64,000 nucleotides of DNA, taken from positions 1 through 64,000 of the forward strand of contig NZ_LQMW01000019.1 of assembly GCF_001541925.1 (NCBI RefSeq), read 5' to 3'. The notes beneath the pieces are model-generated. The model was not told the origin of the DNA and ran no database searches. It worked only from the letters and a program-made list of their open reading frames with translations. Of this stretch, positions 1-64,000 are shown piece by piece; the stretch's first letter is position 1; the number at the start of each line of letters is the position of its first letter. The translations under genes were made by a program, and so were the position numbers. The DNA is from Nitrosopumilus sp. Nsub. Lineage in GTDB: Archaea; Thermoproteota; Nitrososphaeria; Nitrososphaerales; Nitrosopumilaceae.

Positions 1-1
1 A

Positions 2-103
2 TTAGGCCATGGAAAGACGTCTATGAATCAGTTGGTACATTTGCTTAACATGTCGTACAATCTTTCAACAGAATTCAAAGAGATTTACAAACGTCTAAAG
101 TAA
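2..103 (+). CDS. 3' end of a gene entering from the left (partial, frame uncertain)
   Basis: Two frames are open from the window edge. One runs to a TAA at 101-103 (33 residues, ending in a helical basic tail EIYKRLK); the other stops at 46-48 after RPWKDVYESVGTFA. The shorter frame has the more A/T-rich third positions expected of this genome at 1-48, the longer gives a plausible C-terminal helix. I cannot decide which is real, and no function can be read. Confidence 0.25.
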   Translation, partial: LGHGKTSMNQLVHLLNMSYNLSTEFKEIYKRLK

Positions 104-379
104 TTTCTCTATAGTTTTTTTATACATTCCAAATCAACTTTATTTTTATGAAATCAACATCATGTTGTGTAACGAAAATAGTTTTTGAAAAATTGTCTAT
201 CAATGTCAGCCAAAAGATATGAGGCCTCTATTATGATCTAAGTAACTGATTATCACTAGAATTTATTTTCATTAAGAAAATTTCGAAAACGCATTTTCTA
301 CGGAATTAATATGTGATATTGTTTATCATTTTTGAAAATTATCCTTGTTTTTATATTCAATAATTGTTTTTTTCAATAT

Positions 380-802
380 ATGAAAAAATCATTTAAAATT
401 CTTGTCCCACTTGACGGTTCTGCAAATGCCACACGTGGTTTGAATAAGGCACTTGAACTTGCAAAATTGAGTGATGCAGAAATCACTGGATTTTATGTAT
501 TTGATTTGCCTATTGCTGCAGGAATAAAACTTACACAAAAAATGAAAGACGAATCTCAAAAAAGGGCTGTTAAAGCTATTGGTCCTGCAATGAAAAAAGT
601 ACAAAGTGCTGGTTCCAAATTCCAATACCATACAGGTGGAGGCCATATTGGTTCTGAAATTGTCAAATATGCTCAAAAGGGTAAATTTGACATGATTGTA
701 ATTGGTGCACGTGGATTAGGCGGGGTAAAAGAAGCATTTCTTGGAAGTACATCAAACTATGTTATGCATAAAACCAAGATACCCGTATTGATAATCAAAT
801 AG
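380..802 (+). CDS. Universal stress protein (UspA family)
   Basis: A single-domain cytoplasmic universal stress protein of 140 aa, the usual family size. The N-terminus has the first beta strand and LDGS turn (around residues 8-14). The C-terminus carries the nucleotide-binding signature G-x2-G-x9-G-S/T (GARGLGG...FLGST, about 108-125), which suggests an ATP-binding member. I start at ATG 380 (MKKSFKILVP) because this places the first strand at the normal distance; an upstream ATG at 332 would add a hydrophobic AT-rich tail foreign to the family. It stands alone, with no partner gene to point to a specific stress. Confidence 0.93.
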   Translation: MKKSFKILVPLDGSANATRGLNKALELAKLSDAEITGFYVFDLPIAAGIKLTQKMKDESQKRAVKAIGPAMKKVQSAGSKFQYHTGGGHIGSEIVKYAQKGKFDMIVIGARGLGGVKEAFLGSTSNYVMHKTKIPVLIIK

Positions 803-898
803 TCCACATATCCAAAAAAAACACAATCTTTATCATCTATAATTGCGTATAGATATTGCAGAAAACAAATCAATTTGGCATATGTGCCCAACATTGTT

Positions 899-923
899 CC
901 CTGTTACGTGCGGTGTGACAGGG
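899..923. other. Isolated 9-bp hairpin
   Basis: CCCTGTTAC (899-907) pairs with GTGACAGGG (915-923), one pair being a G-U wobble on the + strand, with a 7-nt loop. It is the only GC-rich piece in the gap between the stress-protein gene and the next gene on the other strand. It could be a terminator-like 3' structure for either gene, a small RNA or a protein-binding palindrome. No T tract follows. Confidence 0.4.
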
Positions 924-993
924 TTCTTACACTAGAAAAGTAATTTGACTTGCAAGTTCCTTTGATGCAGTTTTTTAGTAAACTTTCTCAAAT

Positions 994-1239
994 CTATTTA
1001 TGATTCATTTTGTCTGAGGCATAAGTTGGAAATAACGAGGGAACCCAAGCATGAATGAATAATGCTATTGACATAGACATTGCTCTCCACCAATGAGATT
1101 TGTAGGTCATATTGTTTTCTTTAGGATGTTTAGTCAGGTTTAATTTTTGTTTTAGAAAATCCTGAATTCTTGAATTTTCTTTTGCATGCTGTCTTGTACT
1201 CATAGCACAATATTTCTTAAGATAATAATTAAGCAACAT
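994..1239 (-). CDS. Small hypothetical protein downstream of an RHH regulator
   Basis: An 81-residue reading frame with a basic, Lys/Arg-rich first half and a short hydrophobic stretch near the C-terminus (AMSMSIALFIHAWVPSLF), which could be a membrane-associated helix. I start at the first ATG; a TTG at 1266 would overlap the stop of the upstream regulator gene and suggest coupled translation. I recognise no family. The AT-rich setting leaves real doubt that it is expressed. Confidence 0.35.
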   Translation of the reverse strand: MLLNYYLKKYCAMSTRQHAKENSRIQDFLKQKLNLTKHPKENNMTYKSHWWRAMSMSIALFIHAWVPSLFPTYASDKMNHK

Positions 1240-1262
1240 GTATTGATTGCAATCATTTGCAA

Positions 1263-1790
1263 TCAATTAACAAAAGAAACAGTTACAGATCCATCAGATT
1301 CTACAACATTACATTCACAGTTTAATGTAGATGAAATTACTGCAGTTAAAAATGAGGCAATGTAAATTGAACCTTTTTTGCCAAAATTGTGACGTATACT
1401 CATAGAGACTTTGTTATCAGATTGCTCAAGATCACATTGACCATACCCACAATGTTCACAATAAATTTTCATAAACATAGATACATTTTGTGAGGTAATT
1501 TCTTTCCATTTGAACAATATGAACTCCTTAGGTTCATTTGAACCTGCATCCAATGCCAAAAGTTTGAGTTCGTCTACATCTGTTTTATCTAAAAACATTT
1601 TGAATACTTTTTTACTCATTTTCATCACTCCAAATTTTTCCATATACGTATCCAAATCCAAATAATTTCCAAAAATTTGGTTAGCTAAAATATTGAGACT
1701 TATTTTTTGTTCTTTTGCAATCTCTCTTAATTTTTCATCAATTTTTTCATCTATTCTAAATGTAATTGTATTAGTATTTCTTTTACTCAT
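1263..1790 (-). CDS. Ribbon-helix-helix domain regulator with a Cys-containing C-terminal domain
   Basis: The N-terminus (about residues 7-45: TITFRIDEKIDEKLREIA, then ISLNILANQIF) has the strand-helix-helix pattern of a MetJ/Arc DNA-binding domain. The remaining ~125 residues form a compact domain with CEHCGYGQC and a later CEC, which may bind metal or act as a small-molecule sensor. The total of 175 aa is longer than a bare RHH protein, so a DNA-binding plus effector architecture is likely. The RHH call is from pattern; the ligand is unknown. Its promoter would lie in the 180 bp before the start. Confidence 0.7.
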   Translation of the reverse strand: MSKRNTNTITFRIDEKIDEKLREIAKEQKISLNILANQIFGNYLDLDTYMEKFGVMKMSKKVFKMFLDKTDVDELKLLALDAGSNEPKEFILFKWKEITSQNVSMFMKIYCEHCGYGQCDLEQSDNKVSMSIRHNFGKKGSIYIASFLTAVISSTLNCECNVVESDGSVTVSFVN

Positions 1791-1976
1791 ACTATAGAAT
1801 TGCCCTCATATTGTTATTTAAAAGAATCATCAAAATATTATCCAGAAATTAATGTCTGAAAATGTTCAGTGTTTTCAAAAGGTCTAATGTAAAATAAAAT
1901 TTCAACCCTCATCAGGTTCATTAGGATGTATGATCATATATTTAGAATTAAATGATAGTTGTTGTACAAGAACAAA

Positions 1977-3842
1977 TTAGCTATTTTCAATAGAGATAAT
2001 TCCATTAGTGACCAACCATTCAATTCCTTGAATGAAAGCATCATCATCAATTGTTCCATCAGCCCACCAGCCTGCGTTATTTTTAACCCAGGATGGAATT
2101 TTTTCTTGTGAGGAATTTATTGTTTGAGAAGAAACATTCAAAATATTATTTTCAATTAAATATTGAATTCCTTGAACAAAGGAATCATCATCTATAGTAC
2201 CATCAGCCCACCATCCAGCATTGTTTTTAATCCATGAAGGAATTACAGAATCACCTACAGAAATTACTCCAATCATCCATGGATGTAATTCACAATAATA
2301 AGGAAACAATCCCGCAGTATCAAATTTTTGTGAGAAATTATTGCCAGGTGCAATTATACCACTATCAAAATAATTAGATTTTCCTTCTGCAGGATTTCCA
2401 GAAGTAACTGTATGTGCAGCTGAATCAACATTCTTCCACAAAACTAGTTCACCTACAGATAATTTTTCGTCATAAGGCAGATAGCATGATTCTGTTAATT
2501 CACAACCTGGAACAGAAGAACCCAATGCAATATCAATAATCTTATCAGCAATTATTTCATTTTTAGGCTCAGTTACTTTAAATGAAAATTCGCCAGAAGT
2601 ATCAAAATTGTTTACATTTGAAATTCTCAAAATTACTGCACCAGTACTATCAAAAATTACAGGAACTGAATCTCTACCAGTAAAAGATTCAACTCCACTT
2701 AATGATTCAATTTGGTTTCCATTTAGAAAAATATCCAAATCATATGTAATTTGAGGAATTACAATATTGGTAATTGGATCTCTAAATTCTAAATTCAGAT
2801 TAATTTCATTGTTAGGATGAATTTTTCCTTCGGGAGTTAATGTCAAGTGGAATTTCCAGTCCTCCTGAGTAGACAAGACAATTACTTTATCTCCAGATTC
2901 TAATGACGCGTCATCTTTTTGAACATCACGAAGTTTTCCAGATTCAAGTCCAAAAATTATTTTATCGCGTGTATCAGATGGAATTTCATCATATAGCTTG
3001 ACCAATTTTTTTGTAGGGATTAAAAAATGCACAACAATTTCTTCATCACCGGATCTATCAATAGTGCCTAAAACAGGAATAGTGTTTACAGTCATTTTGA
3101 TTTCATGTTCATGGAATGCTTTCATTGATTTTGGAATATAATATTCAGCATGAACATAAGGGATTTTTTTAATAAAATCAACATCCCAATTAAACGGCAT
3201 ATCTGCAGTTAATTTTTGACTATTCTCATCATAATGAAATTCATCAATTTTGTCAAAATAGGTTGCAAACATCAAATCATATTTTTTATCTGAATTAATT
3301 TCAAATGGAATATACTCACCAATAGTTAATAGAGTTTCAAAAACAGGAGGTCTAGGAAGAGATTCAGACTCAATTGACAAAATCGTTACGTCAACCTGCA
3401 CTAATCCACCGTTCATAAACAAAGGAGCATCTATTGTAAGAGGTTTTTGAGCAGTTCCAATCCAAAAATCATTAGATGTTTTATCACCTGAAAAATCTAT
3501 TTGATTTTTTGGAATAATTTTTGCAATAAAGGATTCATTTGGACTGTATGCATTAAAAGATAAGATAGAGTCACCAGTTTTAGGATCAATAACATCTACA
3601 AAATATTCAATGTTAGAAACAATACTTTCCTTGTCATGGTTAATTGTTGAAATTTCAAATCCTATCTCAGATTCATTTCCATGTAAAACATCAGGAGTTG
3701 TTTGGACTTTCACCTTATAGAAATTGTCATTGACAAATTGAATGTCACTTTCAACAGAACCTAATCCATGAGCATATGCAGATTGAACTGTTCCAAAAAT
3801 TATAACTATAGAAAAAATCAACAAGAGGGTAATAGAATTCAT
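1977..3842 (-). CDS. Secreted blue-copper (plastocyanin-like) protein with two C-terminal NAGWWADG repeats
   Basis: Residues 1-24 are a signal peptide ending near AYA. A long beta-rich region follows, then a cupredoxin domain at about 440-535. Its likely type-1 copper ligands are His in AHTV, then Cys, His and Met in YYCELHPWM. The C-terminus holds two ~37-residue repeats, each starting IPSW(I/V)KNNAGWWADG and continuing IDDD.F.QGI..L. Such repeats and extracellular cupredoxins are typical of ammonia-oxidising archaea, whose electron transport depends on copper. The neighbouring gene encodes a related secreted protein. Whether this one carries electrons, stores copper or is structural cannot be read from sequence. 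Confidence 0.85.
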   Translation of the reverse strand: MNSITLLLIFSIVIIFGTVQSAYAHGLGSVESDIQFVNDNFYKVKVQTTPDVLHGNESEIGFEISTINHDKESIVSNIEYFVDVIDPKTGDSILSFNAYSPNESFIAKIIPKNQIDFSGDKTSNDFWIGTAQKPLTIDAPLFMNGGLVQVDVTILSIESESLPRPPVFETLLTIGEYIPFEINSDKKYDLMFATYFDKIDEFHYDENSQKLTADMPFNWDVDFIKKIPYVHAEYYIPKSMKAFHEHEIKMTVNTIPVLGTIDRSGDEEIVVHFLIPTKKLVKLYDEIPSDTRDKIIFGLESGKLRDVQKDDASLESGDKVIVLSTQEDWKFHLTLTPEGKIHPNNEINLNLEFRDPITNIVIPQITYDLDIFLNGNQIESLSGVESFTGRDSVPVIFDSTGAVILRISNVNNFDTSGEFSFKVTEPKNEIIADKIIDIALGSSVPGCELTESCYLPYDEKLSVGELVLWKNVDSAAHTVTSGNPAEGKSNYFDSGIIAPGNNFSQKFDTAGLFPYYCELHPWMIGVISVGDSVIPSWIKNNAGWWADGTIDDDSFVQGIQYLIENNILNVSSQTINSSQEKIPSWVKNNAGWWADGTIDDDAFIQGIEWLVTNGIISIENS

Positions 3843-3881
3843 TTCACTTACATTATGGACTTGTTTGAGGATAATAAATTA

Positions 3882-5393
3882 TCAGTCATCTAAATTATCA
3901 ACATAACCAGTAACATGGTCAAAGACAAATGTTTGTGCAATGACATCTATTTGATCTGCTGAAGAATAAGGTCCGCCGATTAACCCATCATTATCATCAG
4001 GTAAGGTTCTATCCTCATATTCAACATAGATTGAATCACCGTTACTTACTCTGAGAGTATTTTTAGCAAAAGAATGATCATCAAATGTTACATCAAATGA
4101 TCCTTCTAAAAGATCTACATAGTGTCCGTGCATTCTACCTTTCCAATCTTCAGGAATATTACCTTCAACAAATGCAGAATGTTTTCCAACTACTTCCTTA
4201 ACAATAGCTTCAGGGGCTACTTGAAATGAAAAGTCTTGTTTTGCATCACCATCAAATATGTCAGTAATTATAATTTTTGCCGTTCCTCTTTCATCAAATC
4301 TTACAGGCTCAACAGCATGACCATCATCTGCAAATCTTTCAGTTCTTTTCTCAATTAATTCACCATTAAGATAAATTTCAAGTCCGTAAGTCAATTTACT
4401 TTTCATGATATCAGTTAATCCGTCATGAACCATTATGTTGATGTTATAGTCTTTATCAACACCAATTACACCACCTGGTTGCCACCAAAAGTATAATTTG
4501 TATTCACCATCTGGAGTATACTTGATTAATGATGATGATGCAGGTTCAGTTAATTGTACATCTTCAACTTCACCTCCACCTAGTTGACCACCATGATCAT
4601 GATTTGGAATAAATTGAACTGGAACATAGATTCCTGCCATGTCAGAATCAGAATATGCATGAATATAGTAACTATGGAAATCCTCATGGTGTATCCACAA
4701 ATCAGCATCATGTAGTTTGAAGGTAATTGGTTCACCTGCAATAAATTGGGGTTTATCAAATGATAATTCTCCCAATTGCCATTCCCAAGTAGCAGATTTT
4801 ACAATGTTGATATCTTCATTTGCTTCCCAGTTTACAGTAACTGCACCATCCTGAGTTCCAGTTGGAATTTTTACTGCAACATCATGAGCACTCTTCATCC
4901 AATCATAGGTTCCCATCATTGGCATAAGATTATCCATATTCATCCCCATTGCTTTAATTTCTACACCATTTTCATTATGAACAACAAAATCTTTTTCACC
5001 AGTCATTTTTACAATTCCTAAAAATACACCCGTATCAGGACCAGTTTCTGAAAATGCTATTTCATCTGCAGTTGCATCTCTTGTAGTTACAGTAATTTTA
5101 CCATAACCATTTTGTCCCAATCCAATATTGTCAATTTTTTGAGGATCCTCATTGAATCCATTTGCATAAATTAAAACATAAATTCTATCAGTATGAGTAT
5201 ATCCACTATATTTTTCATCACAATCTTGTAATGTGGTTGCAGCGTTTTGACAGAATTTCATTATAATTCCAGGAGTTTCATATGTATTAGAAAAGGAACT
5301 TGGAGGAATTGCATTGGCATTAATTGCTGAAAATGGCATAGAAAGTACAAATGTTGTTAAAATTGCAAATGTAATGATCTTAGACTTGTTCAA
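3882..5393 (-). CDS. Secreted beta-rich protein related to the neighbouring cupredoxin protein
   Basis: 503 aa with a clear signal peptide (MNKSKIITFAILTTFVLS, cleavage probably after ANA). It shares a segment with the middle of the downstream cupredoxin protein: YGLEIYLNGELIE...RGTAKIIITDI here against YDLDIFLNGNQIE...TGAVILRISNV there, each followed by FSF(Q/K)V. It has no copper motif and no NAGWWADG repeats. It is rich in His and Asp (HNENG, HHEDFHS, NHDHGG), so metal binding is possible. A cell-surface role is likely. The two genes are 39 bp apart on the same strand and probably co-transcribed. I do not know a specific function. Confidence 0.7.
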   Translation of the reverse strand: MNKSKIITFAILTTFVLSMPFSAINANAIPPSSFSNTYETPGIIMKFCQNAATTLQDCDEKYSGYTHTDRIYVLIYANGFNEDPQKIDNIGLGQNGYGKITVTTRDATADEIAFSETGPDTGVFLGIVKMTGEKDFVVHNENGVEIKAMGMNMDNLMPMMGTYDWMKSAHDVAVKIPTGTQDGAVTVNWEANEDINIVKSATWEWQLGELSFDKPQFIAGEPITFKLHDADLWIHHEDFHSYYIHAYSDSDMAGIYVPVQFIPNHDHGGQLGGGEVEDVQLTEPASSSLIKYTPDGEYKLYFWWQPGGVIGVDKDYNINIMVHDGLTDIMKSKLTYGLEIYLNGELIEKRTERFADDGHAVEPVRFDERGTAKIIITDIFDGDAKQDFSFQVAPEAIVKEVVGKHSAFVEGNIPEDWKGRMHGHYVDLLEGSFDVTFDDHSFAKNTLRVSNGDSIYVEYEDRTLPDDNDGLIGGPYSSADQIDVIAQTFVFDHVTGYVDNLDD

Positions 5394-5758
5394 TGTTTTA
5401 TAAAATTAGAAAATAAATAAAAAGAAAATGGTTCATTCGACAGATGTACTAATTAAATAGTAATAATTAAAAAAAATACAACATAATTATAAAAATCACA
5501 ATATTTTTTAAAATTCCTTGAATTGATTTCATGTCCTGAAGAGATATGATGTATCTACATACTTTATCTCACCAAGACATGTTATGCTGAAATAATTCAG
5601 TTTTTTTAAATAGCAGCATTCTAAAAAACCATTTTTTGGTAGAATATCAGTGGTCATACGACACAATTAACATTCTAATTTAGGCAACTGCTATTATTGA
5701 TTTTTAGCAATAATGAAATAAAAACAATCTCATTGTAATTGTGAACATTTGTAAAGTA
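5394..5758. other. 365-bp gap with no gene seen
   Basis: No convincing reading frame on either strand. It must hold the promoter of the secreted-protein gene that starts at 5393 on the minus strand. A 7-bp hairpin, ATTATTG/CAATAAT at about 5692-5712, lies just downstream of the minus-strand gene ending at 5759 and may mark its 3' end. CATGTC and GACATG (about 5531 and 5576) form a weak inverted repeat. Confidence 0.4.
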
Positions 5759-6040
5759 TTACCTAGCTATTCTCTCAACATTACGAATCAATCCTGATTC
5801 ATTATCAATTTCTAAGGCAATTTCTTGATAACCTACATGGACAAAAACAGTAGTAATTTTATCAATAGTTACTATTGATGTTAATTCAAAATTACAATGT
5901 CCCTCATAAAGCATTTTTTTGTTAACAATTTGTATTATCTTGTCATCAGAAATACGTGTTTTTTCTTTTAATGTAATTATTCCCAGTGAAATTAAGATCA
6001 ACAATACAAATAATCCAAATCCAATTTCAAACCAAAACAT
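5759..6040 (-). CDS. Small single-pass membrane protein
   Basis: 93 aa. One strong N-terminal transmembrane helix (FEIGFGLFVLLILISLGII) is followed by a charged soluble domain of ~65 residues with alternating strands (FELTSIVTIDKITTVFVHVGYQEIALEID). I start at ATG 6040; a TTG two codons upstream is possible. It is in the accessory stretch with no operon partner. I recognise no family. Confidence 0.55.
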   Translation of the reverse strand: MFWFEIGFGLFVLLILISLGIITLKEKTRISDDKIIQIVNKKMLYEGHCNFELTSIVTIDKITTVFVHVGYQEIALEIDNESGLIRNVERIAR

Positions 6041-6190
6041 GATCAACTTATACTAGATGGGGAATTATTGAATTTATGATTGATTATTAATAAATTAAAA
6101 ATATTTTTAATAATATACAATAATTTTAAAAAATTATTTATTTATTGAAACTATTCCTTTATTGAGCATTAAGACCCAATTTTGTTTAGA

Positions 6191-6349
6191 TTGAATATTT
6201 ATGATACGAGACCATTGGCTTGCAAAGATTGTGGAAAAGTAATTGGAGAAATAGATTATGATGCAGAAGTTATTTTGCCAAAATGTTCTCAATGTTCAAA
6301 TCCCACGCCACATGTTAGAGATAAAATGCCTTATTTGATTAAACATTGA
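6191..6349 (+). CDS. Zinc-ribbon microprotein (52 aa)
   Basis: An overlooked small gene. It reads LACKDCGKVIGEID, then CSQCSNP: two CxxC knuckles 24 residues apart, the layout of a zinc ribbon, with nothing else in the protein. It starts with TTG at 6191 (another in-frame TTG lies at 6182) after an upstream in-frame stop. Third codon positions are A/T-rich as in neighbouring genes. Microproteins of this kind usually bind zinc and a nucleic acid or protein partner; the partner is unknown. Confidence 0.6.
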   Translation: MNIYDTRPLACKDCGKVIGEIDYDAEVILPKCSQCSNPTPHVRDKMPYLIKH

Positions 6350-6395
6350 AAATATTATTTTTAATTATAATTTTAAAAATATTTTTGTGACGGAA

Positions 6396-6812
6396 TTATA
6401 GAGATTCTTTTGATTCAATTAATTGTAAAATTTTTTTAATTACTCTATCATGATCTATTCCAATATCAGTACCAACAATTAACAATTTATGGTTTTTTAA
6501 TGGAAAAGTAATTCTTTTAATTTTTTCATATTCTGTAAAAGAGTATTTACCATAACCAACAAACGGATACAGTAATTCCCGAGCATTCCAACGTAAAATT
6601 GTATTAATTAGCGATTTTGATATTTCTTCTATTGGAAGATATGATTTAATGCTGTCTCGCATCCCTCCTGCGATAAAATCTCCATTGTTATTATACACAA
6701 AAGCACCCCTAACTTGAGATTCTATTCCTAAAATTAATGAACAAAATTTTTCATAATTCATTTCTGAATTTGTATAGTTCAGAGTATTACTCATTCTAAT
6801 GCTGTGCTCCAT
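6396..6812 (-). CDS. Roadblock-like small sensor/scaffold protein
   Basis: 138 aa. The ILGIESQVRGAFVYNNNGDFIAGG segment followed by a helix pair resembles the roadblock/LC7 (profilin-like) fold. It is clearly paralogous to the product of 8657-9049: both carry Y(E/D)KIKRIT.PL and then an (L)L(I/F)V strand. Its start codon lies inside the end of a tiny membrane zinc-ribbon gene (6796-6969), so the two are translationally coupled. Roadblock proteins in prokaryotes often partner small GTPases or sensors, but no GTPase is in this window. Paralogy is certain; the fold call is an inference. Confidence 0.6.
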   Translation of the reverse strand: MEHSIRMSNTLNYTNSEMNYEKFCSLILGIESQVRGAFVYNNNGDFIAGGMRDSIKSYLPIEEISKSLINTILRWNARELLYPFVGYGKYSFTEYEKIKRITFPLKNHKLLIVGTDIGIDHDRVIKKILQLIESKESL

Positions 6813-6969
6813 TACATTTTATGCATTTTAATCCATTTATTTTGGAACCACAATGAATGCATTGCATGTTAAATTTTACATATTCATTTTTTTGAGTTTT
6901 TGAATATTTTATTGCCAAATAAATTATTAAAATCATTCCAATTCCAATTCCCAGCCATAAAAGAACCAT
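6796..6969 (-). CDS. Membrane-anchored zinc-knuckle microprotein (57 aa)
   Basis: An N-terminal transmembrane helix (VLLWLGIGIGMILIIYLAI) is followed by a short charged linker and a C-terminal pair of knuckles, CIHC and CIKC, eight residues apart. The stop TAG lies inside the start region of the roadblock-like gene, giving a 17-base overlap and suggesting a two-gene operon. One reading is a membrane anchor that presents a zinc knuckle to the roadblock-like protein in the cytoplasm; that is inference. Confidence 0.6.
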   Translation of the reverse strand: MVLLWLGIGIGMILIIYLAIKYSKTQKNEYVKFNMQCIHCGSKINGLKCIKCNGAQH

Positions 6970-7129
6970 TATTATTTTAAATATGAAACAATGAAATTTA
7001 ATGTTAAATGTAGAATTACGTTATATGTGTAAATTATATTTGCTATTAATTTAATAATTGTTAAGATATTTAAACAAATGTTAATAATTTATTTTTAAAA
7101 TTTAATTTCTATTTTCTCACATTATTTGT

Positions 7130-7276
7130 ATGAATGAAGATTATGCAGAATATACAAAATGCATTGAATGTAATACATCATTATTACTATGTGATTGTAT
7201 TTGTCCTAAATGTGGAAAAAGAGAAGGGTGTAGATGTGAACTTGTTCCAATCAAGTGGAGAGATTTGGGATATTAG
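7130..7276 (+). CDS. Eight-cysteine microprotein (48 aa), family member 1
   Basis: The sequence runs KCIECNTS then CDCICPKCGKREGCRC. The spacing CxxC followed by CxCxCxxCGxRxxCxC is shared with two other hidden genes in this window (9726-9881 and 42237-42377), so it is a real conserved family and not chance. Eight cysteines could hold two zinc ions. It starts at ATG 7130 and ends at TAG. No catalytic or membrane segment is present. Function unknown. Confidence 0.7.
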   Translation: MNEDYAEYTKCIECNTSLLLCDCICPKCGKREGCRCELVPIKWRDLGY

Positions 7277-7636
7277 GTGTACAATTTTTGTAATTTAAAA
7301 TCATAATTATTTTTGTACAATAGCACACATATTGAAATTAATACAAATTGAGATATAGGTTCCACAAAATTTATGTCCAGAATGTTTTTGTATGGCATAG
7401 GATTGAGTCCCACAATTTTATTATAATTTTAAATCATAAAATAATTACATATCAATCATTTGAAGAAAAAGAAATTCCACATATTGGTTCCTATGATTAA
7501 TCATATCTTCCAACACTGGATTGTATTTTAGATGATCAATACAATTTCAATTTTTAAATCTCAAAACAACCATCATTGAAAAACTAAAATTTGTTTAAAG
7601 CAAATATCAAAAATCAGTAGATTTAATCTTAAAACA
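7277..7636. other. 360-bp gap; one 8-bp hairpin
   Basis: No supported gene. A 49-codon TTG frame on the + strand looks random. ATTGTATT (7520-7527) pairs perfectly with AATACAAT (7538-7545) across a 10-nt loop. It lies ~90 bp past the stop of the minus-strand RAM gene and may be a 3' structure for it. A short stretch reading CPECFC near 7375 hints at a decayed cysteine microprotein, but it has no usable start. Confidence 0.35.
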
Positions 7637-7873
7637 TCATTTTGTAGATTGTTCAGGAATTGTATGAATAGTAATTGTATGTGTAACAAATCGGATTTTT
7701 CTAATCTCCTTTAATGACTCTTCAAATTCATCCATGTTTGCATAATTTAATTTTCCAATAAAATCATAAATCCCATACGTTCCACTTACTGCATCACAAA
7801 ATTTTTTGAGACTTGGAATTACTTGTAATTCATTTCCCATTTCACAATTTATCAAAACAAATGCAATTGCCAT
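7637..7873 (-). CDS. Stand-alone RAM (Lrp/AsnC effector) domain protein
   Basis: 78 aa, exactly one Lrp/AsnC ligand-binding domain with no helix-turn-helix. The opening strand AFVLINCEMGNE, the G(T)YGIYDFI strand and the final TITIHTI strand match the other RAM proteins at 9487, 12291 and 12531. RAM domains form beta-alpha-beta-beta-alpha-beta dimers that bind amino acids or similar effectors and assemble into larger rings. A version without a DNA-binding domain may modulate full-length Lrp proteins by hetero-oligomerising or act as a free sensor. Confidence 0.85.
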   Translation of the reverse strand: MAIAFVLINCEMGNELQVIPSLKKFCDAVSGTYGIYDFIGKLNYANMDEFEESLKEIRKIRFVTHTITIHTIPEQSTK

Positions 7874-8120
7874 ACTAAATATTGTATTTAATAGATTTAA
7901 AGATAACTAATTATTTATAAAATGATTGTTTGATATTAAATAAATTATCAGAAAATACGTTTGTAAAATTAGACCATTGTTTAACCTTTATTTTATTAAT
8001 AATAATTATTTTATACACAATAAATGTAATTAAATAATGATGAAAATCATATTTTAAATCTATTTTTGGCATTAACAGAAAAATAAATATCAAGTTAACA
8101 AGATATTTTTTGTCTTTCCA

Positions 8121-8216
8121 TTAATGTCGAGGGTCATAATGACAATCACAAATACAATTTATTTCACATTGAACTCGAACACAATCAATACACGGTTTTT
8201 GGTAATGCCAAAACAT
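8121..8216 (-). CDS. Cysteine-rich microprotein (31 aa)
   Basis: An ATG-initiated frame reading KPCIDCVRVQCEINCICDCHYD, with six cysteines in 17 residues. The CxxC followed by closely spaced CxC pairs resembles a shortened version of the eight-cysteine family found in this window. It is too short for a classical fold without bound metal. The gene sits alone between AT-rich spacers. Expression is not certain, but a run of six Cys is very unlikely in random AT-rich DNA. Confidence 0.5.
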   Translation of the reverse strand: MFWHYQKPCIDCVRVQCEINCICDCHYDPRH

Positions 8217-8374
8217 AATTTCTATTATCGTTATTAGTATATGAAATCAAGTAAATTATTTCTTAATAATTATCTGATTTTTTAGATATTTTTTGTACAT
8301 GTTTTTATTAATTTTATTTTAGATGATTTTAACAAATGTTTAAGAAAATATGACAAAAATTTCATTAATGATAA

Positions 8375-8485
8375 ATGAGTATAATAGTTATGAAATATAC
8401 TTGCCAAAAATGTGAATGTTCAATAATTGGTCATGCAGAAATTGTTTATGACATCATACATCATGAAAAAATTTGTGATCCATAA
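8375..8485 (+). CDS. Microprotein with a CxxCxC knuckle (31-36 aa)
   Basis: It reads KYTCQKCECSIIGHAEIVYDIIHHEKICDP. Two in-frame ATGs (8375 and 8390) are available. The CQKCEC knuckle, followed by two histidines and a last cysteine, could form one zinc site. The order resembles the 52-aa zinc ribbon at 6191 (both have the knuckle, then I-G-x-A/I-E/D and a Tyr-Asp). Low information content; function unknown. Confidence 0.42.
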   Translation: MSIIVMKYTCQKCECSIIGHAEIVYDIIHHEKICDP

Positions 8486-8656
8486 ATGGATTAATCATTT
8501 GCATGAATTAATTGATGTACCAACCTAATAATTAATAATTTTTAATATGTTTCAATTTATCTATTAAACATTTGTTCATAATTGTTTAATGATTTTAAAT
8601 AATTTTAAAATAGATTATGCATTAAAGTTATGTTGTTTTAATGGCAAGTATATCCA

Positions 8657-9049
8657 ATGTCTGCCACACAAATCATTCATGAAAATGAAGAAAAGTTGCT
8701 TAATATGATATTAGGTGAAATTCCTAGTTCTAGAATAGCAATTATTTGTGATCATGATGGAAATATTTTGTGGAATAGTGTTAGAGATAACACAACTAGC
8801 TTTCTAAGCATAGACGAAACCAAAGAATCTCTGAAAAGATCTATTGATTCTTGGGATGAACGTGACAAACTTTCAAACAAAATTGGAAATGGGAAATATG
8901 CAATTGTTGCATATGATAAAATCAAGAGAATTACCGTACCACTTCCAAATAATCATTTGTTGTTCGTAAGCTTGGAAGGTGAAGAATTTGGAAACATCAA
9001 AAATATAATGACTATAGTTGATTGGGTAAATACCAATATGGGACTATAA
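8657..9049 (+). CDS. Roadblock-like small protein, second copy
   Basis: 130 aa and paralogous to the gene at 6396-6812. It shares a helix and strand opening (NMILGEIPSSRIAIICDHDGNILW), the central SWDERDKL helix, YDKIKRITVPL and the strand HLLFVSLEG. The fold looks like roadblock/LC7. It has no transmembrane segment and no partner gene overlapping it, unlike the first copy. A homodimer or heterodimer with the other copy is plausible. Confidence 0.6.
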   Translation: MSATQIIHENEEKLLNMILGEIPSSRIAIICDHDGNILWNSVRDNTTSFLSIDETKESLKRSIDSWDERDKLSNKIGNGKYAIVAYDKIKRITVPLPNNHLLFVSLEGEEFGNIKNIMTIVDWVNTNMGL

Positions 9050-9141
9050 TCTTTTTTTTGACATATTGCAGACGTTAAAATTTAAAATCATTTGTTAAAA
9101 TAATTTCTCACATTATTTTCAGTACAAATAATTTTTTATAA

Positions 9142-9348
9142 TCATTTCATATCATCTAATAATTCAATTGAATCTAATTGTTCTTCTATTCGTTCGCAAA
9201 TTCCATGTTTTTTATATTCAATTAAAAAAGCCACATCTTGAATTATTTCACATTTTTTTGTACTATGTATTTTTAATTTTTTTAATGCTTTAAAATGATA
9301 TTCTTCAATTATTGCACCATGTTTTGGACATTGAATTAACCAGGACAT
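9142..9348 (-). CDS. Small hypothetical protein with Cys/His pairs (68 aa)
   Basis: Starts MSWLIQCPKHGAIIEEYH and later has KKCEII and KHGICERI. The spacing C-x2-H...C...H-x2-C could hold one zinc. The C-terminus is acidic. It is ATG-initiated and convergent with the roadblock-like gene upstream. I recognise no family; the Cys/His pattern fits the zinc-microprotein theme of the region. Confidence 0.5.
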   Translation of the reverse strand: MSWLIQCPKHGAIIEEYHFKALKKLKIHSTKKCEIIQDVAFLIEYKKHGICERIEEQLDSIELLDDMK

Positions 9349-9486
9349 TTATTTTAATTAGATAAAAATAAATATAAAGAAATAGTTTCAATATATTAAA
9401 ATATATTCAGTATAATCAAACATTATTTAATATATTTTTAATTATAATAACACTTTATTAAAATATAATTAGTTTAATCAATTATT

Positions 9487-9726
9487 ATGAAAACAGCATA
9501 TGTGTTAATCAATTGTAAATTAGGATCAGAAGAAGATATTTTATCAGTATTACGTAGTATGAAAACTGTTAAAGAAGCTCATGGAACTTTTGGCGCATAT
9601 GATATAATTGCAGAAGTAATTGCAGAAACATCAGAAACACTTCGTGAAGAGATAACTTGGAAAATTCGTAAACTTGTGGATATCAGAGCTACTTTAACAC
9701 TAGTTGGCATAGAGGGACAAAGTTAA
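9487..9726 (+). CDS. Stand-alone RAM (Lrp/AsnC effector) domain protein
   Basis: 79 aa, one complete RAM domain: TAYVLINCKLGSEEDIL (strand and helix), EAHGTFGAYDIIAEV (the conserved G-x-(F/Y)D strand) and ATLTLVGIE (last strand). No DNA-binding part. It is closest to the protein at 12291, with the same TAYVLINC, HGTFGAYDI and R(A/S)TLTL blocks. Its TAA stop shares an A with the ATG of the next gene, an eight-cysteine microprotein, so the two form an operon. Confidence 0.88.
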   Translation: MKTAYVLINCKLGSEEDILSVLRSMKTVKEAHGTFGAYDIIAEVIAETSETLREEITWKIRKLVDIRATLTLVGIEGQS

Positions 9727-9881
9727 TGATTAAACAAAAAGTTATTTTAAAAGAAGATATTCAATACACAGATTGTCAACAATGTCAAAATCCTTTATTG
9801 CATTGTCATTGTAAATGCATGTTTTGTGGAAAAAGAGATGAATGTGAATGTGCATTATTTGATGCTGCAACTGGCGGTTAA
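9726..9881 (+). CDS. Eight-cysteine microprotein (51 aa), family member 2, coupled to a RAM gene
   Basis: It reads TDCQQCQNP then CHCKCMFCGKRDECEC and ends CALFDAATGG. That C-terminal tail is identical to the tail of the hidden gene at 42237-42377, 32 kb away, and the cysteine spacing matches the gene at 7130. The ATG overlaps the RAM gene stop by one base (TAATG), so the pair is almost certainly co-translated, which is the best clue that this family works with an effector-sensing RAM protein. Probably binds two zinc ions. Confidence 0.75.
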   Translation: MIKQKVILKEDIQYTDCQQCQNPLLHCHCKCMFCGKRDECECALFDAATGG

Positions 9882-10000
9882 TTTCAATGATTTCTAAATA
9901 AAAAATTACTTTTAAAACATATTTAGTTTTTTTTCAATTTTTGGATAAATTTTAAGAATTATTTTAATAAAAATAAAACATAGAATTGTTTTAAGTCAGT

Positions 10001-10078
10001 ATGGATAAAAATAAAGAAAAATACAAAGAAAAACTTCAACAAAAAAGTGATGCTGCAGAAATATTTGAATTCACATAA
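10001..10078 (+). CDS. Possible 25-aa charged microprotein
   Basis: ATG-initiated frame of Lys/Glu/Gln-rich sequence (DKNKEKYKEKLQQKSDAAEIFEF), which would be a single amphipathic helix. No Cys motif, no neighbour in the same operon. Such composition also arises easily in A-rich DNA, so the call is weak. Confidence 0.25.
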   Translation: MDKNKEKYKEKLQQKSDAAEIFEFT

Positions 10079-10163
10079 TTTTCTTTCTGCATTTAATTTT
10101 TACAAATTCATTTCTTAGAATTTTATTATTTTAAATAAAAATGCAGAACTTGATTTATACACA

Positions 10164-10340
10164 TTATTTTAGAAAATTGTATTCAAGTTCTTCTTTGACA
10201 AACACATATGGTTCGGAAATGATTGATTTTAGATCTTTGGCACAAACATTTGCCTTGACAAACTTGTTAGATTGTGGCAAATACAGTCCAACCATTTCCT
10301 TATCACATGTATTGCAGCTACAATCAAAGGTATTTTTCAT
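10164..10340 (-). CDS. Cysteine-knuckle microprotein (58 aa)
   Basis: ATG-initiated frame beginning MKNTFDCSCNTCDKEMVGLY, so a CxCxxC knuckle followed by a mixed alpha/beta sequence (KANVCAKDLKSIISEPYVFVKEELEYNFL) with one more Cys. This is better coding sequence than the 73-codon frame antisense to it, which is its shadow. The first in-frame stop upstream leaves this ATG as the natural start. One zinc site is likely; no family is recognised. Confidence 0.55.
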   Translation of the reverse strand: MKNTFDCSCNTCDKEMVGLYLPQSNKFVKANVCAKDLKSIISEPYVFVKEELEYNFLK

Positions 10341-10465
10341 CGTAAAAGATACAGTGATTTAGTATTTTAGTAATATGTTATTCATTAAACACCGTAATAT
10401 TAAAGAAAAACCATTTATGTTTTGAGGGAATCTTTTACAAGTCGCAAATAAAACATATAGATTCT

Positions 10466-10514
10466 TTGACTTCCACTGGGATTAGTAAAAAAATCCTATC
10501 AGTATAGAAGTCAA
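10466..10514. other. 17-bp interrupted hairpin
   Basis: Three helices stack: TTGACTTC (10466-10473) with GAAGTCAA (10507-10514), ACTG (10475-10478) with CAGT (10500-10503), and GGATT (10479-10483) with AATCC (10492-10496), around an 8-nt A-rich loop. The only interruptions are a 1-nt bulge and two 3-nt bulges. It lies 126 bp upstream of the minus-strand microprotein start at 10340. It may be a small RNA or a leader structure; the strand is unknown. Confidence 0.45.
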
Positions 10515-10586
10515 TTGTATGTTTGAGAAAATTAGAAACATAAGATTTCACATTATTCAAATATCAAAATTGATTCCAGATGAATT

Positions 10587-10676
10587 TTAGATTAATGGGA
10601 TTCCAGATAGCATAAAGATTTCAATTGCTGCAAATCCAATACACCCCAAAATTATCAAAAGGAGATTTCTATCCAT
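10587..10676 (-). CDS. Possible 29-aa single-helix membrane microprotein
   Basis: ATG frame MDRNLLLIILGCIGFAAIE followed by IFMLSGIPLI. It is essentially one transmembrane helix with a charged N-terminal cap. It lies 36 bp downstream of, and on the same strand as, the TGA-interrupted membrane microprotein gene (10712-10855), so it could share its transcript. Short hydrophobic frames occur by chance; confidence is limited. Confidence 0.35.
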   Translation of the reverse strand: MDRNLLLIILGCIGFAAIEIFMLSGIPLI

Positions 10677-10711
10677 AAAAATAATTTTGTTTTGAGAGTA
10701 TTGAATATTTC

Positions 10712-10855
10712 TCATCTATTCAAAATTACGTGATAACATTTGACTTTATGTAATGAACTACAGTTAAGATAGATTCCAAAAATAATCAAGGCAGACACCA
10801 CCACTCAAATTAGAAATTTCCATCTAAATTTGATTTGTTTAAATTTATTCCACAT
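10712..10855 (-). pseudogene. Membrane microprotein gene interrupted by an in-frame TGA (paralogue of 13787-13942)
   Basis: The frame from ATG 10855 reads MWNKFKQIKFRWKFLI, then TGA (10805-10807), then VVVSALIIFGIYLNCSSL and HKVKCYHVILNR to a TGA at 10712-10714. The intact gene at 13787-13942 reads FKWKFLIW then VILVGLVFVGIYLDCGSL and LKIECHQVILTR. The two align end to end without gaps from KF(R/K)WKFLI onward, and the interrupting TGA sits exactly where the intact copy has TGG (Trp). This is a one-base nonsense change in an otherwise preserved gene, TGA read-through, or a sequencing error. Confidence 0.7.
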
Positions 10856-11063
10856 GATTTGACATGATATAATCAAGACATAATGAAAATAAACAGTATT
10901 TTTTATCTACACAATAAAAAATTTCATTATTTTAATACTTATAATTAATTATTAATAAGAATATTAAATTTTTTTTAAAATAATTACATAAAAATTTTAA
11001 ATAGTTGAGTATCTTATAGAATAATACTTTGTTAGTTACGAAATCTGACAAATAACTTGCGTA

Positions 11064-11147
11064 GCCCCGCAGAACGAAAAAGGTACTCAGGCGTTTAGAC
11101 GCTTGACCATAAGAGGAAATCTCTAATGGTTCTGCAATGAAGTGGGC
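11064..11147 (+). ncRNA. Candidate structured RNA A (three-way junction)
   Basis: Hand folding gives an outer GCCC/GGGC pair (11064-11067 with 11144-11147) and P1 GCAGA/TCTGC (11069-11073 with 11131-11135). P2 is CAGGCGT/ACGCTTG around a TTAG loop (11088-11105). P3 is ACCAT/ATGGT plus AGAG/CTCT (11106-11130). P2, P3 and the 3' strand of P1 abut without unpaired bases, a tidy three-way junction. It is GC-rich in AT-rich surroundings and has no open frame. A possible TATA-like element, ATCTTATAG (about 11011-11019), would start transcription near 11040. Strand assumed +. It resembles no RNA family I recognise. Confidence 0.55.
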
Positions 11148-11233
11148 TTCGCCATCTTAATTTCTCTAATGTAATCTTTATTTTACAAAATAAATTATCA
11201 AATCTTTAATACTATTTTTCACGCAACCATAGC

Positions 11234-11437
11234 ATGGCACAAAATTGTTTTGAATGTAAAAACAAAATCGATGAACATTCTGAAGAGCAATTAAAAAATT
11301 GTATCTCAAAAATTTCAGATTCTCTAGAGTCTGTTCAAAAAGAGCAAACCAACCTCAGAGAGGTTTCAGACAAAGAGGCAATGGACCAATTTGTCAATAC
11401 CAAAATTGGTGAGCCTAGCAGAATGGGTTCAAAATAA
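11234..11437 (+). CDS. Small hypothetical protein with one CxxC (67 aa)
   Basis: Begins MAQNCFECKNKIDEH, then a highly charged helical body (EEQLKNCISKISDSLESVQKEQTNLREVSDKEAMDQF) that could form a short coiled coil. The N-terminal CFEC knuckle could hold a zinc shared between two chains. It lies between structured RNA candidates A and B. The hairpin at 11459-11486 follows 21 bases after the stop. Confidence 0.55.
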   Translation: MAQNCFECKNKIDEHSEEQLKNCISKISDSLESVQKEQTNLREVSDKEAMDQFVNTKIGEPSRMGSK

Positions 11438-11458
11438 TTCTGTTACAAAAAGAATTTT

Positions 11459-11486
11459 GTGACAAAATTTTAATTTTTTTTGTCAC
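11459..11486. terminator. Hairpin after the CxxC gene, terminator-like
   Basis: GTGACAAAA (11459-11467) pairs perfectly with TTTTGTCAC (11478-11486); the loop and flank are T-rich. It lies 21 bases after the stop of the + strand gene ending at 11437. It also overlaps the 3' end of a minus-strand microprotein frame, so it could end transcripts from both directions. Archaeal termination depends mainly on T tracts, which are present in the loop. Confidence 0.4.
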
Positions 11487-11565
11487 TATCGGAATAATTA
11501 TCTGATATGTATTTACAAAACACACCATCTAACAATTTGAAAAATGGACATTTTCCTTCATACAT
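11470..11565 (-). CDS. Possible 31-aa microprotein with two cysteines
   Basis: ATG frame beginning MYEGKCPFFKLLDGVFCKYIS, then an acidic and basic tail. Cysteines flank an amphipathic segment (C-x10-C). It resembles no other protein here. Coding potential is modest, and the 3' end runs into the hairpin at 11459-11486. Confidence 0.35.
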   Translation of the reverse strand: MYEGKCPFFKLLDGVFCKYISDNYSDSDKKN

Positions 11566-11706
11566 GTAATAATTATGCAATACTCATTAAAAAATAATTT
11601 AAAAGTAAATTGAAATTATTTCATAAAAATAAAGTGTTTTTTCAAAAATTTGTGTGATTACTTAATTACTAGTTTCCCCATAACAAAATAGCATTTCCAA
11701 CCTTCG

Positions 11707-11746
11707 GAATTACAAGTCGCCTTGCTTCCGTTTTGACTTGTAATTC
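11707..11746. other. Perfect 12-bp hairpin
   Basis: GAATTACAAGTC (11707-11718) and GACTTGTAATTC (11735-11746) are exact reverse complements separated by 16 nt (GCCTTGCTTCCGTTTT). A T-rich run follows. It lies in a gene-free 315-bp stretch between the small CDS and RNA candidate B. It could be a small hairpin RNA, a terminator or an operator; nothing distinguishes these by eye. Confidence 0.5.
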
Positions 11747-11876
11747 TTTTCACATTATCAAATTACATAATTGTTTTAATTTTAAAAATTGTTTTAACAA
11801 TTTTGAATGTCTAAAAAAATTCTTTTTTTTAAAGATTACTGATCATAATTAAATATCACATTATCATAATAATAGT

Positions 11877-11976
11877 AACAAGAAACCGCCATGTCTGCGT
11901 AGTAGAGTGGTGAGTAAGGAAAACAATTCATGTTAGGATTCGTTTACGTCTCCAATGTTTTCCAGTTTTTCTTGTT
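11877..11976 (+). ncRNA. Candidate structured RNA B (three-way junction)
   Basis: P1 pairs AACAAGAAA (11877-11885) with TTTCTTGTT (11968-11976), nine perfect pairs. Inside, P2 pairs CGCCA (11887-11891) with TGGTG (11908-11912, one G-U), and P3 pairs GGAAAACA (11918-11925) with TGTTTTCC (11956-11963), eight perfect pairs. The element has no long frame. A TATA-like ATTAAATATC at about 11848-11857 would place the start close to 11877, supporting the + strand. No sequence similarity to candidate A is obvious, only the shape. Confidence 0.55.
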
Positions 11977-12007
11977 GTTTTTAATTTTAGGAAAAAAGAT
12001 CATTTTT

Positions 12008-12017
12008 TTATAAAATG
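12008..12017 (+). promoter_or_regulatory. TATA box of RNA candidate C
   Basis: TTTATAAAAT lies 28 bp upstream of the 5' strand of the outer helix at 12036, the normal archaeal TATA-to-start spacing. This supports a transcript beginning right at the structured element on the + strand. Confidence 0.45.
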
Positions 12018-12035
12018 TTTGTATATAGTAATTAG

Positions 12036-12133
12036 AAGCCAACACAATATCCCATTGTCAAAATAACTCCCCGTCGTGTTACTGGCATAAGCCTACCTGC
12101 TATGCTACGTAAAGGATGTGAAACAGTTGGCTT
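12036..12133 (+). ncRNA. Candidate structured RNA C (three-way junction)
   Basis: P1 pairs AAGCCAAC (12036-12043) with GTTGGCTT (12126-12133), eight perfect pairs. P2 is ACAAT/ATTGT directly after it (12044-12058, 5-nt loop). P3 is a longer arm, TTAC then GGCATA against TATGCT then GTAA (roughly 12079-12112) with short bulges. A T-rich run (TTTAATTTTTCTAT) follows, suitable for termination, and a TATA box precedes. It is the third such element in 1.1 kb and lies just upstream of two RAM genes, so a leader role is an alternative to a free RNA. Confidence 0.55.
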
Positions 12134-12290
12134 TAATTTTTCTATAAAATTTACTATGAAAAAAGAGATAATTTATTGAAAAAATATTTAGTTTAATAAT
12201 ATTTCATGATTTAATTTTCAAGTTATTTTAGATAATTCTTTAAATATGCTAAGTACAAAACCAATATATGAAAATTGGAGTTTTACAAAA

Positions 12291-12530
12291 ATGACTACAG
12301 CATATGTTTTGATTAACTGTGATTTAGGTTCAGAAGAAATGGTGATTTCGCAATTAAAGTCATTTGATGAAGTTGTCGAAGTTCATGGTACATTTGGAGC
12401 ATATGATATCTTAGCTAAAGTACAAGCAGAACAAATTGAAAAGGTTCGTGAAACAATTACCTGGAAGATTAGAAAGATAGAAAAAATTCGTTCTACATTA
12501 ACACTGATGGGAATTAAAGGTCAAGAATAA
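12291..12530 (+). CDS. Stand-alone RAM (Lrp/AsnC effector) domain protein
   Basis: 79 aa from ATG 12291, chosen because MTTAYVLINCDLGSEEM aligns with the start of its paralogue at 9487; an upstream ATG at 12246 would add 15 residues absent from the family. GGAG precedes by 10 bases. The conserved HGTFGAYDILAKV and RSTLTLMGI strands are present and there is no DNA-binding domain. The next gene begins on the base after the stop, so the two are co-transcribed and probably make interacting subunits. Confidence 0.88.
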   Translation: MTTAYVLINCDLGSEEMVISQLKSFDEVVEVHGTFGAYDILAKVQAEQIEKVRETITWKIRKIEKIRSTLTLMGIKGQE

Positions 12531-13055
12531 ATGGCAAAAGCATATGTTTTAATGAATTGCGATATGGGAAATGAAAAAAAGATCATTTCAAAATTAAATG
12601 CAATAAATGGAGTTACAGAGACACACGGTACATTTGGTTTGTATGACATATTTGCTAAAGTTGAAGCAGATGATGAAGAAGAAATTCAAAAGATAGTTAC
12701 AGGTTCAATTCGCCAAATGCCAGAAATTCATTCCACCATGACTTTAACTCGTTCTGAATGCGAAGATTTGTTTCCATCAGTAGAAAAAAAAGATTTCAAA
12801 TCTGAGGAAAATTCTTCACAAGCATATGTGGTAATCCATACTGACAAAGAAGAAGAATACGAAGTGTTAAAAAATTTGAGTCATATTGCACAAGTTAGAG
12901 AGGCAGATGTAGTCTTTGGATTTTACGATATTTTATGTAAAATTGAAACAAATGATTACGAGTCTTTAGAAAAAATAATTACAAAATCAATTAGAGCACT
13001 ACCTCACATCAAAACCAGTATGACTCTAAATGTAATTGCTGAACAAGAGGAATAA
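12531..13055 (+). CDS. Tandem double RAM-domain protein
   Basis: 174 aa made of two RAM domains in a row. The first (about 1-78) has AYVLMNCDMGNE, HGTFGLYDIFAKV and HSTMTLTR; the second (about 92-170) has AYVVIHTDKEEEYE, DVVFGFYDILCKI and KTSMTLNV. A ~13-residue charged linker joins them. A covalent dimer of the fold that normally dimerises is unusual and implies a fixed asymmetric pair of effector sites. It begins directly after the single-domain gene. Confidence 0.85.
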   Translation: MAKAYVLMNCDMGNEKKIISKLNAINGVTETHGTFGLYDIFAKVEADDEEEIQKIVTGSIRQMPEIHSTMTLTRSECEDLFPSVEKKDFKSEENSSQAYVVIHTDKEEEYEVLKNLSHIAQVREADVVFGFYDILCKIETNDYESLEKIITKSIRALPHIKTSMTLNVIAEQEE

Positions 13056-13083
13056 TTGTTAAATTTTTATCATAACCGTCATT

Positions 13084-13137
13084 AGATGGATAATGTTAAT
13101 GAAATAATAAAAAAAATTTAATTTTCATTATCCATCT
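13084..13137. terminator. Perfect 12-bp stem after the RAM operon
   Basis: AGATGGATAATG (13084-13095) is the exact reverse complement of CATTATCCATCT (13126-13137). The 30-nt loop is almost pure A/T and can extend the pairing. It sits 28 bases after the stop of the tandem RAM gene and probably caps or ends that transcript; a protein-binding site or attenuator is also possible. Confidence 0.5.
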
Positions 13138-13285
13138 GAAGTTTTCAATAGTCAATAAAGAGTAAATCATATTAAAATAATTTGTAAATTAAAATTAAAA
13201 ATTGTTTAAATTTTTTAATAATTTTCAAATAAATTTTAATATTTTTTTACATATTGTTTATTTTTAATTGGACCAAATTAAAATA

Positions 13286-13399
13286 ATGACTAAAAAGATA
13301 AGCGAATTCATTTGGAATGAATATAATCGAGATTTTTTTAATTTTCAATTTTTCATGAGATTGGAAAAAAACATGCAACCCGGGCAGAAAACAAAATAA
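13286..13399 (+). CDS. 37-aa aromatic microprotein
   Basis: ATG frame MTKKISEFIWNEYNRDFFNF then QFFMRLEKNMQPGQKTK. Rich in Phe and charged residues, probably one amphipathic helix. It ends one base before the ATG of the cysteine microprotein at 13401, so a two-gene operon is likely. No homologue recognised. Confidence 0.45.
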   Translation: MTKKISEFIWNEYNRDFFNFQFFMRLEKNMQPGQKTK

Positions 13400-13400
13400 C

Positions 13401-13562
13401 ATGAATTTACAATATTGCGTTTGTATATGTGGGTGTAGAGATTTGTCTTATGACATAGTATGTGATTTGTGTAAATCAAAACTATGTTATCTGTCAGATA
13501 TGAAAATTGTTAAAAAAGAACCCAGAATATTTTTAGGTAGAAAAATGAATTTTATTCGTTGA
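13401..13562 (+). CDS. Cysteine-rich microprotein (53 aa)
   Basis: Starts MNLQYCVCICGCRDLSYD, then IVCDLCKSKLCYLSDMK and a basic tail. Seven cysteines in CxCxCxC and CxxCxxxxC groups could hold two zinc ions. The Cys groups are in the reverse order of the eight-cysteine family seen elsewhere in the window, so it is related in style but not clearly homologous. It follows a 37-aa frame in the same operon. The basic C-terminus suggests nucleic-acid contact. Confidence 0.55.
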   Translation: MNLQYCVCICGCRDLSYDIVCDLCKSKLCYLSDMKIVKKEPRIFLGRKMNFIR

Positions 13563-13786
13563 ACTTTAAACAAATTTAGAGGAGTTTTGCAAGCAACGGT
13601 AATTGTCATAAAACAAAATAATTCAAATTATAACAAATTTTTTTGTATCTGAATAAAGGGGGAATTTATTCCACATTAGGAACACTTGCATCAAATTAAC
13701 CAAATCCAAAATATACATAACCAAATAATTTTGCCAAGTCAAATAAATGATTAACAAATATTTTAAAATAGAATGATACGGAAAAC

Positions 13787-13942
13787 ATGATGAGAACAAT
13801 ATTTAAAAAATTTAGAAATTTGAAATTCAAGTGGAAGTTTTTAATTTGGGTAATTTTAGTTGGTTTAGTTTTTGTTGGAATTTATTTGGATTGTGGTTCT
13901 TTACTAAAAATTGAATGTCATCAGGTCATTTTAACCAGATAA
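13787..13942 (+). CDS. Small single-pass membrane protein (51 aa)
   Basis: A basic N-terminus (FKKFRNLKFKWK) leads into one transmembrane helix (FLIWVILVGLVFVGIYL), then a short tail DCGSLLKIECHQVILTR with two cysteines, probably outside the membrane by the positive-inside rule. A second copy on the minus strand at 10712-10855 has the same layout but carries TGA in place of the Trp at the start of the helix. Two ATGs are adjacent; I use the first. Confidence 0.6.
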   Translation: MMRTIFKKFRNLKFKWKFLIWVILVGLVFVGIYLDCGSLLKIECHQVILTR

Positions 13943-14022
13943 AAAATAATCAAGAATATTCAAAGAACAGAATATCAAATATTTTATCAATTCTCAATAG
14001 GTACTTTGTCTTGAATTATACG

Positions 14023-14133
14023 ATGAAAGTCACAACAATACAAATTTCTACAAGGTTTTGCGGAGAGCACTTAATCAAACGAGTAATTCCCGATAGGAGC
14101 ACAATCTCATTTAGTAAAATATCAATAAACTAA
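14023..14133 (+). pseudogene. Possible decayed antitoxin-like gene remnant
   Basis: The frame opens MKVTTIQISTR, the opening commonly seen in archaeal RHH-type antitoxin proteins, but the following 25 residues (FCGEHLIKRVIPDRS and on) do not continue a recognisable domain and the frame stops early. Either it is a remnant or the match is chance. No toxin gene is adjacent. Confidence 0.22.
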
Positions 14134-14156
14134 ACAGTAGGCTAATGAATAGCCAT

Positions 14157-14430
14157 TAAACCAATTTTAAACCAAAACCAACTGTAAACCAACTGGTTTT
14201 AGTATAATTTGCATACAGGCACGTTTCCAAAAGGTGTTTTTTTTTATCTAAAACCAACTTAAAACCACACAACATCAAAAGTGATTTTGGTTCCAAATGA
14301 CTGCAATTTGTTCCTAATTTGTTACCTGATTATATCCATAATACACAAAACCAAAACCAAACCAGAACCAGTTTGGTTATTTTTGTATCAAAAGGTAACA
14401 AAAGGTATCAAAACCAAAGTAAGACCAAAA
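14157..14430. repeat. Cluster of AACCA/AAACCAA repeats
   Basis: About a dozen copies of AACCA, often as AAACCAA or AAAACCAA, occur within 275 bp, mostly on the + strand, with a few inverted (TGGTTTT near 14195, TTTGGTT near 14286 and 14372). GGTAACAAAA and GGTATCAAAA also recur nearby. There is no coding frame. Unit spacing is irregular, so it is not a simple tandem repeat; it looks like a cluster of protein-binding sites. It marks the border between the microprotein region and the core genes. It does not match archaeal origin-recognition boxes that I know. Confidence 0.5.
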
Positions 14431-14567
14431 AAGCAAAAGATTGAGGCACAGTCATATTGACAAATAATGAAACAAGATTCACAATTATATAATATGTTTA
14501 AGGGGTAACAAAAATAGATACACATGACAATCATGAATTTAAATAATTAATTATTAAACAGATCATA

Positions 14568-15224
14568 TTGGGTCTAAAAGAAATCAAATTAAAAGAAGAA
14601 TATCGTTCTGATAGAAACGACATAGTTGCAGAATTTTTCTTCCCTTGTTTAGGTCAGTGTATAGAATATGATAGATGTGTAGATCTTCTATCAATTCAAA
14701 CATTAACTACAATTGTTATGGCGTTTGAGAATTTTTCAAGAGGAAAAGCAAAACTAAGAATGGTTACAGGACACAGATTCAAAACAACAGACTTGAATTT
14801 GTTTACAAAGTTATTTTCTGAGAAATACACAAAAAAAATTGATGGGAAATTAATCAAAGATGTAAAAATCCAAAAATTACAAAATATTGTAAATAATGGA
14901 CAAATTGAACTTAAGATTGCAATTCCAAATTCAGAACAAGTGGCAGATTCATTTTCCGAAAGGATAGGGATATTCAGAGATAACGAGGATCAAACTGTTG
15001 CATTTACTGGCACATCTAAAGAGTCATTTTCTACTCAAACAAGAGATTTTGAATCAGTTGATGTATTTACGTCATGGAATGATCAATCAAGGGTTGAAAG
15101 AAAAGTGAAAGATTTTGAAGAATTATGGGAAAATAAAACAAAGCATATTGATGTGTATGATTTTATGGAAGCAGAAGAAAAGAATCTTTTGAAATATTCA
15201 TCAGAATGGGTAATACAAGATTAG
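14568..15224 (+). CDS. Orphan phospholipase-D-like domain, probably catalytically inactive
   Basis: 218 aa. The second half (IGIFRDNEDQTVAFTGTSKES...DFESVDVFTSW, then FEELWENKT) matches the PLD-like domain that normally precedes a DEAD/DEAH helicase in archaeal and phage-defence proteins. The usual His of the HxK active-site motif before GIF is replaced (DSFSERIGIF), and no helicase follows. It therefore looks like a stand-alone derivative or a fragment of a defence or restriction helicase. TTG 14568 is the first usable start after an in-frame stop. It converges with endA and overlaps its stop by four bases. Confidence 0.6.
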   Translation: MGLKEIKLKEEYRSDRNDIVAEFFFPCLGQCIEYDRCVDLLSIQTLTTIVMAFENFSRGKAKLRMVTGHRFKTTDLNLFTKLFSEKYTKKIDGKLIKDVKIQKLQNIVNNGQIELKIAIPNSEQVADSFSERIGIFRDNEDQTVAFTGTSKESFSTQTRDFESVDVFTSWNDQSRVERKVKDFEELWENKTKHIDVYDFMEAEEKNLLKYSSEWVIQD

Positions 15225-15784
15225 AAAGAAAAAGAGTCATTTAATCTAGATTTATTTTCATAAAAATTCATTCTATTAATTTTGTAGTAAATCACTTCAC
15301 CTCGACGTTCAATTACTGCAATAATTGGTTCTTTTCCCATTTGGGTGATTTCCTGAATCTTTTTTTGTAATGCGCCCATCTTCTCTTGTTGTCCTTCGTT
15401 AAGACCAAAAATCAGGAATTTAGCACCTTTTTCTCCAAAATGACCCCTTTCATAAACTCGAAAATCAGAACCAAATCCGAATCCATCTTTTACAACATAC
15501 CCTCTAGTTTTAAGATCTCTAAATATCAAAAATTTTGTGAGGATCTCAGGATTTGTCTTTTGACAAATATTCATAAAACTATCAAAATCAATTTGTTTTT
15601 TATTTTTCTTCAGAAATAATTTACCAGTATATAGCAGATATAATGTCTCAAAAGATTTAAGAAGTAATTTTCCTTTCTCTATTTCACCAAATCCCTTTTG
15701 TTCAAGATCATGGATCATTTTATTTTCAGAAACACTGGCTTTGTCTGCAATCAAATCTCCACGAAATTCAATGGTTTCATCCAT
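15221..15784 (-). CDS. endA: tRNA-splicing endonuclease
   Basis: Cuts introns from precursor tRNAs at bulge-helix-bulge sites. 187 aa from ATG 15784, the size of the short archaeal homomeric or heteromeric subunit. The C-terminal catalytic domain shows the Tyr (DFRVYERG), His (GHFGEKG) and Lys (GAKFL) triad region at about 130-155. A substrate is in this window: the tRNA-Ser at 45.7 kb contains an intron. An upstream start at 15883 would add an atypical N-terminus overlapping the promoter of L10e, so I reject it. Confidence 0.9.
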   Translation of the reverse strand: MDETIEFRGDLIADKASVSENKMIHDLEQKGFGEIEKGKLLLKSFETLYLLYTGKLFLKKNKKQIDFDSFMNICQKTNPEILTKFLIFRDLKTRGYVVKDGFGFGSDFRVYERGHFGEKGAKFLIFGLNEGQQEKMGALQKKIQEITQMGKEPIIAVIERRGEVIYYKINRMNFYENKSRLNDSFSF

Positions 15785-15881
15785 AATATTGAGAAAAATG
15801 GAAGATTTCCATATAAGCATTGGAAATGAGAGTAAATTGCTACCTATCGTTAAAATATGGGGGTTCTTAGTTGAGATTATC

Positions 15882-16391
15882 ATGCATGGTGCAAATTATA
15901 GAGACGGAACAGGGCAAGTATTCACAAGAAAAGAATACATCAAAGGAAAACCTCAAATTAAAATTGCAAAATTTCAAGGTGGTAAAAGAAACACATACGA
16001 GTACTGTGTACAATTATTGATTAATGAACGTCTTCAAATTAGACATATGGCAATAGAGTCAACCAGATTAGCAGCTAACAAGACACTAGAAAAAACAACT
16101 GGTGAATCAGGCTATTATTCAAGATTAAGAATTTATCCACATAATCTCTTAAGAGAAAATAAACAAATTGCAACTGCTGGTGCAGACAGAGTTTCAGAAG
16201 GAATGAGAAGATCATGGGGCAAAGCAACCAGTTTAGGAGCAAGAGTAAGACAAGGACAATGTATTATGGAATTATACGTAAATGGAGAAACAAATCTTAA
16301 TGCAGCAAAGAAAGCACTTCATGGAGCATGTGTTAAACTACCAGGAACTCCAACAATCAAAGTAATTGAATGGAATAAACCATCACCATAA
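15882..16391 (+). CDS. rpl10e: 50S ribosomal protein L10e (L16 family)
   Basis: 169 aa, full length from ATG 15882 (MHGANYRDGTGQVFTRKEYI). It has the L10e/L16 core: GESGYYSRLRIYPHNLLRENK, ADRVSEGMRRSWGKATSLGARV and the terminal KLPGTPTIKVI. It sits at the central protuberance near the A-site tRNA. The gene is divergent from endA with a 97-bp shared promoter gap. Its stop overlaps the stop of the convergent downstream gene by nine bases. Confidence 0.95.
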   Translation: MHGANYRDGTGQVFTRKEYIKGKPQIKIAKFQGGKRNTYEYCVQLLINERLQIRHMAIESTRLAANKTLEKTTGESGYYSRLRIYPHNLLRENKQIATAGADRVSEGMRRSWGKATSLGARVRQGQCIMELYVNGETNLNAAKKALHGACVKLPGTPTIKVIEWNKPSP

Positions 16392-16646
16392 GTGTTCTAA
16401 ATCAAATTTCTTACTTTCAATAAATTTTAGAAAATCATCAAATTCTTGTTTAGTCGGTTCTCGATTAAGAATTCTTTTACTTTGATAAAAAAAAGTATTG
16501 TATAATCTACCAACAATAATACCTAATGCAAAAGATTGAGAATTATCTATAGAAGAAAGAGATTTTATCAATTCCTTAATGTCATCTTGATTTGAAATAC
16601 TATCATGAATTTTTTGTTGAATTTTCTTTAAAAGAACTTCATCCAT
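16383..16646 (-). CDS. Small helical hypothetical protein
   Basis: 87 aa, all-helical and charged (DDIKELIKSLSSIDNSQSFALGIIVGRLYNTFFYQSKRIL). No metal site, membrane helix or signal peptide. It is tail to tail with L10e and overlaps it by nine bases. I do not recognise a family; the codon use and ATG start look genuine. Confidence 0.65.
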   Translation of the reverse strand: MDEVLLKKIQQKIHDSISNQDDIKELIKSLSSIDNSQSFALGIIVGRLYNTFFYQSKRILNREPTKQEFDDFLKFIESKKFDLEHLW

Positions 16647-16710
16647 GAATTACTAAAGCAATGAAAGCTTAAAAACGCTTAAATCTGCAAATTCAGCCCT
16701 TTGAATTGTT

Positions 16711-16787
16711 GCAGTTATAGTACAGTCTGGTTAGTACTCGTGCTTGCCAAGTACGTGACCCGGGTTCAAATCCCGGTAACTGCACCA
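16711..16787 (+). tRNA. tRNA-Gly (anticodon GCC), CCA encoded
   Basis: Acceptor GCAGTTA pairs with TAACTGC, the anticodon arm has loop TTGCCAA in a CGTGC/GTACG stem, and the T arm is CCGGG TTCAAAT CCCGG. The discriminator A is followed by a genomic CCA (16785-16787). No intron. A TATA-like GCTTAAATC at about 16677-16685 is correctly spaced upstream. Confidence 0.95.
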
Positions 16788-16788
16788 T

Positions 16789-17217
16789 CTATTGATTTTT
16801 AGGAATTAATCCATTTTTAATTATTTCAAGAGCATCATGAGCCTTCTCAGGTCTAGGCAATTGAATTGCAATTACATTGTCCTGTCCATATCTAGATTCA
16901 GGTGAATTTAGTACAAGCATAGAAGTATTTGCTAAAACTTCAAAAAAGCTCAAATCAGTTTTTGCATTAACAAGAAACTTTTCTGAAATATTGCCAACTG
17001 AAAAAGTTAAAACAATTTCTACAAATACATTTCCCAATCCATCTTGTAAAATATTTAGATCAGTATTAACAGAAAAAGGCTGACCCTCAATTTTTGCTCG
17101 AATCAAACCATATTTTTCTTCATCAACAATTATGCACGGAGTTTCTTTTCCCTCAAAATCAAATGTTGTAATACCCTCATGAACATCATCTAACATTTTT
17201 TGTAATTCATCAGACAT
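16789..17217 (-). CDS. Conserved hypothetical protein downstream of an antiporter
   Basis: 142 aa from ATG 17217. Beta-rich middle (CIIVDEEKYGLIRAKIEGQPFSVNTDLNIL) and a C-terminal helix (KAHDALEIIKNGLI). No signal peptide or membrane helix. Its start overlaps the end of the antiporter gene by eight bases, so it is translated from the same message and may regulate or assist the transporter. Function not recognised. Confidence 0.65.
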   Translation of the reverse strand: MSDELQKMLDDVHEGITTFDFEGKETPCIIVDEEKYGLIRAKIEGQPFSVNTDLNILQDGLGNVFVEIVLTFSVGNISEKFLVNAKTDLSFFEVLANTSMLVLNSPESRYGQDNVIAIQLPRPEKAHDALEIIKNGLIPKNQ

Positions 17218-18538
17218 CGTCTTTTTCCTCCAATGCAGGAACAATTCTATCACTTGCTTTAACTAAGAATGGAGAAATGAATGCAGTAATTATCGAGATA
17301 ATACCAACTAGAGGGAACAAGAATGCAGATACTGCACCAATATCAACTCCAACTTTTACAATTACAATTGAGAATTCACCACGAGGAGCTGCTAATGTAA
17401 ATGCTGAGCGAAGTGCTTTTCCACGTTTTTGTCTAAAGATGAAATTACCCAACATGTTCCCACCAAATTTCATACCAGTTGCAACAGCAATCAAAGCAAT
17501 TGCAATGAAGATATAATTTTCAAGTTGAGAAACATCCATCAGAGCACCAACAGATATGAAAAATATAGCTACAAACATGTCTTTAATTGGGCTAGAAAGT
17601 AATTTTGCAACTTCAGCAGATTTTGATTCTGCTACTAAAACACCAGCTAAAAAGGCACCAATTGCAACAGATAATCCCACAATATTGGCCAACAGAGCAT
17701 AACCAAAGCACACTCCAAGAACACTTAGGAGTAGAATTTCACGATTTTCAGCAGCTGCAACTCTATCAATTAAACCAGGAACTATTCTTGTTCCAATTGT
17801 AAAGGTTCCAACAATAAGACCAATTGCAACTAATACAACAACAACAATAGATTCTACAGATACAGTTCCAACTAAAGCAACAGATTGTAGGGTAGAAATT
17901 AAAATTACAGCAATAACATCTTCAACAATCAAAATACCTAAAACAAGAATAGATGATTCTTTTTTGATTTTTCCCATCTCTTCTAAAATTTTAACAATAA
18001 TGGCAGTACTAGAAATTGATAAAGCTGCTGAAATAAACAATGCATCCATAAATTGTAAACCAAGAGCTGTTGAAGCGTAAAACAAAACACCCAATGTTGA
18101 AAATAGTCCCAGTGTACCTACACCAACAGATACTTTTCCAATAGATTTGATCTTGGCATATGGAAATTCAATTCCAATTACAAATAATAATAAAATTACA
18201 CCAATTTCTGAAAATAAATGCAACGCAGAAATGTCAGATAAAATTCCAACACCATCTAACATTTCAGACGGGGAATTATTTTTAGGCAATAGCCAAGTCC
18301 AAAGAGGGGATAATGGACCAAGCAGCATTCCTGCAAACAGGTATCCAATGATCAAAGGTTGTCTAATTTTAAAAAATGCAAGTGTTACAATAGAACCAAT
18401 TATCATGATAAAAGCTAAATCAGTTACAAAACTTGTATGAGGTAATTCTGGGGTAACTTGTTCAATCAAAGTGTCAACAGTGGAATCAAGAGAATTTCGA
18501 ATTGCACTAGAATCCAATTGAAACAAATTATTTTGCAT
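17210..18538 (-). CDS. Cation:proton antiporter (CPA2/Kef family)
   Basis: 442 aa with about 12 transmembrane helices, the family's usual membrane-domain length. Characteristic stretches are IRQPLIIGYLFAGMLLGP, SEIGVILLLFVIGIEF, SSTAIIVKILEEMG and AIGAFLAGVLVAES. It exchanges Na+ or K+ for H+ across the membrane. The TrkA-N regulatory domain of KefB/C is absent, so it is a short member; the small gene that overlaps its 3' end could take that place (inference). Confidence 0.9.
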   Translation of the reverse strand: MQNNLFQLDSSAIRNSLDSTVDTLIEQVTPELPHTSFVTDLAFIMIIGSIVTLAFFKIRQPLIIGYLFAGMLLGPLSPLWTWLLPKNNSPSEMLDGVGILSDISALHLFSEIGVILLLFVIGIEFPYAKIKSIGKVSVGVGTLGLFSTLGVLFYASTALGLQFMDALFISAALSISSTAIIVKILEEMGKIKKESSILVLGILIVEDVIAVILISTLQSVALVGTVSVESIVVVVLVAIGLIVGTFTIGTRIVPGLIDRVAAAENREILLLSVLGVCFGYALLANIVGLSVAIGAFLAGVLVAESKSAEVAKLLSSPIKDMFVAIFFISVGALMDVSQLENYIFIAIALIAVATGMKFGGNMLGNFIFRQKRGKALRSAFTLAAPRGEFSIVIVKVGVDIGAVSAFLFPLVGIISIITAFISPFLVKASDRIVPALEEKDDV

Positions 18539-18673
18539 AATATCAGTTAATAATTTTCATTAAAAAGTGATTACGTAGTTAAAATTTAGAAAAAAATTTT
18601 TCAAAAATATGAAAAATTGATCATCAAAAGATTATCAATTTGAAACTTCTTTATGCCCAGTTATCTTAGTGAA

Positions 18674-18747
18674 ATTGCAGAGTGATGAGTAGGTCAGCAG
18701 ATTAGGATTAAGATGAAGAGATATGACCTGGGGTAACTGACTGCAAT
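18674..18747 (+). ncRNA. Candidate box C/D sRNA
   Basis: A perfect C box GTGATGA (18682-18688) and D box CTGA (18737-18740) are flanked by a 7-bp terminal stem, ATTGCAG (18674-18680) with CTGCAAT (18741-18747). A C'-like AGATGA lies at about 18711-18716; a clear D' box is not obvious. The guide upstream of D is GACCTGGGGTAA, predicting 2'-O-methylation of a target containing TTACCCCAGGTC. Length (~74 nt) is normal for archaea. No protein frame on either strand here is credible. Confidence 0.65.
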
Positions 18748-18777
18748 TATGGTTACATTGAGATAACCTAATTATTA

Positions 18778-18802
18778 ATAGTACGGTACCATACTGTACT
18801 AT
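18778..18802. promoter_or_regulatory. 25-bp palindrome abutting a start codon
   Basis: ATAGTACGGTA (18778-18788) and TACTGTACTAT (18792-18802) are reverse complements with one mismatch around a CCA centre. Transcribed, the mismatch becomes a G-U pair, giving an 11-bp hairpin with a 3-nt loop whose last base touches the ATG at 18803. It could be a repressor site over the transcription start of a leaderless gene or a translational hairpin. Confidence 0.6.
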
Positions 18803-18910
18803 ATGATTCAATGCGAATACTGTGCAAGAGGATTCATTGAGACAACAAATGGTCTTGCTGAAAAGACATTTCATGAATTACTTCATGAACCTGAAGTTGT
18901 AAACAAGTGA
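18803..18910 (+). CDS. 35-aa CxxC microprotein under a palindromic site
   Basis: Reads MIQCEYCARGFIETTNGLAE then KTFHELLHEPEVVNK. A CEYC knuckle and two downstream histidines could form one zinc site, a minimal zinc finger. It has its own regulatory palindrome directly at the start codon. The longer frame antisense to it is a shadow. The gene for the coiled-coil protein follows 60 bp later on the same strand. Confidence 0.6.
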   Translation: MIQCEYCARGFIETTNGLAEKTFHELLHEPEVVNK

Positions 18911-18970
18911 CTCTTTACATTTTTTATTTTATACCCAAATTTTTTATTCTTAGTACTTGATTCATCTTAT

Positions 18971-20476
18971 ATGGTATCAAAAACAACAAAGAAAAAGGTT
19001 ACAAAAACAGTTAAGAGACAACCAACTCCAGCAGCAGTTTTAAAAAAAGTTTCAACAGTTTCAGATTCCAATAAAGCATTACAAAAAGAAATCAAAGTTA
19101 TGTCAAAGATTTTTGGAGAAAATCAAAAAGTTCTAGTATCTATGAAAGGGATGATCGATACACTGACATTAACATTAGAACATATTCAAAAACAATCAAA
19201 ACAAATCAACATAATAGAAGAAGATACTCAAAAATTGTATGCAGGATTAAATCAAGTTAGAACACAATCAAATTTAATTAATAAAATTAACAATCAAACT
19301 GAAAAACTTGAAAATGAATTAAGTAAAATTTCAGAAGTACAAAAGAAATCAAAAACACAAGAAATTTCTCAAAAAGTTGAAGATAGTATGAATTCAATTA
19401 CAAATAATTCTCAAATGATTATTAAAATTGCTCAGAGAATTGACGAAGTAAGAGATGATTTAAGAGAAGTTTCTGGAAAAACCAATTCATTTTTAGAAAT
19501 TAGTTCAGAGATGAATAAACTAAAAGAAAATATTGAAGAAATTTCTGGAAAAACAGAAAATATCAAAACTAATACTCAAGTAGTTGAAAATCTCAAACAA
19601 CAATTTGAGAAGATTGTTGCAGGAGTAGCAGATGCATCAAATGTAAATGCAGAATTAGAAGCAATTAAAATTTCAATTGACACAATATCTTCAAAATCTT
19701 CAAAAATTGATTCACTAAGTGGAGTAATTGATGGTCTCAAACAACAATTTGAAACAGTTTCTTCTAGTGTGAATTCCAGTGATGCAATAAGTTTAGAATC
19801 AATCAAAGAATTAGGTGGCAAAATAGATAAAATTGAAACAGAGATTGGAACAATTACAAAAAGGGCAGATCAGACAGCATTTGTAGGAGAAAATCTAAAA
19901 CTAGTTCAAGAGGATTTCTCAAATTTCAAATCCAATGTTTATGATAAAACAAACAACATTGAACAAAAAATTGGTTCAGTCTCAGATTCTCTAAAAAGAC
20001 AAGAAACATCAACTACAGAATTTCATAAAAAGTCTGAAAAACTCTTTGAAGAGATACAATCAGTTAGAAATGTCACAAACAAAGCTTCTAGTGATTCATC
20101 AAAAGAAATCATGGCCTTGCTAAAACTATCAGAATATCAATCAAACATTAGAATGAATACAGAATCAAAGTATGGAGATGTAAAGGATATTGAAAAGATG
20201 GCAAAACTGACATCAGAAATTGTAAATTTGTTTGATAAAATTTCAATTGAATCAGATGAAAAAATACCATTACCTCACGAAGTAAGACAGTGGGCAATAA
20301 GCAAAATGTTAGATTGTGCAGACAGATGGGAAATAAGATTCAGTGATGTGTATTCAATTTTAACAAATGCTATTGGTAGAGACATGTTAAAAGAATCAAT
20401 TAGAATTCAACAAGTTAGAGACATTTATGGAATTAGAGCAGTAGACGAAATCAGAAATGATCTAAATATTTCTTAG
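18971..20476 (+). CDS. Long coiled-coil protein with a conserved C-terminal helical domain
   Basis: 501 aa. A basic N-terminus (KTTKKKVTKTVKRQ) is followed by ~350 residues of coiled coil with repeated INKINNQTEKLENEL, ISGKT and GLKQQFE type segments. A globular C-terminal domain (about 395-501) reads PLPHEVRQWAISKMLDCADRW, then IRIQQVRDIYGIRAVDEIRND. Lys-rich ends suggest DNA or membrane association; the layout recalls chromosome-organising or cytoskeletal scaffolds, but there is no ATPase head, so it is not an SMC protein. Convergent with the glycosyltransferase, stops overlapping by four bases. Confidence 0.7.
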   Translation: MVSKTTKKKVTKTVKRQPTPAAVLKKVSTVSDSNKALQKEIKVMSKIFGENQKVLVSMKGMIDTLTLTLEHIQKQSKQINIIEEDTQKLYAGLNQVRTQSNLINKINNQTEKLENELSKISEVQKKSKTQEISQKVEDSMNSITNNSQMIIKIAQRIDEVRDDLREVSGKTNSFLEISSEMNKLKENIEEISGKTENIKTNTQVVENLKQQFEKIVAGVADASNVNAELEAIKISIDTISSKSSKIDSLSGVIDGLKQQFETVSSSVNSSDAISLESIKELGGKIDKIETEIGTITKRADQTAFVGENLKLVQEDFSNFKSNVYDKTNNIEQKIGSVSDSLKRQETSTTEFHKKSEKLFEEIQSVRNVTNKASSDSSKEIMALLKLSEYQSNIRMNTESKYGDVKDIEKMAKLTSEIVNLFDKISIESDEKIPLPHEVRQWAISKMLDCADRWEIRFSDVYSILTNAIGRDMLKESIRIQQVRDIYGIRAVDEIRNDLNIS

Positions 20477-22539
20477 ACACCAATTGTATCAGATTCTTTA
20501 AGTTGTGTTCTCTTTCGTTTAAGTGCAGTAAAGATTCCAATAATTACAGCTATCCAAATTATACTAGAAAATACATTTGCTAGACTGACATACATGTATG
20601 GTGTTGCATCCATAATATTTTGTCTTAAGAGATCAGCTCTGTTGTTAATATCCATCATGCCTGTATGATATGCTGAATTGTCTGGAGGAATTGTAGAGAG
20701 TTCATCAACACTTACAAGCATAGCATCAACATTGTTTTGAATTCTAATGAAGTTTGTTGATTCAGTAGCAAATATCCATACAGGGTTTTTTGAAATAACT
20801 TGACTATGAGTATCAGTAGTTTCAGGTAATTTTTCCAACATAGGCTCCAAATCTAATTGAATTGCTATTAGATGTGCACGAATAATTTCTGGGTCAGATG
20901 AGCCTATAATTCCATCAAAATGACCTCGGATTCTATCTAAAGGGTAAATATCAGAATTATATCCATTAATTGCCATAAATCCACCAAAAATAATCAATCC
21001 TAAAATTCCAATCATGGATAATTTGTAAATTGTATTTGCCATTTTCTCTTTCTTCGTCCTTTTACGTTGTTCACTTGATTTATTTCTTTTAAATCTAGTA
21101 TGCGATAGGCTCATGTAAGCAATAAAGAAAAATCCAATGGTTTGAATTGCTATAATTGGAACAAATACAGGATTATTCGAAAATATTGAAATAAAAATTG
21201 CAAGTGTTCCATAAACTCCAAAAAAGATTTCAAGTAAGGTTGTTTGAGTAAATGGCAAATTGTAAGCCTTACCTTTCCAATCATCTTCTTTTTTGATAAT
21301 ACCATATTTTGGAGTTCTAAGAAATTCATTTTTCTTTCCAAATATTGCATCAAAAACTGCTACAGTGTTATTTACAGACATTCCAGCATTGTAAACCAAT
21401 AATGCAGGCAATAATTTTGCTTTAGATTTCCACGATTTTCCATACATATTTTGTATAATCAAAATATATGCACCAGGTCCCATTGCAAGATAAGTTGCAA
21501 ATGTAATAATTGGAAGAAAACTAACAACATAAAGATTAACTTGACCTGCTAAAAGTATCGGTAATGCCAAAAATTGAATTAACATTAATGGATAAACAAT
21601 ATGGCGAGTTAATTGAACAAATGCCTGTACTTTAGTTTCAACTGAAATTTTACGTTTTGCAGTAATGTCAAAAAGTAATTTTGTAGCACATTGAATTGAG
21701 CCTTTTGCCCATCTGAATTGTTGTCTTTTTGCAGCATTCATTTGAGCAGGAAGTTCTGCATCAACTACAATGTCAGGCAAAAATACACATTTCCATCCTT
21801 TCATTTGTGCTCGATAACTCAAATCAAGATCTTCTACCAAAGTTGCAGTATGCCAACCACCTGCATCTTCAATACAATCACGTTTCCAAATTCCAGCAGT
21901 ACCATTGAAATTCATGAATAAATGAGAATCACTTTTTGCTTTTTGTTCAATTAGAAAATGAAAATCAAGACTTAAAGCTTGTACTTTAGTGATAGTAGAA
22001 TAATTTTCATTTACATGTCCCCAACGACATTGAATTAAACCAATGTTTGATTTTGAAAAATGAGGAATTGCTTTTTTGAGAAACCATGTTGGAGGAATAA
22101 AATCTGCATCAAATATGGCTACAAGTTCTGTATCAGTAATTTGCATTGCATATTTTAGAGCACCTGCTTTGTACCCTTTTCGTGTTCCACGCCTAATATG
22201 TTCAATTTGAAATCCTTGTGTTTTGTAATAATTTACAGTTTTTTCAAGTAAATCAACAGTATCATCATCAGAGTCATCTAAAACCATAATATTCATTTGA
22301 TTTTTTGGATAATCCAAATTACATACTGCATCTACAAGTCGTTTTGCAACATATTTTTCATTGTAAATTGGAAGTTGAATTGTTACAGAAGGAGTTCCCA
22401 AATCAACAGTTTTAGTAGATTTATTTCGTTTATTTGCTAGTAAAACAAGATAGTAAAAATTGCAAGTATATGCAGTAATCAAAATTGCAGAAATTATGAA
22501 TAAATCAAAAACCAATTGGGTGAAAGGATTTCCAGCCAT
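20473..22539 (-). CDS. Membrane glycosyltransferase family 2 (cellulose-synthase-like)
   Basis: 688 aa. An N-terminal membrane helix leads to a GT2 catalytic domain (about 45-290): PSVTIQLPIYNE, VLDDSDDD, the metal-binding DAD (AIFDADFIPP), the TLVEDLDLS base motif and the QFRWAKG (QxxRW) acceptor motif. Four or more helices follow, then a soluble segment (about 520-650) and a last helix, with a basic tail. It is likely processive, extending a polysaccharide or glycolipid at the membrane, perhaps for surface glycosylation. No export partner gene is adjacent. Confidence 0.88.
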   Translation of the reverse strand: MAGNPFTQLVFDLFIISAILITAYTCNFYYLVLLANKRNKSTKTVDLGTPSVTIQLPIYNEKYVAKRLVDAVCNLDYPKNQMNIMVLDDSDDDTVDLLEKTVNYYKTQGFQIEHIRRGTRKGYKAGALKYAMQITDTELVAIFDADFIPPTWFLKKAIPHFSKSNIGLIQCRWGHVNENYSTITKVQALSLDFHFLIEQKAKSDSHLFMNFNGTAGIWKRDCIEDAGGWHTATLVEDLDLSYRAQMKGWKCVFLPDIVVDAELPAQMNAAKRQQFRWAKGSIQCATKLLFDITAKRKISVETKVQAFVQLTRHIVYPLMLIQFLALPILLAGQVNLYVVSFLPIITFATYLAMGPGAYILIIQNMYGKSWKSKAKLLPALLVYNAGMSVNNTVAVFDAIFGKKNEFLRTPKYGIIKKEDDWKGKAYNLPFTQTTLLEIFFGVYGTLAIFISIFSNNPVFVPIIAIQTIGFFFIAYMSLSHTRFKRNKSSEQRKRTKKEKMANTIYKLSMIGILGLIIFGGFMAINGYNSDIYPLDRIRGHFDGIIGSSDPEIIRAHLIAIQLDLEPMLEKLPETTDTHSQVISKNPVWIFATESTNFIRIQNNVDAMLVSVDELSTIPPDNSAYHTGMMDINNRADLLRQNIMDATPYMYVSLANVFSSIIWIAVIIGIFTALKRKRTQLKESDTIGV

Positions 22540-22590
22540 CTTTAGCTGCTCAAAAGTAATTATCTCTATTTATAGTTGCAATAACTGCAA

Positions 22591-23538
22591 TTATTTTTGC
22601 TCATAAATTTTGATGGCTTGTGGAGGACATACACCTTCACATGCAAGACAGAAAATACAATCGGGTTCTTTTGACATTAATGGTTTTTGATCAGATGCAG
22701 GATTTCCTGGTGAATCAAACCATTCGTAAACTCCAACTGGACAAGCTTCAATACATCCACCATCTGCAACACAAATATCATAATCTACTGATACAAATTC
22801 TCCCCATACACCCATAATTCCATTACTGGTACCTTTACGACCCCAGGTTTTGATAGTGTGTTCTGCAGCTTCATAAACAGCAGATTGTTTCATTTTTGAT
22901 TTATAATCAACGTCAATAGGTCCAGGTTTTGCACCATCTGGAATTTCAATAGATGCATCATCTTCCTCTTCTTCTTCATCTGTTGCTTCAATTGGTTTTG
23001 GTTTTGCACCAAGAACAATTTTTGCCAAGGGAGTTAGTTCCTCTAATCTTTGAATTGCATTAAGTTCAGGAATCTTTTCACTTTTTGCCAAATAAGAAAT
23101 CATCTTATCAGCCAAAATCGTATTTCTTAAAATAGTATCAATTACCATTTTTGCAAAATGGTCTGCTTTCTTTCTATAATCTTTAACCCAATTAGGATCT
23201 CCAAATTTCTCAATTGGAAAAACCTGATAAATTATATCGACAACTTCACCAGTAACAATTTCTACTGTTACAGATAAATCAACTTCTTCGTATCCTTTTT
23301 CATCAGGATCTTCCATGTTTTGTTCTTTCCAGCGATATGTTGCATAAATTCTGTCTGCATATTTGTCCATCTCAAATGCTTTTTTCAAACCATCATGAAC
23401 TGATTTAATTTCATTAGGATCTTCAAGTACTATTGGTAATCTGTATAATCCAAGTTTAAAACCATGTAAGGGGTAAACACCACGTTTTGCAGTTGGTGCT
23501 TCCATTGACCACACCCGATCTTTTAAAAGTAATGACAT
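22591..23538 (-). CDS. Large ferredoxin with C-terminal dicluster domain
   Basis: 315 aa. The last ~70 residues hold two ferredoxin-type motifs, CVADGGCIEACPVGVYEW and CIFCLACEGVCPPQAIKI; the first has a GG insertion typical of seven/eight-iron ferredoxins, so one cluster may be [3Fe-4S]. The N-terminal ~230 residues form an unfamiliar helical domain with an acidic low-complexity linker (DEEEEEDDAS, about 190-200). It is an electron carrier or an electron-transferring subunit in the cytoplasm. It is divergent from nadK. Confidence 0.85.
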   Translation of the reverse strand: MSLLLKDRVWSMEAPTAKRGVYPLHGFKLGLYRLPIVLEDPNEIKSVHDGLKKAFEMDKYADRIYATYRWKEQNMEDPDEKGYEEVDLSVTVEIVTGEVVDIIYQVFPIEKFGDPNWVKDYRKKADHFAKMVIDTILRNTILADKMISYLAKSEKIPELNAIQRLEELTPLAKIVLGAKPKPIEATDEEEEEDDASIEIPDGAKPGPIDVDYKSKMKQSAVYEAAEHTIKTWGRKGTSNGIMGVWGEFVSVDYDICVADGGCIEACPVGVYEWFDSPGNPASDQKPLMSKEPDCIFCLACEGVCPPQAIKIYEQK

Positions 23539-23707
23539 CCATTTTTTATGAGCAGAATTTAGTTAAAAACGTTATCAGTTGTCATCTTGAGGACAGATTA
23601 ATTCTTGAAATTTAGTTATTTTACCCATAAAATTTACAATATCAAGAATCAAATAGAATATCCGTAAAAATATCATTTTTATGTAAATACAATTCAAAAG
23701 AACTTAC

Positions 23708-24523
23708 TTGAAACTAGAAAATGTTGCCGTTGTAAGTAAAGTAGGAAACAAAGATTCAGAAAATGCTGCAAAAGATGTTGCTAAAAAATTATTAGAAAAA
23801 AAAGCAACAGTGTATACAATTTCACCAGTTAAGGTGGAGGGAGCAAAACAGATGGAAGAATTGGAAGAAATTCAAAATGTGAAGTTAGATCTTGTAATAA
23901 CATTAGGAGGAGATGGAACAACACTTCGTGTTTTTCGAAATTTAGAAAATGAGACACCAATTTTAACAATCAATGTTGGTGGAAATAGAGGAATTTTAGC
24001 TGAAATTACAATTGAAGAAATTGATAAAGCATTAAATGAAATTTTAGAAGATAATTTCTTTTTAGATAAAAGAACAAGAGTTACTGCAGTATGTGGAGGC
24101 AAAGAATTCCCACCAGCATTAAATGAAATTTACATTAGTAGAGCAAACCTGACAAAAACTGCACAAATTGAAATTAAATTTCAAAATGACACAGTAAAAC
24201 AAAAAATGGACGGAGTGATTATTGCAACACCTAGTGGTTCAACAGGTCATTCATTTTCATTAGGAGGTCCAATATTACACGAAAGTTTAGATGTCTTGAT
24301 CATTACACCAGTTGCACCTGTTTACAGATTAGCATCATTAGTTGTACCGGATGAAAAAATTGAAATTATTTCTTCACATGATTGCAATATTGCAATAGAT
24401 GCACAAGTTGTAAAATCTGCAGGATACGAAGAACCAATAATTATTAAAAAATACAAAAGCCCAGCAGTTTTCATTAGGTTGAAAAAAAGAGGTTTGAGAC
24501 AAATGAGTAAACTTGGGTTTTAG
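23708..24523 (+). CDS. nadK: NAD kinase
   Basis: Phosphorylates NAD(H) to NADP(H). 271 aa with the ATP/polyphosphate site LGGDGTTLRVFRN (about 66-78), NVGGNRGILAEI (about 88-99) and the glycine-rich TPSGSTGHSFSLGGPI block (about 176-191). The start is TTG 23708, right where the N-terminal strand of the family begins. Its 3' end overlaps the Nob1 gene by 11 bases, so both come from one message. Confidence 0.95.
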   Translation: MKLENVAVVSKVGNKDSENAAKDVAKKLLEKKATVYTISPVKVEGAKQMEELEEIQNVKLDLVITLGGDGTTLRVFRNLENETPILTINVGGNRGILAEITIEEIDKALNEILEDNFFLDKRTRVTAVCGGKEFPPALNEIYISRANLTKTAQIEIKFQNDTVKQKMDGVIIATPSGSTGHSFSLGGPILHESLDVLIITPVAPVYRLASLVVPDEKIEIISSHDCNIAIDAQVVKSAGYEEPIIIKKYKSPAVFIRLKKRGLRQMSKLGF

Positions 24524-24989
24524 AATTTTAGATGCCAGTGCATTTTATGCAGGGGTTCCATTTAGATCATCAGAAGATTATTACACAACAGCCCTAGTTT
24601 ATGATGAAATTCAACATATCAAAAAAAGTCAAGATGTTTTAGGAACTCTTCTCGAAACTAATAGATTAAAAATTAGGGAGCCTGACAAACAATCAACGCA
24701 GGATGCAATTAAATCAGCAAAAGAAACAGGAGATTTTCCACAGTTGTCAAAACAAGATATTTCAATTATTGCATTAGGATTAGAAACAAAAGGTCAAATC
24801 ATTACAGATGATTTTGCGATTTCAAATGTCGCTAAAAATATGGGATTAGATATTGCACCGATCATGACAAAAGGAATCAAGGATGTTGGGAAATGGATTC
24901 ATTATTGTCCAGGATGTAAAACTAGTTTTCAAAGTGGAAAAGAATGCTCGAATTGTGGAACAGCATTAAAAAGAAAATTAATAAAATAA
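24513..24989 (+). CDS. nob1: Nob1-type rRNA endonuclease (PIN domain plus zinc ribbon)
   Basis: Cleaves the 3' end of precursor 16S rRNA during small-subunit maturation. 158 aa: a PIN domain (LDASAFYAG with the first acidic residue, ITDDFAISN with later ones) and a C-terminal zinc ribbon CPGC...CSNC at about 136-155, the defining Nob1 arrangement. TTG start at 24513 inside the end of nadK. The window also encodes other ribosome-biogenesis factors (SBDS, Cbf5). Confidence 0.9.
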   Translation: MGFRILDASAFYAGVPFRSSEDYYTTALVYDEIQHIKKSQDVLGTLLETNRLKIREPDKQSTQDAIKSAKETGDFPQLSKQDISIIALGLETKGQIITDDFAISNVAKNMGLDIAPIMTKGIKDVGKWIHYCPGCKTSFQSGKECSNCGTALKRKLIK

Positions 24990-25002
24990 TTTTTTAGAAG
25001 AA

Positions 25003-25821
25003 TTATTTTTGTGAAATGTAAAATACAACACTAACATTTGTAGTAATTTCTTCATCACCAGACATAATTGGAGAAGAATTCATTGAAGATTCAGCAAATC
25101 CATCAAAGGATGCTCGCATTGGACCATCATAGTAAGGAACTACATTATCATGAATAACTATAGATTTTACTCCAACAATTTTTTGTTTTAACGGAACAAG
25201 TGCTTTTTCTGCCTTTTGGGTTGCATCATTAATAGCATCAGCAATCAAGTCATCGCTGATTTTTTGTAATTTATCATCAGATAATTGAAATGAAACATCA
25301 TCAACACGATTTGCTCCAGAAGAAACTGCAGCATCAATAATATCTCCAGCAGAATCAATTCTTTCAGTTTGAATTGATAAAATATTTGATACTCGATATC
25401 CATTTAGAATTTGTTGCCAATTTCCATTAGAATCTTTGATGCTGTCATATAATGGGTAAATTGAAAAATTTGAGGTTTGGATATCATCTTCAGAAATTCC
25501 AGAATTTTTTAATGAAGAAATTACAGAGTTTAGTGAATTTGAGTTTTGAGATAGAGATTCATTAGCAGTTTTGGCTTCAGATTCTACTCCCAATACAATA
25601 ATTAAAGTATCAGGATTTGAAGAGGCCATAGCACTGCCAGAAACAGAAATGATTTGTTCAGAAGGATCATATTTTTTCAACCACTCATAGATTAATTCTT
25701 CAGGAATTTCATCCTCGATAAGTTGAGATTCAACTTGTTTATCACTTTGAGTTAAAGTTACAGCAAAAGCTAAAACAAAGATTACACCAATTACAACTGC
25801 AATATTCACACGATTATCCAT
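25003..25821 (-). CDS. SIMPL (DUF541) domain exported protein
   Basis: 272 aa. A single N-terminal hydrophobic helix (VNIAVVIGVIFVLAFAVTL) acts as signal or anchor, placing the rest outside the cell. Residues ~55-270 match the SIMPL domain: ISVSGSAMASSNPDTLIIVLGVESEAKTANES, YRVSNILSI and AINDATQKAEKAL. These proteins form surface oligomers of uncertain function, sometimes linked to oxidative or ion stress. It is convergent with nob1. Confidence 0.85.
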   Translation of the reverse strand: MDNRVNIAVVIGVIFVLAFAVTLTQSDKQVESQLIEDEIPEELIYEWLKKYDPSEQIISVSGSAMASSNPDTLIIVLGVESEAKTANESLSQNSNSLNSVISSLKNSGISEDDIQTSNFSIYPLYDSIKDSNGNWQQILNGYRVSNILSIQTERIDSAGDIIDAAVSSGANRVDDVSFQLSDDKLQKISDDLIADAINDATQKAEKALVPLKQKIVGVKSIVIHDNVVPYYDGPMRASFDGFAESSMNSSPIMSGDEEITTNVSVVFYISQK

Positions 25822-25876
25822 AAATTTTCTTAAAGCATGTACTATAAAAATTCGTGAAATAAGATGACAGTAATGG

Positions 25877-26557
25877 TTATGTTAGTGTCTTTTGGTTACT
25901 TTCTTTTTGAAGTTTATTTTTAGTGGTTAACATATTTTTGATTTTTTTTGCACGAGCTTCACCCAATCCTTCAACTTTAGCCAATTCAGAAGTTGTTGCG
26001 CTAAAAACTTTTGACGGAGTACCAAATTTTTCAAGCATTCGTACTGCAAATTTTTCACCAATTCCAGGTAAACTACAAAGGGTTGAGAGTTGTTGAGTTT
26101 CTAAATTTGATGATTTTTTTATTTTTTTCAAGTATGGTCCTGTTGGCCCATCTTTTTTAGAACACATTGAAACTAATAATTTTGCAGTATGAGATGCACT
26201 AGGGGTAGGGATTATAGGAATTTTAAATTCTAATACAACTCGAGAGATAGCACCATAGAAAACTAAAGGATTGTCAGTAATTTCTTCGATTTCATCAACA
26301 TTTCCTTCCAATAAAACAATAGGATATGCAAAATGTTCTTTGAGCCTGCTGCATTGGTCATATAATCGCCCATCAAAAACAGAAGCCATCAAATCCTTGA
26401 TACTTTTTCTTTCAACAATAGTTTCAGGTGCAACAATATAATCACCAATTGGAAGTGTTTTCATTTCCACATTCATACCAATTGTTTTGAGTAATTTCGG
26501 AATCCCACTTTTTGTTTCTCGTTCATCAACAATAATTCGAAGATGTTCTAATTTCAC
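25877..26557 (-). CDS. XPF/ERCC4-type structure-specific nuclease
   Basis: 226 aa. The nuclease domain has VDERE (8-13 region), GDYIV and the VERKSIKDL catalytic motif, together the ERCC4 signature GDxnERKxxxD. A tandem helix-hairpin-helix domain follows (SLPGIGEKFAVRMLEKFG and KVEGLGEARAKKI). This is the short archaeal XPF without a helicase, which cuts branched DNA in repair and usually works with PCNA. It is 50 bp upstream of the prefoldin beta gene's stop, with both on the minus strand. Confidence 0.92.
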   Translation of the reverse strand: MKLEHLRIIVDERETKSGIPKLLKTIGMNVEMKTLPIGDYIVAPETIVERKSIKDLMASVFDGRLYDQCSRLKEHFAYPIVLLEGNVDEIEEITDNPLVFYGAISRVVLEFKIPIIPTPSASHTAKLLVSMCSKKDGPTGPYLKKIKKSSNLETQQLSTLCSLPGIGEKFAVRMLEKFGTPSKVFSATTSELAKVEGLGEARAKKIKNMLTTKNKLQKESNQKTLT

Positions 26558-26607
26558 AAATATTAGTTATAATGAATTGTTAATATCTTATTTGAAATAG
26601 ACTAAAA

Positions 26608-27000
26608 TTATTTTCTAGGGTTATCATCTGATGCTGGAGGTGAAGGAGCATTTCCACTTTTCATCATTTCAGTGATTTTTGCTTCTTGTTCTTTGAGAGT
26701 TTCTTTTACACGAACTTCTTGTTTTTCAAGAACAGTTGATCGAGTTTTTGCCAATTCTATTTTTTCCTCTAATTCATCCAATATGGTTTTTTTATCAGAT
26801 TTAATTAAAACAGTTCCAGCTTGTTTAAAGACAGAATCACCATCTGCAACTTTCTTTAATTCATCAATAGCTTTTTCAGTTTCTGCTTTCTCCATTTCAA
26901 GATGCTGTCGTTGAGTCATAATAGACTGTAAATTTTGTTGAGATTGTTGTAATTTTCCAACTTGCTCTTGAAGCCATGGAGGCATTTGTGGAGATGACAT
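26608..27000 (-). CDS. pfdB: Prefoldin beta subunit
   Basis: 130 aa. Two long coiled-coil arms (LQEQVGKLQQSQQNLQSIM...ELKKVADGDSVFKQAGTVLIKSDKKTILDELEEKIEL) flank the beta-hairpin that forms the hexamer base, the typical beta-subunit layout. It delivers unfolded proteins to the chaperonin. A Pro/Ser/Asp tail (APSPPASDDN) is extra. The alpha subunit is at 54920 in the ftsY cluster. Confidence 0.92.
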   Translation of the reverse strand: MSSPQMPPWLQEQVGKLQQSQQNLQSIMTQRQHLEMEKAETEKAIDELKKVADGDSVFKQAGTVLIKSDKKTILDELEEKIELAKTRSTVLEKQEVRVKETLKEQEAKITEMMKSGNAPSPPASDDNPRK

Positions 27001-27023
27001 GAATATTTGTGAAATTAATCGGA

Positions 27024-27269
27024 TTATATCTTTACCGATTCAATTGTATCATAACTTGCTTGAATTAGTCTGAGAGTTGAATTTAGATTTGCTCGAAGAT
27101 GTGCAATTTGATCAGTTTCAGCAGAAATTACTAATTTTGTATTTAATTGGATTTTAGTTTTTACAGGGTTTTCTGGATAAAATTCATTGTCAGTATTTAC
27201 AGAATCAAAAATTGCATTATTCTTATCTTTAGCATCTACAGTAATTTTTGCACTATAGTTTAATGTCAT
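27024..27269 (-). CDS. KEOPS complex subunit Pcc1-like
   Basis: 81 aa with the Pcc1 fold pattern: N-terminal strand YSAKITVDA, a Glu/Asp-rich bend, strand KTKIQLNTKLVISAET, then helix HLRANLNSTLRLIQASYDTIESV. Pcc1 is the dimerising subunit of the KEOPS complex, which makes t6A37 in tRNAs. It overlaps the end of rpl37ae by 17 bases in the exosome superoperon, which is its usual archaeal location. Confidence 0.8.
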   Translation of the reverse strand: MTLNYSAKITVDAKDKNNAIFDSVNTDNEFYPENPVKTKIQLNTKLVISAETDQIAHLRANLNSTLRLIQASYDTIESVKI

Positions 27270-27465
27270 ATGCAGTTCCGGCTACTTTGTAATTGCATTT
27301 TTTACAAGACCAAATTCCAACAGCATCTCTACCAAAGGTCTTTGAACCACATTCAGGACAACTTCTTTTTTGTTTTAATTGGAGATGAACTTTTGTGTAT
27401 TGTTTTCTAAGTTTAATTCCGTAACGTGCACCTAAGCCTTTAAGTGATTTCTTTGCTTTTGCCAT
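27253..27465 (-). CDS. rpl37ae: 50S ribosomal protein L37Ae (L43e)
   Basis: 70 aa with a C2-C2 zinc ribbon CPECGSKTFGRDAVGIWSC then KKC, and a basic N-terminus (AKKSLKGLGARYGIKLRK). It belongs to the large subunit. It follows rrp42 by one base and overlaps the Pcc1 gene, forming part of the SBDS-exosome superoperon. Confidence 0.93.
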   Translation of the reverse strand: MAKAKKSLKGLGARYGIKLRKQYTKVHLQLKQKRSCPECGSKTFGRDAVGIWSCKKCNYKVAGTAYDIKL

Positions 27466-27466
27466 A

Positions 27467-28285
27467 TTATTGACTCTCCTGTTGGACTGATTTTAATTGT
27501 TCCCTTATCTTTGCGCCTACTTTGATTGATAATTCACCACATTGGTTAATTTCGTCTTGGGTAAATCCATCACTGCCACCTTTTTGCAGTGCACAAATAT
27601 TTCCATCAGAATCAGTAGTAATTGTAACTCTTGAATCCATACTGTCCCATTCATCACCATTAGGATCAACAACAATATAATTTCCAATTTTTCCCATGGT
27701 TACAGATACAGGAATTGTGGTAACAGGTAACGGTTTGTCTGCACCCTCAACTACTGAAGGTTGGTCATCAACCATCTCCCATGTTGGAGTTTTTGATGTA
27801 AGTAAAGCAGCAGTTGCAGCATAGGAGCATGCATCAAAAAGATTTCCATCATAATCAATTGCCACAACATCTGCAAATACACCAACTACAGATTTGTCCT
27901 TTTCAATTACTAAATCAGAAACATCAACCATATGACTTTCTCGAATTCCTCTATCAACAACTCTTGCCAATTCAATAACAGGAGCTTGTGGCGGTCCAGT
28001 TTCAACAGTTGGATGTGAAAGTGGCAACAATTCAGCAGTGCACATAAACATACCTTTGTCACCCACATCTGGGAAAGGTTTGTCTGGTTGGATTTTTACT
28101 CCACATAAAACTTGGGTATCACCAAGGTAAACTCTTGCAGAACCATTTGCTTTAGGAATTGCGTTAATTTCAATACAGATTTTTCTTGGTTCATCCAGTG
28201 TTCTTCCGTCAACTCTTTTTCCTTGTTCTAATAACTCAAGAATTTGTGCTTTTTTTAGTTCGTCAATAACTGAATCGCTTGTCAT
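27467..28285 (-). CDS. rrp42: Exosome complex subunit Rrp42
   Basis: 272 aa, an RNase-PH-fold protein that lacks catalytic residues itself and alternates with Rrp41 in the hexameric ring of the archaeal exosome. Diagnostic stretches: RVDGRTLDEPRKICIEI, GSARVYLGDTQVLCGVK and SHPTVETGPPQAPVIELARVVDRG. It begins two bases after rrp41 stops, so subunit stoichiometry is likely set by coupled translation. Confidence 0.95.
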   Translation of the reverse strand: MTSDSVIDELKKAQILELLEQGKRVDGRTLDEPRKICIEINAIPKANGSARVYLGDTQVLCGVKIQPDKPFPDVGDKGMFMCTAELLPLSHPTVETGPPQAPVIELARVVDRGIRESHMVDVSDLVIEKDKSVVGVFADVVAIDYDGNLFDACSYAATAALLTSKTPTWEMVDDQPSVVEGADKPLPVTTIPVSVTMGKIGNYIVVDPNGDEWDSMDSRVTITTDSDGNICALQKGGSDGFTQDEINQCGELSIKVGAKIREQLKSVQQESQ

Positions 28286-28287
28286 AT

Positions 28288-29022
28288 CTAATCTCCTTTA
28301 TTCCCAAAATATTTGTCATGAAGTGCTTTCTTTTGAAGTTCGTAAACAACTTCACATCCTTTAACTCCAACATCTACACATTTTTTGTATTCTTCAGGAG
28401 TTAAGACACCATCTAATTGTAATAATGTAATTTTCTTAAGACTTGGCATATATCCAACTGGCATGTCTGCTTGACCTGCTTGGTCTTCTTCATTGTTAAC
28501 ATCAAGAATAATGGTATCTGCAACTTTACCTGAAGCAATTGCTGCAACCATATCTCTCATTGGAATACCAGCATCAGCTAATGCAACAGATGCTGCAGTA
28601 AGGGCAGCACATCTAGTTCCACCATCAGCCTGTAAAACTTCAATAAATACATCAACTGCAGTTCTTGGGAATTTCTCCAACATTACTGCAGGCTCTAATG
28701 CTTCTTTGATTACTTTGGAAATTTCAATTTCTCTTCTTGAAGGTGCTGGTCTTTTTCTTTCACCAACAGAAAATGGTTCCATGTGATATCTAACTCTCAA
28801 AATTCCAGTATCAGTATCTGACATGTGTTTTGGATGAACATCTCTTGGTCCAAATACACCAACTAAGATTTTGTTATCGCCAAATTCAATGTAAGCAGAA
28901 CCATCAGCATTTTTTAATCCACCAGCTTTTATCATAATTCTACGTGGTTCATCTATTTTACGTCCATCACAACGAATACCGTTTTCGTCCAATAGAACCA
29001 TGGTTGCATCTCGTCCACCCAT
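28288..29022 (-). CDS. rrp41: Exosome complex exonuclease Rrp41
   Basis: 244 aa, the catalytic RNase-PH subunit that degrades RNA 3' to 5' using phosphate. Seen: RCDGRKIDEPRRIMIKAG, GSAYIEFGDNKILVGVFGP, the phosphate-site region RREIEISKVI and the metal-binding ILDVNNEEDQAGQADMP. Its start overlaps the Rrp4 stop by one base. Confidence 0.95.
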   Translation of the reverse strand: MGGRDATMVLLDENGIRCDGRKIDEPRRIMIKAGGLKNADGSAYIEFGDNKILVGVFGPRDVHPKHMSDTDTGILRVRYHMEPFSVGERKRPAPSRREIEISKVIKEALEPAVMLEKFPRTAVDVFIEVLQADGGTRCAALTAASVALADAGIPMRDMVAAIASGKVADTIILDVNNEEDQAGQADMPVGYMPSLKKITLLQLDGVLTPEEYKKCVDVGVKGCEVVYELQKKALHDKYFGNKGD

Positions 29023-29702
29023 TATGATTCATCCTTTCCATCTAACATATCTTTAATTAAATCAGTTAAGTTAGCAATATGTGCTTTTTCATTAACCATT
29101 TCAACTGCCTTTTTAGCTTTTAAGAGTCCTTCATCAGTCTCACATGAGATTACAACCCAACCATTTTGACCAATTGTAACGGCAGCATTAGTAGCCATTT
29201 CAATCATTTGTATCATACTTCCTTTTTTGCCAATCAAACGTGGAACTTTACTTGGAGAAATTTTTACTAAAATTCCATCATCTATTTTACCTAAGTCTCT
29301 ATCAGATATAGTAACAAGAGGATCTCTAGTTCTGTCAAAATTTGCAATTCTGGCAGCTACCAAATCACCGGTTTTTAGTTTACTTGAAAGTTCATCAGCA
29401 TGAGTTGAAAAGTCTCGTCCGAAAACATCTTGAGCAGGTAAAAATCCAACATAACAAGAATTTACATCTAATTCCCAAGATAATGAAGTGTGAGAAATGA
29501 CTTTACCAATTACAAGATCGTTGATTTTAGGAATATATTTTCCAGTTAAAGGAATGACTTTAACAGAATCTTCATAAATTTCAGATATACCAACAGCAGT
29601 TGCAATTATGTTGTTTCCTTCTAAAACTACATTTTGTTCTGGTCTAAAAGGTCCACTAGTAATTACATCACCAGGAATAACGTATTTTCGCTTATCAGCC
29701 AT
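29022..29702 (-). CDS. rrp4: Exosome RNA-binding subunit Rrp4
   Basis: 226 aa, the cap protein that guides RNA into the exosome ring. Domain order: N-terminal strand-rich domain (VIPGDVI), S1 domain (GKVISHTSLSWELDVNS to about residue 140) and KH domain with the RLIGKKGSMI GxxG loop. Poly(A) preference is typical. Located between SBDS and rrp41, one base from the former. Confidence 0.94.
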   Translation of the reverse strand: MADKRKYVIPGDVITSGPFRPEQNVVLEGNNIIATAVGISEIYEDSVKVIPLTGKYIPKINDLVIGKVISHTSLSWELDVNSCYVGFLPAQDVFGRDFSTHADELSSKLKTGDLVAARIANFDRTRDPLVTISDRDLGKIDDGILVKISPSKVPRLIGKKGSMIQMIEMATNAAVTIGQNGWVVISCETDEGLLKAKKAVEMVNEKAHIANLTDLIKDMLDGKDES

Positions 29703-29703
29703 A

Positions 29704-30390
29704 TTATTTCATTACCTCTACAGTTGCAGAGCCCTTAGTTATAGAACCTAATCTGTCAATCACGTTTGGCCTTGCTGCTGCGGGTATTTCAAGTATTGCT
29801 TTTAGTGAACCATTGTTTTGCCATTCTTCTTTTTTTAGTGAACCCACAGATTTCAAAACAGAATAGGACTGAGAGGCGTATTGTGCAGGAATAGTGATCT
29901 CTAATTGGAGATTTTCAGATTTTAATGCAATAATTGAACGTAATTTTTCAACAATATCTTTAACTTGTTCTTCTACGCTTTTTTGAGGTTCAATGGAGAC
30001 ACGGCCATCTTTCATTGCTTGTTCAATTCGTAATGGAGGATGAGGTAAGTGAGTTTTTGGATCAACAAAGGTCTTTGCAATATATTCAATAATCTGTTTT
30101 CTTTTCTGATCCACCATTTTTCGTCTCTGATCAGTTGTAAGATTTAGATCTCCTTTCTCAAACATTATTTGAGCAACCTCAATTTTATCTTCAGTTTTGA
30201 AGGCAGCAAGTAATTTTTCAGTAGATGGTTTTGTACCCTTTCCCGAATCAGTATAGATTTCCTCAGAAACTAAAACCGAAGAAATATCTTTTTTCTTACC
30301 TAATTTGTAATCTAAAGCAGGATCTGGTTTTACCAGTATCTCAAATTTTTCACCTTCAAAAGAGTATCTAACTACAGTAACATCAGCCAT
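29704..30390 (-). CDS. sbds: Ribosome maturation protein SBDS
   Basis: 228 aa, three-domain SBDS: N-terminal domain (YSFEGEKFEILVKPDPALDYKLG), central helical domain (TDQRRKMVDQKRKQIIEYIAKTFVDPKTHLPHPPLRIE) and a C-terminal ferredoxin-like domain. It works in 50S maturation and subunit joining. First gene of the exosome superoperon; divergent from rpoD with a 58-bp gap holding both promoters. Confidence 0.94.
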   Translation of the reverse strand: MADVTVVRYSFEGEKFEILVKPDPALDYKLGKKKDISSVLVSEEIYTDSGKGTKPSTEKLLAAFKTEDKIEVAQIMFEKGDLNLTTDQRRKMVDQKRKQIIEYIAKTFVDPKTHLPHPPLRIEQAMKDGRVSIEPQKSVEEQVKDIVEKLRSIIALKSENLQLEITIPAQYASQSYSVLKSVGSLKKEEWQNNGSLKAILEIPAAARPNVIDRLGSITKGSATVEVMK

Positions 30391-30448
30391 ATCTTATTGC
30401 TATAACATTTTGGTATTTATCTATACGTAAAGCTAGCTAGATTTTTAT

Positions 30449-31075
30449 GTGCACTTTGACGATTTTCATCAAGATTTGTCATCATTAGACGTTATTACAA
30501 AAGATTCTGAGAAGATATCCTTAAAGCTAAAAGGAGTTCCATTACAATATGCAAACGCTCTAAGACGTGTTTGTTTAAACGGAGTTCCAGTTCTTGCAAT
30601 TGATACAGTAGACATTATTGAAAATACATCTGTGTTACCTGATGAAGGTTTAGCTCACAGATTGGGATTAATTCCATTAAGAACAGACTTGAGTAAATTC
30701 AACGAATCAGACAAAGTCTTACTAGTATTAGATTCTGGAGAATCTGAAGAAACTAGAGCTGTTTTATCAGGAGAACTATCTTCAGAAGATGAGAGTGTAA
30801 AACCAGTCTCTGAAAAAGTTCCAATTGTTCAATTAGCCCCAGGTCAAAAAATCAAAGTTGAGTGTTATGCAAGACTAGGACGTGGTACAGAACATGCAAA
30901 ATGGAATGCTTCTAACGTTGCTATGCTTACAGATACAGACAAAGATGATGAGAAAATACTCACCATAGAGTCCACAGGAGCACTAAATCCAGAACAAATT
31001 GTTCTAGAAGGAGTGCAAGAAGTTAGCAGAAGAGTTGTTGAATTTAAAGATATGATCAACAATATCGAAGAATAA
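30449..31075 (+). CDS. rpoD: DNA-directed RNA polymerase subunit D (Rpb3-like)
   Basis: 208 aa. ANALRRVCLNGVPVLAIDTVDII and the DEGLAHRLGLIPL block are the alpha/Rpb3 dimerisation region that binds subunit L. Between them and the C-terminus there is no four-cysteine ferredoxin-like cluster, so this is the cluster-free type. GTG start at 30449, close to the promoter as for a leaderless message. It begins the classic RpoD-L18e-L13-S9 order. Confidence 0.94.
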   Translation: MHFDDFHQDLSSLDVITKDSEKISLKLKGVPLQYANALRRVCLNGVPVLAIDTVDIIENTSVLPDEGLAHRLGLIPLRTDLSKFNESDKVLLVLDSGESEETRAVLSGELSSEDESVKPVSEKVPIVQLAPGQKIKVECYARLGRGTEHAKWNASNVAMLTDTDKDDEKILTIESTGALNPEQIVLEGVQEVSRRVVEFKDMINNIEE

Positions 31076-31120
31076 GTGAAGCATAGACATTATATTTGGG
31101 TTTTAAGCCGGATTATTCAC

Positions 31121-31468
31121 ATGACTAATCAAGTTGTAATTCGTATGGCAAGCGATCTTAAAAAAGCATCAACTAAAAATGATGCTCCAATTTGGGGTAA
31201 ATTAGCAGAATATGCCTTAAAACCATCAATTGCAAGAAGAGACATCAATCTCAATAGAATTAGTCAATTAACCAAAGATAATGACACAGTAGTATTTCCA
31301 GGCAAGGTCTTGGGAACAGGAAATATTTCACATAAAATCACATTATGTTCATTTTCAATTTCAAATTCAGCAGCAGCCAAAGTTTTAGAAAATGGCGGAA
31401 AATTAATTTCACATGAGGAATTAATAAAACAAAATCCAACAGGCAAAGGAGTAGTACTACTTGGCTAA
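31121..31468 (+). CDS. rpl18e: 50S ribosomal protein L18e
   Basis: 115 aa from ATG 31121 (MTNQVVIRMASDLKKAS); an earlier in-frame start would add a foreign 15-residue leader. Motifs: WGKLAEYALKPSIARRDINLNRIS, VVFPGKVLGTG and a C-terminal NPTGKGVVLLG. Its last eight bases overlap the TTG start of L13. Confidence 0.94.
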   Translation: MTNQVVIRMASDLKKASTKNDAPIWGKLAEYALKPSIARRDINLNRISQLTKDNDTVVFPGKVLGTGNISHKITLCSFSISNSAAAKVLENGGKLISHEELIKQNPTGKGVVLLG

Positions 31469-31970
31469 TGGAAGATTAAACAGACCTGCTGGAAGAAATT
31501 CAAATACTTCCAAACAAGAAGTTGTAATTAGAACAGACAGACCAATTGTAGTTGATGCAACAAATCACATTGCAGGTAGATTAGCATCAAACGTTGCAAA
31601 ATTACTATTACAAGGACAAAGAGTTACAGTAATCAATTGTGAAAAAATTATGATGAGTGGAACAAGATCGAATCAAATTCAAGAGTATAGAGAATTTTTA
31701 GAAATTAACAGCATTATCAATTACAAACATGGACCTGTACACTACAGAAGACCAGATACAATTATTGCAAAGATGATTCGTCAAATGTTACCATTTGATA
31801 GAAAACCATCAGGCAAGTTAGCTTTCCAAAGATTAAGAACATACATTGGCGCACCTAACGATACAAAGTCATTAGAGAAAACACAATTTGAAAAAGCATT
31901 AATCAAAAGAGCAGCTTCAAATTATACTACATTAGCAGAAATATGTAGAGTAATAGGATGGACAGAATAA
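31461..31970 (+). CDS. rpl13: 50S ribosomal protein L13
   Basis: 169 aa. VVDATNHIAGRLASNVAKLLLQG opens the L13 domain, and RRPDTIIAKMIRQMLPFDRKPSG and RTYIGAP close it. TTG start at 31461 inside the end of L18e, and a ~20-residue basic N-terminal extension precedes the domain. It is followed one base later by S9. Confidence 0.94.
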   Translation: MANGRLNRPAGRNSNTSKQEVVIRTDRPIVVDATNHIAGRLASNVAKLLLQGQRVTVINCEKIMMSGTRSNQIQEYREFLEINSIINYKHGPVHYRRPDTIIAKMIRQMLPFDRKPSGKLAFQRLRTYIGAPNDTKSLEKTQFEKALIKRAASNYTTLAEICRVIGWTE

Positions 31971-31971
31971 T

Positions 31972-32418
31972 ATGATTCCAAAAACTGAAATTTATTTTGC
32001 AACTAGAAAAACAGCTAGTGCCCATGTATACATTACAAAAGGCGTAGGCAAAGTCAGAATTAACAATGTTCCAGTAGAAATGATTCCACAAGAAACAGCT
32101 CGTGAAGTCATTTTAGCACCACTTGAAATTACAGGAGATTTGAGAGATAAAATTGATATTTCAGTAAGAGTAAGAGGCGGAGGATTCATGGGACAAGCAA
32201 GTGCAGTAGCAACAGCAATCACCAGAGCATTAGTAGGCTGGACAAAATCTAAAAAAGAGCCAAAAGATCATCCTTTCCCAAAATCAACTAGAGAAGACCT
32301 TAGAAAAAGAATTACTGATTTTGATAAGTATCTAGTAAGTGGAGATGCCAGACAAAAAGAACCAAAGAAATTTGGCGGACCTGGTGCAAGAAGAAGAAAG
32401 CAGAAATCATACCGTTAG
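31972..32418 (+). CDS. rps9: 30S ribosomal protein S9
   Basis: 148 aa. ARVYITKG-like opening (SAHVYITKGVGKVRINN), the VRGGGFMGQASAVATAITRALV core and the basic tail ending KFGGPGARRRKQKSYR, whose last Arg contacts P-site tRNA. Normally RpoN and RpoK follow in archaea; here a nucleotidyltransferase follows three bases later. Confidence 0.95.
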   Translation: MIPKTEIYFATRKTASAHVYITKGVGKVRINNVPVEMIPQETAREVILAPLEITGDLRDKIDISVRVRGGGFMGQASAVATAITRALVGWTKSKKEPKDHPFPKSTREDLRKRITDFDKYLVSGDARQKEPKKFGGPGARRRKQKSYR

Positions 32419-32421
32419 ACT

Positions 32422-33138
32422 GTGAAAGTTGTAATTTTAGCTGGGGGTAAAGGTACCCGTGGAAAACCATATACAGAATATTTTCCAAAAGCAATGACAC
32501 CAATTAATGGAAAACCTCTGATTGATTATGTTGTAAGATATCTAAAATCATTCAAATTCATTAAAGAAATAATCATAATTTCAGATTACATGGGTTTAGG
32601 AGGACAAATCAAAAACTATTATGGAAATCAAAAAAACATCAAATTCATCCAAGACTCACAAAGTGGAACAGGAGGAGATTTACTTCACATTCAAAATGAG
32701 TTAAAAAATGAATCAGAATTTCTCTTGTGGTTTGTAGATAATCTATGTGCATTAGATATTACAAAAATGAGAAAAACATTCAAAGAGAAAAGCAGTTTAG
32801 CTTGTATCGCAACTAGAACAAAGAGAAAGGAAGAAACAGGTTTTGCAGTAGTAGACAATGGGATAATTACAGAATTTAAAGAAAAACCAATAATGAAATT
32901 ACAATTATCAGAATGTTTAGGAATCTACATGTTAGATAAAGAAATCATTCAGAGAATTAAAAAGAAAAAGAAAAAACAAGTAAATTTGTCATTTGACATT
33001 TTACAAGAATTATCAAAAGAAGGAAAAATTAGTGCTCACGATATAGAAGGAGTTGAGTGGATTGATGCAGAATCACCAATGATTTTAGAGAGAAACGAAA
33101 AATTAGTAACGAAAATCATAAAACAGATGGGATTGTAG
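32422..33138 (+). CDS. Sugar-1-phosphate nucleotidyltransferase
   Basis: 238 aa with the NTP-transferase signature KVVILAGGKGTRGKPYTEYFPKAMTPINGKPLIDYVV (split: LAGGKGTR, then FPKAM..I.GKPLIDY) and an EFKEKP motif at about 152. It probably makes an NDP-sugar for surface glycans. The common LVDN aspartate region reads WFVDNLCA. GTG start at 32422. It overlaps the stop of the convergent leuD by 23 bases. The sugar is not readable. Confidence 0.85.
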   Translation: MKVVILAGGKGTRGKPYTEYFPKAMTPINGKPLIDYVVRYLKSFKFIKEIIIISDYMGLGGQIKNYYGNQKNIKFIQDSQSGTGGDLLHIQNELKNESEFLLWFVDNLCALDITKMRKTFKEKSSLACIATRTKRKEETGFAVVDNGIITEFKEKPIMKLQLSECLGIYMLDKEIIQRIKKKKKKQVNLSFDILQELSKEGKISAHDIEGVEWIDAESPMILERNEKLVTKIIKQMGL

Positions 33139-33700
33139 ATTTCTCTTCAAAAGATGAGATTTTTTCTTCAAACTGCAAAGTTTGTGCAATATCATCCAAT
33201 CCCTCTAAGAGAATTTTTTTCTTGTGAGAATTAATTTCAAAAGCAATGTTTTCGGAATTAGTTTTAATAACTTGATTTTCTAAATCCACTTCAATCAGGT
33301 CAGTCTCTTGTTGAAGTTTATCAACAAGGGTAGATTCTAAAACTATAGGAAGAATTCCATTTTTGAAACAGTTACTAAAAAAGATATCAGCAAAAGAAGA
33401 TGAGATAATTACAGAAAAACCATAATCATCCAAAGCCCAAACAGCATGTTCTCTACTAGAACCACATCCAAAATTGTCACCTGCTACCAAAATTTTTGAA
33501 CCATCATATTTAGAATCATTTAGAATAAAATCAGATTTTAAATTTTCATTTTCATCATATCTCCAATTAAAAAATAAGAATTTACCAAATCCAGATTTTT
33601 GAACTAATTTTAAAAATTGTTTGGGAATAATTTGATCAGTATCTACATTTACTTTGTCAAGAGGAGTCACAATACTTTTTACTTTTTGAAAAGGTTCCAT
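33116..33700 (-). CDS. leuD: 3-isopropylmalate dehydratase small subunit, bacterial type
   Basis: 194 aa, the ~200-aa bacterial LeuD length. KVNVDTDQIIPKQFLK, the GDNFGCGSSREHAVWAL substrate loop and FFSNCFKNGILPI are present. With LeuC it isomerises 2-isopropylmalate in leucine synthesis. Two bases separate it from leuC. A second, archaeal-type pair follows upstream on the same strand. Confidence 0.93.
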   Translation of the reverse strand: MEPFQKVKSIVTPLDKVNVDTDQIIPKQFLKLVQKSGFGKFLFFNWRYDENENLKSDFILNDSKYDGSKILVAGDNFGCGSSREHAVWALDDYGFSVIISSSFADIFFSNCFKNGILPIVLESTLVDKLQQETDLIEVDLENQVIKTNSENIAFEINSHKKKILLEGLDDIAQTLQFEEKISSFEEKSTIPSVL

Positions 33701-33701
33701 G

Positions 33702-35117
33702 TTAATTCAAATCCAATTTCCTTACATCAACAAAATGTCCATTGATTGCAGCAGCTGCTGCCATTACCGGACTGACTAAATGAGTTCTACCACCATTTCC
33801 TTGTCTACCTTCAAAATTTCTATTTGACGTACTAGCACATCTCTCACCAGGAGATAAAATATCAGGATTCATGCCTAAACACATACTACAACCAGCCTCT
33901 CTCCATTCAAAATTAGCATCAATGAAAATTTTATCCAATCCCATTTCTTCAGCTTGTTTTTTTACCATTTGGGAACCTGGGACAACCATGGCATTAACAT
34001 TTGAAGCAACTTTTTGTCCTTGAATAACTTTTGAAGCTTCAATAAGATCCTCTAATCTTGCATTAGTACAAGAACCAATAAACACTCTATCAATTTTGAT
34101 ATCTTCAATCATAGTTCCAGAATCAAGTGCCATATACTCAAGGGCTTTTTCAGCACCTTTCTTTTGATTAGCATCACCATTAGAAAATTCATCAGGAGAT
34201 GGAATAGATTCATCCACATCACAAGTCATTCCAGGATTCGTACCCCAACTTACTTGAGGTGCAATTTCATTGATATCTAAAACAAATGTTTTATCAAAAG
34301 TAGCATCAGGGTCTGTTTTGAGATTTTTTTTCCAAAAATCTACTAGAGATTCATAATTTTTGGGAGTATATTCCCTATTTCGTAAATAATCAAAAGTTTT
34401 TTGATCAGGTGCAATTAATCCTGCACGAGCTCCTCCTTCAATCGACATATTACAAATTGTCATTCGTTGTTCCATAGAAAGATCAGTTATTCCTTCACCA
34501 CGATATTCAATTACTGTTCCAGTTCCACCAGCAGTTCCAATATTTTTGATGATTGATAAAATAATGTCTTTTGCAGTTACTGCATGAGGATTCCTTCTTT
34601 TTCCTTCAACTCTAACTTCAAATGTTTTTGGCTTTTCCAACCATAAAGTTTGAGATGCCAAAACATGTTCAACATCACTAGTACCAATTCCCAATGCGAG
34701 TGCACCAAAAGCACCATGTGTAGAAGTATGACTATCACCACAAACAATTGTAGTTCCAGGTAATGTTATGCCCAATTGAGGTCCAATTACATGTACAATT
34801 CCCTGATTTGGGCTGTTAATATCAAATAATTTTATTCCAAAATCTTCACAGTTTTTCTCTAGTGTTTTAATTTGGATTGCAGATGTTTGGTCCAATATCG
34901 GTAAAGAACGATCATTAGTTGGAACATTATGATCCATTGTTGCGATAGTTAAATCAGGTCTTCGAACTTTTCTGTCATTCATACGTAATCCATCAAATGC
35001 TTGAGGAGAAGTGACTTCATGAACAAGATGTCTATCGATGTAAATTAAAGCTGGTTGATTTTGTTTTTCTACTACAATATGAGATTCCCAAATTTTTTCA
35101 AAAAGTGTTTTTCCCAT
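33702..35117 (-). CDS. leuC: 3-isopropylmalate dehydratase large subunit, bacterial type
   Basis: 471 aa from ATG 35117, matching bacterial LeuC (~465-470 aa). Iron-sulphur ligands: Cys in [14 protein letters not shown] and the pair in [38 protein letters not shown] is the LeuC N-terminal block. Its start lies one base before the stop of the archaeal-type small subunit, so all four genes form one operon. Confidence 0.94.
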
Positions 35118-35118
35118 T

Positions 35119-35610
35119 TTAATCCAATTCTGGTTTATACTTGAATAATCCACCTGCTTCAATAATTTTTCCAATAATTTCAGAAAAAGGTTTCATTTTG
35201 TATGACTGATTTGTTGAAAGATTTTTTATTTCATTTCTAGTGATATCAATATCAAGTTCATCACCATCTGAAATTCCATCATATGCATCTTGACCAATTT
35301 CAATAGGTAACAAAAATGCACCATCTACAGAATTTCTATAAAAAATTCTTGCAAAAGATAAAGCTAGAATTGCTTTAACTCCAGAATGAGATAATGCAAT
35401 TGGTGCATGTTCTCGAGAAGAGCCAGAACCAAAATTCTTTCCAGATAAAATAAAATCACCTTCTTTTACTTTAGAATGAAAATCAGGATCTAATCCTTCC
35501 ATTGCATGGGTTGCTAGCTCAGCATAATCGTGTACTTTGAGATATTGGCCAGGAATAATTACATCAGTATCGATGTTATCACGATCGTATTTTATGACGT
35601 TGCCTTTCAT
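35119..35610 (-). CDS. Aconitase-family small subunit, archaeal LeuD/HacB type
   Basis: 163 aa, the shorter archaeal form. [34 protein letters not shown] (swivelling substrate loop) and [18 protein letters not shown]. The residues between the substrate strand and loop differ from the bacterial-type copy beside it ([10 protein letters not shown]), pointing to a different substrate such as citramalate or homoaconitate. It overlaps its large subunit by four bases. Confidence 0.9.
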
Positions 35611-36878
35611 ATCAAATCCCTTGGATCAGTTATTTTTCCAGTAACTGCAGAAGCTGCTGCAACCATTGGTGATGAAAGATATGTTTGTGATTCAACATGT
35701 CCCATTCTACCAGGGAAATTTCTGTTAGTGGTACTAATACAAATTTCATCTTTTGCTAACACGCCCATATGAGCACCACAACAGGCACCACAAGTTGGAG
35801 GGCCAACAGTTACACCGGCATCTAAGAAAATTTTCAATAATCCATTTTCCATCGCACGTTGATAAATCGAGATTGCAGCAGGTAAAATTTCAGTTCTTAT
35901 CTTAACTTTTCTTCCTTTGAGAACTTTTGCTGCAGCTTCCAAATCCTCATACTTTGCACCAGTACAAGAACCAATGTAAGATTTATCCAACTCAACTGAT
36001 GGAGCTTCACTTACTACACATGTATTATCAGGAGAGAAAGGTTTTGCAATAATTGGTTCCATTTCGGAACTTTCAAATTCAAAAACTTTGGCATATTCTG
36101 CATCATCATCACCATTTACCAAATTGAAATTTGTTGCGCCTTTTGATGAAAGGTAATCAACAACTTTTTGATCAGGTTCTACAATCCCATTTTTAGCTCC
36201 TGCTTCAGTGGTCATATTACATAAAGTCAATCTGCTTTCAACAGACATTTCATCAATACCACTTCCACCAAATTGCATTGTTCTGTATGCACCACCATCA
36301 TTACCAATTTCTCCAATAATTTTTAGAATCAAGTCTTTGGCCATAACATGTTCAGGTAACTTTCCATTTAGTTTGAAAAAGTAAGTTTCAGGAACTTTAA
36401 ACCAAATATTTCCATTTAACAAAACATAAGCAATATCAGTATGTCCCAAACCAACTGCAAATGCTCCTAAAGCACCAGTAGTATTTGTATGAGAGTCACC
36501 ACCAACATAAACATCACCTGGCATCACCATTGCTTGTTCATGAGATAGAGTATGGCAGATTCCATATTGGCCCATGCCGTATTTGAAATGTTTCTCAATT
36601 CCATAATTTTTTGTGAAATCAGTTAATTTTACAATATTTTCTGCAGATAACTTATCAGCAGAAGGCACAAAATGATCTTCAGCTACCCAAACTTTGGCAG
36701 GATCCCATAACTTATCAACTTCAATTCTTTGTTTTTTTAATTTATCAAATACCTTTAGTACACCAGGTCCAGAAACATCATGCATCATTACTTTATCCAC
36801 ATTAGCAAATACTACATCATCAGGTGCTACGGAGGACTTACCTGAAGCACGTGCAAGAATCTTCTCAACTATATTCAT
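35607..36878 (-). CDS. Aconitase-family large subunit, archaeal LeuC/HacA type
   Basis: 423 aa, ~50 residues shorter than bacterial LeuC. Iron-sulphur ligands lie in SYIGSCTGAKYEDL and PTCGACCGAHMGVL. MHDVSGPGVLKVFDKL and FVPSADKLSAENIVKLT are typical of the archaeal subfamily. First gene of a four-gene operon holding two whole isomerase pairs. Leucine and isoleucine (citramalate) pathways would each need such an activity; the assignment is inference. Confidence 0.9.
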   Translation of the reverse strand: MNIVEKILARASGKSSVAPDDVVFANVDKVMMHDVSGPGVLKVFDKLKKQRIEVDKLWDPAKVWVAEDHFVPSADKLSAENIVKLTDFTKNYGIEKHFKYGMGQYGICHTLSHEQAMVMPGDVYVGGDSHTNTTGALGAFAVGLGHTDIAYVLLNGNIWFKVPETYFFKLNGKLPEHVMAKDLILKIIGEIGNDGGAYRTMQFGGSGIDEMSVESRLTLCNMTTEAGAKNGIVEPDQKVVDYLSSKGATNFNLVNGDDDAEYAKVFEFESSEMEPIIAKPFSPDNTCVVSEAPSVELDKSYIGSCTGAKYEDLEAAAKVLKGRKVKIRTEILPAAISIYQRAMENGLLKIFLDAGVTVGPPTCGACCGAHMGVLAKDEICISTTNRNFPGRMGHVESQTYLSSPMVAAASAVTGKITDPRDLI

Positions 36879-36950
36879 AATTGAAAAAGTTCAGTCTTGG
36901 GATTAAAAGCTTTTCAGAACAATAAAAAAGAAAAAGAACACAGGAATTTT

Positions 36951-37727
36951 ATGCAATTGACAGTATTCCCTCTACTGGCTAAAAGAATGGAAAAGAAGTT
37001 CGATATTTTCCAAGAGTTAGAAAATACTTTGCAAAAAAATGAAATAATGTTAGAAGAGGGGGACATTATAGTTATTTCAACAAAATATGTATCAAATTCA
37101 CAAGGAAGAATTGTAGATTTAGAAAAAATCAGAGCATCAGAATACGGGGGGGAAATTGCAAATGAATTTAATTTAAAACCAGAAATGGCAGAAGTTATCA
37201 TCAGAGAATCTGATAAAATTTTTGGAGGTATTGGAGGATTTGTAATCACTTCTGCAGACAATATCATGGCACCAAATGCAGGAATTGATAAATCAAATGC
37301 AAAAAAAGGCAAAGCAATACTATATCCAAAAGATCCTTATCTGATTGCTGAACAAATTAAAAGAAAAATATTCTTAAAATCATTAATCCATGTTGGAGTG
37401 ATTTTAGTAGATAGTAGATTAATGCCTGCTAGAATTGGAACATCAGGTGTAGCAATCTCTTGTGCAGGAATTGAACCAGTTTTAGATATGAGATCTAAAA
37501 AAGATTTAGATGGAAATCCCTTAAAGGTAACATTTCAAGCCGTAGTGGACAATCTTGCAACAATTGCAAATCACAAAATGGGCGAAGGTGGAGAATCAAA
37601 ACCATTTGCAATTGTAAGAAATTCAGGTGCAAAACTTACAGATAGAAAAATAAATTCATCAGAAATGGCAATTGCACCAGAACAATGCGTGTATGTAAGA
37701 GGACTTTCAAATTCACCAAAAAACTAG
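36951..37727 (+). CDS. cofE: Coenzyme F420-0:L-glutamate ligase
   Basis: Adds glutamate to F420-0 using GTP in coenzyme F420 synthesis. 258 aa from ATG 36951 (MQLTVFPLLAKRMEKKFD). Family blocks: GDIIVISTKYVSNSQGRIVDLEKI, the ITSADNIMAPNAGIDKSNA motif, DSRLMPARIGTSGVAISCAGIEPV and DNLATIAN. A TTG at 36897 is an alternative start but adds a Lys/Glu leader. Divergent from the isomerase operon. Confidence 0.93.
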   Translation: MQLTVFPLLAKRMEKKFDIFQELENTLQKNEIMLEEGDIIVISTKYVSNSQGRIVDLEKIRASEYGGEIANEFNLKPEMAEVIIRESDKIFGGIGGFVITSADNIMAPNAGIDKSNAKKGKAILYPKDPYLIAEQIKRKIFLKSLIHVGVILVDSRLMPARIGTSGVAISCAGIEPVLDMRSKKDLDGNPLKVTFQAVVDNLATIANHKMGEGGESKPFAIVRNSGAKLTDRKINSSEMAIAPEQCVYVRGLSNSPKN

Positions 37728-37774
37728 GTGTGATAGGGAAGTTTTTTTAAATATGGGAATCAGAGAGAGAAAAC

Positions 37775-38329
37775 ATGGAATATTTAACAAAATATCCAAA
37801 AACAGTTTCATTTATCGATGGAATAAAACACAAAATTCACGTAGATAGTACAGAAGGAGTAGAACAGCTCCATATTGTAGTCAAAAAAAGTTTTGAAGAA
37901 TTAACTAAAATTTTCAGAGAAGAGGGATTTACAAAAGTAAAATTAGAACATAAACAACCAGATCAAATTGGTAGTGGTCTAAATTTAAAATTAAAAAAAC
38001 CTTGGGAGATGCATGTTAGAATGGTTGATTTAGAAGACGGTAAGATCGGAATTCATGCAGAAGTTGAAGTATCTAGAGATTATCTTCAACATTTGTTTTC
38101 ACAAAGAACACCAGTAGTTTATGAAGTTGAAGAAATTTTAAAGAAATATCAAATCGATTATAATATTTGGCACGATAAAATTAAGAAAAATATCACTACA
38201 GTAGTTGATAACTACAAGGTAAAACTTGCAACTCCGGGAATCCCAGTATTTGCATGGAAACCAATGTTATTTGTAATTGCAACAGTAGCTGCATTTTATG
38301 GTTGGAAGTTTTTCAACACAATTTGGTAA
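37775..38329 (+). CDS. Tail-anchored conserved hypothetical protein
   Basis: 184 aa. A soluble N-terminal part of ~155 residues (FEELTKIFREEGFTKVKLEHK, MHVRMVDLEDGKIGIHAEVEVSRDYLQHLF) and a single C-terminal transmembrane helix (PMLFVIATVAAFYGWKFF), so it is a tail-anchored membrane protein facing the cytoplasm. No catalytic motif. It lies 47 bp after cofE. I recognise no family. Confidence 0.65.
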   Translation: MEYLTKYPKTVSFIDGIKHKIHVDSTEGVEQLHIVVKKSFEELTKIFREEGFTKVKLEHKQPDQIGSGLNLKLKKPWEMHVRMVDLEDGKIGIHAEVEVSRDYLQHLFSQRTPVVYEVEEILKKYQIDYNIWHDKIKKNITTVVDNYKVKLATPGIPVFAWKPMLFVIATVAAFYGWKFFNTIW

Positions 38330-38343
38330 AAACTAAAAATTTT

Positions 38344-38673
38344 CTAAACTCCAAGTGTTTCTTCTTTTGTTAATTCAAGAAAGACTTTATCACCAACTGA
38401 AAGACTCATCTCTTTGTATTCATGCATTTCGAGTTTTAATTGAGTAATACCAGATTGCATTCCAAAACCACCACCTGCACCAGACATCATCTTGTTTAGG
38501 TCTTTCATCATATCATTCATGTTTGAAAATCCCATCACTTTAGGTGAACCAAACGGCGAAGGAGGGTTTTGATTTCCTTCTTTAAGATCTTTTAACGAAG
38601 ATAAAGATAGTACTACATATGGTGCTCCATCAGGGGCAGAATCAATGCTTTTTACAACAAACTCTTTCTTCAT
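38344..38673 (-). CDS. Conserved hypothetical protein with a Gly/Met-rich middle
   Basis: 109 aa. Ordered N-terminal strands (EFVVKSIDSAPDGAPYVVLSLSSL) and C-terminal strands (ITQLKLEMHEYKEMSLSVGDKVFLELT) resemble a small beta-barrel split by a flexible Met/Gly/Asn-rich insert (about 48-72). Such a barrel could bind RNA or protein. No neighbours in the same operon; unknown function. Confidence 0.6.
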   Translation of the reverse strand: MKKEFVVKSIDSAPDGAPYVVLSLSSLKDLKEGNQNPPSPFGSPKVMGFSNMNDMMKDLNKMMSGAGGGFGMQSGITQLKLEMHEYKEMSLSVGDKVFLELTKEETLGV

Positions 38674-38769
38674 GGCTATCTTAACTAATTAATCTAATAT
38701 AATTTTAATATTTTGAGTCAATTTAACAAAAATTGAAGCTTTAATTACAAATTTGAATAAAATGAATTA

Positions 38770-39318
38770 TTGTCTGAACCATTAAAAACAAAATTAACGT
38801 ACTATGGAATTTCACCTTGGGAAATAGAAGTATTGTACGGATTTCTAAATTCTAGATTTACAGTATTAGAGGAAATGATTGAATCAAATGACGAGAATTT
38901 TGTCAGTTTTCTAAATATCGATATTCCTTTAGAATTTAATGAAGCATTTTTCAAATGGTTTGATTTTAAACGATGGGAAAAAGTAAAAGATGCTTTAAAA
39001 GAATACAAACGTCGAAGGGGAAGTCGCAATCCATTAAAAATTAAAATTAATTTTACAGGAAATCCAAAGATTGTATTCATTATTGATGTAATAGAACGAG
39101 AATGGTTCAACAATGCAGTAGAAAAAATAGATTTTGTGGTAGAATTACTTCCACATCACTTAGATCCTCAAAAAATTCCAAAAGACATTGTTGAGGTGAA
39201 TTACAAATTTGATGCAGAGTCAATTAGATGGAGATTAGATAAATCAAAATCAAAAGAAAAAGAATTTTCTTTTAGAGGTGATGTTTGGAAAGAAATTAAA
39301 AAAGAAGATAAACAGTAA
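38770..39318 (+). CDS. Conserved hypothetical protein
   Basis: 182 aa, alpha/beta, highly charged (FKWFDFKRWEKVKDALKEYKRRRGSRNPLKIKINF). No membrane segment, Cys cluster or recognised active site. TTG start at 38770 (TTG TCT GAA CCA), the same start context as several neighbours. Convergent with the oxidoreductase operon, five bases apart. Function not recognised. Confidence 0.6.
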   Translation: MSEPLKTKLTYYGISPWEIEVLYGFLNSRFTVLEEMIESNDENFVSFLNIDIPLEFNEAFFKWFDFKRWEKVKDALKEYKRRRGSRNPLKIKINFTGNPKIVFIIDVIEREWFNNAVEKIDFVVELLPHHLDPQKIPKDIVEVNYKFDAESIRWRLDKSKSKEKEFSFRGDVWKEIKKEDKQ

Positions 39319-39323
39319 ATACT

Positions 39324-40286
39324 CTACACATTCAAAGAATCAAGGATTTTTGAAATATCAGTATTAGGCAATCCTGCATCAGATATAATCTGCTTTGCAG
39401 GGGGATTTTCCAGATAATTGGGAATTTTATCAGTAAGCCTAGTACTAAATGGTGAAACCAATTCATTTTGATAGAAGACACCTGTCGGAATTTTATCTCC
39501 CCATTCAAGTGATTTTACTAAAGCTTGAGATAGTTTCTCATTTACCTCAACTTCACCAGCATAATTTACAGTTGGATCAAATTGAGTATCTTCAAGTTTA
39601 TAGATCCTAGAATGTCGCTCCATGGATTCTTTTGCTAAATCAACTCCTGCATACCAATCTCTTGTATTGACATCATTGTAAGTCGGACATGGTTGTAGTA
39701 CATCAAGAAATGAAAGACCTTTGTGTTTAACTGCTTTAATGATTAAATCTTTGAGATGTCGGACATCATAAGAATATCCACGTGCAACAAATGTAAATCC
39801 ACTAGCTACTGCTAAACCAATGGGGTTAACATTAGAATTAGAATTTGGAGTAGGAAGAGATTTTGTTTGTTCACCAAGTTTGAGTGTTGGAGAAGCTTGT
39901 CCTTTTGTCAGTCCATAAACGCCATTATCAAAAATAATGTAAGTCATATCGATATTACGCCTACCAGCTGCAACAAAGTGACCTGCACCAATTCCCAAAC
40001 CATCACCGTCACCACCAACAGCAACAACAGTCATGTCAGGATTTGCTAATTTGCCACCTTGAGCAAATGTAAGTACTCGACCATGTAATGTATGAACACC
40101 ATATGTGTTGATAAAATGAGATGTTTTTCCAGAACATCCAATTCCTGAGAAAATTGTTGCTTTATCACGTTCGATTCCCATTTCTGCTAATGCCATTTGT
40201 AATGCATTCACAATTCCAAAATCACCACATCCTGGGCACCAATCATTGTGTACATCAGTCTTGAAATCAGCTAGTTTAAGCGCCAT
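39324..40286 (-). CDS. 2-oxoacid:ferredoxin oxidoreductase beta subunit
   Basis: 320 aa. Thiamine diphosphate and [4Fe-4S] subunit: [11 protein letters not shown] (two Cys ligands), [12 protein letters not shown], the ThDP motif [14 protein letters not shown]...IFDN and a last Cys in LQPCPTYN. With the alpha subunit it reversibly converts 2-oxoacids and CoA to acyl-CoA, CO2 and reduced ferredoxin, feeding the TCA cycle or pyruvate metabolism. It overlaps the alpha gene by 11 bases. Confidence 0.93.
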
Positions 40287-42183
40287 GACTAAGAACCTCC
40301 CTTTTTGAAGCTTTATTTTCTACAATTTTCTTTAATGACTCATAAAGTTCAGTACTTGTCATTCCTCTTCCAGTGTATTTCAAAATATGATAATCAATCT
40401 CTCTAGTAATATTTTGTTTGAAAATCTTTCCCAGCTGTCCAGAATGATTTGCTTCGATGTCAATCAACACTTTAGCATCCTTGAGTAAAGATTTAACATA
40501 TTCGGCAGGGAAAGGATGTAATAATTTGATTTGAACAAATCCAATGTCTATACCTTCTTTTTTTAACATTGTTTGTGCATCAAGAATAGGACCCTTTGTA
40601 GAGCCCCAAGAAATTATTGTATAATCATGAATCTCAAAGGGAATAGCTTGTTCATTTTCAGGGATAGTTTGTAATGCCAAATCCAATCTAGACATCCTCT
40701 TATCCATCATCTTTATTCGAATTTGGGGATCTTCAGAAATATGCCCCATCTCGTCAGATTCATCACCAGTATTCCAAAATACACCATTATCCATTCCTAA
40801 TTTTGCACGTGGAGAAATCCCATCATCAGTTAATGCAAATCGTTTGTATTCTCCTTCTACTTTATTGAGTAATTTTCCACGATCAATTGAAATTTTCTTA
40901 GGGTTAAATTTTTTACAAGTAACAACAGAACTAGACAAAAATTTGTCCATCATATGAATAACAGGAATTTGATATTTATCTGCATAATTAAAACAATTAC
41001 CAGTATCATAGAAACTCTCTTCAATATCACCAGAAGCATAAACAATTTTTGGAAAATCACCACATCCTGCAAATACTGTAAAAAGTAAATCATCCTGACC
41101 ATGACGAGTAGGAAGACCAGTAGAAGGCCCACTTCTTTGATATAGTGTAATTACAACTGCAACTTCATTAATTCCAGCCCAACCTAATGCTTCAGTCATT
41201 AGCGCAAATCCTGGACCAGAAGTAGATGTAGATGAACGAGTTCCAGTAAGTGCAGAACCAATCATCATCCCTATTGCAGATATCTCATCTTCAGTTTGCA
41301 CTACCATAGTAGAACCAGGCACATCATTTTCAATTTCTAGAATTTCATTAGATTCCAAAAAAACACTTTCATCAGATGCAGGGGTAATTGGGTAATAGGG
41401 TTGAAATCTACACCCAGAAACCATTTTACCAAGTGAAGTTCCATAATGACCTTGAACTAAAATTGTATCAAATTGTTTTTTTGTTCCAGTTAATACATGA
41501 TTAAAGTTTTCAAAGTTTTTGGATGCATAATCATAAGAAAAATTTGCAGTTTGTTGATTTATTTCTGCAATCTGAGGTTTTTTAGAGAAGATTTCATTTA
41601 TAGAATTAACTAAAGAAGTAGATGGCATTTTTATCAATCCCAGAGATAATGAAACACCAATCACATTATACAATCTAACTAAACCACGTAATCTAGGATT
41701 ATCAATATTTTCAGATAAAGTTTCAAGTAAACTTTTGAAAGAAACAGGGTATAGTTTTACTCCTTTTTCTTTTGCTATTTCTAATACTCCAGCAATTGTA
41801 AACGGCTTATTTTTTGATTCAAGTAATTTATGCAATCTTTCTTTGAAAGGATCATCTAAAGTTCTAACTCTATCAGTATCCGTATTTGTTAATTCAGAAT
41901 CATAAATAATTCCACCACCAGAAGAGATTTCATCAAAATGACGAAAAATTGTTTCAGCATCAAATGAAACCATTAAATTTACATCATTAACATTAGAATG
42001 AATTTTTTGATCAGAGACTCTAACTGCAAAGTAACTATGTTCACCTTTGATATTTGAATAAAATTCTCTTTTACCAAATATTTGATATCCCATTTGAGCA
42101 CAAACTTTAGAAAAAATATTAGCGCCTGTTTCAACTCCACTCCCTTGAGGACCACCAATTAACCAAGTAAAATCAACATTCAT
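40276..42183 (-). CDS. 2-oxoacid:ferredoxin oxidoreductase alpha subunit (gamma-alpha fusion)
   Basis: 635 aa from ATG 42183 (a TTG at 42189 adds two residues). Residues ~1-195 are the gamma domain ([18 protein letters not shown]), followed by the alpha domain with [53 protein letters not shown] and a C-terminal transketolase-like part. This two-subunit form is the one used by aerobic archaea such as Sulfolobus. The YPITPSS-type motif reads YPITPAS. Pyruvate versus 2-oxoglutarate preference is not decided by what I can see. Confidence 0.93.
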
Positions 42184-42236
42184 AGTCAATTACAGTCCTT
42201 TTTCAAATAATAATTAGAAAAGATATAAAAAATCAA

Positions 42237-42377
42237 TTATCCACCTGTTGCTGCATCAAATAGTGCACATTCACATTTATCACGTTCGCCGCAGTAAGGA
42301 CAAACACACATACATTTTTCAATAAAATTACCACAATCCACACAAATAGCAAATTCTTCTTCAATTTTAGAAGACAT
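42237..42377 (-). CDS. Eight-cysteine microprotein (46 aa), family member 3
   Basis: Reads FAICVDCGNF, then CMCVCPYCGERDKCEC and the C-terminal CALFDAATGG. The tail is identical to the microprotein at 9726-9881, and the Cys pattern also matches the gene at 7130. Here it lies between the oxidoreductase operon and a dehydrogenase, outside the microprotein region, so the family is dispersed in this genome. ATG start at 42377, TAA stop. Likely binds two zinc ions; role unknown. Confidence 0.78.
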   Translation of the reverse strand: MSSKIEEEFAICVDCGNFIEKCMCVCPYCGERDKCECALFDAATGG

Positions 42378-42429
42378 GATGTAGATACAAGGAAATCGTA
42401 TAAATGGTTTAAGATAAACCTAAAGATGA

Positions 42430-43398
42430 ATGAAACAAAAAATATTTCTCACAAGAACATTACATGATTTTGCATTAAAAGAATTAAAAAAGAAATTTCA
42501 AGTGGAAATACATAAAGGAAAAATTCCAATTCCTCAAAACATATTAAAATCTAAAATTAAAAATTCAGATGGTTTAATCTGTTTTCCGTACGACAAAATC
42601 AATAAAGAAATTCTACAAAGTGCAGAAAAACTCAAAGTAATTAGCACGTATAGCGTCGGATATGATCATATTGATTTAGATTTTGCAAAAAAAAAGAAAA
42701 TCAGGGTTGGATTTACTCCAGAAATTTTAACAGATGCAACAGCAGATATGGCATTTGGATTATTGCTTGATTCTTTAAGAAGAATTTCAGAAGGAGATAG
42801 AATAATCAGAAAAGGAAAATGGAAACAGATCTACGGAGCGTATGATTATGCAGGATTTGATTTACAGGGAAAAACTTTAGGCATAATGGGATTAGGTAGA
42901 ATAGGCAAAACTCTTGCAAAAAGAGCTAAAGCCTTTGATATGAAAATAGTTTATCATAATAGGAAAAAAATTTCAAAAGAAGAAGAAGAAAAATTAGGGG
43001 TAAAATACACAACGTTTGATAAATTAATTACTCAAAGTGACATAATTTCAATTCATGTTCCACACACAACTGAGACAAATCAAATTATTGACATCAAAAT
43101 TTTAAAAAAAATGAAAAAGACTGCATTTCTAATCAATACGTCCAGAGGAAAAGTAGTTAATGAAAAAGATCTTGTTACAGCATTAAAACAAAAAATGATA
43201 GCAGGTGCAGGATTAGATGTGTTTGAAATTGAACCAATTAACAAAAATCATCCATTTACAAAATTAGAAAACATAGTTTTAGTACCACATATTGGAAGTT
43301 CAACAAAAGAAACTAGAAGCAAAATGGCAGAATTAACTGTAAAAAACATAATTAATGGAATTAATGGAAAAAAACCAATTTATTCAGTAGGATATTGA
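42430..43398 (+). CDS. D-isomer-specific 2-hydroxyacid dehydrogenase
   Basis: 322 aa, NAD(P)-dependent reduction of a 2-oxoacid such as glyoxylate or hydroxypyruvate. Rossmann motif GLGRIGKTLAKRAKAFDM...YHNR (about 152-180), and catalytic Arg in INTSRGKVVNE, Glu in the FEIEP region, and His in PHIGSST. Length and the YSVGYDHID segment match the glyoxylate/hydroxypyruvate reductase group. Substrate is inference. Confidence 0.9.
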   Translation: MKQKIFLTRTLHDFALKELKKKFQVEIHKGKIPIPQNILKSKIKNSDGLICFPYDKINKEILQSAEKLKVISTYSVGYDHIDLDFAKKKKIRVGFTPEILTDATADMAFGLLLDSLRRISEGDRIIRKGKWKQIYGAYDYAGFDLQGKTLGIMGLGRIGKTLAKRAKAFDMKIVYHNRKKISKEEEEKLGVKYTTFDKLITQSDIISIHVPHTTETNQIIDIKILKKMKKTAFLINTSRGKVVNEKDLVTALKQKMIAGAGLDVFEIEPINKNHPFTKLENIVLVPHIGSSTKETRSKMAELTVKNIINGINGKKPIYSVGY

Positions 43399-43467
43399 AA
43401 ATTACGCGTAAGTTCACATCAAATAATATGTTGAGTTTTTATATTGAAATTGTGAAATAGAGTTAAG

Positions 43468-43557
43468 TTGAAAAAATTCAAACACACTAACGAAGAATTA
43501 GAATTAGCTAAAATACAAACTGAAAAAGAAAAAAAGAAAAAAGAATCACAAGATTGA
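43468..43557 (+). CDS. 29-aa Lys/Glu-rich microprotein
   Basis: TTG-initiated frame KKFKHTNEELELAKIQTEKEKKKKESQD, a single highly charged helix. It is followed ten bases later by a textbook hairpin plus T-run terminator, which argues that the message is real. No homologue recognised. Confidence 0.4.
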   Translation: MKKFKHTNEELELAKIQTEKEKKKKESQD

Positions 43558-43567
43558 TACTTTTTTG

Positions 43568-43595
43568 CTTGTCTTTTTCAGACAAGTTTTTTTTT
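43568..43595 (+). terminator. Stem-loop and poly-T terminator
   Basis: CTTGTC (43568-43573) pairs with GACAAG (43581-43586) around a 7-nt loop, followed by nine T residues. It closes the dehydrogenase/microprotein transcript. It also touches the stop of the convergent gene at 43594. Confidence 0.7.
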
Positions 43596-43968
43596 AAAAT
43601 TTAATTTTTGAAAAATACTTTTCATTTAATGAATTATACAGAGATTCTCTTTCAGAAATCAAATTTTTTGATTCATCATACATTTTTGTAAAAAATGCAG
43701 CTACAATACGATGATTATCAATATCAAAAAATCTTACACTAAAACTGATTCTATCAGGTTTTTGCTCTTTAACAAATTCAGCAGATTTTATCATTTCAGA
43801 ATTAATGTGCATATGAGCAGGGCCATCATTATCTCCAATTGTAATCCATTTTTCTTTTTGTTTAATCGTTAAAGAATTACTACGAATTTCGCACGTAGCA
43901 CCAATATTTTTTGTAATCAATAAAACATCATCAATTTTAACAATATCAGACAAGAGTTCAAAAAGCAA
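43594..43968 (-). CDS. Hypothetical protein, possible HutX/ChuX-like fold
   Basis: 124 aa. WITIGDNDGPAHMHINSEMIKSAEFV, then RISFSVRFFDIDNHRIVAAFF, loosely recalls the repeat of heme-handling HutX/ChuX proteins (a G-P-x-H strand and an SVRFFD strand). The match is by eye only and the protein is shorter than those families. No heme genes are adjacent. Confidence 0.5.
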   Translation of the reverse strand: MLFELLSDIVKIDDVLLITKNIGATCEIRSNSLTIKQKEKWITIGDNDGPAHMHINSEMIKSAEFVKEQKPDRISFSVRFFDIDNHRIVAAFFTKMYDESKNLISERESLYNSLNEKYFSKIKF

Positions 43969-44008
43969 TAACCAATCACCTCAAGTAAATTATTATAATA
44001 TTTTCATA

Positions 44009-44287
44009 TCAATTAGATTTTTTCAAATCAATTTGAACAAGATCATCAGTATCACCATGAATACAATCAGTTCCAATTGATTTTACAGGAGTGAAACTAA
44101 TTTTTCCGCTGTGCATTTTTCCCTCATTTTGTAAAATTGTGAGTTTACCGGTAACAATGTGTTGATGTTTTTTACAAGTTAAACCAAACATGTATTCATC
44201 TTTTCCATCAACAATGGATACAATAAATTCAGGGGGATTAACACACTGTTTTCCTTCTTCTGAAACTGAACACTTATCAGGCATCAT
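44009..44287 (-). CDS. Small Cys/His-containing hypothetical protein
   Basis: 92 aa. CSVSEEGKQCVNPPEFIVSIVDGKDEYMFGLTCKKHQHIV, then DCIHGDTDD. The pattern C-x8-C...C-x2-H-x-H could hold one zinc, a treble-clef-like layout. ATG at 44287 or the next Met at 44284. Divergent from the LhgO-like gene. Confidence 0.6.
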   Translation of the reverse strand: MMPDKCSVSEEGKQCVNPPEFIVSIVDGKDEYMFGLTCKKHQHIVTGKLTILQNEGKMHSGKISFTPVKSIGTDCIHGDTDDLVQIDLKKSN

Positions 44288-44363
44288 AATTAAATTAAAA
44301 AAAATATCAGATATTAATCTTCATAGATGTGATTTAATATTAATCATAATTAGATAAAGCAAG

Positions 44364-45674
44364 TTGAAAGAAAATTTTGATTTAGTAATTATTGGCGGCG
44401 GAATTTTAGGAACTTCAATTTCATATTTCTTATCATTTCTAAACAAATCAAAAAAAATTGCAGTGATAGAACAAGAAAAGAATGTTGCACACCATACTAG
44501 TGGCAGAAATACTGGAAAGGTTCATGCACCGTATCTATACAACCCAGAAAAAAAGAAACTATTTGCTAATGCAGCATTTCACGGATATGAAATGTGGAAA
44601 GAATATTCAAAACTACAAAATTTACCATTTAAGGAAGATGGAGTAATTGAAGTTGCATTAGATGAAAAAGGAATCAAAGTTCTTGAAAAATATCTCAAAT
44701 GGGGAAAACAAAATGGATTAGAAGAAAAAGATATCGAATTAATAGATAAAACAGAATTAAAAAAAATTGAACCTGAAATAAAATGTGAATCTGCTCTTTA
44801 CGCATATCGAGATGGTTCAACAGATTATTTTACATTAACAAATGCAGTAATGGAAGACAGTAAAAAAAATGGAATTAATTTTCTTTTTAATAATAAAATA
44901 AATCAAATTAAAAAAATCAATGACAAGTGGGAAATAACAATTAAGGGCAATGAAAAAATCTACTCTGATTTTTTGATTAATGCAGCAGGAGGTCAGGCAA
45001 TTGATATTGCACACAATATCGGAATTGCAAAAAACCTTACAGATGTACATTTTAGAGGAGAATATTGGAAAACACCAAAAAAATATCACAATCTAACAAA
45101 AACTAGTGTATATTCAGTTCCAGAATTCCCAGATTATCCATTTTTAGATCCTCATTGGATAGTTAGAGTTGATGGAAGTTGTGAAATTGGACCAAATGCA
45201 GTTCCTGTTTTTAGTCCTTATGGATACGATACTGCAGAAAACATCAAGGAATTCATTCCAAAAATATTGGAAATGATTAATTCGGGTGCAAGAAAAATAA
45301 TATTTGATAAAGATTTTCAGGAATTAGCTTTTAGTGAAATACAATCATCAATGTCAAAATCTTCAATGATTGAAAGAGTAAGAAAATTTCTTCCAAAAAT
45401 TGATCCAAAAGAAATTACAAACAAAGGTACAGCAGGAATTAGATCATCTGTGATTGATGATAAGGGCAAATTTGTTCCAGATGTAATTTTACTAGAAGAA
45501 GATTCATCATTCCATATTTTGAATTATAATTCACCGGGTGCAACAGGAGCATTACCATTTTCAGCACATGTCATATATCAGTTACATAAAAGAGGATTAT
45601 TTGAGAGCGAAGACATTCACTCACAGTGTGGACCTTGGAAATTTAATGAAATTGTTGAAAAATTAGAAAAATAA
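44364..45674 (+). CDS. L-2-hydroxyglutarate oxidase-like FAD protein
   Basis: 436 aa. N-terminal FAD-binding motif LVIIGGGILGTSISYFL with an acidic strand end (AVIEQE), then HTSGRNTGKVHAPYLYNP and NAAGGQAIDIA, all typical of the LhgO branch of the DAO family. It would oxidise a 2-hydroxyacid such as L-2-hydroxyglutarate, passing electrons to the membrane pool. TTG start at 44364. It may act with the 2-hydroxyacid dehydrogenase 1 kb away, but the genes are not in one operon. Confidence 0.85.
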   Translation: MKENFDLVIIGGGILGTSISYFLSFLNKSKKIAVIEQEKNVAHHTSGRNTGKVHAPYLYNPEKKKLFANAAFHGYEMWKEYSKLQNLPFKEDGVIEVALDEKGIKVLEKYLKWGKQNGLEEKDIELIDKTELKKIEPEIKCESALYAYRDGSTDYFTLTNAVMEDSKKNGINFLFNNKINQIKKINDKWEITIKGNEKIYSDFLINAAGGQAIDIAHNIGIAKNLTDVHFRGEYWKTPKKYHNLTKTSVYSVPEFPDYPFLDPHWIVRVDGSCEIGPNAVPVFSPYGYDTAENIKEFIPKILEMINSGARKIIFDKDFQELAFSEIQSSMSKSSMIERVRKFLPKIDPKEITNKGTAGIRSSVIDDKGKFVPDVILLEEDSSFHILNYNSPGATGALPFSAHVIYQLHKRGLFESEDIHSQCGPWKFNEIVEKLEK

Positions 45675-45676
45675 AA

Positions 45677-45778
45677 TGGCGCAGAGAGGGAGATTTGAAC
45701 TCCCGTTCCCTTGCGAGAACGCGCTTTATGGTTAAACAATTTCCAGGCGCGCGCCCTACCAGGCTAGGCGACCTCTGC
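45677..45778 (-). tRNA. tRNA-Ser (anticodon GGA) with a 15-nt intron
   Basis: On the minus strand the acceptor GCAGAGG pairs with TCTCTGC, followed by discriminator G and an encoded CCA (45677-45679). The T arm is GGGAG TTCAAAT CTCCC and there is a long variable arm, as expected for serine. The anticodon GGA is at 45742-45744. Between positions 37 and 38 lies a 15-nt intron, about 45726-45740, after which the stem resumes with GCGCG. This is a substrate for the EndA at 15.2 kb. Confidence 0.92.
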
Positions 45779-45845
45779 AGAAGTCTTGCGACAATTCTAT
45801 TTCATAAAATGTGATTATAAATTATGTTATTAGCGATAAGAAAAG

Positions 45846-46352
45846 TTATTTCCAAATTGTTATGGTAGTCGATTTTTCTACAATATGTCCATCCAGATCT
45901 AATCCCTTTGCAGAAATTTTGTAAACACCTTCCAAGGCAGTATCACCATCATTTTTAATTTGATCCCATGATAAAGTTACTTCATCCATAGGTTCAAGAG
46001 TTGAAATTACTTGTGCAGATGTTGGAGAATACATCAAGATTCCAGCCAAACCAGTAATCTTCAACCCATATGATGAATCTGAAAAAGTTAATTCATTAGT
46101 ACCTGAATTTACAATTCGGATTTGAATTAATTCATCTTGTTTAAAATCAAACTTTTCAGTTACAATTGAGAGTGAAGATCCTTCAACAAATTCCAATTGA
46201 GATGTATTTTTAAAATCAATTAGATAAGTTCCGAATGCAAATCCAGATGCAACCCCAACAGCAATAAAAACAACAAGACTTTTAGCTAGCAATTCTTTGA
46301 AAATAAATTCAGTATTTTTTAATCTTTTGGAGCAGTAGGTTTTGTTCTCCAT
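45846..46352 (-). CDS. Membrane-anchored immunoglobulin-like hypothetical protein
   Basis: 168 aa if started at ATG 46352, inside the end of cbf5; TTG 46292 would give 148 aa starting just before the helix. One hydrophobic helix (SLVVFIAVGVASGFAFGTYLI), then a beta-sandwich-like exterior (FDFKQDELIQIRIVNSGTNELTFSDS, EVTLSWDQI, GVYKISAKGLD) like the BsuPI or Ig-like domains of secreted archaeal proteins. Function unknown. Confidence 0.65.
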   Translation of the reverse strand: MENKTYCSKRLKNTEFIFKELLAKSLVVFIAVGVASGFAFGTYLIDFKNTSQLEFVEGSSLSIVTEKFDFKQDELIQIRIVNSGTNELTFSDSSYGLKITGLAGILMYSPTSAQVISTLEPMDEVTLSWDQIKNDGDTALEGVYKISAKGLDLDGHIVEKSTTITIWK

Positions 46353-47320
46353 TTTTTTGGATAAGTGTTAGGAGCCATAATGATTCTTTTTGTAACAAAT
46401 GCATATCCTTTTGTTGCATCACGAATTTGTTCTTCATCCATTGTAGATTCAGCCAATGCGACTGCCTCCCCTTTTTGTGTATAAATTCCAACAATGTCAC
46501 CTTCTTTCAAATGTGGGGAAATTTTTAAAATTCCAGGAATTGCAAGTTGAGCACCATGGCACATTGCATCAACTGCAGAATCACGAATTACTATAGATTT
46601 TAATTCACTTAATGCAAGTTCAACAGGTTTAATGATTTCCATTAATTTAGAATCATCTTTTTTTTCTTCCCAAATAGCAAATGCATCAGCAAGTTCATGC
46701 AATGTAACTAATCCATCTTTTTCATGAAATTGGTCAACACGACTACGTCTAAGCTCAATCATAGTTGCTCCAGGACCCAAAACTTCACCAATATCATAGT
46801 ATAATTTTCGAATATAGGTTCCAGCTTCGCATAAAATTCTAGTTAAAAGTAATCTTTCCTTTTGTTCAATTAATTCTAATTCATAGATTGTTCTAGTTCT
46901 TGTTTGTCTTACTACAGCAGAACGTTGAGGAGGTTTTTGAAAAATTTCACCTGTAAACATTTCAATAATTTCAGATAATTTTTCTTTAGAAGGCAATGAA
47001 TGAACTCTACCTAATGCATGGTATTCTTTAGGACCATAAAGTAAAACTCCCAAAGCTTTTGTTGCCTCACCTAATCCAAGAGGTAAAACTCCAGAAACTT
47101 GTGGATCCAATGTTCCACTATGTCCTATTTTATCAATTTTTAAAATTCGTTTTGTCCATGCAACTGTTTCGTGACTAGTAGGTCCTGGGGGTTTGTCTAA
47201 CAAAATAATTCCATTATCTAATAATTGTTCTATAGTTCGTTTATCATAGTAAGTTCCATGGGCTTCATCAGTTATATCTTGATCAATTTCAATTAAATTT
47301 TCAAGTTGTTTTAAAGTCAT
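46319..47320 (-). CDS. cbf5: rRNA/tRNA pseudouridine synthase Cbf5
   Basis: 333 aa. N-terminal TruB catalytic domain, with LLDKPPGPTSHETVAW and the catalytic Asp in GHSGTLDPQVSGVLPLGLGEATK, and a C-terminal PUA domain (VIRDSAVDAMCHGAQLAIPGIL, EGDIVGIYTQKGEAVALAES). It works with H/ACA guide RNAs and Nop10, Gar1 and L7Ae. Overlaps cmk by four bases at the end of the spc operon. Confidence 0.95.
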   Translation of the reverse strand: MTLKQLENLIEIDQDITDEAHGTYYDKRTIEQLLDNGIILLDKPPGPTSHETVAWTKRILKIDKIGHSGTLDPQVSGVLPLGLGEATKALGVLLYGPKEYHALGRVHSLPSKEKLSEIIEMFTGEIFQKPPQRSAVVRQTRTRTIYELELIEQKERLLLTRILCEAGTYIRKLYYDIGEVLGPGATMIELRRSRVDQFHEKDGLVTLHELADAFAIWEEKKDDSKLMEIIKPVELALSELKSIVIRDSAVDAMCHGAQLAIPGILKISPHLKEGDIVGIYTQKGEAVALAESTMDEEQIRDATKGYAFVTKRIIMAPNTYPKKWRTKPTAPKD

Positions 47321-47877
47321 AGTAATTTTCTCACAGTTTCAGTAGTTACATCAATAACTTGATTTGCAGTTAGATTATCAGTATTTATGATTACATCAAA
47401 TACAGATTTATCATCACCGAAGCTGAATCCATAAAGTTTTTTGTAAAGTGCTTTGTTTTTATCAAAACGAGATTTTGTAATTTCATAGGCATTTTCTGAA
47501 CTCATGTTATCTCTTGTTTGCATTCTTTTAGTACTACTAGCATGAGAACCCTCTAACCAAATTTTAATTCCATCTTCAATTAGCCAAGGTAACGTGTAAC
47601 TTGTAATTACCATTCCACCTTGATTAAACAAATCAGTTAATTTTTTATCTAAATTTTTATCAAATTCAGAATTTTCCTCACGTTGATTTAGAAATTTGAG
47701 TCCTTCTTTAGTATCCCACCAATCATCGCCATCTGAATTGAATCCTTGTTCTTTTGCCATTTCTTTTAAAACATCTCCCCCACTAAGATATTGTAAATTG
47801 AATTCTTTAGATAATCCTTTAGCAACAGTTGTTTTTCCGACTGCAGGAGGGCCAGATATTACGATAGATTTGGTCAA
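47317..47877 (-). CDS. cmk: Cytidylate kinase, archaeal type
   Basis: 186 aa. P-loop VISGPPAVGKTTVAKGLS, then YLSGGDVLKEMAKEQG as the CMP-site block characteristic of the short archaeal enzymes. It phosphorylates CMP and dCMP. Both its start and its stop overlap neighbours by four bases (ATGA), so translation is coupled through the EMC3-like gene, cmk and cbf5, a standard archaeal order. Confidence 0.93.
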   Translation of the reverse strand: MTKSIVISGPPAVGKTTVAKGLSKEFNLQYLSGGDVLKEMAKEQGFNSDGDDWWDTKEGLKFLNQREENSEFDKNLDKKLTDLFNQGGMVITSYTLPWLIEDGIKIWLEGSHASSTKRMQTRDNMSSENAYEITKSRFDKNKALYKKLYGFSFGDDKSVFDVIINTDNLTANQVIDVTTETVRKLL

Positions 47878-48503
47878 CCTAGATCCATTGATGTTTTAGT
47901 GAGTCTCATAATGATTCCACTAAATGCAATAGAAGAAAGGAAATACCAAGCCCATAGCATTAGATGGTTTTCTTTACCAAAACAAATGTGTGTAGAATCT
48001 AAAGCTTGTTGTGCTGTACAAGTTAGTTGGAACATGTCTCCAGGAATCACATTTAGGGGAATAGGAGAAATTGCTACAGTATATGTGAACAGTTGTGGCA
48101 ATACAAGATAGAAAATCAAAATTAATGGAACAAAAGTAATCATCATAGGTCGCATATTCATTTGCATCATCTCCATGGACATTTTGTTCATGTACGAAGA
48201 TTTTTTATTTAGTTCAGCGGATTTAGCAGTATCTTTAGATCTCATGGCAGCCATTCTTTCTTTTTGCCAAGCTTTCGTTTCTTTCATGATTCTTTTTAAT
48301 TTGGTTTGATCAACCATTTTTCTCCTAACTGCAGAATTGAAAATATTTAGCAATATTCCAAATCCAGATACAGCAAACATGGATAAAATCAAACCTTTGA
48401 TTATAGGATCATCACTGCCAAGAGCCATTCTATCACCACCCAAAAAGTCAGGTAATTGTAAAAATGCTGAATCAATAAAGAGTAGAATAAAGTTAAAATC
48501 CAT
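47874..48503 (-). CDS. EMC3/TMCO1 (DUF106) family membrane insertase-like protein
   Basis: 209 aa with three transmembrane helices (about 32-52, 115-140 and 180-198) and a cytosolic coiled coil between the first two (KLKRIMKETKAWQKERMAAMRSKD). This is the archaeal YidC/Get1/EMC3 relative found beside secY. It probably inserts small membrane proteins, which fits this genome's many single-helix microproteins. The gene lies between adkA and cmk. Confidence 0.9.
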   Translation of the reverse strand: MDFNFILLFIDSAFLQLPDFLGGDRMALGSDDPIIKGLILSMFAVSGFGILLNIFNSAVRRKMVDQTKLKRIMKETKAWQKERMAAMRSKDTAKSAELNKKSSYMNKMSMEMMQMNMRPMMITFVPLILIFYLVLPQLFTYTVAISPIPLNVIPGDMFQLTCTAQQALDSTHICFGKENHLMLWAWYFLSSIAFSGIIMRLTKTSMDLG

Positions 48504-48506
48504 TTT

Positions 48507-49085
48507 TTACAGTCCTATTGCCTTAATTATTTTATCAGCTGCTTCTTCAACCTTTCCCTCACCATTAAGAACATGTCTTACTGGTGAGCCTGTAATTACA
48601 GCACATGCCGAAATCATACCTGATTGATAGTCTAGCTCCTTCTTAATGTTAGCTAGAGTAATTTTATCCCTATTTCTGGAATCGTCTTTCATTCGTCTAT
48701 TGTAGATTTCTTCAGGTTTTGCTGCAACTGAAACGAAATTGCTAGGTTTAATGATTTTCAAAACATGTTCTGGTAATCCAGGATAATATCCCTCAGGAGA
48801 GCTGATAAATGCGTGAGTATCGATAATTACAACTTCTTCTTCATGTGTAGCAATTGTTTCTGCAGCTATTTTCTGAAGACGTTGTTGTTCAGTAACAGAT
48901 AATTTTCTTAGTAAATCTCTATCCTCTAAACCATTTTCTTTTGCAACATCAAACATCAAACTTCCGTAATTTATCACAATTACATTTTTGTGGTGATCCT
49001 TTAAGATATCAACCATTTTTGTTAACAAGGTAGTTTTCCCGACTCCAGGGATTCCGACAAGAATAATTTTTTTATTTTCTACCAA
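48507..49085 (-). CDS. adkA: Adenylate kinase, archaeal AdkA type
   Basis: 192 aa from TTG 49085 (VENKKIILVGIPGVGKTTLL). P-loop GIPGVGKTT at about 12-20 and the AMP-site GSLMFDVAKENGLEDRDLLRKL typical of trimeric archaeal adenylate kinases. A longer frame from 49112 would begin inside the secY coding sequence with a non-family leader. The secY stop lies 14 bases inside this gene. Confidence 0.92.
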   Translation of the reverse strand: MVENKKIILVGIPGVGKTTLLTKMVDILKDHHKNVIVINYGSLMFDVAKENGLEDRDLLRKLSVTEQQRLQKIAAETIATHEEEVVIIDTHAFISSPEGYYPGLPEHVLKIIKPSNFVSVAAKPEEIYNRRMKDDSRNRDKITLANIKKELDYQSGMISACAVITGSPVRHVLNGEGKVEEAADKIIKAIGL

Positions 49086-50505
49086 GCAAGGCACCCAACC
49101 GTGGCATAACAACTTCTACTTGTTCTCTAACTAATTGTGTGTAATAATTAATGAGAATATCTACCATAAGTAAGATCCCAATTCCAGATCCAAATACACC
49201 AAGGACATCAGATACTCCTGCTAAAAGACCCAAAATCATTGAACCAATAATTGTGACAGATGGAATGTATTTGTTCAATAGTGCCTCAACAGGTTTGTTA
49301 GATCTTCTAAATCCAGGAATTTGTACATCTGCATCAAGTAAGTTTTGAGCTGCACTCTTTGGAGATAAACCACCAAGTTCAACCCACAATCTACCAAATA
49401 CAATTACAATTCCAATCATAAACAAAACATATCCCACAGCTCTCATAGGATCAAGGGCTGCAACATCTAAACCACGAGGTGGTGTGATGTAGTAAATAAT
49501 TCCTCCAACGGGAGTAGAAGGACTTGTAGGATCAAATTGAGCTATAAAGTTTACAAAGAAATTATTGTTACGAGGATTGAATTGAGACCAAATCATTTGG
49601 AAGACAAATACAGCATTTGCAGTTAAAGCAGATGCCAAAATTACAGGGATGTTAGAAACATACATCAATTTGATAGGATAAACAGCCTGAAATCCTCGGT
49701 ATTTTGTAGAAACAATTGGGATTTCAATTTTCATACCTTGTGTAAACACAAGTATCAGCAAAATTCCTGCTGTCAGGAATAGGCCAAAAATACTAGGCAG
49801 TTGATTTGAACGGAATAATACATTTCCAAGATCACCATTTCCAGTTAATGATTCTACAAGATATGGAATAATACCTATCATTCCACCATCACCAGCAGGT
49901 AATGGACTAAACATACTCCAAAGAATTTGTTGAGCTACACCTGCCATAATGAATAAACTAATTCCACTACCAAGTCCCCAACCTTTTTGGATTAATTCGT
50001 CTAAGAACATAATTATGATAGACGCTGCCATCAGCTGCCCTATAATCACATACAGGACATACGGTTCAGTTGCTGCACCACCATATACTGCTGCAGCATA
50101 AACAATAGATTCAGCTACAATTACAATGTAAGTTACAATTTTTGTTGCAGTTTGGAAAATTCCTCTTTCCTCTGGTTTTTTGAAATCAAATTTGAGAATA
50201 TCAGAACCTCTCAACAATTGCATCAAGAGTCCAGCTGTAACAATGGGTCCAATTCCTAATTCAACTAAAGTACCTTGTTGGGATGCAAAAATTACTCTAG
50301 CAAAAGCTAGGAAATCAAATTCAGGAGCTGTTGCTCCAAATAAGGGAGTTTGTCCCATTACCATGTAAATTAGTAATGCAACACCACACCAGAGCAATCT
50401 AGTTGGTAATGGAATTTTCTTTTTTGGTTTTGGAACTTGTGGTAAATATGGTTCTGCTTTGAATACTACTTTTCTAATGATTGAAGTAATAGTACCCTCA
50501 GCCAT
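49072..50505 (-). CDS. secY: Preprotein translocase subunit SecY
   Basis: 477 aa, ten transmembrane helices. GPIVTAGLLMQLLRGSDIL is the helix-2 plug region, and EIPIVSTKYRGFQAVYPIKLMYVSNIPVILA the conserved SecY core. A ~40-residue insertion in the external loop after helix 7 (ITPPRGLDVAALDP) is visible. It forms the protein channel with SecE (here at 61865) and Sec beta. It lies at its normal place after L15. Confidence 0.96.
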   Translation of the reverse strand: MAEGTITSIIRKVVFKAEPYLPQVPKPKKKIPLPTRLLWCGVALLIYMVMGQTPLFGATAPEFDFLAFARVIFASQQGTLVELGIGPIVTAGLLMQLLRGSDILKFDFKKPEERGIFQTATKIVTYIVIVAESIVYAAAVYGGAATEPYVLYVIIGQLMAASIIIMFLDELIQKGWGLGSGISLFIMAGVAQQILWSMFSPLPAGDGGMIGIIPYLVESLTGNGDLGNVLFRSNQLPSIFGLFLTAGILLILVFTQGMKIEIPIVSTKYRGFQAVYPIKLMYVSNIPVILASALTANAVFVFQMIWSQFNPRNNNFFVNFIAQFDPTSPSTPVGGIIYYITPPRGLDVAALDPMRAVGYVLFMIGIVIVFGRLWVELGGLSPKSAAQNLLDADVQIPGFRRSNKPVEALLNKYIPSVTIIGSMILGLLAGVSDVLGVFGSGIGILLMVDILINYYTQLVREQVEVVMPRLGALLGRK

Positions 50506-50518
50506 TCTCAGTTAACAC

Positions 50519-50965
50519 CTAATCCTCTTCAGGTTTTTCATCTGTTGAAGATTGAGCAATTTCTCCGCCAACGGCTTTTAGCTTTTCTTCAGCTGATGCA
50601 GTAAAATTTTCTACTTTTACAGAGTATGCGTTGGAAATATTTCCACCGCCAAGAAGTTTATCATATCCTGCACTTTCGAGGTCTACAATTTTCTTTCCAC
50701 CTTCTTCTTTACCAAATTTAGTGAATAAATCATCTAAATCTCTAACACTAGCCCATTTTTTTGTGATGTTTGGATGAGGAGGACTTGTTGATTCATGTCC
50801 ATAATGATCCGGCTCATCTTTTAGTAAACTACTGTAATGATGTTTTTGGAAACCTGTAACTCCAAGACCACCTTTATGACCACTTGCACGGTGTTGACCT
50901 ACTTGTCCCCATCCCATGTGTCTGCCACCTCTTAGTCTTCGAGTTTTTCGTAATCTAGTTGCCAT
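50519..50965 (-). CDS. rpl15: 50S ribosomal protein L15
   Basis: 148 aa. TRLRKTRRLRGGRHMGWGQVGQHR at the N-terminus, then GHKGGLGVTGFQKHH, the standard archaeal L15 opening. The C-terminus ends in an acidic tail (STDEKPEED). One base separates it from rpl30 and 13 bases from secY. Confidence 0.95.
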   Translation of the reverse strand: MATRLRKTRRLRGGRHMGWGQVGQHRASGHKGGLGVTGFQKHHYSSLLKDEPDHYGHESTSPPHPNITKKWASVRDLDDLFTKFGKEEGGKKIVDLESAGYDKLLGGGNISNAYSVKVENFTASAEEKLKAVGGEIAQSSTDEKPEED

Positions 50966-50966
50966 G

Positions 50967-51434
50967 TTAAATCATTCTCCTAACTATAGTATCAAGTTCT
51001 TTGTTAGAACCAAGAATACCTTTTTGACCATAAAGTTTCTTTGTACTTCTTTTGAATCCGTGAACTGGAGGTGCTAAAGCAAACCAAGGTTTTAATGGTT
51101 TTAATTTTGATAGTGATGTTTTTCCCTCAGCTAATGCAGTTCCAAGTTCTGCAGCATTTGCAAATCCTAATTCTTTAAGATCTTCATCAGTAATTTTTTG
51201 ATAACCGCTTTTTCGTGCTTTCTTTTCTACTAGTTCTTGTGCCAAAGTTGAATCAAGTTCAATCCATGATACGTAATGTTGTACTTTTCTTAACATTCCC
51301 AATGTATTGTCTTTTGCAGGTAAAATTGTAGCACGATATTTTTTATCTAATTTTAACAGATTCATGGTATGAGTAGCCCAATAGGGACAATCTGCTTGAC
51401 CCTTAATTCTTACAACAAGATATGCATTTGCCAT
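50967..51434 (-). CDS. rpl30: 50S ribosomal protein L30
   Basis: 155 aa, the long archaeal/eukaryotic L7-type L30. AYLVVRIKGQADCPYWATHTMNLLKLDKK is the L30 core, and the GYQKITDEDLKELG and PPVHGFKRSTKKLYGQKG blocks belong to the archaeal extension. Part of the L18-S5-L30-L15 segment. Confidence 0.95.
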   Translation of the reverse strand: MANAYLVVRIKGQADCPYWATHTMNLLKLDKKYRATILPAKDNTLGMLRKVQHYVSWIELDSTLAQELVEKKARKSGYQKITDEDLKELGFANAAELGTALAEGKTSLSKLKPLKPWFALAPPVHGFKRSTKKLYGQKGILGSNKELDTIVRRMI

Positions 51435-51438
51435 TTTA

Positions 51439-52152
51439 TCATCCTTGACTGAATGTCTGTCTAAGACAATCCAGTACTGCTTTTGATGTTGAATTCATTG
51501 TAGGAGTTGAACCTTTTGCAGTAGTCCAAGCATCCTTTAATCCTGCTAATTCTAATAATCTCTTAATTTTTCCGCCTGCAACCAAACCTAATCCACGAGG
51601 TGCAGGAATGATTTCAATAGTTACACTTCCACCTTTTCCTTTTACTTTGAATGGAACAGAATGTTTTTGATCACATTTACATTCCCAACTTCCACATCCC
51701 ATTTTGATTGGGTTAATGTTTAAGAAAGCTTGACTAGTTGCTTTTTCAATTGCAATTCTCATTTGTTTTGATTTACCTTGACCAATTCCCAAGTATCCAT
51801 TTTCATTACCTGCTGCGACAATTGCTTTGAATCTTGTTGATTGACCATTAGATGTCATTTTTTGAATAATTCCAACATCAACGACTTCACTTTTCAAATC
51901 AGGTAATAATTTTTTAATAATTCCAAATTCTTGAATTCTTAATCCAGCTTCTAAAATTTCTTCAACAGAAGTAATTTCTCCAGCCGCAACTTTTTGTCCC
52001 AAAATAGTTTTCGGTATCCAAACTTCTTCTTCTGGTTCTCTTCTAGGTCTTCTAGGACGTGATGATTCCGTTCCAGGTGGACCTCTTCCATATACTGGCG
52101 CACCTTTTCCTCTTCCGCCTTGTCCTGGTTTTGATTGTGTTGCTTGACTCAT
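51439..52152 (-). CDS. rps5: 30S ribosomal protein S5
   Basis: 237 aa. The double-stranded RNA-binding S5 core shows STRFKAIVAAGNENGYLGIGQGKSKQMRIAIEKA and the C-terminal IIPAPRGLGLVAGG and AWTTAKGSTPTMNS. A Gly/Arg/Pro-rich N-terminal extension (GQGGRGKGAPVYGRGPPG) is disordered. Four bases from rpl30, two from rpl18. Confidence 0.95.
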   Translation of the reverse strand: MSQATQSKPGQGGRGKGAPVYGRGPPGTESSRPRRPRREPEEEVWIPKTILGQKVAAGEITSVEEILEAGLRIQEFGIIKKLLPDLKSEVVDVGIIQKMTSNGQSTRFKAIVAAGNENGYLGIGQGKSKQMRIAIEKATSQAFLNINPIKMGCGSWECKCDQKHSVPFKVKGKGGSVTIEIIPAPRGLGLVAGGKIKRLLELAGLKDAWTTAKGSTPTMNSTSKAVLDCLRQTFSQG

Positions 52153-52154
52153 AT

Positions 52155-52637
52155 CTACTTGACCTCACTATCTATAGTAGATTTAATTTTAGAAATTTCA
52201 TTTTTAACTGTTAAGTGTTCACCGTTGATTCTTTCATCTGCAGGAAAAGTTTCTGAATTTGCCGGAACTTCAAGGCCAGCATCAATAACTCCTTTCAAAG
52301 CTGCTGCCATTCTTTGTGTGTATCGTTTAGTACCAGTATACAAAATTGCATCTTTTGCTCCTTTACCTAATGCTTTCTTACCTGCCAAATAGCCAGTAAG
52401 ATATGCTGCAGAGATACTTTTTCTAGAGCCCTTCCATCCTTTTTCAAGTAAGTATCTAGAATGTGCTGATGCAACGACTGTATCTCCAGTCATTCCAGGT
52501 TTAAGAACTTGAACTTGTGTATTCTCATTTGAAATATTTACAGTAATGAAATCACGTTTACCCATTAACATGGTACCACGTTTACGATAATTGGTCTTTT
52601 CCTCTCTAAGTCTTCTCAATATTTTTGAATATGCCAT
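52155..52637 (-). CDS. rpl18: 50S ribosomal protein L18
   Basis: 160 aa. YRKRGTMLMGKRDFITVNISNENTQVQVL and GYLAGKKALGKGAKDAILYTG are the L18 blocks. It binds 5S rRNA. In most archaea L32e and L19e precede it directly; here they lie 7 kb away on the other strand (59913-60756), so the spc cluster has been broken before L18. Confidence 0.95.
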   Translation of the reverse strand: MAYSKILRRLREEKTNYRKRGTMLMGKRDFITVNISNENTQVQVLKPGMTGDTVVASAHSRYLLEKGWKGSRKSISAAYLTGYLAGKKALGKGAKDAILYTGTKRYTQRMAAALKGVIDAGLEVPANSETFPADERINGEHLTVKNEISKIKSTIDSEVK

Positions 52638-52673
52638 CTACAGGATCTGACTTTGAAACTGCTATTATATACG

Positions 52674-53588
52674 TTAAGCGTGAAGTAGTGCTGAAAGCAG
52701 TGCTTTTTGAGAATGAAGTCGATTTTCTGCCTCATCCCAGACGACTGATTGAGGTCCATCAATTACAGATGTAGTGACTTCTTGTTCACGTTTTGCAGGT
52801 AAACAATGTAAAAAGATCGCATTTTTCTTGGTTAGATCCATGATTTTGTCATTGATTTGATATTTTGGAAGGAATTTCTTGATTCTTTTTGGATCATCAT
52901 TATGAATTGAAGAGTATGTATCAGTAACTACAACATCGGCATTTTCAGCAGCCTTTTTTGGATCAGTTGTTAATTCAATATCAGTCAAATTTTGAGAAAC
53001 TTGAACAGTGGATTTGTTTGGTTGGAATCCTTTAGGTGTTGCAATAGACATTTTGACTCCAGATAAAGCAGCGCCATAAATCATAGAATTACAAACATTA
53101 TTTCCATCTCCAATCCAAGCAATTTTTAATCCTTTGAAAGATTTTTTCTTTTCTTTAATTGTCATAAAATCTGCCAAAATTTGACAAGGATGAAATGAAT
53201 CAGACAATCCATTAATTACAGGAACACTTGCATATTCAGATAATTTGTCAAGTAAAGAATGATCATAAACACGTGCCATTATACAATCAGTATAACGTGA
53301 AAGAGTTTTTGCAGTATCTTCAACAGATTCACCGCGAGATAACTGTGTGTCATTTGATGATAAATTAATTGTATGACCTCCCAATTGATACATTCCAGTT
53401 TCAAAACTTACACGTGTTCGAGTTGAAGGTTTTTGAAAAATCATAGTTAGTGTTTTATTTTTTAAAACAGGTTTGTTTCCACCTTTTTTCAATTCTTTTT
53501 TTAATTTAATGGAATCATCAATTAATCCTAAAAATTCTTTTTGAGTCAGTTCAGCTAAAGTAAGTAAATTTTTTGTTTTAATTTTCAT
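52674..53588 (-). CDS. argF: Ornithine carbamoyltransferase
   Basis: 304 aa, normal length. Carbamoyl-phosphate site STRTRVSFETG, the HPCQILADFMTI motif and the ornithine-site HCLPAKREQEVT block are all present. It makes citrulline in arginine synthesis. It overlaps ftsY by four bases, an odd pairing of metabolic and protein-targeting genes that probably reflects compaction. Confidence 0.95.
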   Translation of the reverse strand: MKIKTKNLLTLAELTQKEFLGLIDDSIKLKKELKKGGNKPVLKNKTLTMIFQKPSTRTRVSFETGMYQLGGHTINLSSNDTQLSRGESVEDTAKTLSRYTDCIMARVYDHSLLDKLSEYASVPVINGLSDSFHPCQILADFMTIKEKKKSFKGLKIAWIGDGNNVCNSMIYGAALSGVKMSIATPKGFQPNKSTVQVSQNLTDIELTTDPKKAAENADVVVTDTYSSIHNDDPKRIKKFLPKYQINDKIMDLTKKNAIFLHCLPAKREQEVTTSVIDGPQSVVWDEAENRLHSQKALLSALLHA

Positions 53589-54916
53589 CGTTTAAACCTT
53601 CCAAATAATCCTCGTTTCTTTTTAGGTTCTTCTTCTTTATCTTGTTTGTGGACATCTTCGTTATCAGATGAAACTACTTTAGACTCTCCAGGTTTAGGTT
53701 TACCATCTTTAATCCATTTTCGGATTGTGTTACCTAATTTGATAGCTTCAGCATCAGATTCAGGTGGAGGAATATCAAATAAGTCAGAATATTTTGTAAT
53801 CTCATCGTCTTTGACTCCATAGAATGGATCATCAGAAATCGGTTCAGGTTCTGGTGTTGGTTCAGGTTCTGGTGTTGGTTCAGGTTCTGGTGTTGGTTCA
53901 GGTTCTGGTGTTGGTTCAGGTTCTGGTGTTGGTTCAGGTTCTGGTGTTGGTTCAGGTTCTGGTGATTCTTTTAATTTAGATACATCTGTTTGTTCAATTT
54001 TTACATCAGTTAGTGAACCAAATACAGTTTCCAAAAAGATGTTTTTATCAAAGGATTTCAAATCAGAATATTCTTGTCCAGTTCCAAGATAAAGTACAGG
54101 CGTAGAAGTAACTTTTGCAATGGATAATGCAGCACCACCTTTTGCATCAGCATCACTCTTTGTCAAAATAGACCCATCAAATTTTACATGTTCATGAAAT
54201 TCACGGGCTTGATTGACAGTATCATTTCCAGCTAAAGAATCACCAACAAAAATAGTCATATCAGGATTTACAACTTTAGTAATTTTTGCAATCTGTTCCA
54301 TCAAATTTTTACTAGTTTGCATTCTACCTGCAGTATCAATCAAAACACAATCAGTTTTATGAGATTTAGCGTATAAAACAGCATCTCGAGCTACTGCTGC
54401 AGGATCAGATTCATAATTTTGTGCAACTAGTTTTAGATTTAGACGATTTGTATGTTCTCGTAATTGTTCTATTGCACCAGCTCTAAAAGTATCAGCAGCT
54501 GCAATTACAACAGAATACTTTTTTTCTTGTAGTAACGCTGCAAGTTTTGCTAAAGAAGTAGTTTTTCCAGTTCCATTAATTCCTACAAACACAATCAAAA
54601 AAGGTTGTTCCTTTTTCTTTTTCTCATCAATTTTTTCAAAGATATCTACATCACCGACACTGTCAAATAAACTGGAAATTATAGAAATTAAATTATCTTT
54701 AACAAATTTTTCAATTTCATTTTTATCAACTTTAGAACCAATTAATTTTTCTTTTAAATCAGATTTAATGGAATCAATCACTTCACCAGCTACATCAGAT
54801 TCTAAAAGAGAAATTTCAAGTTCAAAAAGTATATCTTCAATATCCTTTTCATTAAGTTCTTTTTCTCCAAGACTTTTAGCAGCATTGGAAAACGCCTTAC
54901 GAAGACTATCAAACAT
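53585..54916 (-). CDS. ftsY: Signal recognition particle receptor FtsY with a PEPEPT-repeat insert
   Basis: 443 aa. N domain (about 1-85), G domain with GINGTGKTTSLAKLAALL, AADTFRAGAIEQL, LIDTAGRMQTSKNLM and TKSDADAKGGAALS. The GTPase is unusual: after about residue 318 it carries a C-terminal extension with seven PEPEPT-type units encoded by an 18-bp DNA repeat, an acidic segment and a basic end (KKKRGLFGRFKR) that could bind lipid. In most archaeal FtsY proteins the acidic part is N-terminal. Confidence 0.94.
   Translation of the reverse strand: MFDSLRKAFSNAAKSLGEKELNEKDIEDILFELEISLLESDVAGEVIDSIKSDLKEKLIGSKVDKNEIEKFVKDNLISIISSLFDSVGDVDIFEKIDEKKKKEQPFLIVFVGINGTGKTTSLAKLAALLQEKKYSVVIAAADTFRAGAIEQLREHTNRLNLKLVAQNYESDPAAVARDAVLYAKSHKTDCVLIDTAGRMQTSKNLMEQIAKITKVVNPDMTIFVGDSLAGNDTVNQAREFHEHVKFDGSILTKSDADAKGGAALSIAKVTSTPVLYLGTGQEYSDLKSFDKNIFLETVFGSLTDVKIEQTDVSKLKESPEPEPTPEPEPTPEPEPTPEPEPTPEPEPTPEPEPTPEPEPISDDPFYGVKDDEITKYSDLFDIPPPESDAEAIKLGNTIRKWIKDGKPKPGESKVVSSDNEDVHKQDKEEEPKKKRGLFGRFKR
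53841..53966. repeat. Seven 18-bp tandem repeats inside ftsY
   Basis: The unit GGTTCAGGTTCTGGTGTT repeats in perfect register seven times; only the last differs, in its final three bases (GAT). On the coding strand it gives PEPEPT units. Perfect DNA identity, including silent positions, means recent expansion by slippage, so the copy number should vary among strains. Confidence 0.95.
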
Positions 54917-54919
54917 ATT

Positions 54920-55345
54920 CTATCCCATTTTTGGTGGCGTTTGAGATTGCATTAATTGATTAATTTGTGCTTTACCTTGTTCTAATCGATTTGCAGCATC
55001 TTGTTTTTTAGTTGCAGTGTCTTGTAAAGCAATTTCAATTTCTTTTATTCTAGCTTCAAAATAATTTATTGCAGCAGGAAAATCTTTTTCGACTGCAATA
55101 CCTGCACCTATATTGACAACAAGTTTGTTGTTTGATGAAATTTTTGTTGGAACATATGCTCCCATTCCAAGTGGAACCAAAGTATCAGAATCAGGTTGAG
55201 TGCCAAGAGATTTGATGGATTCAATTGCAGCAGTTGCTTCTCTTAAAATGCTAACAAAAGTTCCTTCCCTTTGAGATAGATCAGAGAAATATGTTTCAAG
55301 CATTTGCATCTGTTGCATCAATTGTTCAGCCTGTTGTTCACTCAT
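54920..55345 (-). CDS. pfdA: Prefoldin alpha subunit
   Basis: 141 aa from ATG 55345. Two coiled-coil arms flank the double hairpin region DTLVPLGMGAYVPTKISSNNKLVVNIGAGIAVEKDF, the hallmark of the alpha subunit. It forms a hexamer with the beta subunit at 26608. Three bases before ftsY, so co-transcribed with the targeting GTPase. Confidence 0.92.
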   Translation of the reverse strand: MSEQQAEQLMQQMQMLETYFSDLSQREGTFVSILREATAAIESIKSLGTQPDSDTLVPLGMGAYVPTKISSNNKLVVNIGAGIAVEKDFPAAINYFEARIKEIEIALQDTATKKQDAANRLEQGKAQINQLMQSQTPPKMG

Positions 55346-55429
55346 GTACAACAAATCATGCTCAGATGGTTATAAATTCATTCATGAAGTTAAGAAATTA
55401 AAAAATAAATAAAAAATAAAGAACTAGCT

Positions 55430-56053
55430 TTATTGTATTGCTTTAGAGAATCTATCTTCTACTTCATCCCAGTTTACTACATTCCACCATGCTTCGATGT
55501 ATACTGGTCTTTTGTTTTGATAGTTTAGATAGTATGCATGTTCCCAAACATCACATCCCAATAATGGAACTAATCCTTCTGTTCTTGGACTAGTTTGATT
55601 TGGCATTGATTTGTATTCAACTTTGGATGTTGAAGGATTGTATACTAACCATCCCCAACCACTGCCTTGAATTACTGCAGTAGTAGATGAGAATTTCTCT
55701 TTAAAGTCAGCAAAACTTCCAAAGGAATCATTAATTGCATCTGCAATTGCCCCTCCAGGTTCACCGCCTCCATTTTGTTTCATGCTATTCCAAAATAACC
55801 TGTGATTGTCATAACCACCACCATTGAAATTAATTGCACCTCGTTTGTCTTCAGGAACTGAATTAATATCAGATAAGATATCTAGAATATCTTTTTCTTG
55901 AATTTCAGTTGGACATGTTTCAAGTGCTGCATTTAATTTGTCAGTGTATGTTTGATGATGTTTTGTGTGATGAATCTCCATTGTTTTTGCATCAATGTGA
56001 GGTTCTAATGCATCATAAGCATATGGCATTTCAGGAAGGATATATTTTCCCAT
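55430..56053 (-). CDS. sod: Superoxide dismutase (Fe/Mn family)
   Basis: 207 aa. Metal ligands: His in MEIHHTKHHQTY, His in the DNHRLFWNSM region, and Asp and His in LLGCDVWEHAYYLNYQN. It disproportionates superoxide in the cytoplasm. The usual start MGKYILPEMPYAYDALEPHI fits the family. Fe versus Mn preference is not decided by sequence here. Confidence 0.95.
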   Translation of the reverse strand: MGKYILPEMPYAYDALEPHIDAKTMEIHHTKHHQTYTDKLNAALETCPTEIQEKDILDILSDINSVPEDKRGAINFNGGGYDNHRLFWNSMKQNGGGEPGGAIADAINDSFGSFADFKEKFSSTTAVIQGSGWGWLVYNPSTSKVEYKSMPNQTSPRTEGLVPLLGCDVWEHAYYLNYQNKRPVYIEAWWNVVNWDEVEDRFSKAIQ

Positions 56054-56130
56054 GAATTAAATTAAATTTTTATTCCATTTATTGGTTTAGTAAACAATTC
56101 ATTTTTACTTGTTAAAAAACTAAAAAAATC

Positions 56131-58158
56131 ATGAAATTATCAATAATTTTTTCCATTACTTTTGTAATTATATCAAGTATTTTCATATCACATGTTTTCC
56201 AATCTGAAAATGACATTAGAACATACATAGAAAACAGTGTTCCATATGTGGGAACAGAAATTCTAAGAACTGAAGGACTAGATGGGTATGGAATTAAAGT
56301 TGCAGTTATTGATACTGGAGTAGATTTCAATCATCCAGATTTGTTGGGCTGGGGTCCTGATGGCAAGGTAATTGGAGGACATAATTTCATTCAAACAAAT
56401 CAGTTACCTATGGATAAAAATGGACATGGGACAAAAGTTGCAGGAATAATTGCAGCAGATGGAAACACCTTAGGTGTTGCACCAAAAGCAAAAATCTTAG
56501 CTTACAAAGTATCAGAAGATGGGGAAGGAGTATCATCAGAATTAATCTCAGGTGCAATTGAAAGAGCAATTGAAGATGATGCAGATATCATCAACATTAG
56601 TTTAGGAGTAAATAGAACAAATTCAAAAATTGATAGTGCTGTAAATTATGCATTAGAAAAAGGAGTTTTTGTTGTTACTGCTGCTGGAAATGATGGTCCA
56701 GAATTGAAAACAATTGGAAGTCCAGGAAGGAATTTTGAATCATTAACAGTTGGTGCAACATACAACAACATGACTTCTAGTTTAATTGCCACATTAGAAA
56801 TAGATGAAAACCAATATACTGCAATTCCAATGGTAGGTGCTCCAAAAACAGATCAACCAATTACAGGAAAAGTGATTTTTGGAGGTTTTGGAAAAATTAG
56901 TAATTTAGAAAATTTGGATGTCAAGGATTCAATTTTAATTGTAGAAAGAGGAAGTGATGTTGAAGGAGAATTATTATTTTTTTCAATTAAAGAAAAGAAT
57001 GCTGCAGATGCAGGAGCAAAAGCACTAATTGTATACAATAGCGAACCAGGAATTTTTTTGGGAGAATTAATTCATGAGTTTTCAGGTCCAGAATACAGTC
57101 CACAAATTCCAGTAGTTTCAGTGGACAGAGAAGAAGGATTAGAAATTATTGAAAAATTAGAAAATGAAAGTAATGGAATAATACATTTATTTTACAATCC
57201 AGATTTTATTGCACATTTTAGTTCAAGAGGACCAGTTTCGCCATTTTACATGAAACCAGATATGGTTGCACCAGGAGCATATATCAATACAACGCAGATT
57301 GGTGCTAGTTACAACTTTACCAGTGGAACTAGTTTTGCAGCACCTCACGTAAGTGGTGCAGCTGCATTATTACTACAAAATAACCCAGAATTAGAAAATC
57401 ATGAATTAAAATCATTATTGGTAACTACAGTTAAGCCTGTGTCTAATGTTTATGGAAAAGAATTTTCAATTCATGAATCAGGTTCAGGAAGATTAGACAT
57501 AGAAAGTGCACATAATGCAAAATTGATTATTAACCCAACAAATTTTGTAATTAACTTTTCATCAGATGAAAAATCAATTCTAAAAGAATTGCAAATAAAA
57601 TCATTGGAAAAAGAAATGAGGGAAATTGAGGTAAAATTTGAAGGACCAGAATCAATCAAATTTGAGTATAAAATCAAAGACAATAATTTACAAACAGAGT
57701 TTACAATATCTGGAAAAGAATTTGGAGAGTATGAAGGAAAAATTTTCATCAATCATGAAGAAATAAAATATACAATTCCAATAATCATTCATTATACAGA
57801 AGGCTCAATTTCCACACATCAAGATGACGAAAAATTATTTTTTGAAATAAATCATCCAGATAAATGGAGTTTTACAAAAATAACAATTACAAATAGTAAG
57901 AATGGAAATACTGAAACACTTACTGCAACACCAGAAAAAAAACCATCAATGAAAGTCTATGAAAATGGAGAATATTGGATAGAAGCAAAAATTATGTCAA
58001 ATGGAAATACAACAGATGCATTTGATGTAATTAAAATCAATTCAGTTTCAGAAAAAACAGAAGTACTAAAATTAAGAAACATACCAGAAAAACAAATCAT
58101 GTTAATTATTTCAATTATTGTTATTGTTGGAATTATAGGATTATTGATTAGAAAATAA
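56131..58158 (+). CDS. Membrane-anchored subtilisin-like protease with PA domain
   Basis: 675 aa. N-terminal signal (LSIIFSITFVIISSIFISHVF). S8 catalytic domain with Asp in VAVIDTGVDFNHPD, His in DKNGHGTKVAGIIAA and Ser in TSGTSFAAPHVSGAAALL. A protease-associated (PA) domain is inserted between His and Ser (about 240-345). A beta-rich tail follows, then a C-terminal transmembrane helix (QIMLIISIIVIVGIIGLLI) with RK behind it. It is an external protease held to the membrane, perhaps maturing surface proteins. Confidence 0.93.
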   Translation: MKLSIIFSITFVIISSIFISHVFQSENDIRTYIENSVPYVGTEILRTEGLDGYGIKVAVIDTGVDFNHPDLLGWGPDGKVIGGHNFIQTNQLPMDKNGHGTKVAGIIAADGNTLGVAPKAKILAYKVSEDGEGVSSELISGAIERAIEDDADIINISLGVNRTNSKIDSAVNYALEKGVFVVTAAGNDGPELKTIGSPGRNFESLTVGATYNNMTSSLIATLEIDENQYTAIPMVGAPKTDQPITGKVIFGGFGKISNLENLDVKDSILIVERGSDVEGELLFFSIKEKNAADAGAKALIVYNSEPGIFLGELIHEFSGPEYSPQIPVVSVDREEGLEIIEKLENESNGIIHLFYNPDFIAHFSSRGPVSPFYMKPDMVAPGAYINTTQIGASYNFTSGTSFAAPHVSGAAALLLQNNPELENHELKSLLVTTVKPVSNVYGKEFSIHESGSGRLDIESAHNAKLIINPTNFVINFSSDEKSILKELQIKSLEKEMREIEVKFEGPESIKFEYKIKDNNLQTEFTISGKEFGEYEGKIFINHEEIKYTIPIIIHYTEGSISTHQDDEKLFFEINHPDKWSFTKITITNSKNGNTETLTATPEKKPSMKVYENGEYWIEAKIMSNGNTTDAFDVIKINSVSEKTEVLKLRNIPEKQIMLIISIIVIVGIIGLLIRK

Positions 58159-58159
58159 C

Positions 58160-59764
58160 TTATGCAGTATATTTTGGTCCAGCTGCAATAATATCATCTG
58201 AAACGTTTTCAAATTTCTTAAAGTTTTCAACAAACATTTGAGCCAATTTTTTTGCTGAAAGATCATAGGAATCTTTGTCAACCCAAGTATGTTTTGGATC
58301 CAATATTTCAGATGGAACACCTTCAACTTCTGTTGGAATATCAAGATTAAGTAAATCATCATGACGATATTTTACAATATCAAGTGCACCAGAAATTGCT
58401 GCAGTAACCATTGCACGACTATACTTAATCTTAATTCTTTTTCCAACACCGTATGGTCCACCAGACCATCCAGTATTAACAAGATAAACAACAGTATTAT
58501 GTTGATTAATTTTCTCACCTAGAAGCTTTGCATAAACGGATGCAGGTCTAGGCATGAATGGAGCACCAAAACATTGTGAAAAGACAGATTTTGGTTCTTT
58601 GATTCCTCTTTCAGTGCCTGCTAATTTACTAGTGTAACCAGACATGAAATGATACATTGCTCCTTCTTTTGTTAATCGAGAAACAGGAGGTAAAACGCCT
58701 AAAGCATCAGCAGTCAAAAATACAATAACACGGGGATTTCCTCCAACACTAGGAATTACTGCACCAGGAATGAAATCTAAAGGATAACCAACACGAGTAT
58801 TTTCAGTTAAAGAGTTATCATCATAATCAGGTACATTATCATTTAAAACAACATTTTCTAAAAGTGCACCAGGCTTAATTGCATTCCAAATTTCTGGTTC
58901 TGCTTCTTGACTAAGATTAATACACTTTGCATAACAGCCTCCTTCAAAATTAAAAGTTCCATTATCAGACCAACCATGTTCATCATCACCAATCAATTTT
59001 CGATTTGGATCAGCAGAAAGAGTTGTTTTTCCGGTTCCAGACAAACCAAAGAATAATGCAGTATCACCATTTTCGCCAATATTTGCTGAACAATGCATTG
59101 GGAAGATGTTTCGGTCTGGCAATAAGAAATTCATTACACCAAACATGGATTTTTTCATTTCACCTGCATATTCAGTTCCACCAATCAAAACAATTTTTCT
59201 TGTCAAGTCAATTAAAATAAAAACATCAGTACGTGTTCCATCAATTTCAGGATCAGCTAAAAAGTCATTAATACATAAAATTGTGAATTCAGGTTTATGT
59301 TGTTCTAGTTCTTCATCTGTTGGTCTAATAAACAAATTACTAGAAAACATATTTTGCCAAACATGATCATTTATTACTCTAATTGGTAAACGAGTTTCAG
59401 GATCAGCACCAACAAAACCATCAAATACAAAAAGTTCTTTGTTATCAACAAATTTTTTCATTTTTTCAAAAAGTTTTTCAAATTTACCACTTGGGAATTG
59501 ATGATTTATTTTTCCCCAATCGATTGTATCATGTGTTTTATCATCATATACAATGAATCTATCATCAGGGGATCTACCAGTATATTTTCCAGTGTTTACT
59601 GATAGAGACCCAGTTGAATTAACAACACCTTCTTTTCTATCTACAGAAATTGCCACCATTTCATCAGTAGGTAAATTTCTATGAACTTTAGATGGATTTA
59701 TGCCAAAATCATTCAATTGTGACAAAAAGTTCTCAGTTGCATTTCTTCCAAGTAATTCTGTCAA
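58160..59764 (-). CDS. pckA: Phosphoenolpyruvate carboxykinase (ATP)
   Basis: 534 aa. The P-loop FFGLSGTGKTTLSADPNRKLIGDDEHGW and the upstream GGTEYAGEMKKSMF block define the ATP-dependent enzyme. It converts oxaloacetate to PEP, the entry to gluconeogenesis from the carbon-fixation products of these autotrophs. Convergent with the protease gene, with a single base between stops. Confidence 0.95.
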   Translation of the reverse strand: MTELLGRNATENFLSQLNDFGINPSKVHRNLPTDEMVAISVDRKEGVVNSTGSLSVNTGKYTGRSPDDRFIVYDDKTHDTIDWGKINHQFPSGKFEKLFEKMKKFVDNKELFVFDGFVGADPETRLPIRVINDHVWQNMFSSNLFIRPTDEELEQHKPEFTILCINDFLADPEIDGTRTDVFILIDLTRKIVLIGGTEYAGEMKKSMFGVMNFLLPDRNIFPMHCSANIGENGDTALFFGLSGTGKTTLSADPNRKLIGDDEHGWSDNGTFNFEGGCYAKCINLSQEAEPEIWNAIKPGALLENVVLNDNVPDYDDNSLTENTRVGYPLDFIPGAVIPSVGGNPRVIVFLTADALGVLPPVSRLTKEGAMYHFMSGYTSKLAGTERGIKEPKSVFSQCFGAPFMPRPASVYAKLLGEKINQHNTVVYLVNTGWSGGPYGVGKRIKIKYSRAMVTAAISGALDIVKYRHDDLLNLDIPTEVEGVPSEILDPKHTWVDKDSYDLSAKKLAQMFVENFKKFENVSDDIIAAGPKYTA

Positions 59765-59912
59765 TAGTTAAATCTCCAAATTGTGTGTTTTTGAGCATAA
59801 TCGAGGGCCATATAATATTTAGATCCGCCTAGATTTTCCTTATTATCTCTTTACCATGAGTATTTTTTGAGGTCGAGGAACGTATTTATTCCAAAATCCA
59901 AGACTTAGTTCC

Positions 59913-60317
59913 ATGCCAATCAATAAAGAAAAGATCGAGAAAAGACAGGAAGTAAAACAAAACAAACCTGATTTTGTCAGACCAGAAAGTTGGCGATATG
60001 TTAGACTTCAAACTAATTGGAGAAAACCAAAAGGAATAGATCACCACCAAAGAAAGCAAAAAAGTAGAGGACGTCCAGGTTTAGTTAAAGTTGGATATGG
60101 TGGACCTAAAGATGCAAGAGGATTACATCCTTCAGGATTTACAGATAATCTAGTTTACAATATTTCAGATTTAGAAAAATTAGACCCAAAGAAAGATGGA
60201 GTTAGATTAGGACATGGTGTTGGTACTAAAAAGAGAAAAGAAATTGTTGTTAAAGCAGTAGAAAACAAATTTAAAATATTTAATGCAAGAGTGAGTGTAA
60301 TTGCCAATAAATCTTAA
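59913..60317 (+). CDS. rpl32e: 50S ribosomal protein L32e
   Basis: 134 aa. PDFVRPESWRYVRLQTNWRKPKGIDHHQR and RGRPGLVKVGYGGPKDARGLHPSG are typical. It belongs in the spc operon between L6 and L19e, but the L6 side is absent here and a 150-bp promoter region precedes it. Overlaps L19e by 17 bases. Confidence 0.95.
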   Translation: MPINKEKIEKRQEVKQNKPDFVRPESWRYVRLQTNWRKPKGIDHHQRKQKSRGRPGLVKVGYGGPKDARGLHPSGFTDNLVYNISDLEKLDPKKDGVRLGHGVGTKKRKEIVVKAVENKFKIFNARVSVIANKS

Positions 60318-60756
60318 AGATAAAAAACGACTTGCATCCAGAGTTACTGGAGTAGGAATTCACAGAATTAGATTTGATACTGATCACTTAGATGATATTG
60401 CTGATGCAATTACTAGACAAAATATTAGAAGTTTAATCACTGCAAATACAATTCAAATCAAACCATTTACTGGAACATCAAGAGGTAGAGCACAAACCAA
60501 ATTAAATCAAAGAAACAAAAGAGGAACAACTCAAGGTTCCAAACAAGGTAGAAAAGGTGCAAGAGTTGGTAAAAAAGAAGTTTATGTTGCAAAAGTTCGT
60601 TCACTTAGAAGATTATTAAAAATAGCAAAAGATAGAAAGGATTTAACAAATCCAGAATTTTGGACATTATACAAAAAAGTAGGTGGAAATACTGTCAGAA
60701 ACAAGGCTCACCTGAGAACTCTGATGGAAGAAATTAAAACCAAAAGAAAAGATTAG
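60301..60756 (+). CDS. rpl19e: 50S ribosomal protein L19e
   Basis: 151 aa. NLKDKKRLASRVTGVGIHRIRFD, then RAQTKLNQRNKRGTTQGSKQGRKGAR, the long basic helix of L19e. TTG start at 60301 inside L32e. In many archaea L18 follows directly; here the next gene is a convergent alkyltransferase. Confidence 0.94.
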   Translation: MPINLKDKKRLASRVTGVGIHRIRFDTDHLDDIADAITRQNIRSLITANTIQIKPFTGTSRGRAQTKLNQRNKRGTTQGSKQGRKGARVGKKEVYVAKVRSLRRLLKIAKDRKDLTNPEFWTLYKKVGGNTVRNKAHLRTLMEEIKTKRKD

Positions 60757-61052
60757 AATCTAAATAATTTTTTATCAAAACTTGTAATTTTGCCATTTTT
60801 GATTTCTATTCCTTCATCACTTAGCATTTTAGTTTTGATATGTTCACCATAAGCATAACCACCAATTTTTCCAGTTGACATTACAACGCGATGACATGGA
60901 ACAATTACTGGATAAGGATTGTTATTCATAATTTTTCCAATTACTCTTTGACCGTTTTTTAATCCAACAGCCTTTGCTAATTCACCATAAGTAGTAATTT
61001 GACCTTTAGGAACATCAAGTAATTTTTTGTAAACTCTTTTTTCAAGATTCAT
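60753..61052 (-). CDS. ogt: Methylated-DNA-protein cysteine methyltransferase (short form)
   Basis: 99 aa, only the C-terminal active domain: KGQITTYGELAKAVG, NGQRVIGKIMNNNPYPVIVPCHRVV with the acceptor Cys in PCHRV. It lacks the N-terminal domain of full Ogt/Ada, so it is a minimal repair enzyme or a relative of the alkyltransferase-like group (which normally has Trp at the Cys position; here the Cys is present, arguing for activity). Overlaps dtdA by four bases. Confidence 0.88.
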   Translation of the reverse strand: MNLEKRVYKKLLDVPKGQITTYGELAKAVGLKNGQRVIGKIMNNNPYPVIVPCHRVVMSTGKIGGYAYGEHIKTKMLSDEGIEIKNGKITSFDKKLFRF

Positions 61053-61825
61053 AATTTTATTATCTCAAGTGAAGTAGATTTGAGAAGTTCAAGAATTTTT
61101 TGTTTGTTTGTTCCTAGTCCACGCCAATCTAAAAGAGCAAATTTTGCAATTTTATTTTGTGATATGATATGGGAAAATAATTCTTCATCTAATTCATCTA
61201 AGGCATGTTTTGGAATTACTGTTCCAAGAGCAAATTTTCCTTCTAATAATTCATGAGTGAATTTTGTAGAGTAATGAGTCCCACCAAAACAAATTGCTAC
61301 AGGATTTTCAGTTATCTTATTAGTAAAAACTTGATGAACCAATTTTGCAACAGATTCACATAAAGATACATCATTCCATTGTTTTTGGGTAGTACCAATT
61401 TCAATAAAGATAGTTGGTTTAGTTAATCCAGTTGGTCCATGATGAGTTGCTTCAATTGTAATTTGAAACTCTGAAAAATTAGATTGGTGTTTTTGTAATG
61501 TTTGAAGATAACGTTTCTGAAGATCTGGATGAGGAATAGCAACTTGTCTGTCATTCCCACCAAATTTTGCATCAGAGAAATTTCCAGTACTATGACAAGT
61601 CAATGCCAAAACTCCAGATTCTGCAGCATGTTTTGACAAAAATACAAAGCCATCATAATCATATTTTTCTTCTAGCCAGTCAGCAGAAATTGTAGGAGTA
61701 GAAATGATGATCAAATCATAAAAATCACCTCGAAAAACATCCCCATCCAAAGTCATGTTTTTTAAAAGAAAATTTGCCATATTGTAACCTGCAGGGTCAT
61801 CTCGATATGCAATGAGTAGTTCCAT
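61049..61825 (-). CDS. dtdA: D-aminoacyl-tRNA deacylase, GEK1/DtdA type
   Basis: 258 aa from ATG 61825 (MELLIAYRDDPAGYNMA); the longer frame overlaps secE. It removes D-amino acids from tRNAs. Family blocks: VFLSKHAAESGVLALTCHSTGNF, IEATHHGPTG, FIEIGTTQKQW and CFGGTHYSTKFT. Two His-rich motifs bind zinc. Divergent from secE with a 39-bp gap. Confidence 0.93.
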   Translation of the reverse strand: MELLIAYRDDPAGYNMANFLLKNMTLDGDVFRGDFYDLIIISTPTISADWLEEKYDYDGFVFLSKHAAESGVLALTCHSTGNFSDAKFGGNDRQVAIPHPDLQKRYLQTLQKHQSNFSEFQITIEATHHGPTGLTKPTIFIEIGTTQKQWNDVSLCESVAKLVHQVFTNKITENPVAICFGGTHYSTKFTHELLEGKFALGTVIPKHALDELDEELFSHIISQNKIAKFALLDWRGLGTNKQKILELLKSTSLEIIKL

Positions 61826-61864
61826 GAGATAAGGATTATAAGTACACCATATTAATTTCCACCA

Positions 61865-62038
61865 ATGAACCCGAAACAGACTTTGAAAAATATGTCTAAT
61901 ACTATGAAGATGGCAAAAAAGCCAGACAAAGACGAATATCAACAACATCTCAGATTAGTATTAACAGGAATTCTCGGAGTAGGTGCAATTGGATTTACAA
62001 TTCAATTTGTGTTTTCGGTACTAACGTTTGGTCGATAA
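61865..62038 (+). CDS. secE: Preprotein translocase subunit SecE (Sec61 gamma)
   Basis: 57 aa. A polar, basic N-terminus with KPDKDEYQQHLRLVL (the amphipathic helix at the membrane surface) and one transmembrane helix (TGILGVGAIGFTIQFVFSVL). Start choice: ATG 61865 gives the usual length; ATGs at 61892, 61904 and 61910 are alternatives. It precedes spt5 by two bases, the standard archaeal order SecE-NusG-L11-L1. Confidence 0.88.
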   Translation: MNPKQTLKNMSNTMKMAKKPDKDEYQQHLRLVLTGILGVGAIGFTIQFVFSVLTFGR

Positions 62039-62040
62039 AA

Positions 62041-62499
62041 TTGTCTGAAGAAATTAAATCACATTTATTTGCAATTAGAACCACAGGAGGTCAAGAAAAA
62101 GTGGTAATGAGATTATTAGAAGCTAAAGCAAATGCCAATCAAATTAACATTCAATCAGTTTTACTAGTTGACAATCTTAAAGGATATGTAGTAATAGAAG
62201 CAATCAATCCAAGTGATGCATATATGGCAGTAGAGGGAGTTAGACATATTCGTGGTCAATTAAGAGGAGAATTAGAATTCAAAGATATCGAAGGTTACCT
62301 TGTCAAGAAATCAACGGTTTCAACATTAGCAGTAGATAACGTTATTGAAATTACCGGCGGACCATTCAAAGGAATGAAAGCAACAATTACTAGAATAGAT
62401 GCAGATAAAGAAGAAGCAACAGTTGTGTTACTTGATGCATCTTATCAATTACCAGTAACTGTAGATGCAAATTATCTTAAACTCTCGAGTGGAGCTTAG
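62041..62499 (+). CDS. spt5: Transcription elongation factor Spt5 (NusG-like)
   Basis: 152 aa. NGN domain (SHLFAIRTTGGQEKVVMRLL, GYVVIEAINPSDAYMAVEGVRHIRG) and KOW domain (VIEITGGPFKGMKATITRID). It binds the RNA polymerase clamp with Spt4. TTG start at 62041, two bases after the secE stop. Confidence 0.94.
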   Translation: MSEEIKSHLFAIRTTGGQEKVVMRLLEAKANANQINIQSVLLVDNLKGYVVIEAINPSDAYMAVEGVRHIRGQLRGELEFKDIEGYLVKKSTVSTLAVDNVIEITGGPFKGMKATITRIDADKEEATVVLLDASYQLPVTVDANYLKLSSGA

Positions 62500-62534
62500 G
62501 AAGGATTAAATTTTCGGGATTAAGCTGATTTAAC

Positions 62535-63014
62535 ATGGGAGAACAAAAAGTATCATCACTTGTAACTGGAGGAGGAGCATCAGCAGGTCCACCATTAGGT
62601 CCAGCATTAGGCCCTCTAGGAGTTAACATCATGGAAGTTATCTCAGCAATTAATGAAAAAACTAAAGATTTCGAGGGAATGAAAGTTCCTGTAACTGTTG
62701 TAGTAGATACAGATACAAAAAAATATGAAATTGAAATTGGCATTCCTTCTGCTGCTGCATTAATCATGAAAGAAGCAGGAATTCAAAAAGGCTCAGGTAC
62801 TTCAGGTACAGAATGGGTAGGGGATGTTACAATGGATTCAATTGTCAAAGTAGCAAATACAAAACTCGAAAAATCTTATGCATCATCGTTAAAATCAGTT
62901 GCAAAAACCATCATTGGTACATGTGTAGCTTTAGGAGTTAAAGTAGAAGGAAAGACTCCAAAAGAGATTACTGCAGAAATCAATGAAGGTAAATGGGATC
63001 AAAAATTCCAATAA
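62535..63014 (+). CDS. rpl11: 50S ribosomal protein L11
   Basis: 159 aa. GGASAGPPLGPALGPLGVNIMEVI is the proline-rich N-domain for factor binding, followed by the rRNA-binding C-domain (SIVKVANTKLEKSYASSLKSVAKTIIGTCVALG). A classic L11-L1-L10-L12 order is broken here by an antisense Lrp gene before L1. Confidence 0.95.
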   Translation: MGEQKVSSLVTGGGASAGPPLGPALGPLGVNIMEVISAINEKTKDFEGMKVPVTVVVDTDTKKYEIEIGIPSAAALIMKEAGIQKGSGTSGTEWVGDVTMDSIVKVANTKLEKSYASSLKSVAKTIIGTCVALGVKVEGKTPKEITAEINEGKWDQKFQ

Positions 63015-63494
63015 TTATTCAATAAGATAAACAGGATCTTTATCGGTTTTTTGTAATTCTACAAAGGTTTCAGTATTTTGAACACCTTCTATTTTTCCAA
63101 TTTTTTCAATTACTACAGAGTGTAAGGTTTCAAGATTTTTGGCATATATCTCAATCATTATATCAAATCTACCTGTTACTTCAGAAATAGAAACAATTTC
63201 AACAATTTCCATAAATTTATCATGAATCTTTTCTTTTAATTTTGGATCACGATTAATTCCTACTGAAGCTTTAACTCCAAATCCCAACAAAGATTGATCA
63301 ATATCAACAGTGAATTTTTTGATGAGTTTCTTTTTCATTAACCGTTTAATCCTACTATACAAAACAGATGCATTGATTCCAAGTTTTTTTGATAAAATTG
63401 GAACAGAAATAGATCCATCTTTAGTTAGTTCATAGAGTAATTTCATGTCAAGGTCATCAAATCGATGCAATATGATGAAAAGATTGGTTCTCAT
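63015..63494 (-). CDS. Lrp/AsnC family transcriptional regulator
   Basis: 159 aa: N-terminal helix-turn-helix (FDDLDMKLLYELTKDGSISVPILSKKLGINASVLYSRIKRLMKKKLI) and a C-terminal RAM domain (ISEVTGRFDIMIEIYA and so on). It regulates genes in response to an amino acid or similar effector. It lies antisense between L11 and L1, stop base-to-base with rpl11. It is the only full-length Lrp in this window, hence a candidate partner for the stand-alone RAM proteins. Confidence 0.92.
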   Translation of the reverse strand: MRTNLFIILHRFDDLDMKLLYELTKDGSISVPILSKKLGINASVLYSRIKRLMKKKLIKKFTVDIDQSLLGFGVKASVGINRDPKLKEKIHDKFMEIVEIVSISEVTGRFDIMIEIYAKNLETLHSVVIEKIGKIEGVQNTETFVELQKTDKDPVYLIE

Positions 63495-63637
63495 TTAATA
63501 TATCTATAATTTTTGTCAAAAATTGCTTTTAAATTGCAATTATTTCATGTAAAAAAAGGAAATTTTTTAAAATAAATGAGAGTCAGGAGGGTTAATCTCT
63601 AAACGATTTTAAGTAGGTTTTCTGGAATTTGTTCGTA

Positions 63638-64000
63638 ATGATTACAGAAGCACAATTGGCAGAAGTAGTAACAAAAGCAAAAGAGGAGACTAAAAAAATG
63701 AAATTTAAGCAATCAGTAGAGCTGATTATCAATTTCAAAGATATTGATGTTAAGAAAGGATTTGCAATTAATGAAGTAGTTCAACTTCCAAAAACCAATT
63801 CTCCTGCTACAGTTTGTGTAATTGCTACTGGTGACATGAGTCAAAAAGCAAAAGCAGCAAATGCAGATTCAGTAATCGGAAATGAAGAATTAGCAAAATT
63901 TGAAGCTAACAAAAGAGAATCTAGAAAATTCATTAACAAATATGATTTCTTTTTGGCAGATACAAAAATTATGCCAACAGTTGGTAAAGCACTTGGTCAA
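63638..64000 (+). CDS. rpl1: 50S ribosomal protein L1 (5' part, cut by the window end)
   Basis: 121 codons are present from ATG 63638: MITEAQLAEVVTKAKEETKK, SVELIINFKDIDVKKGFAINEVVQLP and NKYDFFLADTKIMPTVGKALG, which is the L1 N-terminal domain. The 143-bp leader contains an AGAG/CTCT stem with a purine-rich loop (63579-63600). L1 in several archaea represses its own message by binding a leader mimic of its rRNA site, so this stem is a weak candidate. Confidence 0.93.
   Translation, partial: MITEAQLAEVVTKAKEETKKMKFKQSVELIINFKDIDVKKGFAINEVVQLPKTNSPATVCVIATGDMSQKAKAANADSVIGNEELAKFEANKRESRKFINKYDFFLADTKIMPTVGKALGQ

Follow-up and report, generated by a model that had tools for sequence, protein, structure and literature searches.

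The locus considered here raises the question of why a small membrane-protein gene of Nitrosopumilus sp. Nsub carries an in-frame TGA codon exactly where an intact paralogue nearby has the tryptophan codon TGG. The gene lies in the 64,000-nucleotide stretch of DNA that was analysed (the window). The original prediction left three options open: a recent nonsense mutation, read-through of the stop, or an error in the assembly. The features concerned, members of a family here called gene A, are as follows.

10712-10855, minus strand: broken gene A copy (membrane microprotein), 47 codons plus stop, with an in-frame TGA at codon 17
10805-10807, minus strand: premature stop TGA, codon 17 of the gene A copy; TGG in 10/13 codon-alignment comparators
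13787-13942, plus strand: intact gene A paralogue, with TGG at the site of the stop
10718-10765, minus strand: worn C-terminal motif, NCSSLHKVKCYHVILN vs. DCGSLLKVECHQVILN in the sister copy L029

Translation of positions 10855-10712 gives MWNKFKQIKFRWKFLI, a stop, and then VVVSALIIFGIYLNCSSLHKVKCYHVILNR followed by the terminal stop; the product of 13787-13942 is MMRTIFKKFRNLKFKWKFLIWVILVGLVFVGIYLDCGSLLKIECHQVILTR. When the two are aligned by BLASTP with an X at the stop, 24/47 residues are identical and 36/47 positive, with no gaps over all 47 residues and a pair E-value of 5e-18. The alignment is thus gapless as predicted, but it begins at the first residue and not at KFRWKFLI. Codon 17 (10807-10805) is indeed TGA vs. 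TGG in the paralogue. Across the whole 1.38-Mb genome (26 contigs), the paralogue matches three places at E below 1e-12: 13787-13939, the broken copy, which contains one TGA (E 2.9e-13), and a third, intact copy on contig C3. The match of 10712-10855 to the paralogue is far beyond chance, and two intact copies, 13787-13942 and that on C3, are left in the genome.

When profiles were run against 250 genomes of the taxonomic family, 19 had gene A members, nearly all of them Nitrosopumilus and several of them Nitrosopumilus MAGs, with one to six matches per positive genome. The consensus runs from a basic N-terminus through the motif FKWKFLIW and a hydrophobic helix to a tail of the form CGSxLKx[DE]CHxVIL. 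In the first set of 13 members, Phe11, Cys33, Gly34, Lys38, Cys41, His42 and Leu46 do not vary (L029 numbering); a later member, L058, has Glu in place of the Gly, which is near-invariant. Three members, L052, L059 and L061, have a short N-terminus. No credible match to gene A was found in Pfam, PHROGs or PDB. A viral origin was considered and rejected, as viral contigs and phage records yielded no relative. Gene A constitutes an accessory family within the genus that is apparently undescribed and uncharacterised. Its anatomy (a basic N-terminus, one helix and a short tail that carries two Cys and one His) would suit a small membrane-complex subunit or a metal or redox accessory subunit, a guess offered with low confidence.

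The codon at the site of the stop was compared in 13 relatives, drawn from genome collections with one genome per species. TGG is present in L029, the 13787 and C3 copies, L030-L035 and L037; the distant members have TTT (L036 and L038) or GGG (L039). None of the 13 has a stop there, TGA included, and a search of viral contigs with a DNA pattern permitting either TGA or TGG at the site found nothing. The proposed comparison of this codon among related genomes gave TGG in all close relatives. It had also been proposed that the prediction would fall if related strains had homologues with no open frame on the 3' side of the TGA; this test cannot separate the three options because the homologues are plain intact genes with TGG.

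The paralogue at 13787-13942 is homologous, as predicted, but it is not the best comparator. The closest relative of the broken copy is L029, in Nitrosopumilus sp. SI036_bin4 (contig JABGZU010000016.1). The DNA match between L029 and the broken copy covers 229 bases and extends about 80 bases beyond the stop, whereas the match between L029 and the 13787 gene stops where the gene stops. The extra matched stretch contains a second tiny ORF, gene B, whose members are listed below.

10587-10676, minus strand: gene B, a tiny membrane ORF (MDRNLLLIILGCIGFAAIEIFMLSGIPLI), intact, 3' of the broken gene A
L029, about 2421-2519, plus strand: gene B relative (MNKKLIVIVWSCIGFGVLEALLITGNLQIPKF), similarly placed after the intact L029 gene A
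L110 (genome G056), about 1503-1589, plus strand: gene B relative (MDRNLLLVILGSIGALSLEIFLLVLCCI), standing alone there

Gene B products are 28-32 amino acids long and share the pattern MDRNLLLxILGxIGxxxxEIFxL; a further weak DNA match to gene B lies at G000:C25:759-824. Since the match of the broken copy and L029 runs on over gene B, genes A and B seem to have been inherited as a pair. Elsewhere on the 6.3-kb L029 contig there is no DNA match with the window. In an unconstrained gene tree the 13787 copy is paired with L029 (60% support), and the broken copy and L029 are not tightly grouped; L029 is treated here as the sister of the broken copy because the 3' flank is common to both. In the surroundings of the intact gene A of L029 (L029 2042-2878 and 2939-6085), this gene overlaps, through the sequence ATGA, the end of a 66-amino-acid membrane ORF. 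Near it are a multicopper oxidase and a pair of multi-pass membrane proteins; from the appearance of their sequences, the latter two are possibly metal transporters. This neighbourhood may hint at a metal-related role of gene A.

Comparison with L029 reveals that the stop is not the only damage. In the last 16 codons, the amino acid is changed at 6/16 positions of the broken copy (D>N, G>S, L>H, E>K, H>Y and Q>H) vs. 0/16 on the L029 lineage (p about 0.009 in a one-sided exact test calculated by hand). Over the whole gene, parsimony polarised against outgroups assigns 21 base changes to the broken-copy lineage, 13 of them non-synonymous including the stop, and 12 to the L029 lineage, of which 6 are non-synonymous and fall among hydrophobic or small residues. 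In a leave-one-out comparison the invariant His (His40 of the core) is changed to Tyr in the broken copy alone; the near-invariant Gly (Gly32) has become Ser, and Leu35, kept in near relatives, is also changed. The description of both halves as conserved was therefore too strong, as residues that vary little or not at all in the family are gone from the C-terminal motif. With the stop masked, the broken copy scores 58.9 bits against the leave-one-out profile, the lowest of the full-length members, vs. 76.5-96.6 for the intact ones; one N-terminally short member scores 61.5 bits. Both the motif changes and the profile score indicate that constraint is relaxed beyond the stop itself.

The branch as a whole nevertheless does not look neutral. 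In a branch codon model the log likelihood for the whole branch is -777.6 with omega free, -778.2 with omega shared and -781.4 with omega fixed at 1, so that neutrality is worse by 3.8 units, although the omega estimates are rough and the test weak because synonymous distances are saturated. After the stop the preference for constraint is less strong (-565.1 free vs. -567.3 at omega 1). A neutral omega across a branch is expected of old pseudogenes only and is no strict requirement. The broken copy also keeps its frame without insertions or deletions across the 47 codons. The simplest reading of these sequences is that the copy was constrained for the greater part of its time as a separate lineage and was probably lost late; the whole-branch constraint fits such a recent loss and is also compatible with residual function.

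Decoding of the UGA was assessed from the tRNA complement. The survey covered 43 tRNA matches in the genome and found a single tRNA-Trp, with anticodon CCA (ARAGORN). No UCA anticodon is present among the readable tRNA-like matches of the 43, as determined by ARAGORN and by inspection. Five matches that ARAGORN had missed were assigned by inspection of their alignments and sequences: Tyr GTA, Leu CAA, Ser GGA, Arg CCT, and a split gene for which CAT is the likeliest anticodon. No tRNA-Sec match in the genome exceeded the cut-off; selenocysteine was rejected, as the four weak matches below it fall on ordinary tRNAs (Gly, Ser, Ser and Cys). Rfam searches of the window returned two tRNAs and nothing else. 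TGA terminates 10 of the 40 ORFs of at least 180 amino acids in the window and is thus a normal stop. The tRNA set gives no support for UGA decoding, and the original warning against assuming that TGA encodes Trp was well placed.

Taken together, the evidence selects among the three options, and 10712-10855 (minus strand) is very probably a relatively recent nonsense pseudogene of this family of small single-pass membrane proteins. A base error of the assembly, behind which the codon would really be TGG and the gene intact, is unlikely: TGA is one transition away from the codon of the relatives, but an isolated error would sit in an otherwise normal gene, and this copy is separately worn at Gly32, Leu35 and His40 and has the lowest full-length score even with the stop masked. 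The gene could instead have been split, with translation restarting at one of the GTG codons directly after the stop (TGA GTG GTG GTG) and yielding a helix-plus-tail protein without the basic N-terminus. Translational coupling through termination-reinitiation is described in archaea (PMC6728339), and some family members do have a shorter N-terminus. Such a split is nevertheless very unlikely, since conserved residues were lost from the very tail that would have to be retained, and L052, L059 and L061 still carry an N-terminal MKIxFKIQ or similar ahead of the helix.

Programmed or leaky read-through of the UGA, or its reading as Trp or selenocysteine, would agree with a frame that is open on either side of the stop and with the constraint over most of the branch, but it is highly improbable. 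No relative has TGA at the site, the only tRNA-Trp has a CCA anticodon, no tRNA-Sec match exceeds the cut-off, TGA regularly serves as a stop, and the relatives have Trp and not Cys at the site. Archaeal read-through has been demonstrated for selenocysteine and pyrrolysine only (PMC8211752). A literature search for Nitrosopumilus and stop-codon read-through found nothing. Equally improbable is a useful read-through by a near-cognate tRNA, by which the worn copy would yield a low-level variant membrane microprotein; if true, it would be the first UGA read-through of this type in ammonia-oxidising archaea, and we know of no earlier UGA recoding of such a kind in the phylum.

In the case of a nonsense pseudogene, the change of TGG to TGA affects the Trp with which the membrane helix begins; it would leave a truncated product of 16 residues that lacks the helix, and the broken copy probably gives no functional product. 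With two intact copies still in the genome, and in a family that is accessory in the genus, its loss would be tolerated; redundancy is thus the probable reason. The locus resembles nonsense pseudogenes of multi-copy prokaryotic genes in its in-frame homology to intact copies, its single premature stop, its further changes at conserved sites and the presence of intact paralogues in the same genome. Unlike typical ones, it has as yet no frameshift or deletion, and the gene is very short. With archaeal stop-codon recoding (selenocysteine at UGA, pyrrolysine at UAG; PMC8211752) it shares a frame that is open on both sides of the stop, but no dedicated tRNA was found, the stop is not conserved in relatives and there is no Cys/Sec exchange.

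Other members of the family are also broken. In genome G035, one gene A copy (L060) has a TGA at a different codon, another (L024) has lost its start (ATG to ATA) and has a one-base deletion that shifts the frame, and a more distant match (L065) has a TAA. These lesions are unrelated to one another, and therefore breakage is a habit of the gene A family; the locus is best explained as a recent nonsense pseudogene in a family whose copies are often lost. G035 (L024, L060, L063 and L065) is a single contig of 1.9 Mb, in which most family copies look broken or strongly diverged. The pseudogene itself is of little weight. It illustrates turnover in an accessory and apparently undescribed Nitrosopumilus family of tiny membrane proteins, and a TGA opposite Trp in such genomes is to be read as gene decay.

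Positions 6396-13055 of the window hold a cluster of locally duplicated small genes. The cluster includes stand-alone Lrp/AsnC ligand-binding domains (9487-9726, 12246-12530 and 12531-13055), two Cys-rich small proteins (7130-7276 and 9726-9881) and two similar proteins of 130-138 amino acids (6396-6812 and 8657-9049). At L033, a gene A copy adjoins DNA matching the 12092-13048 region of the window.
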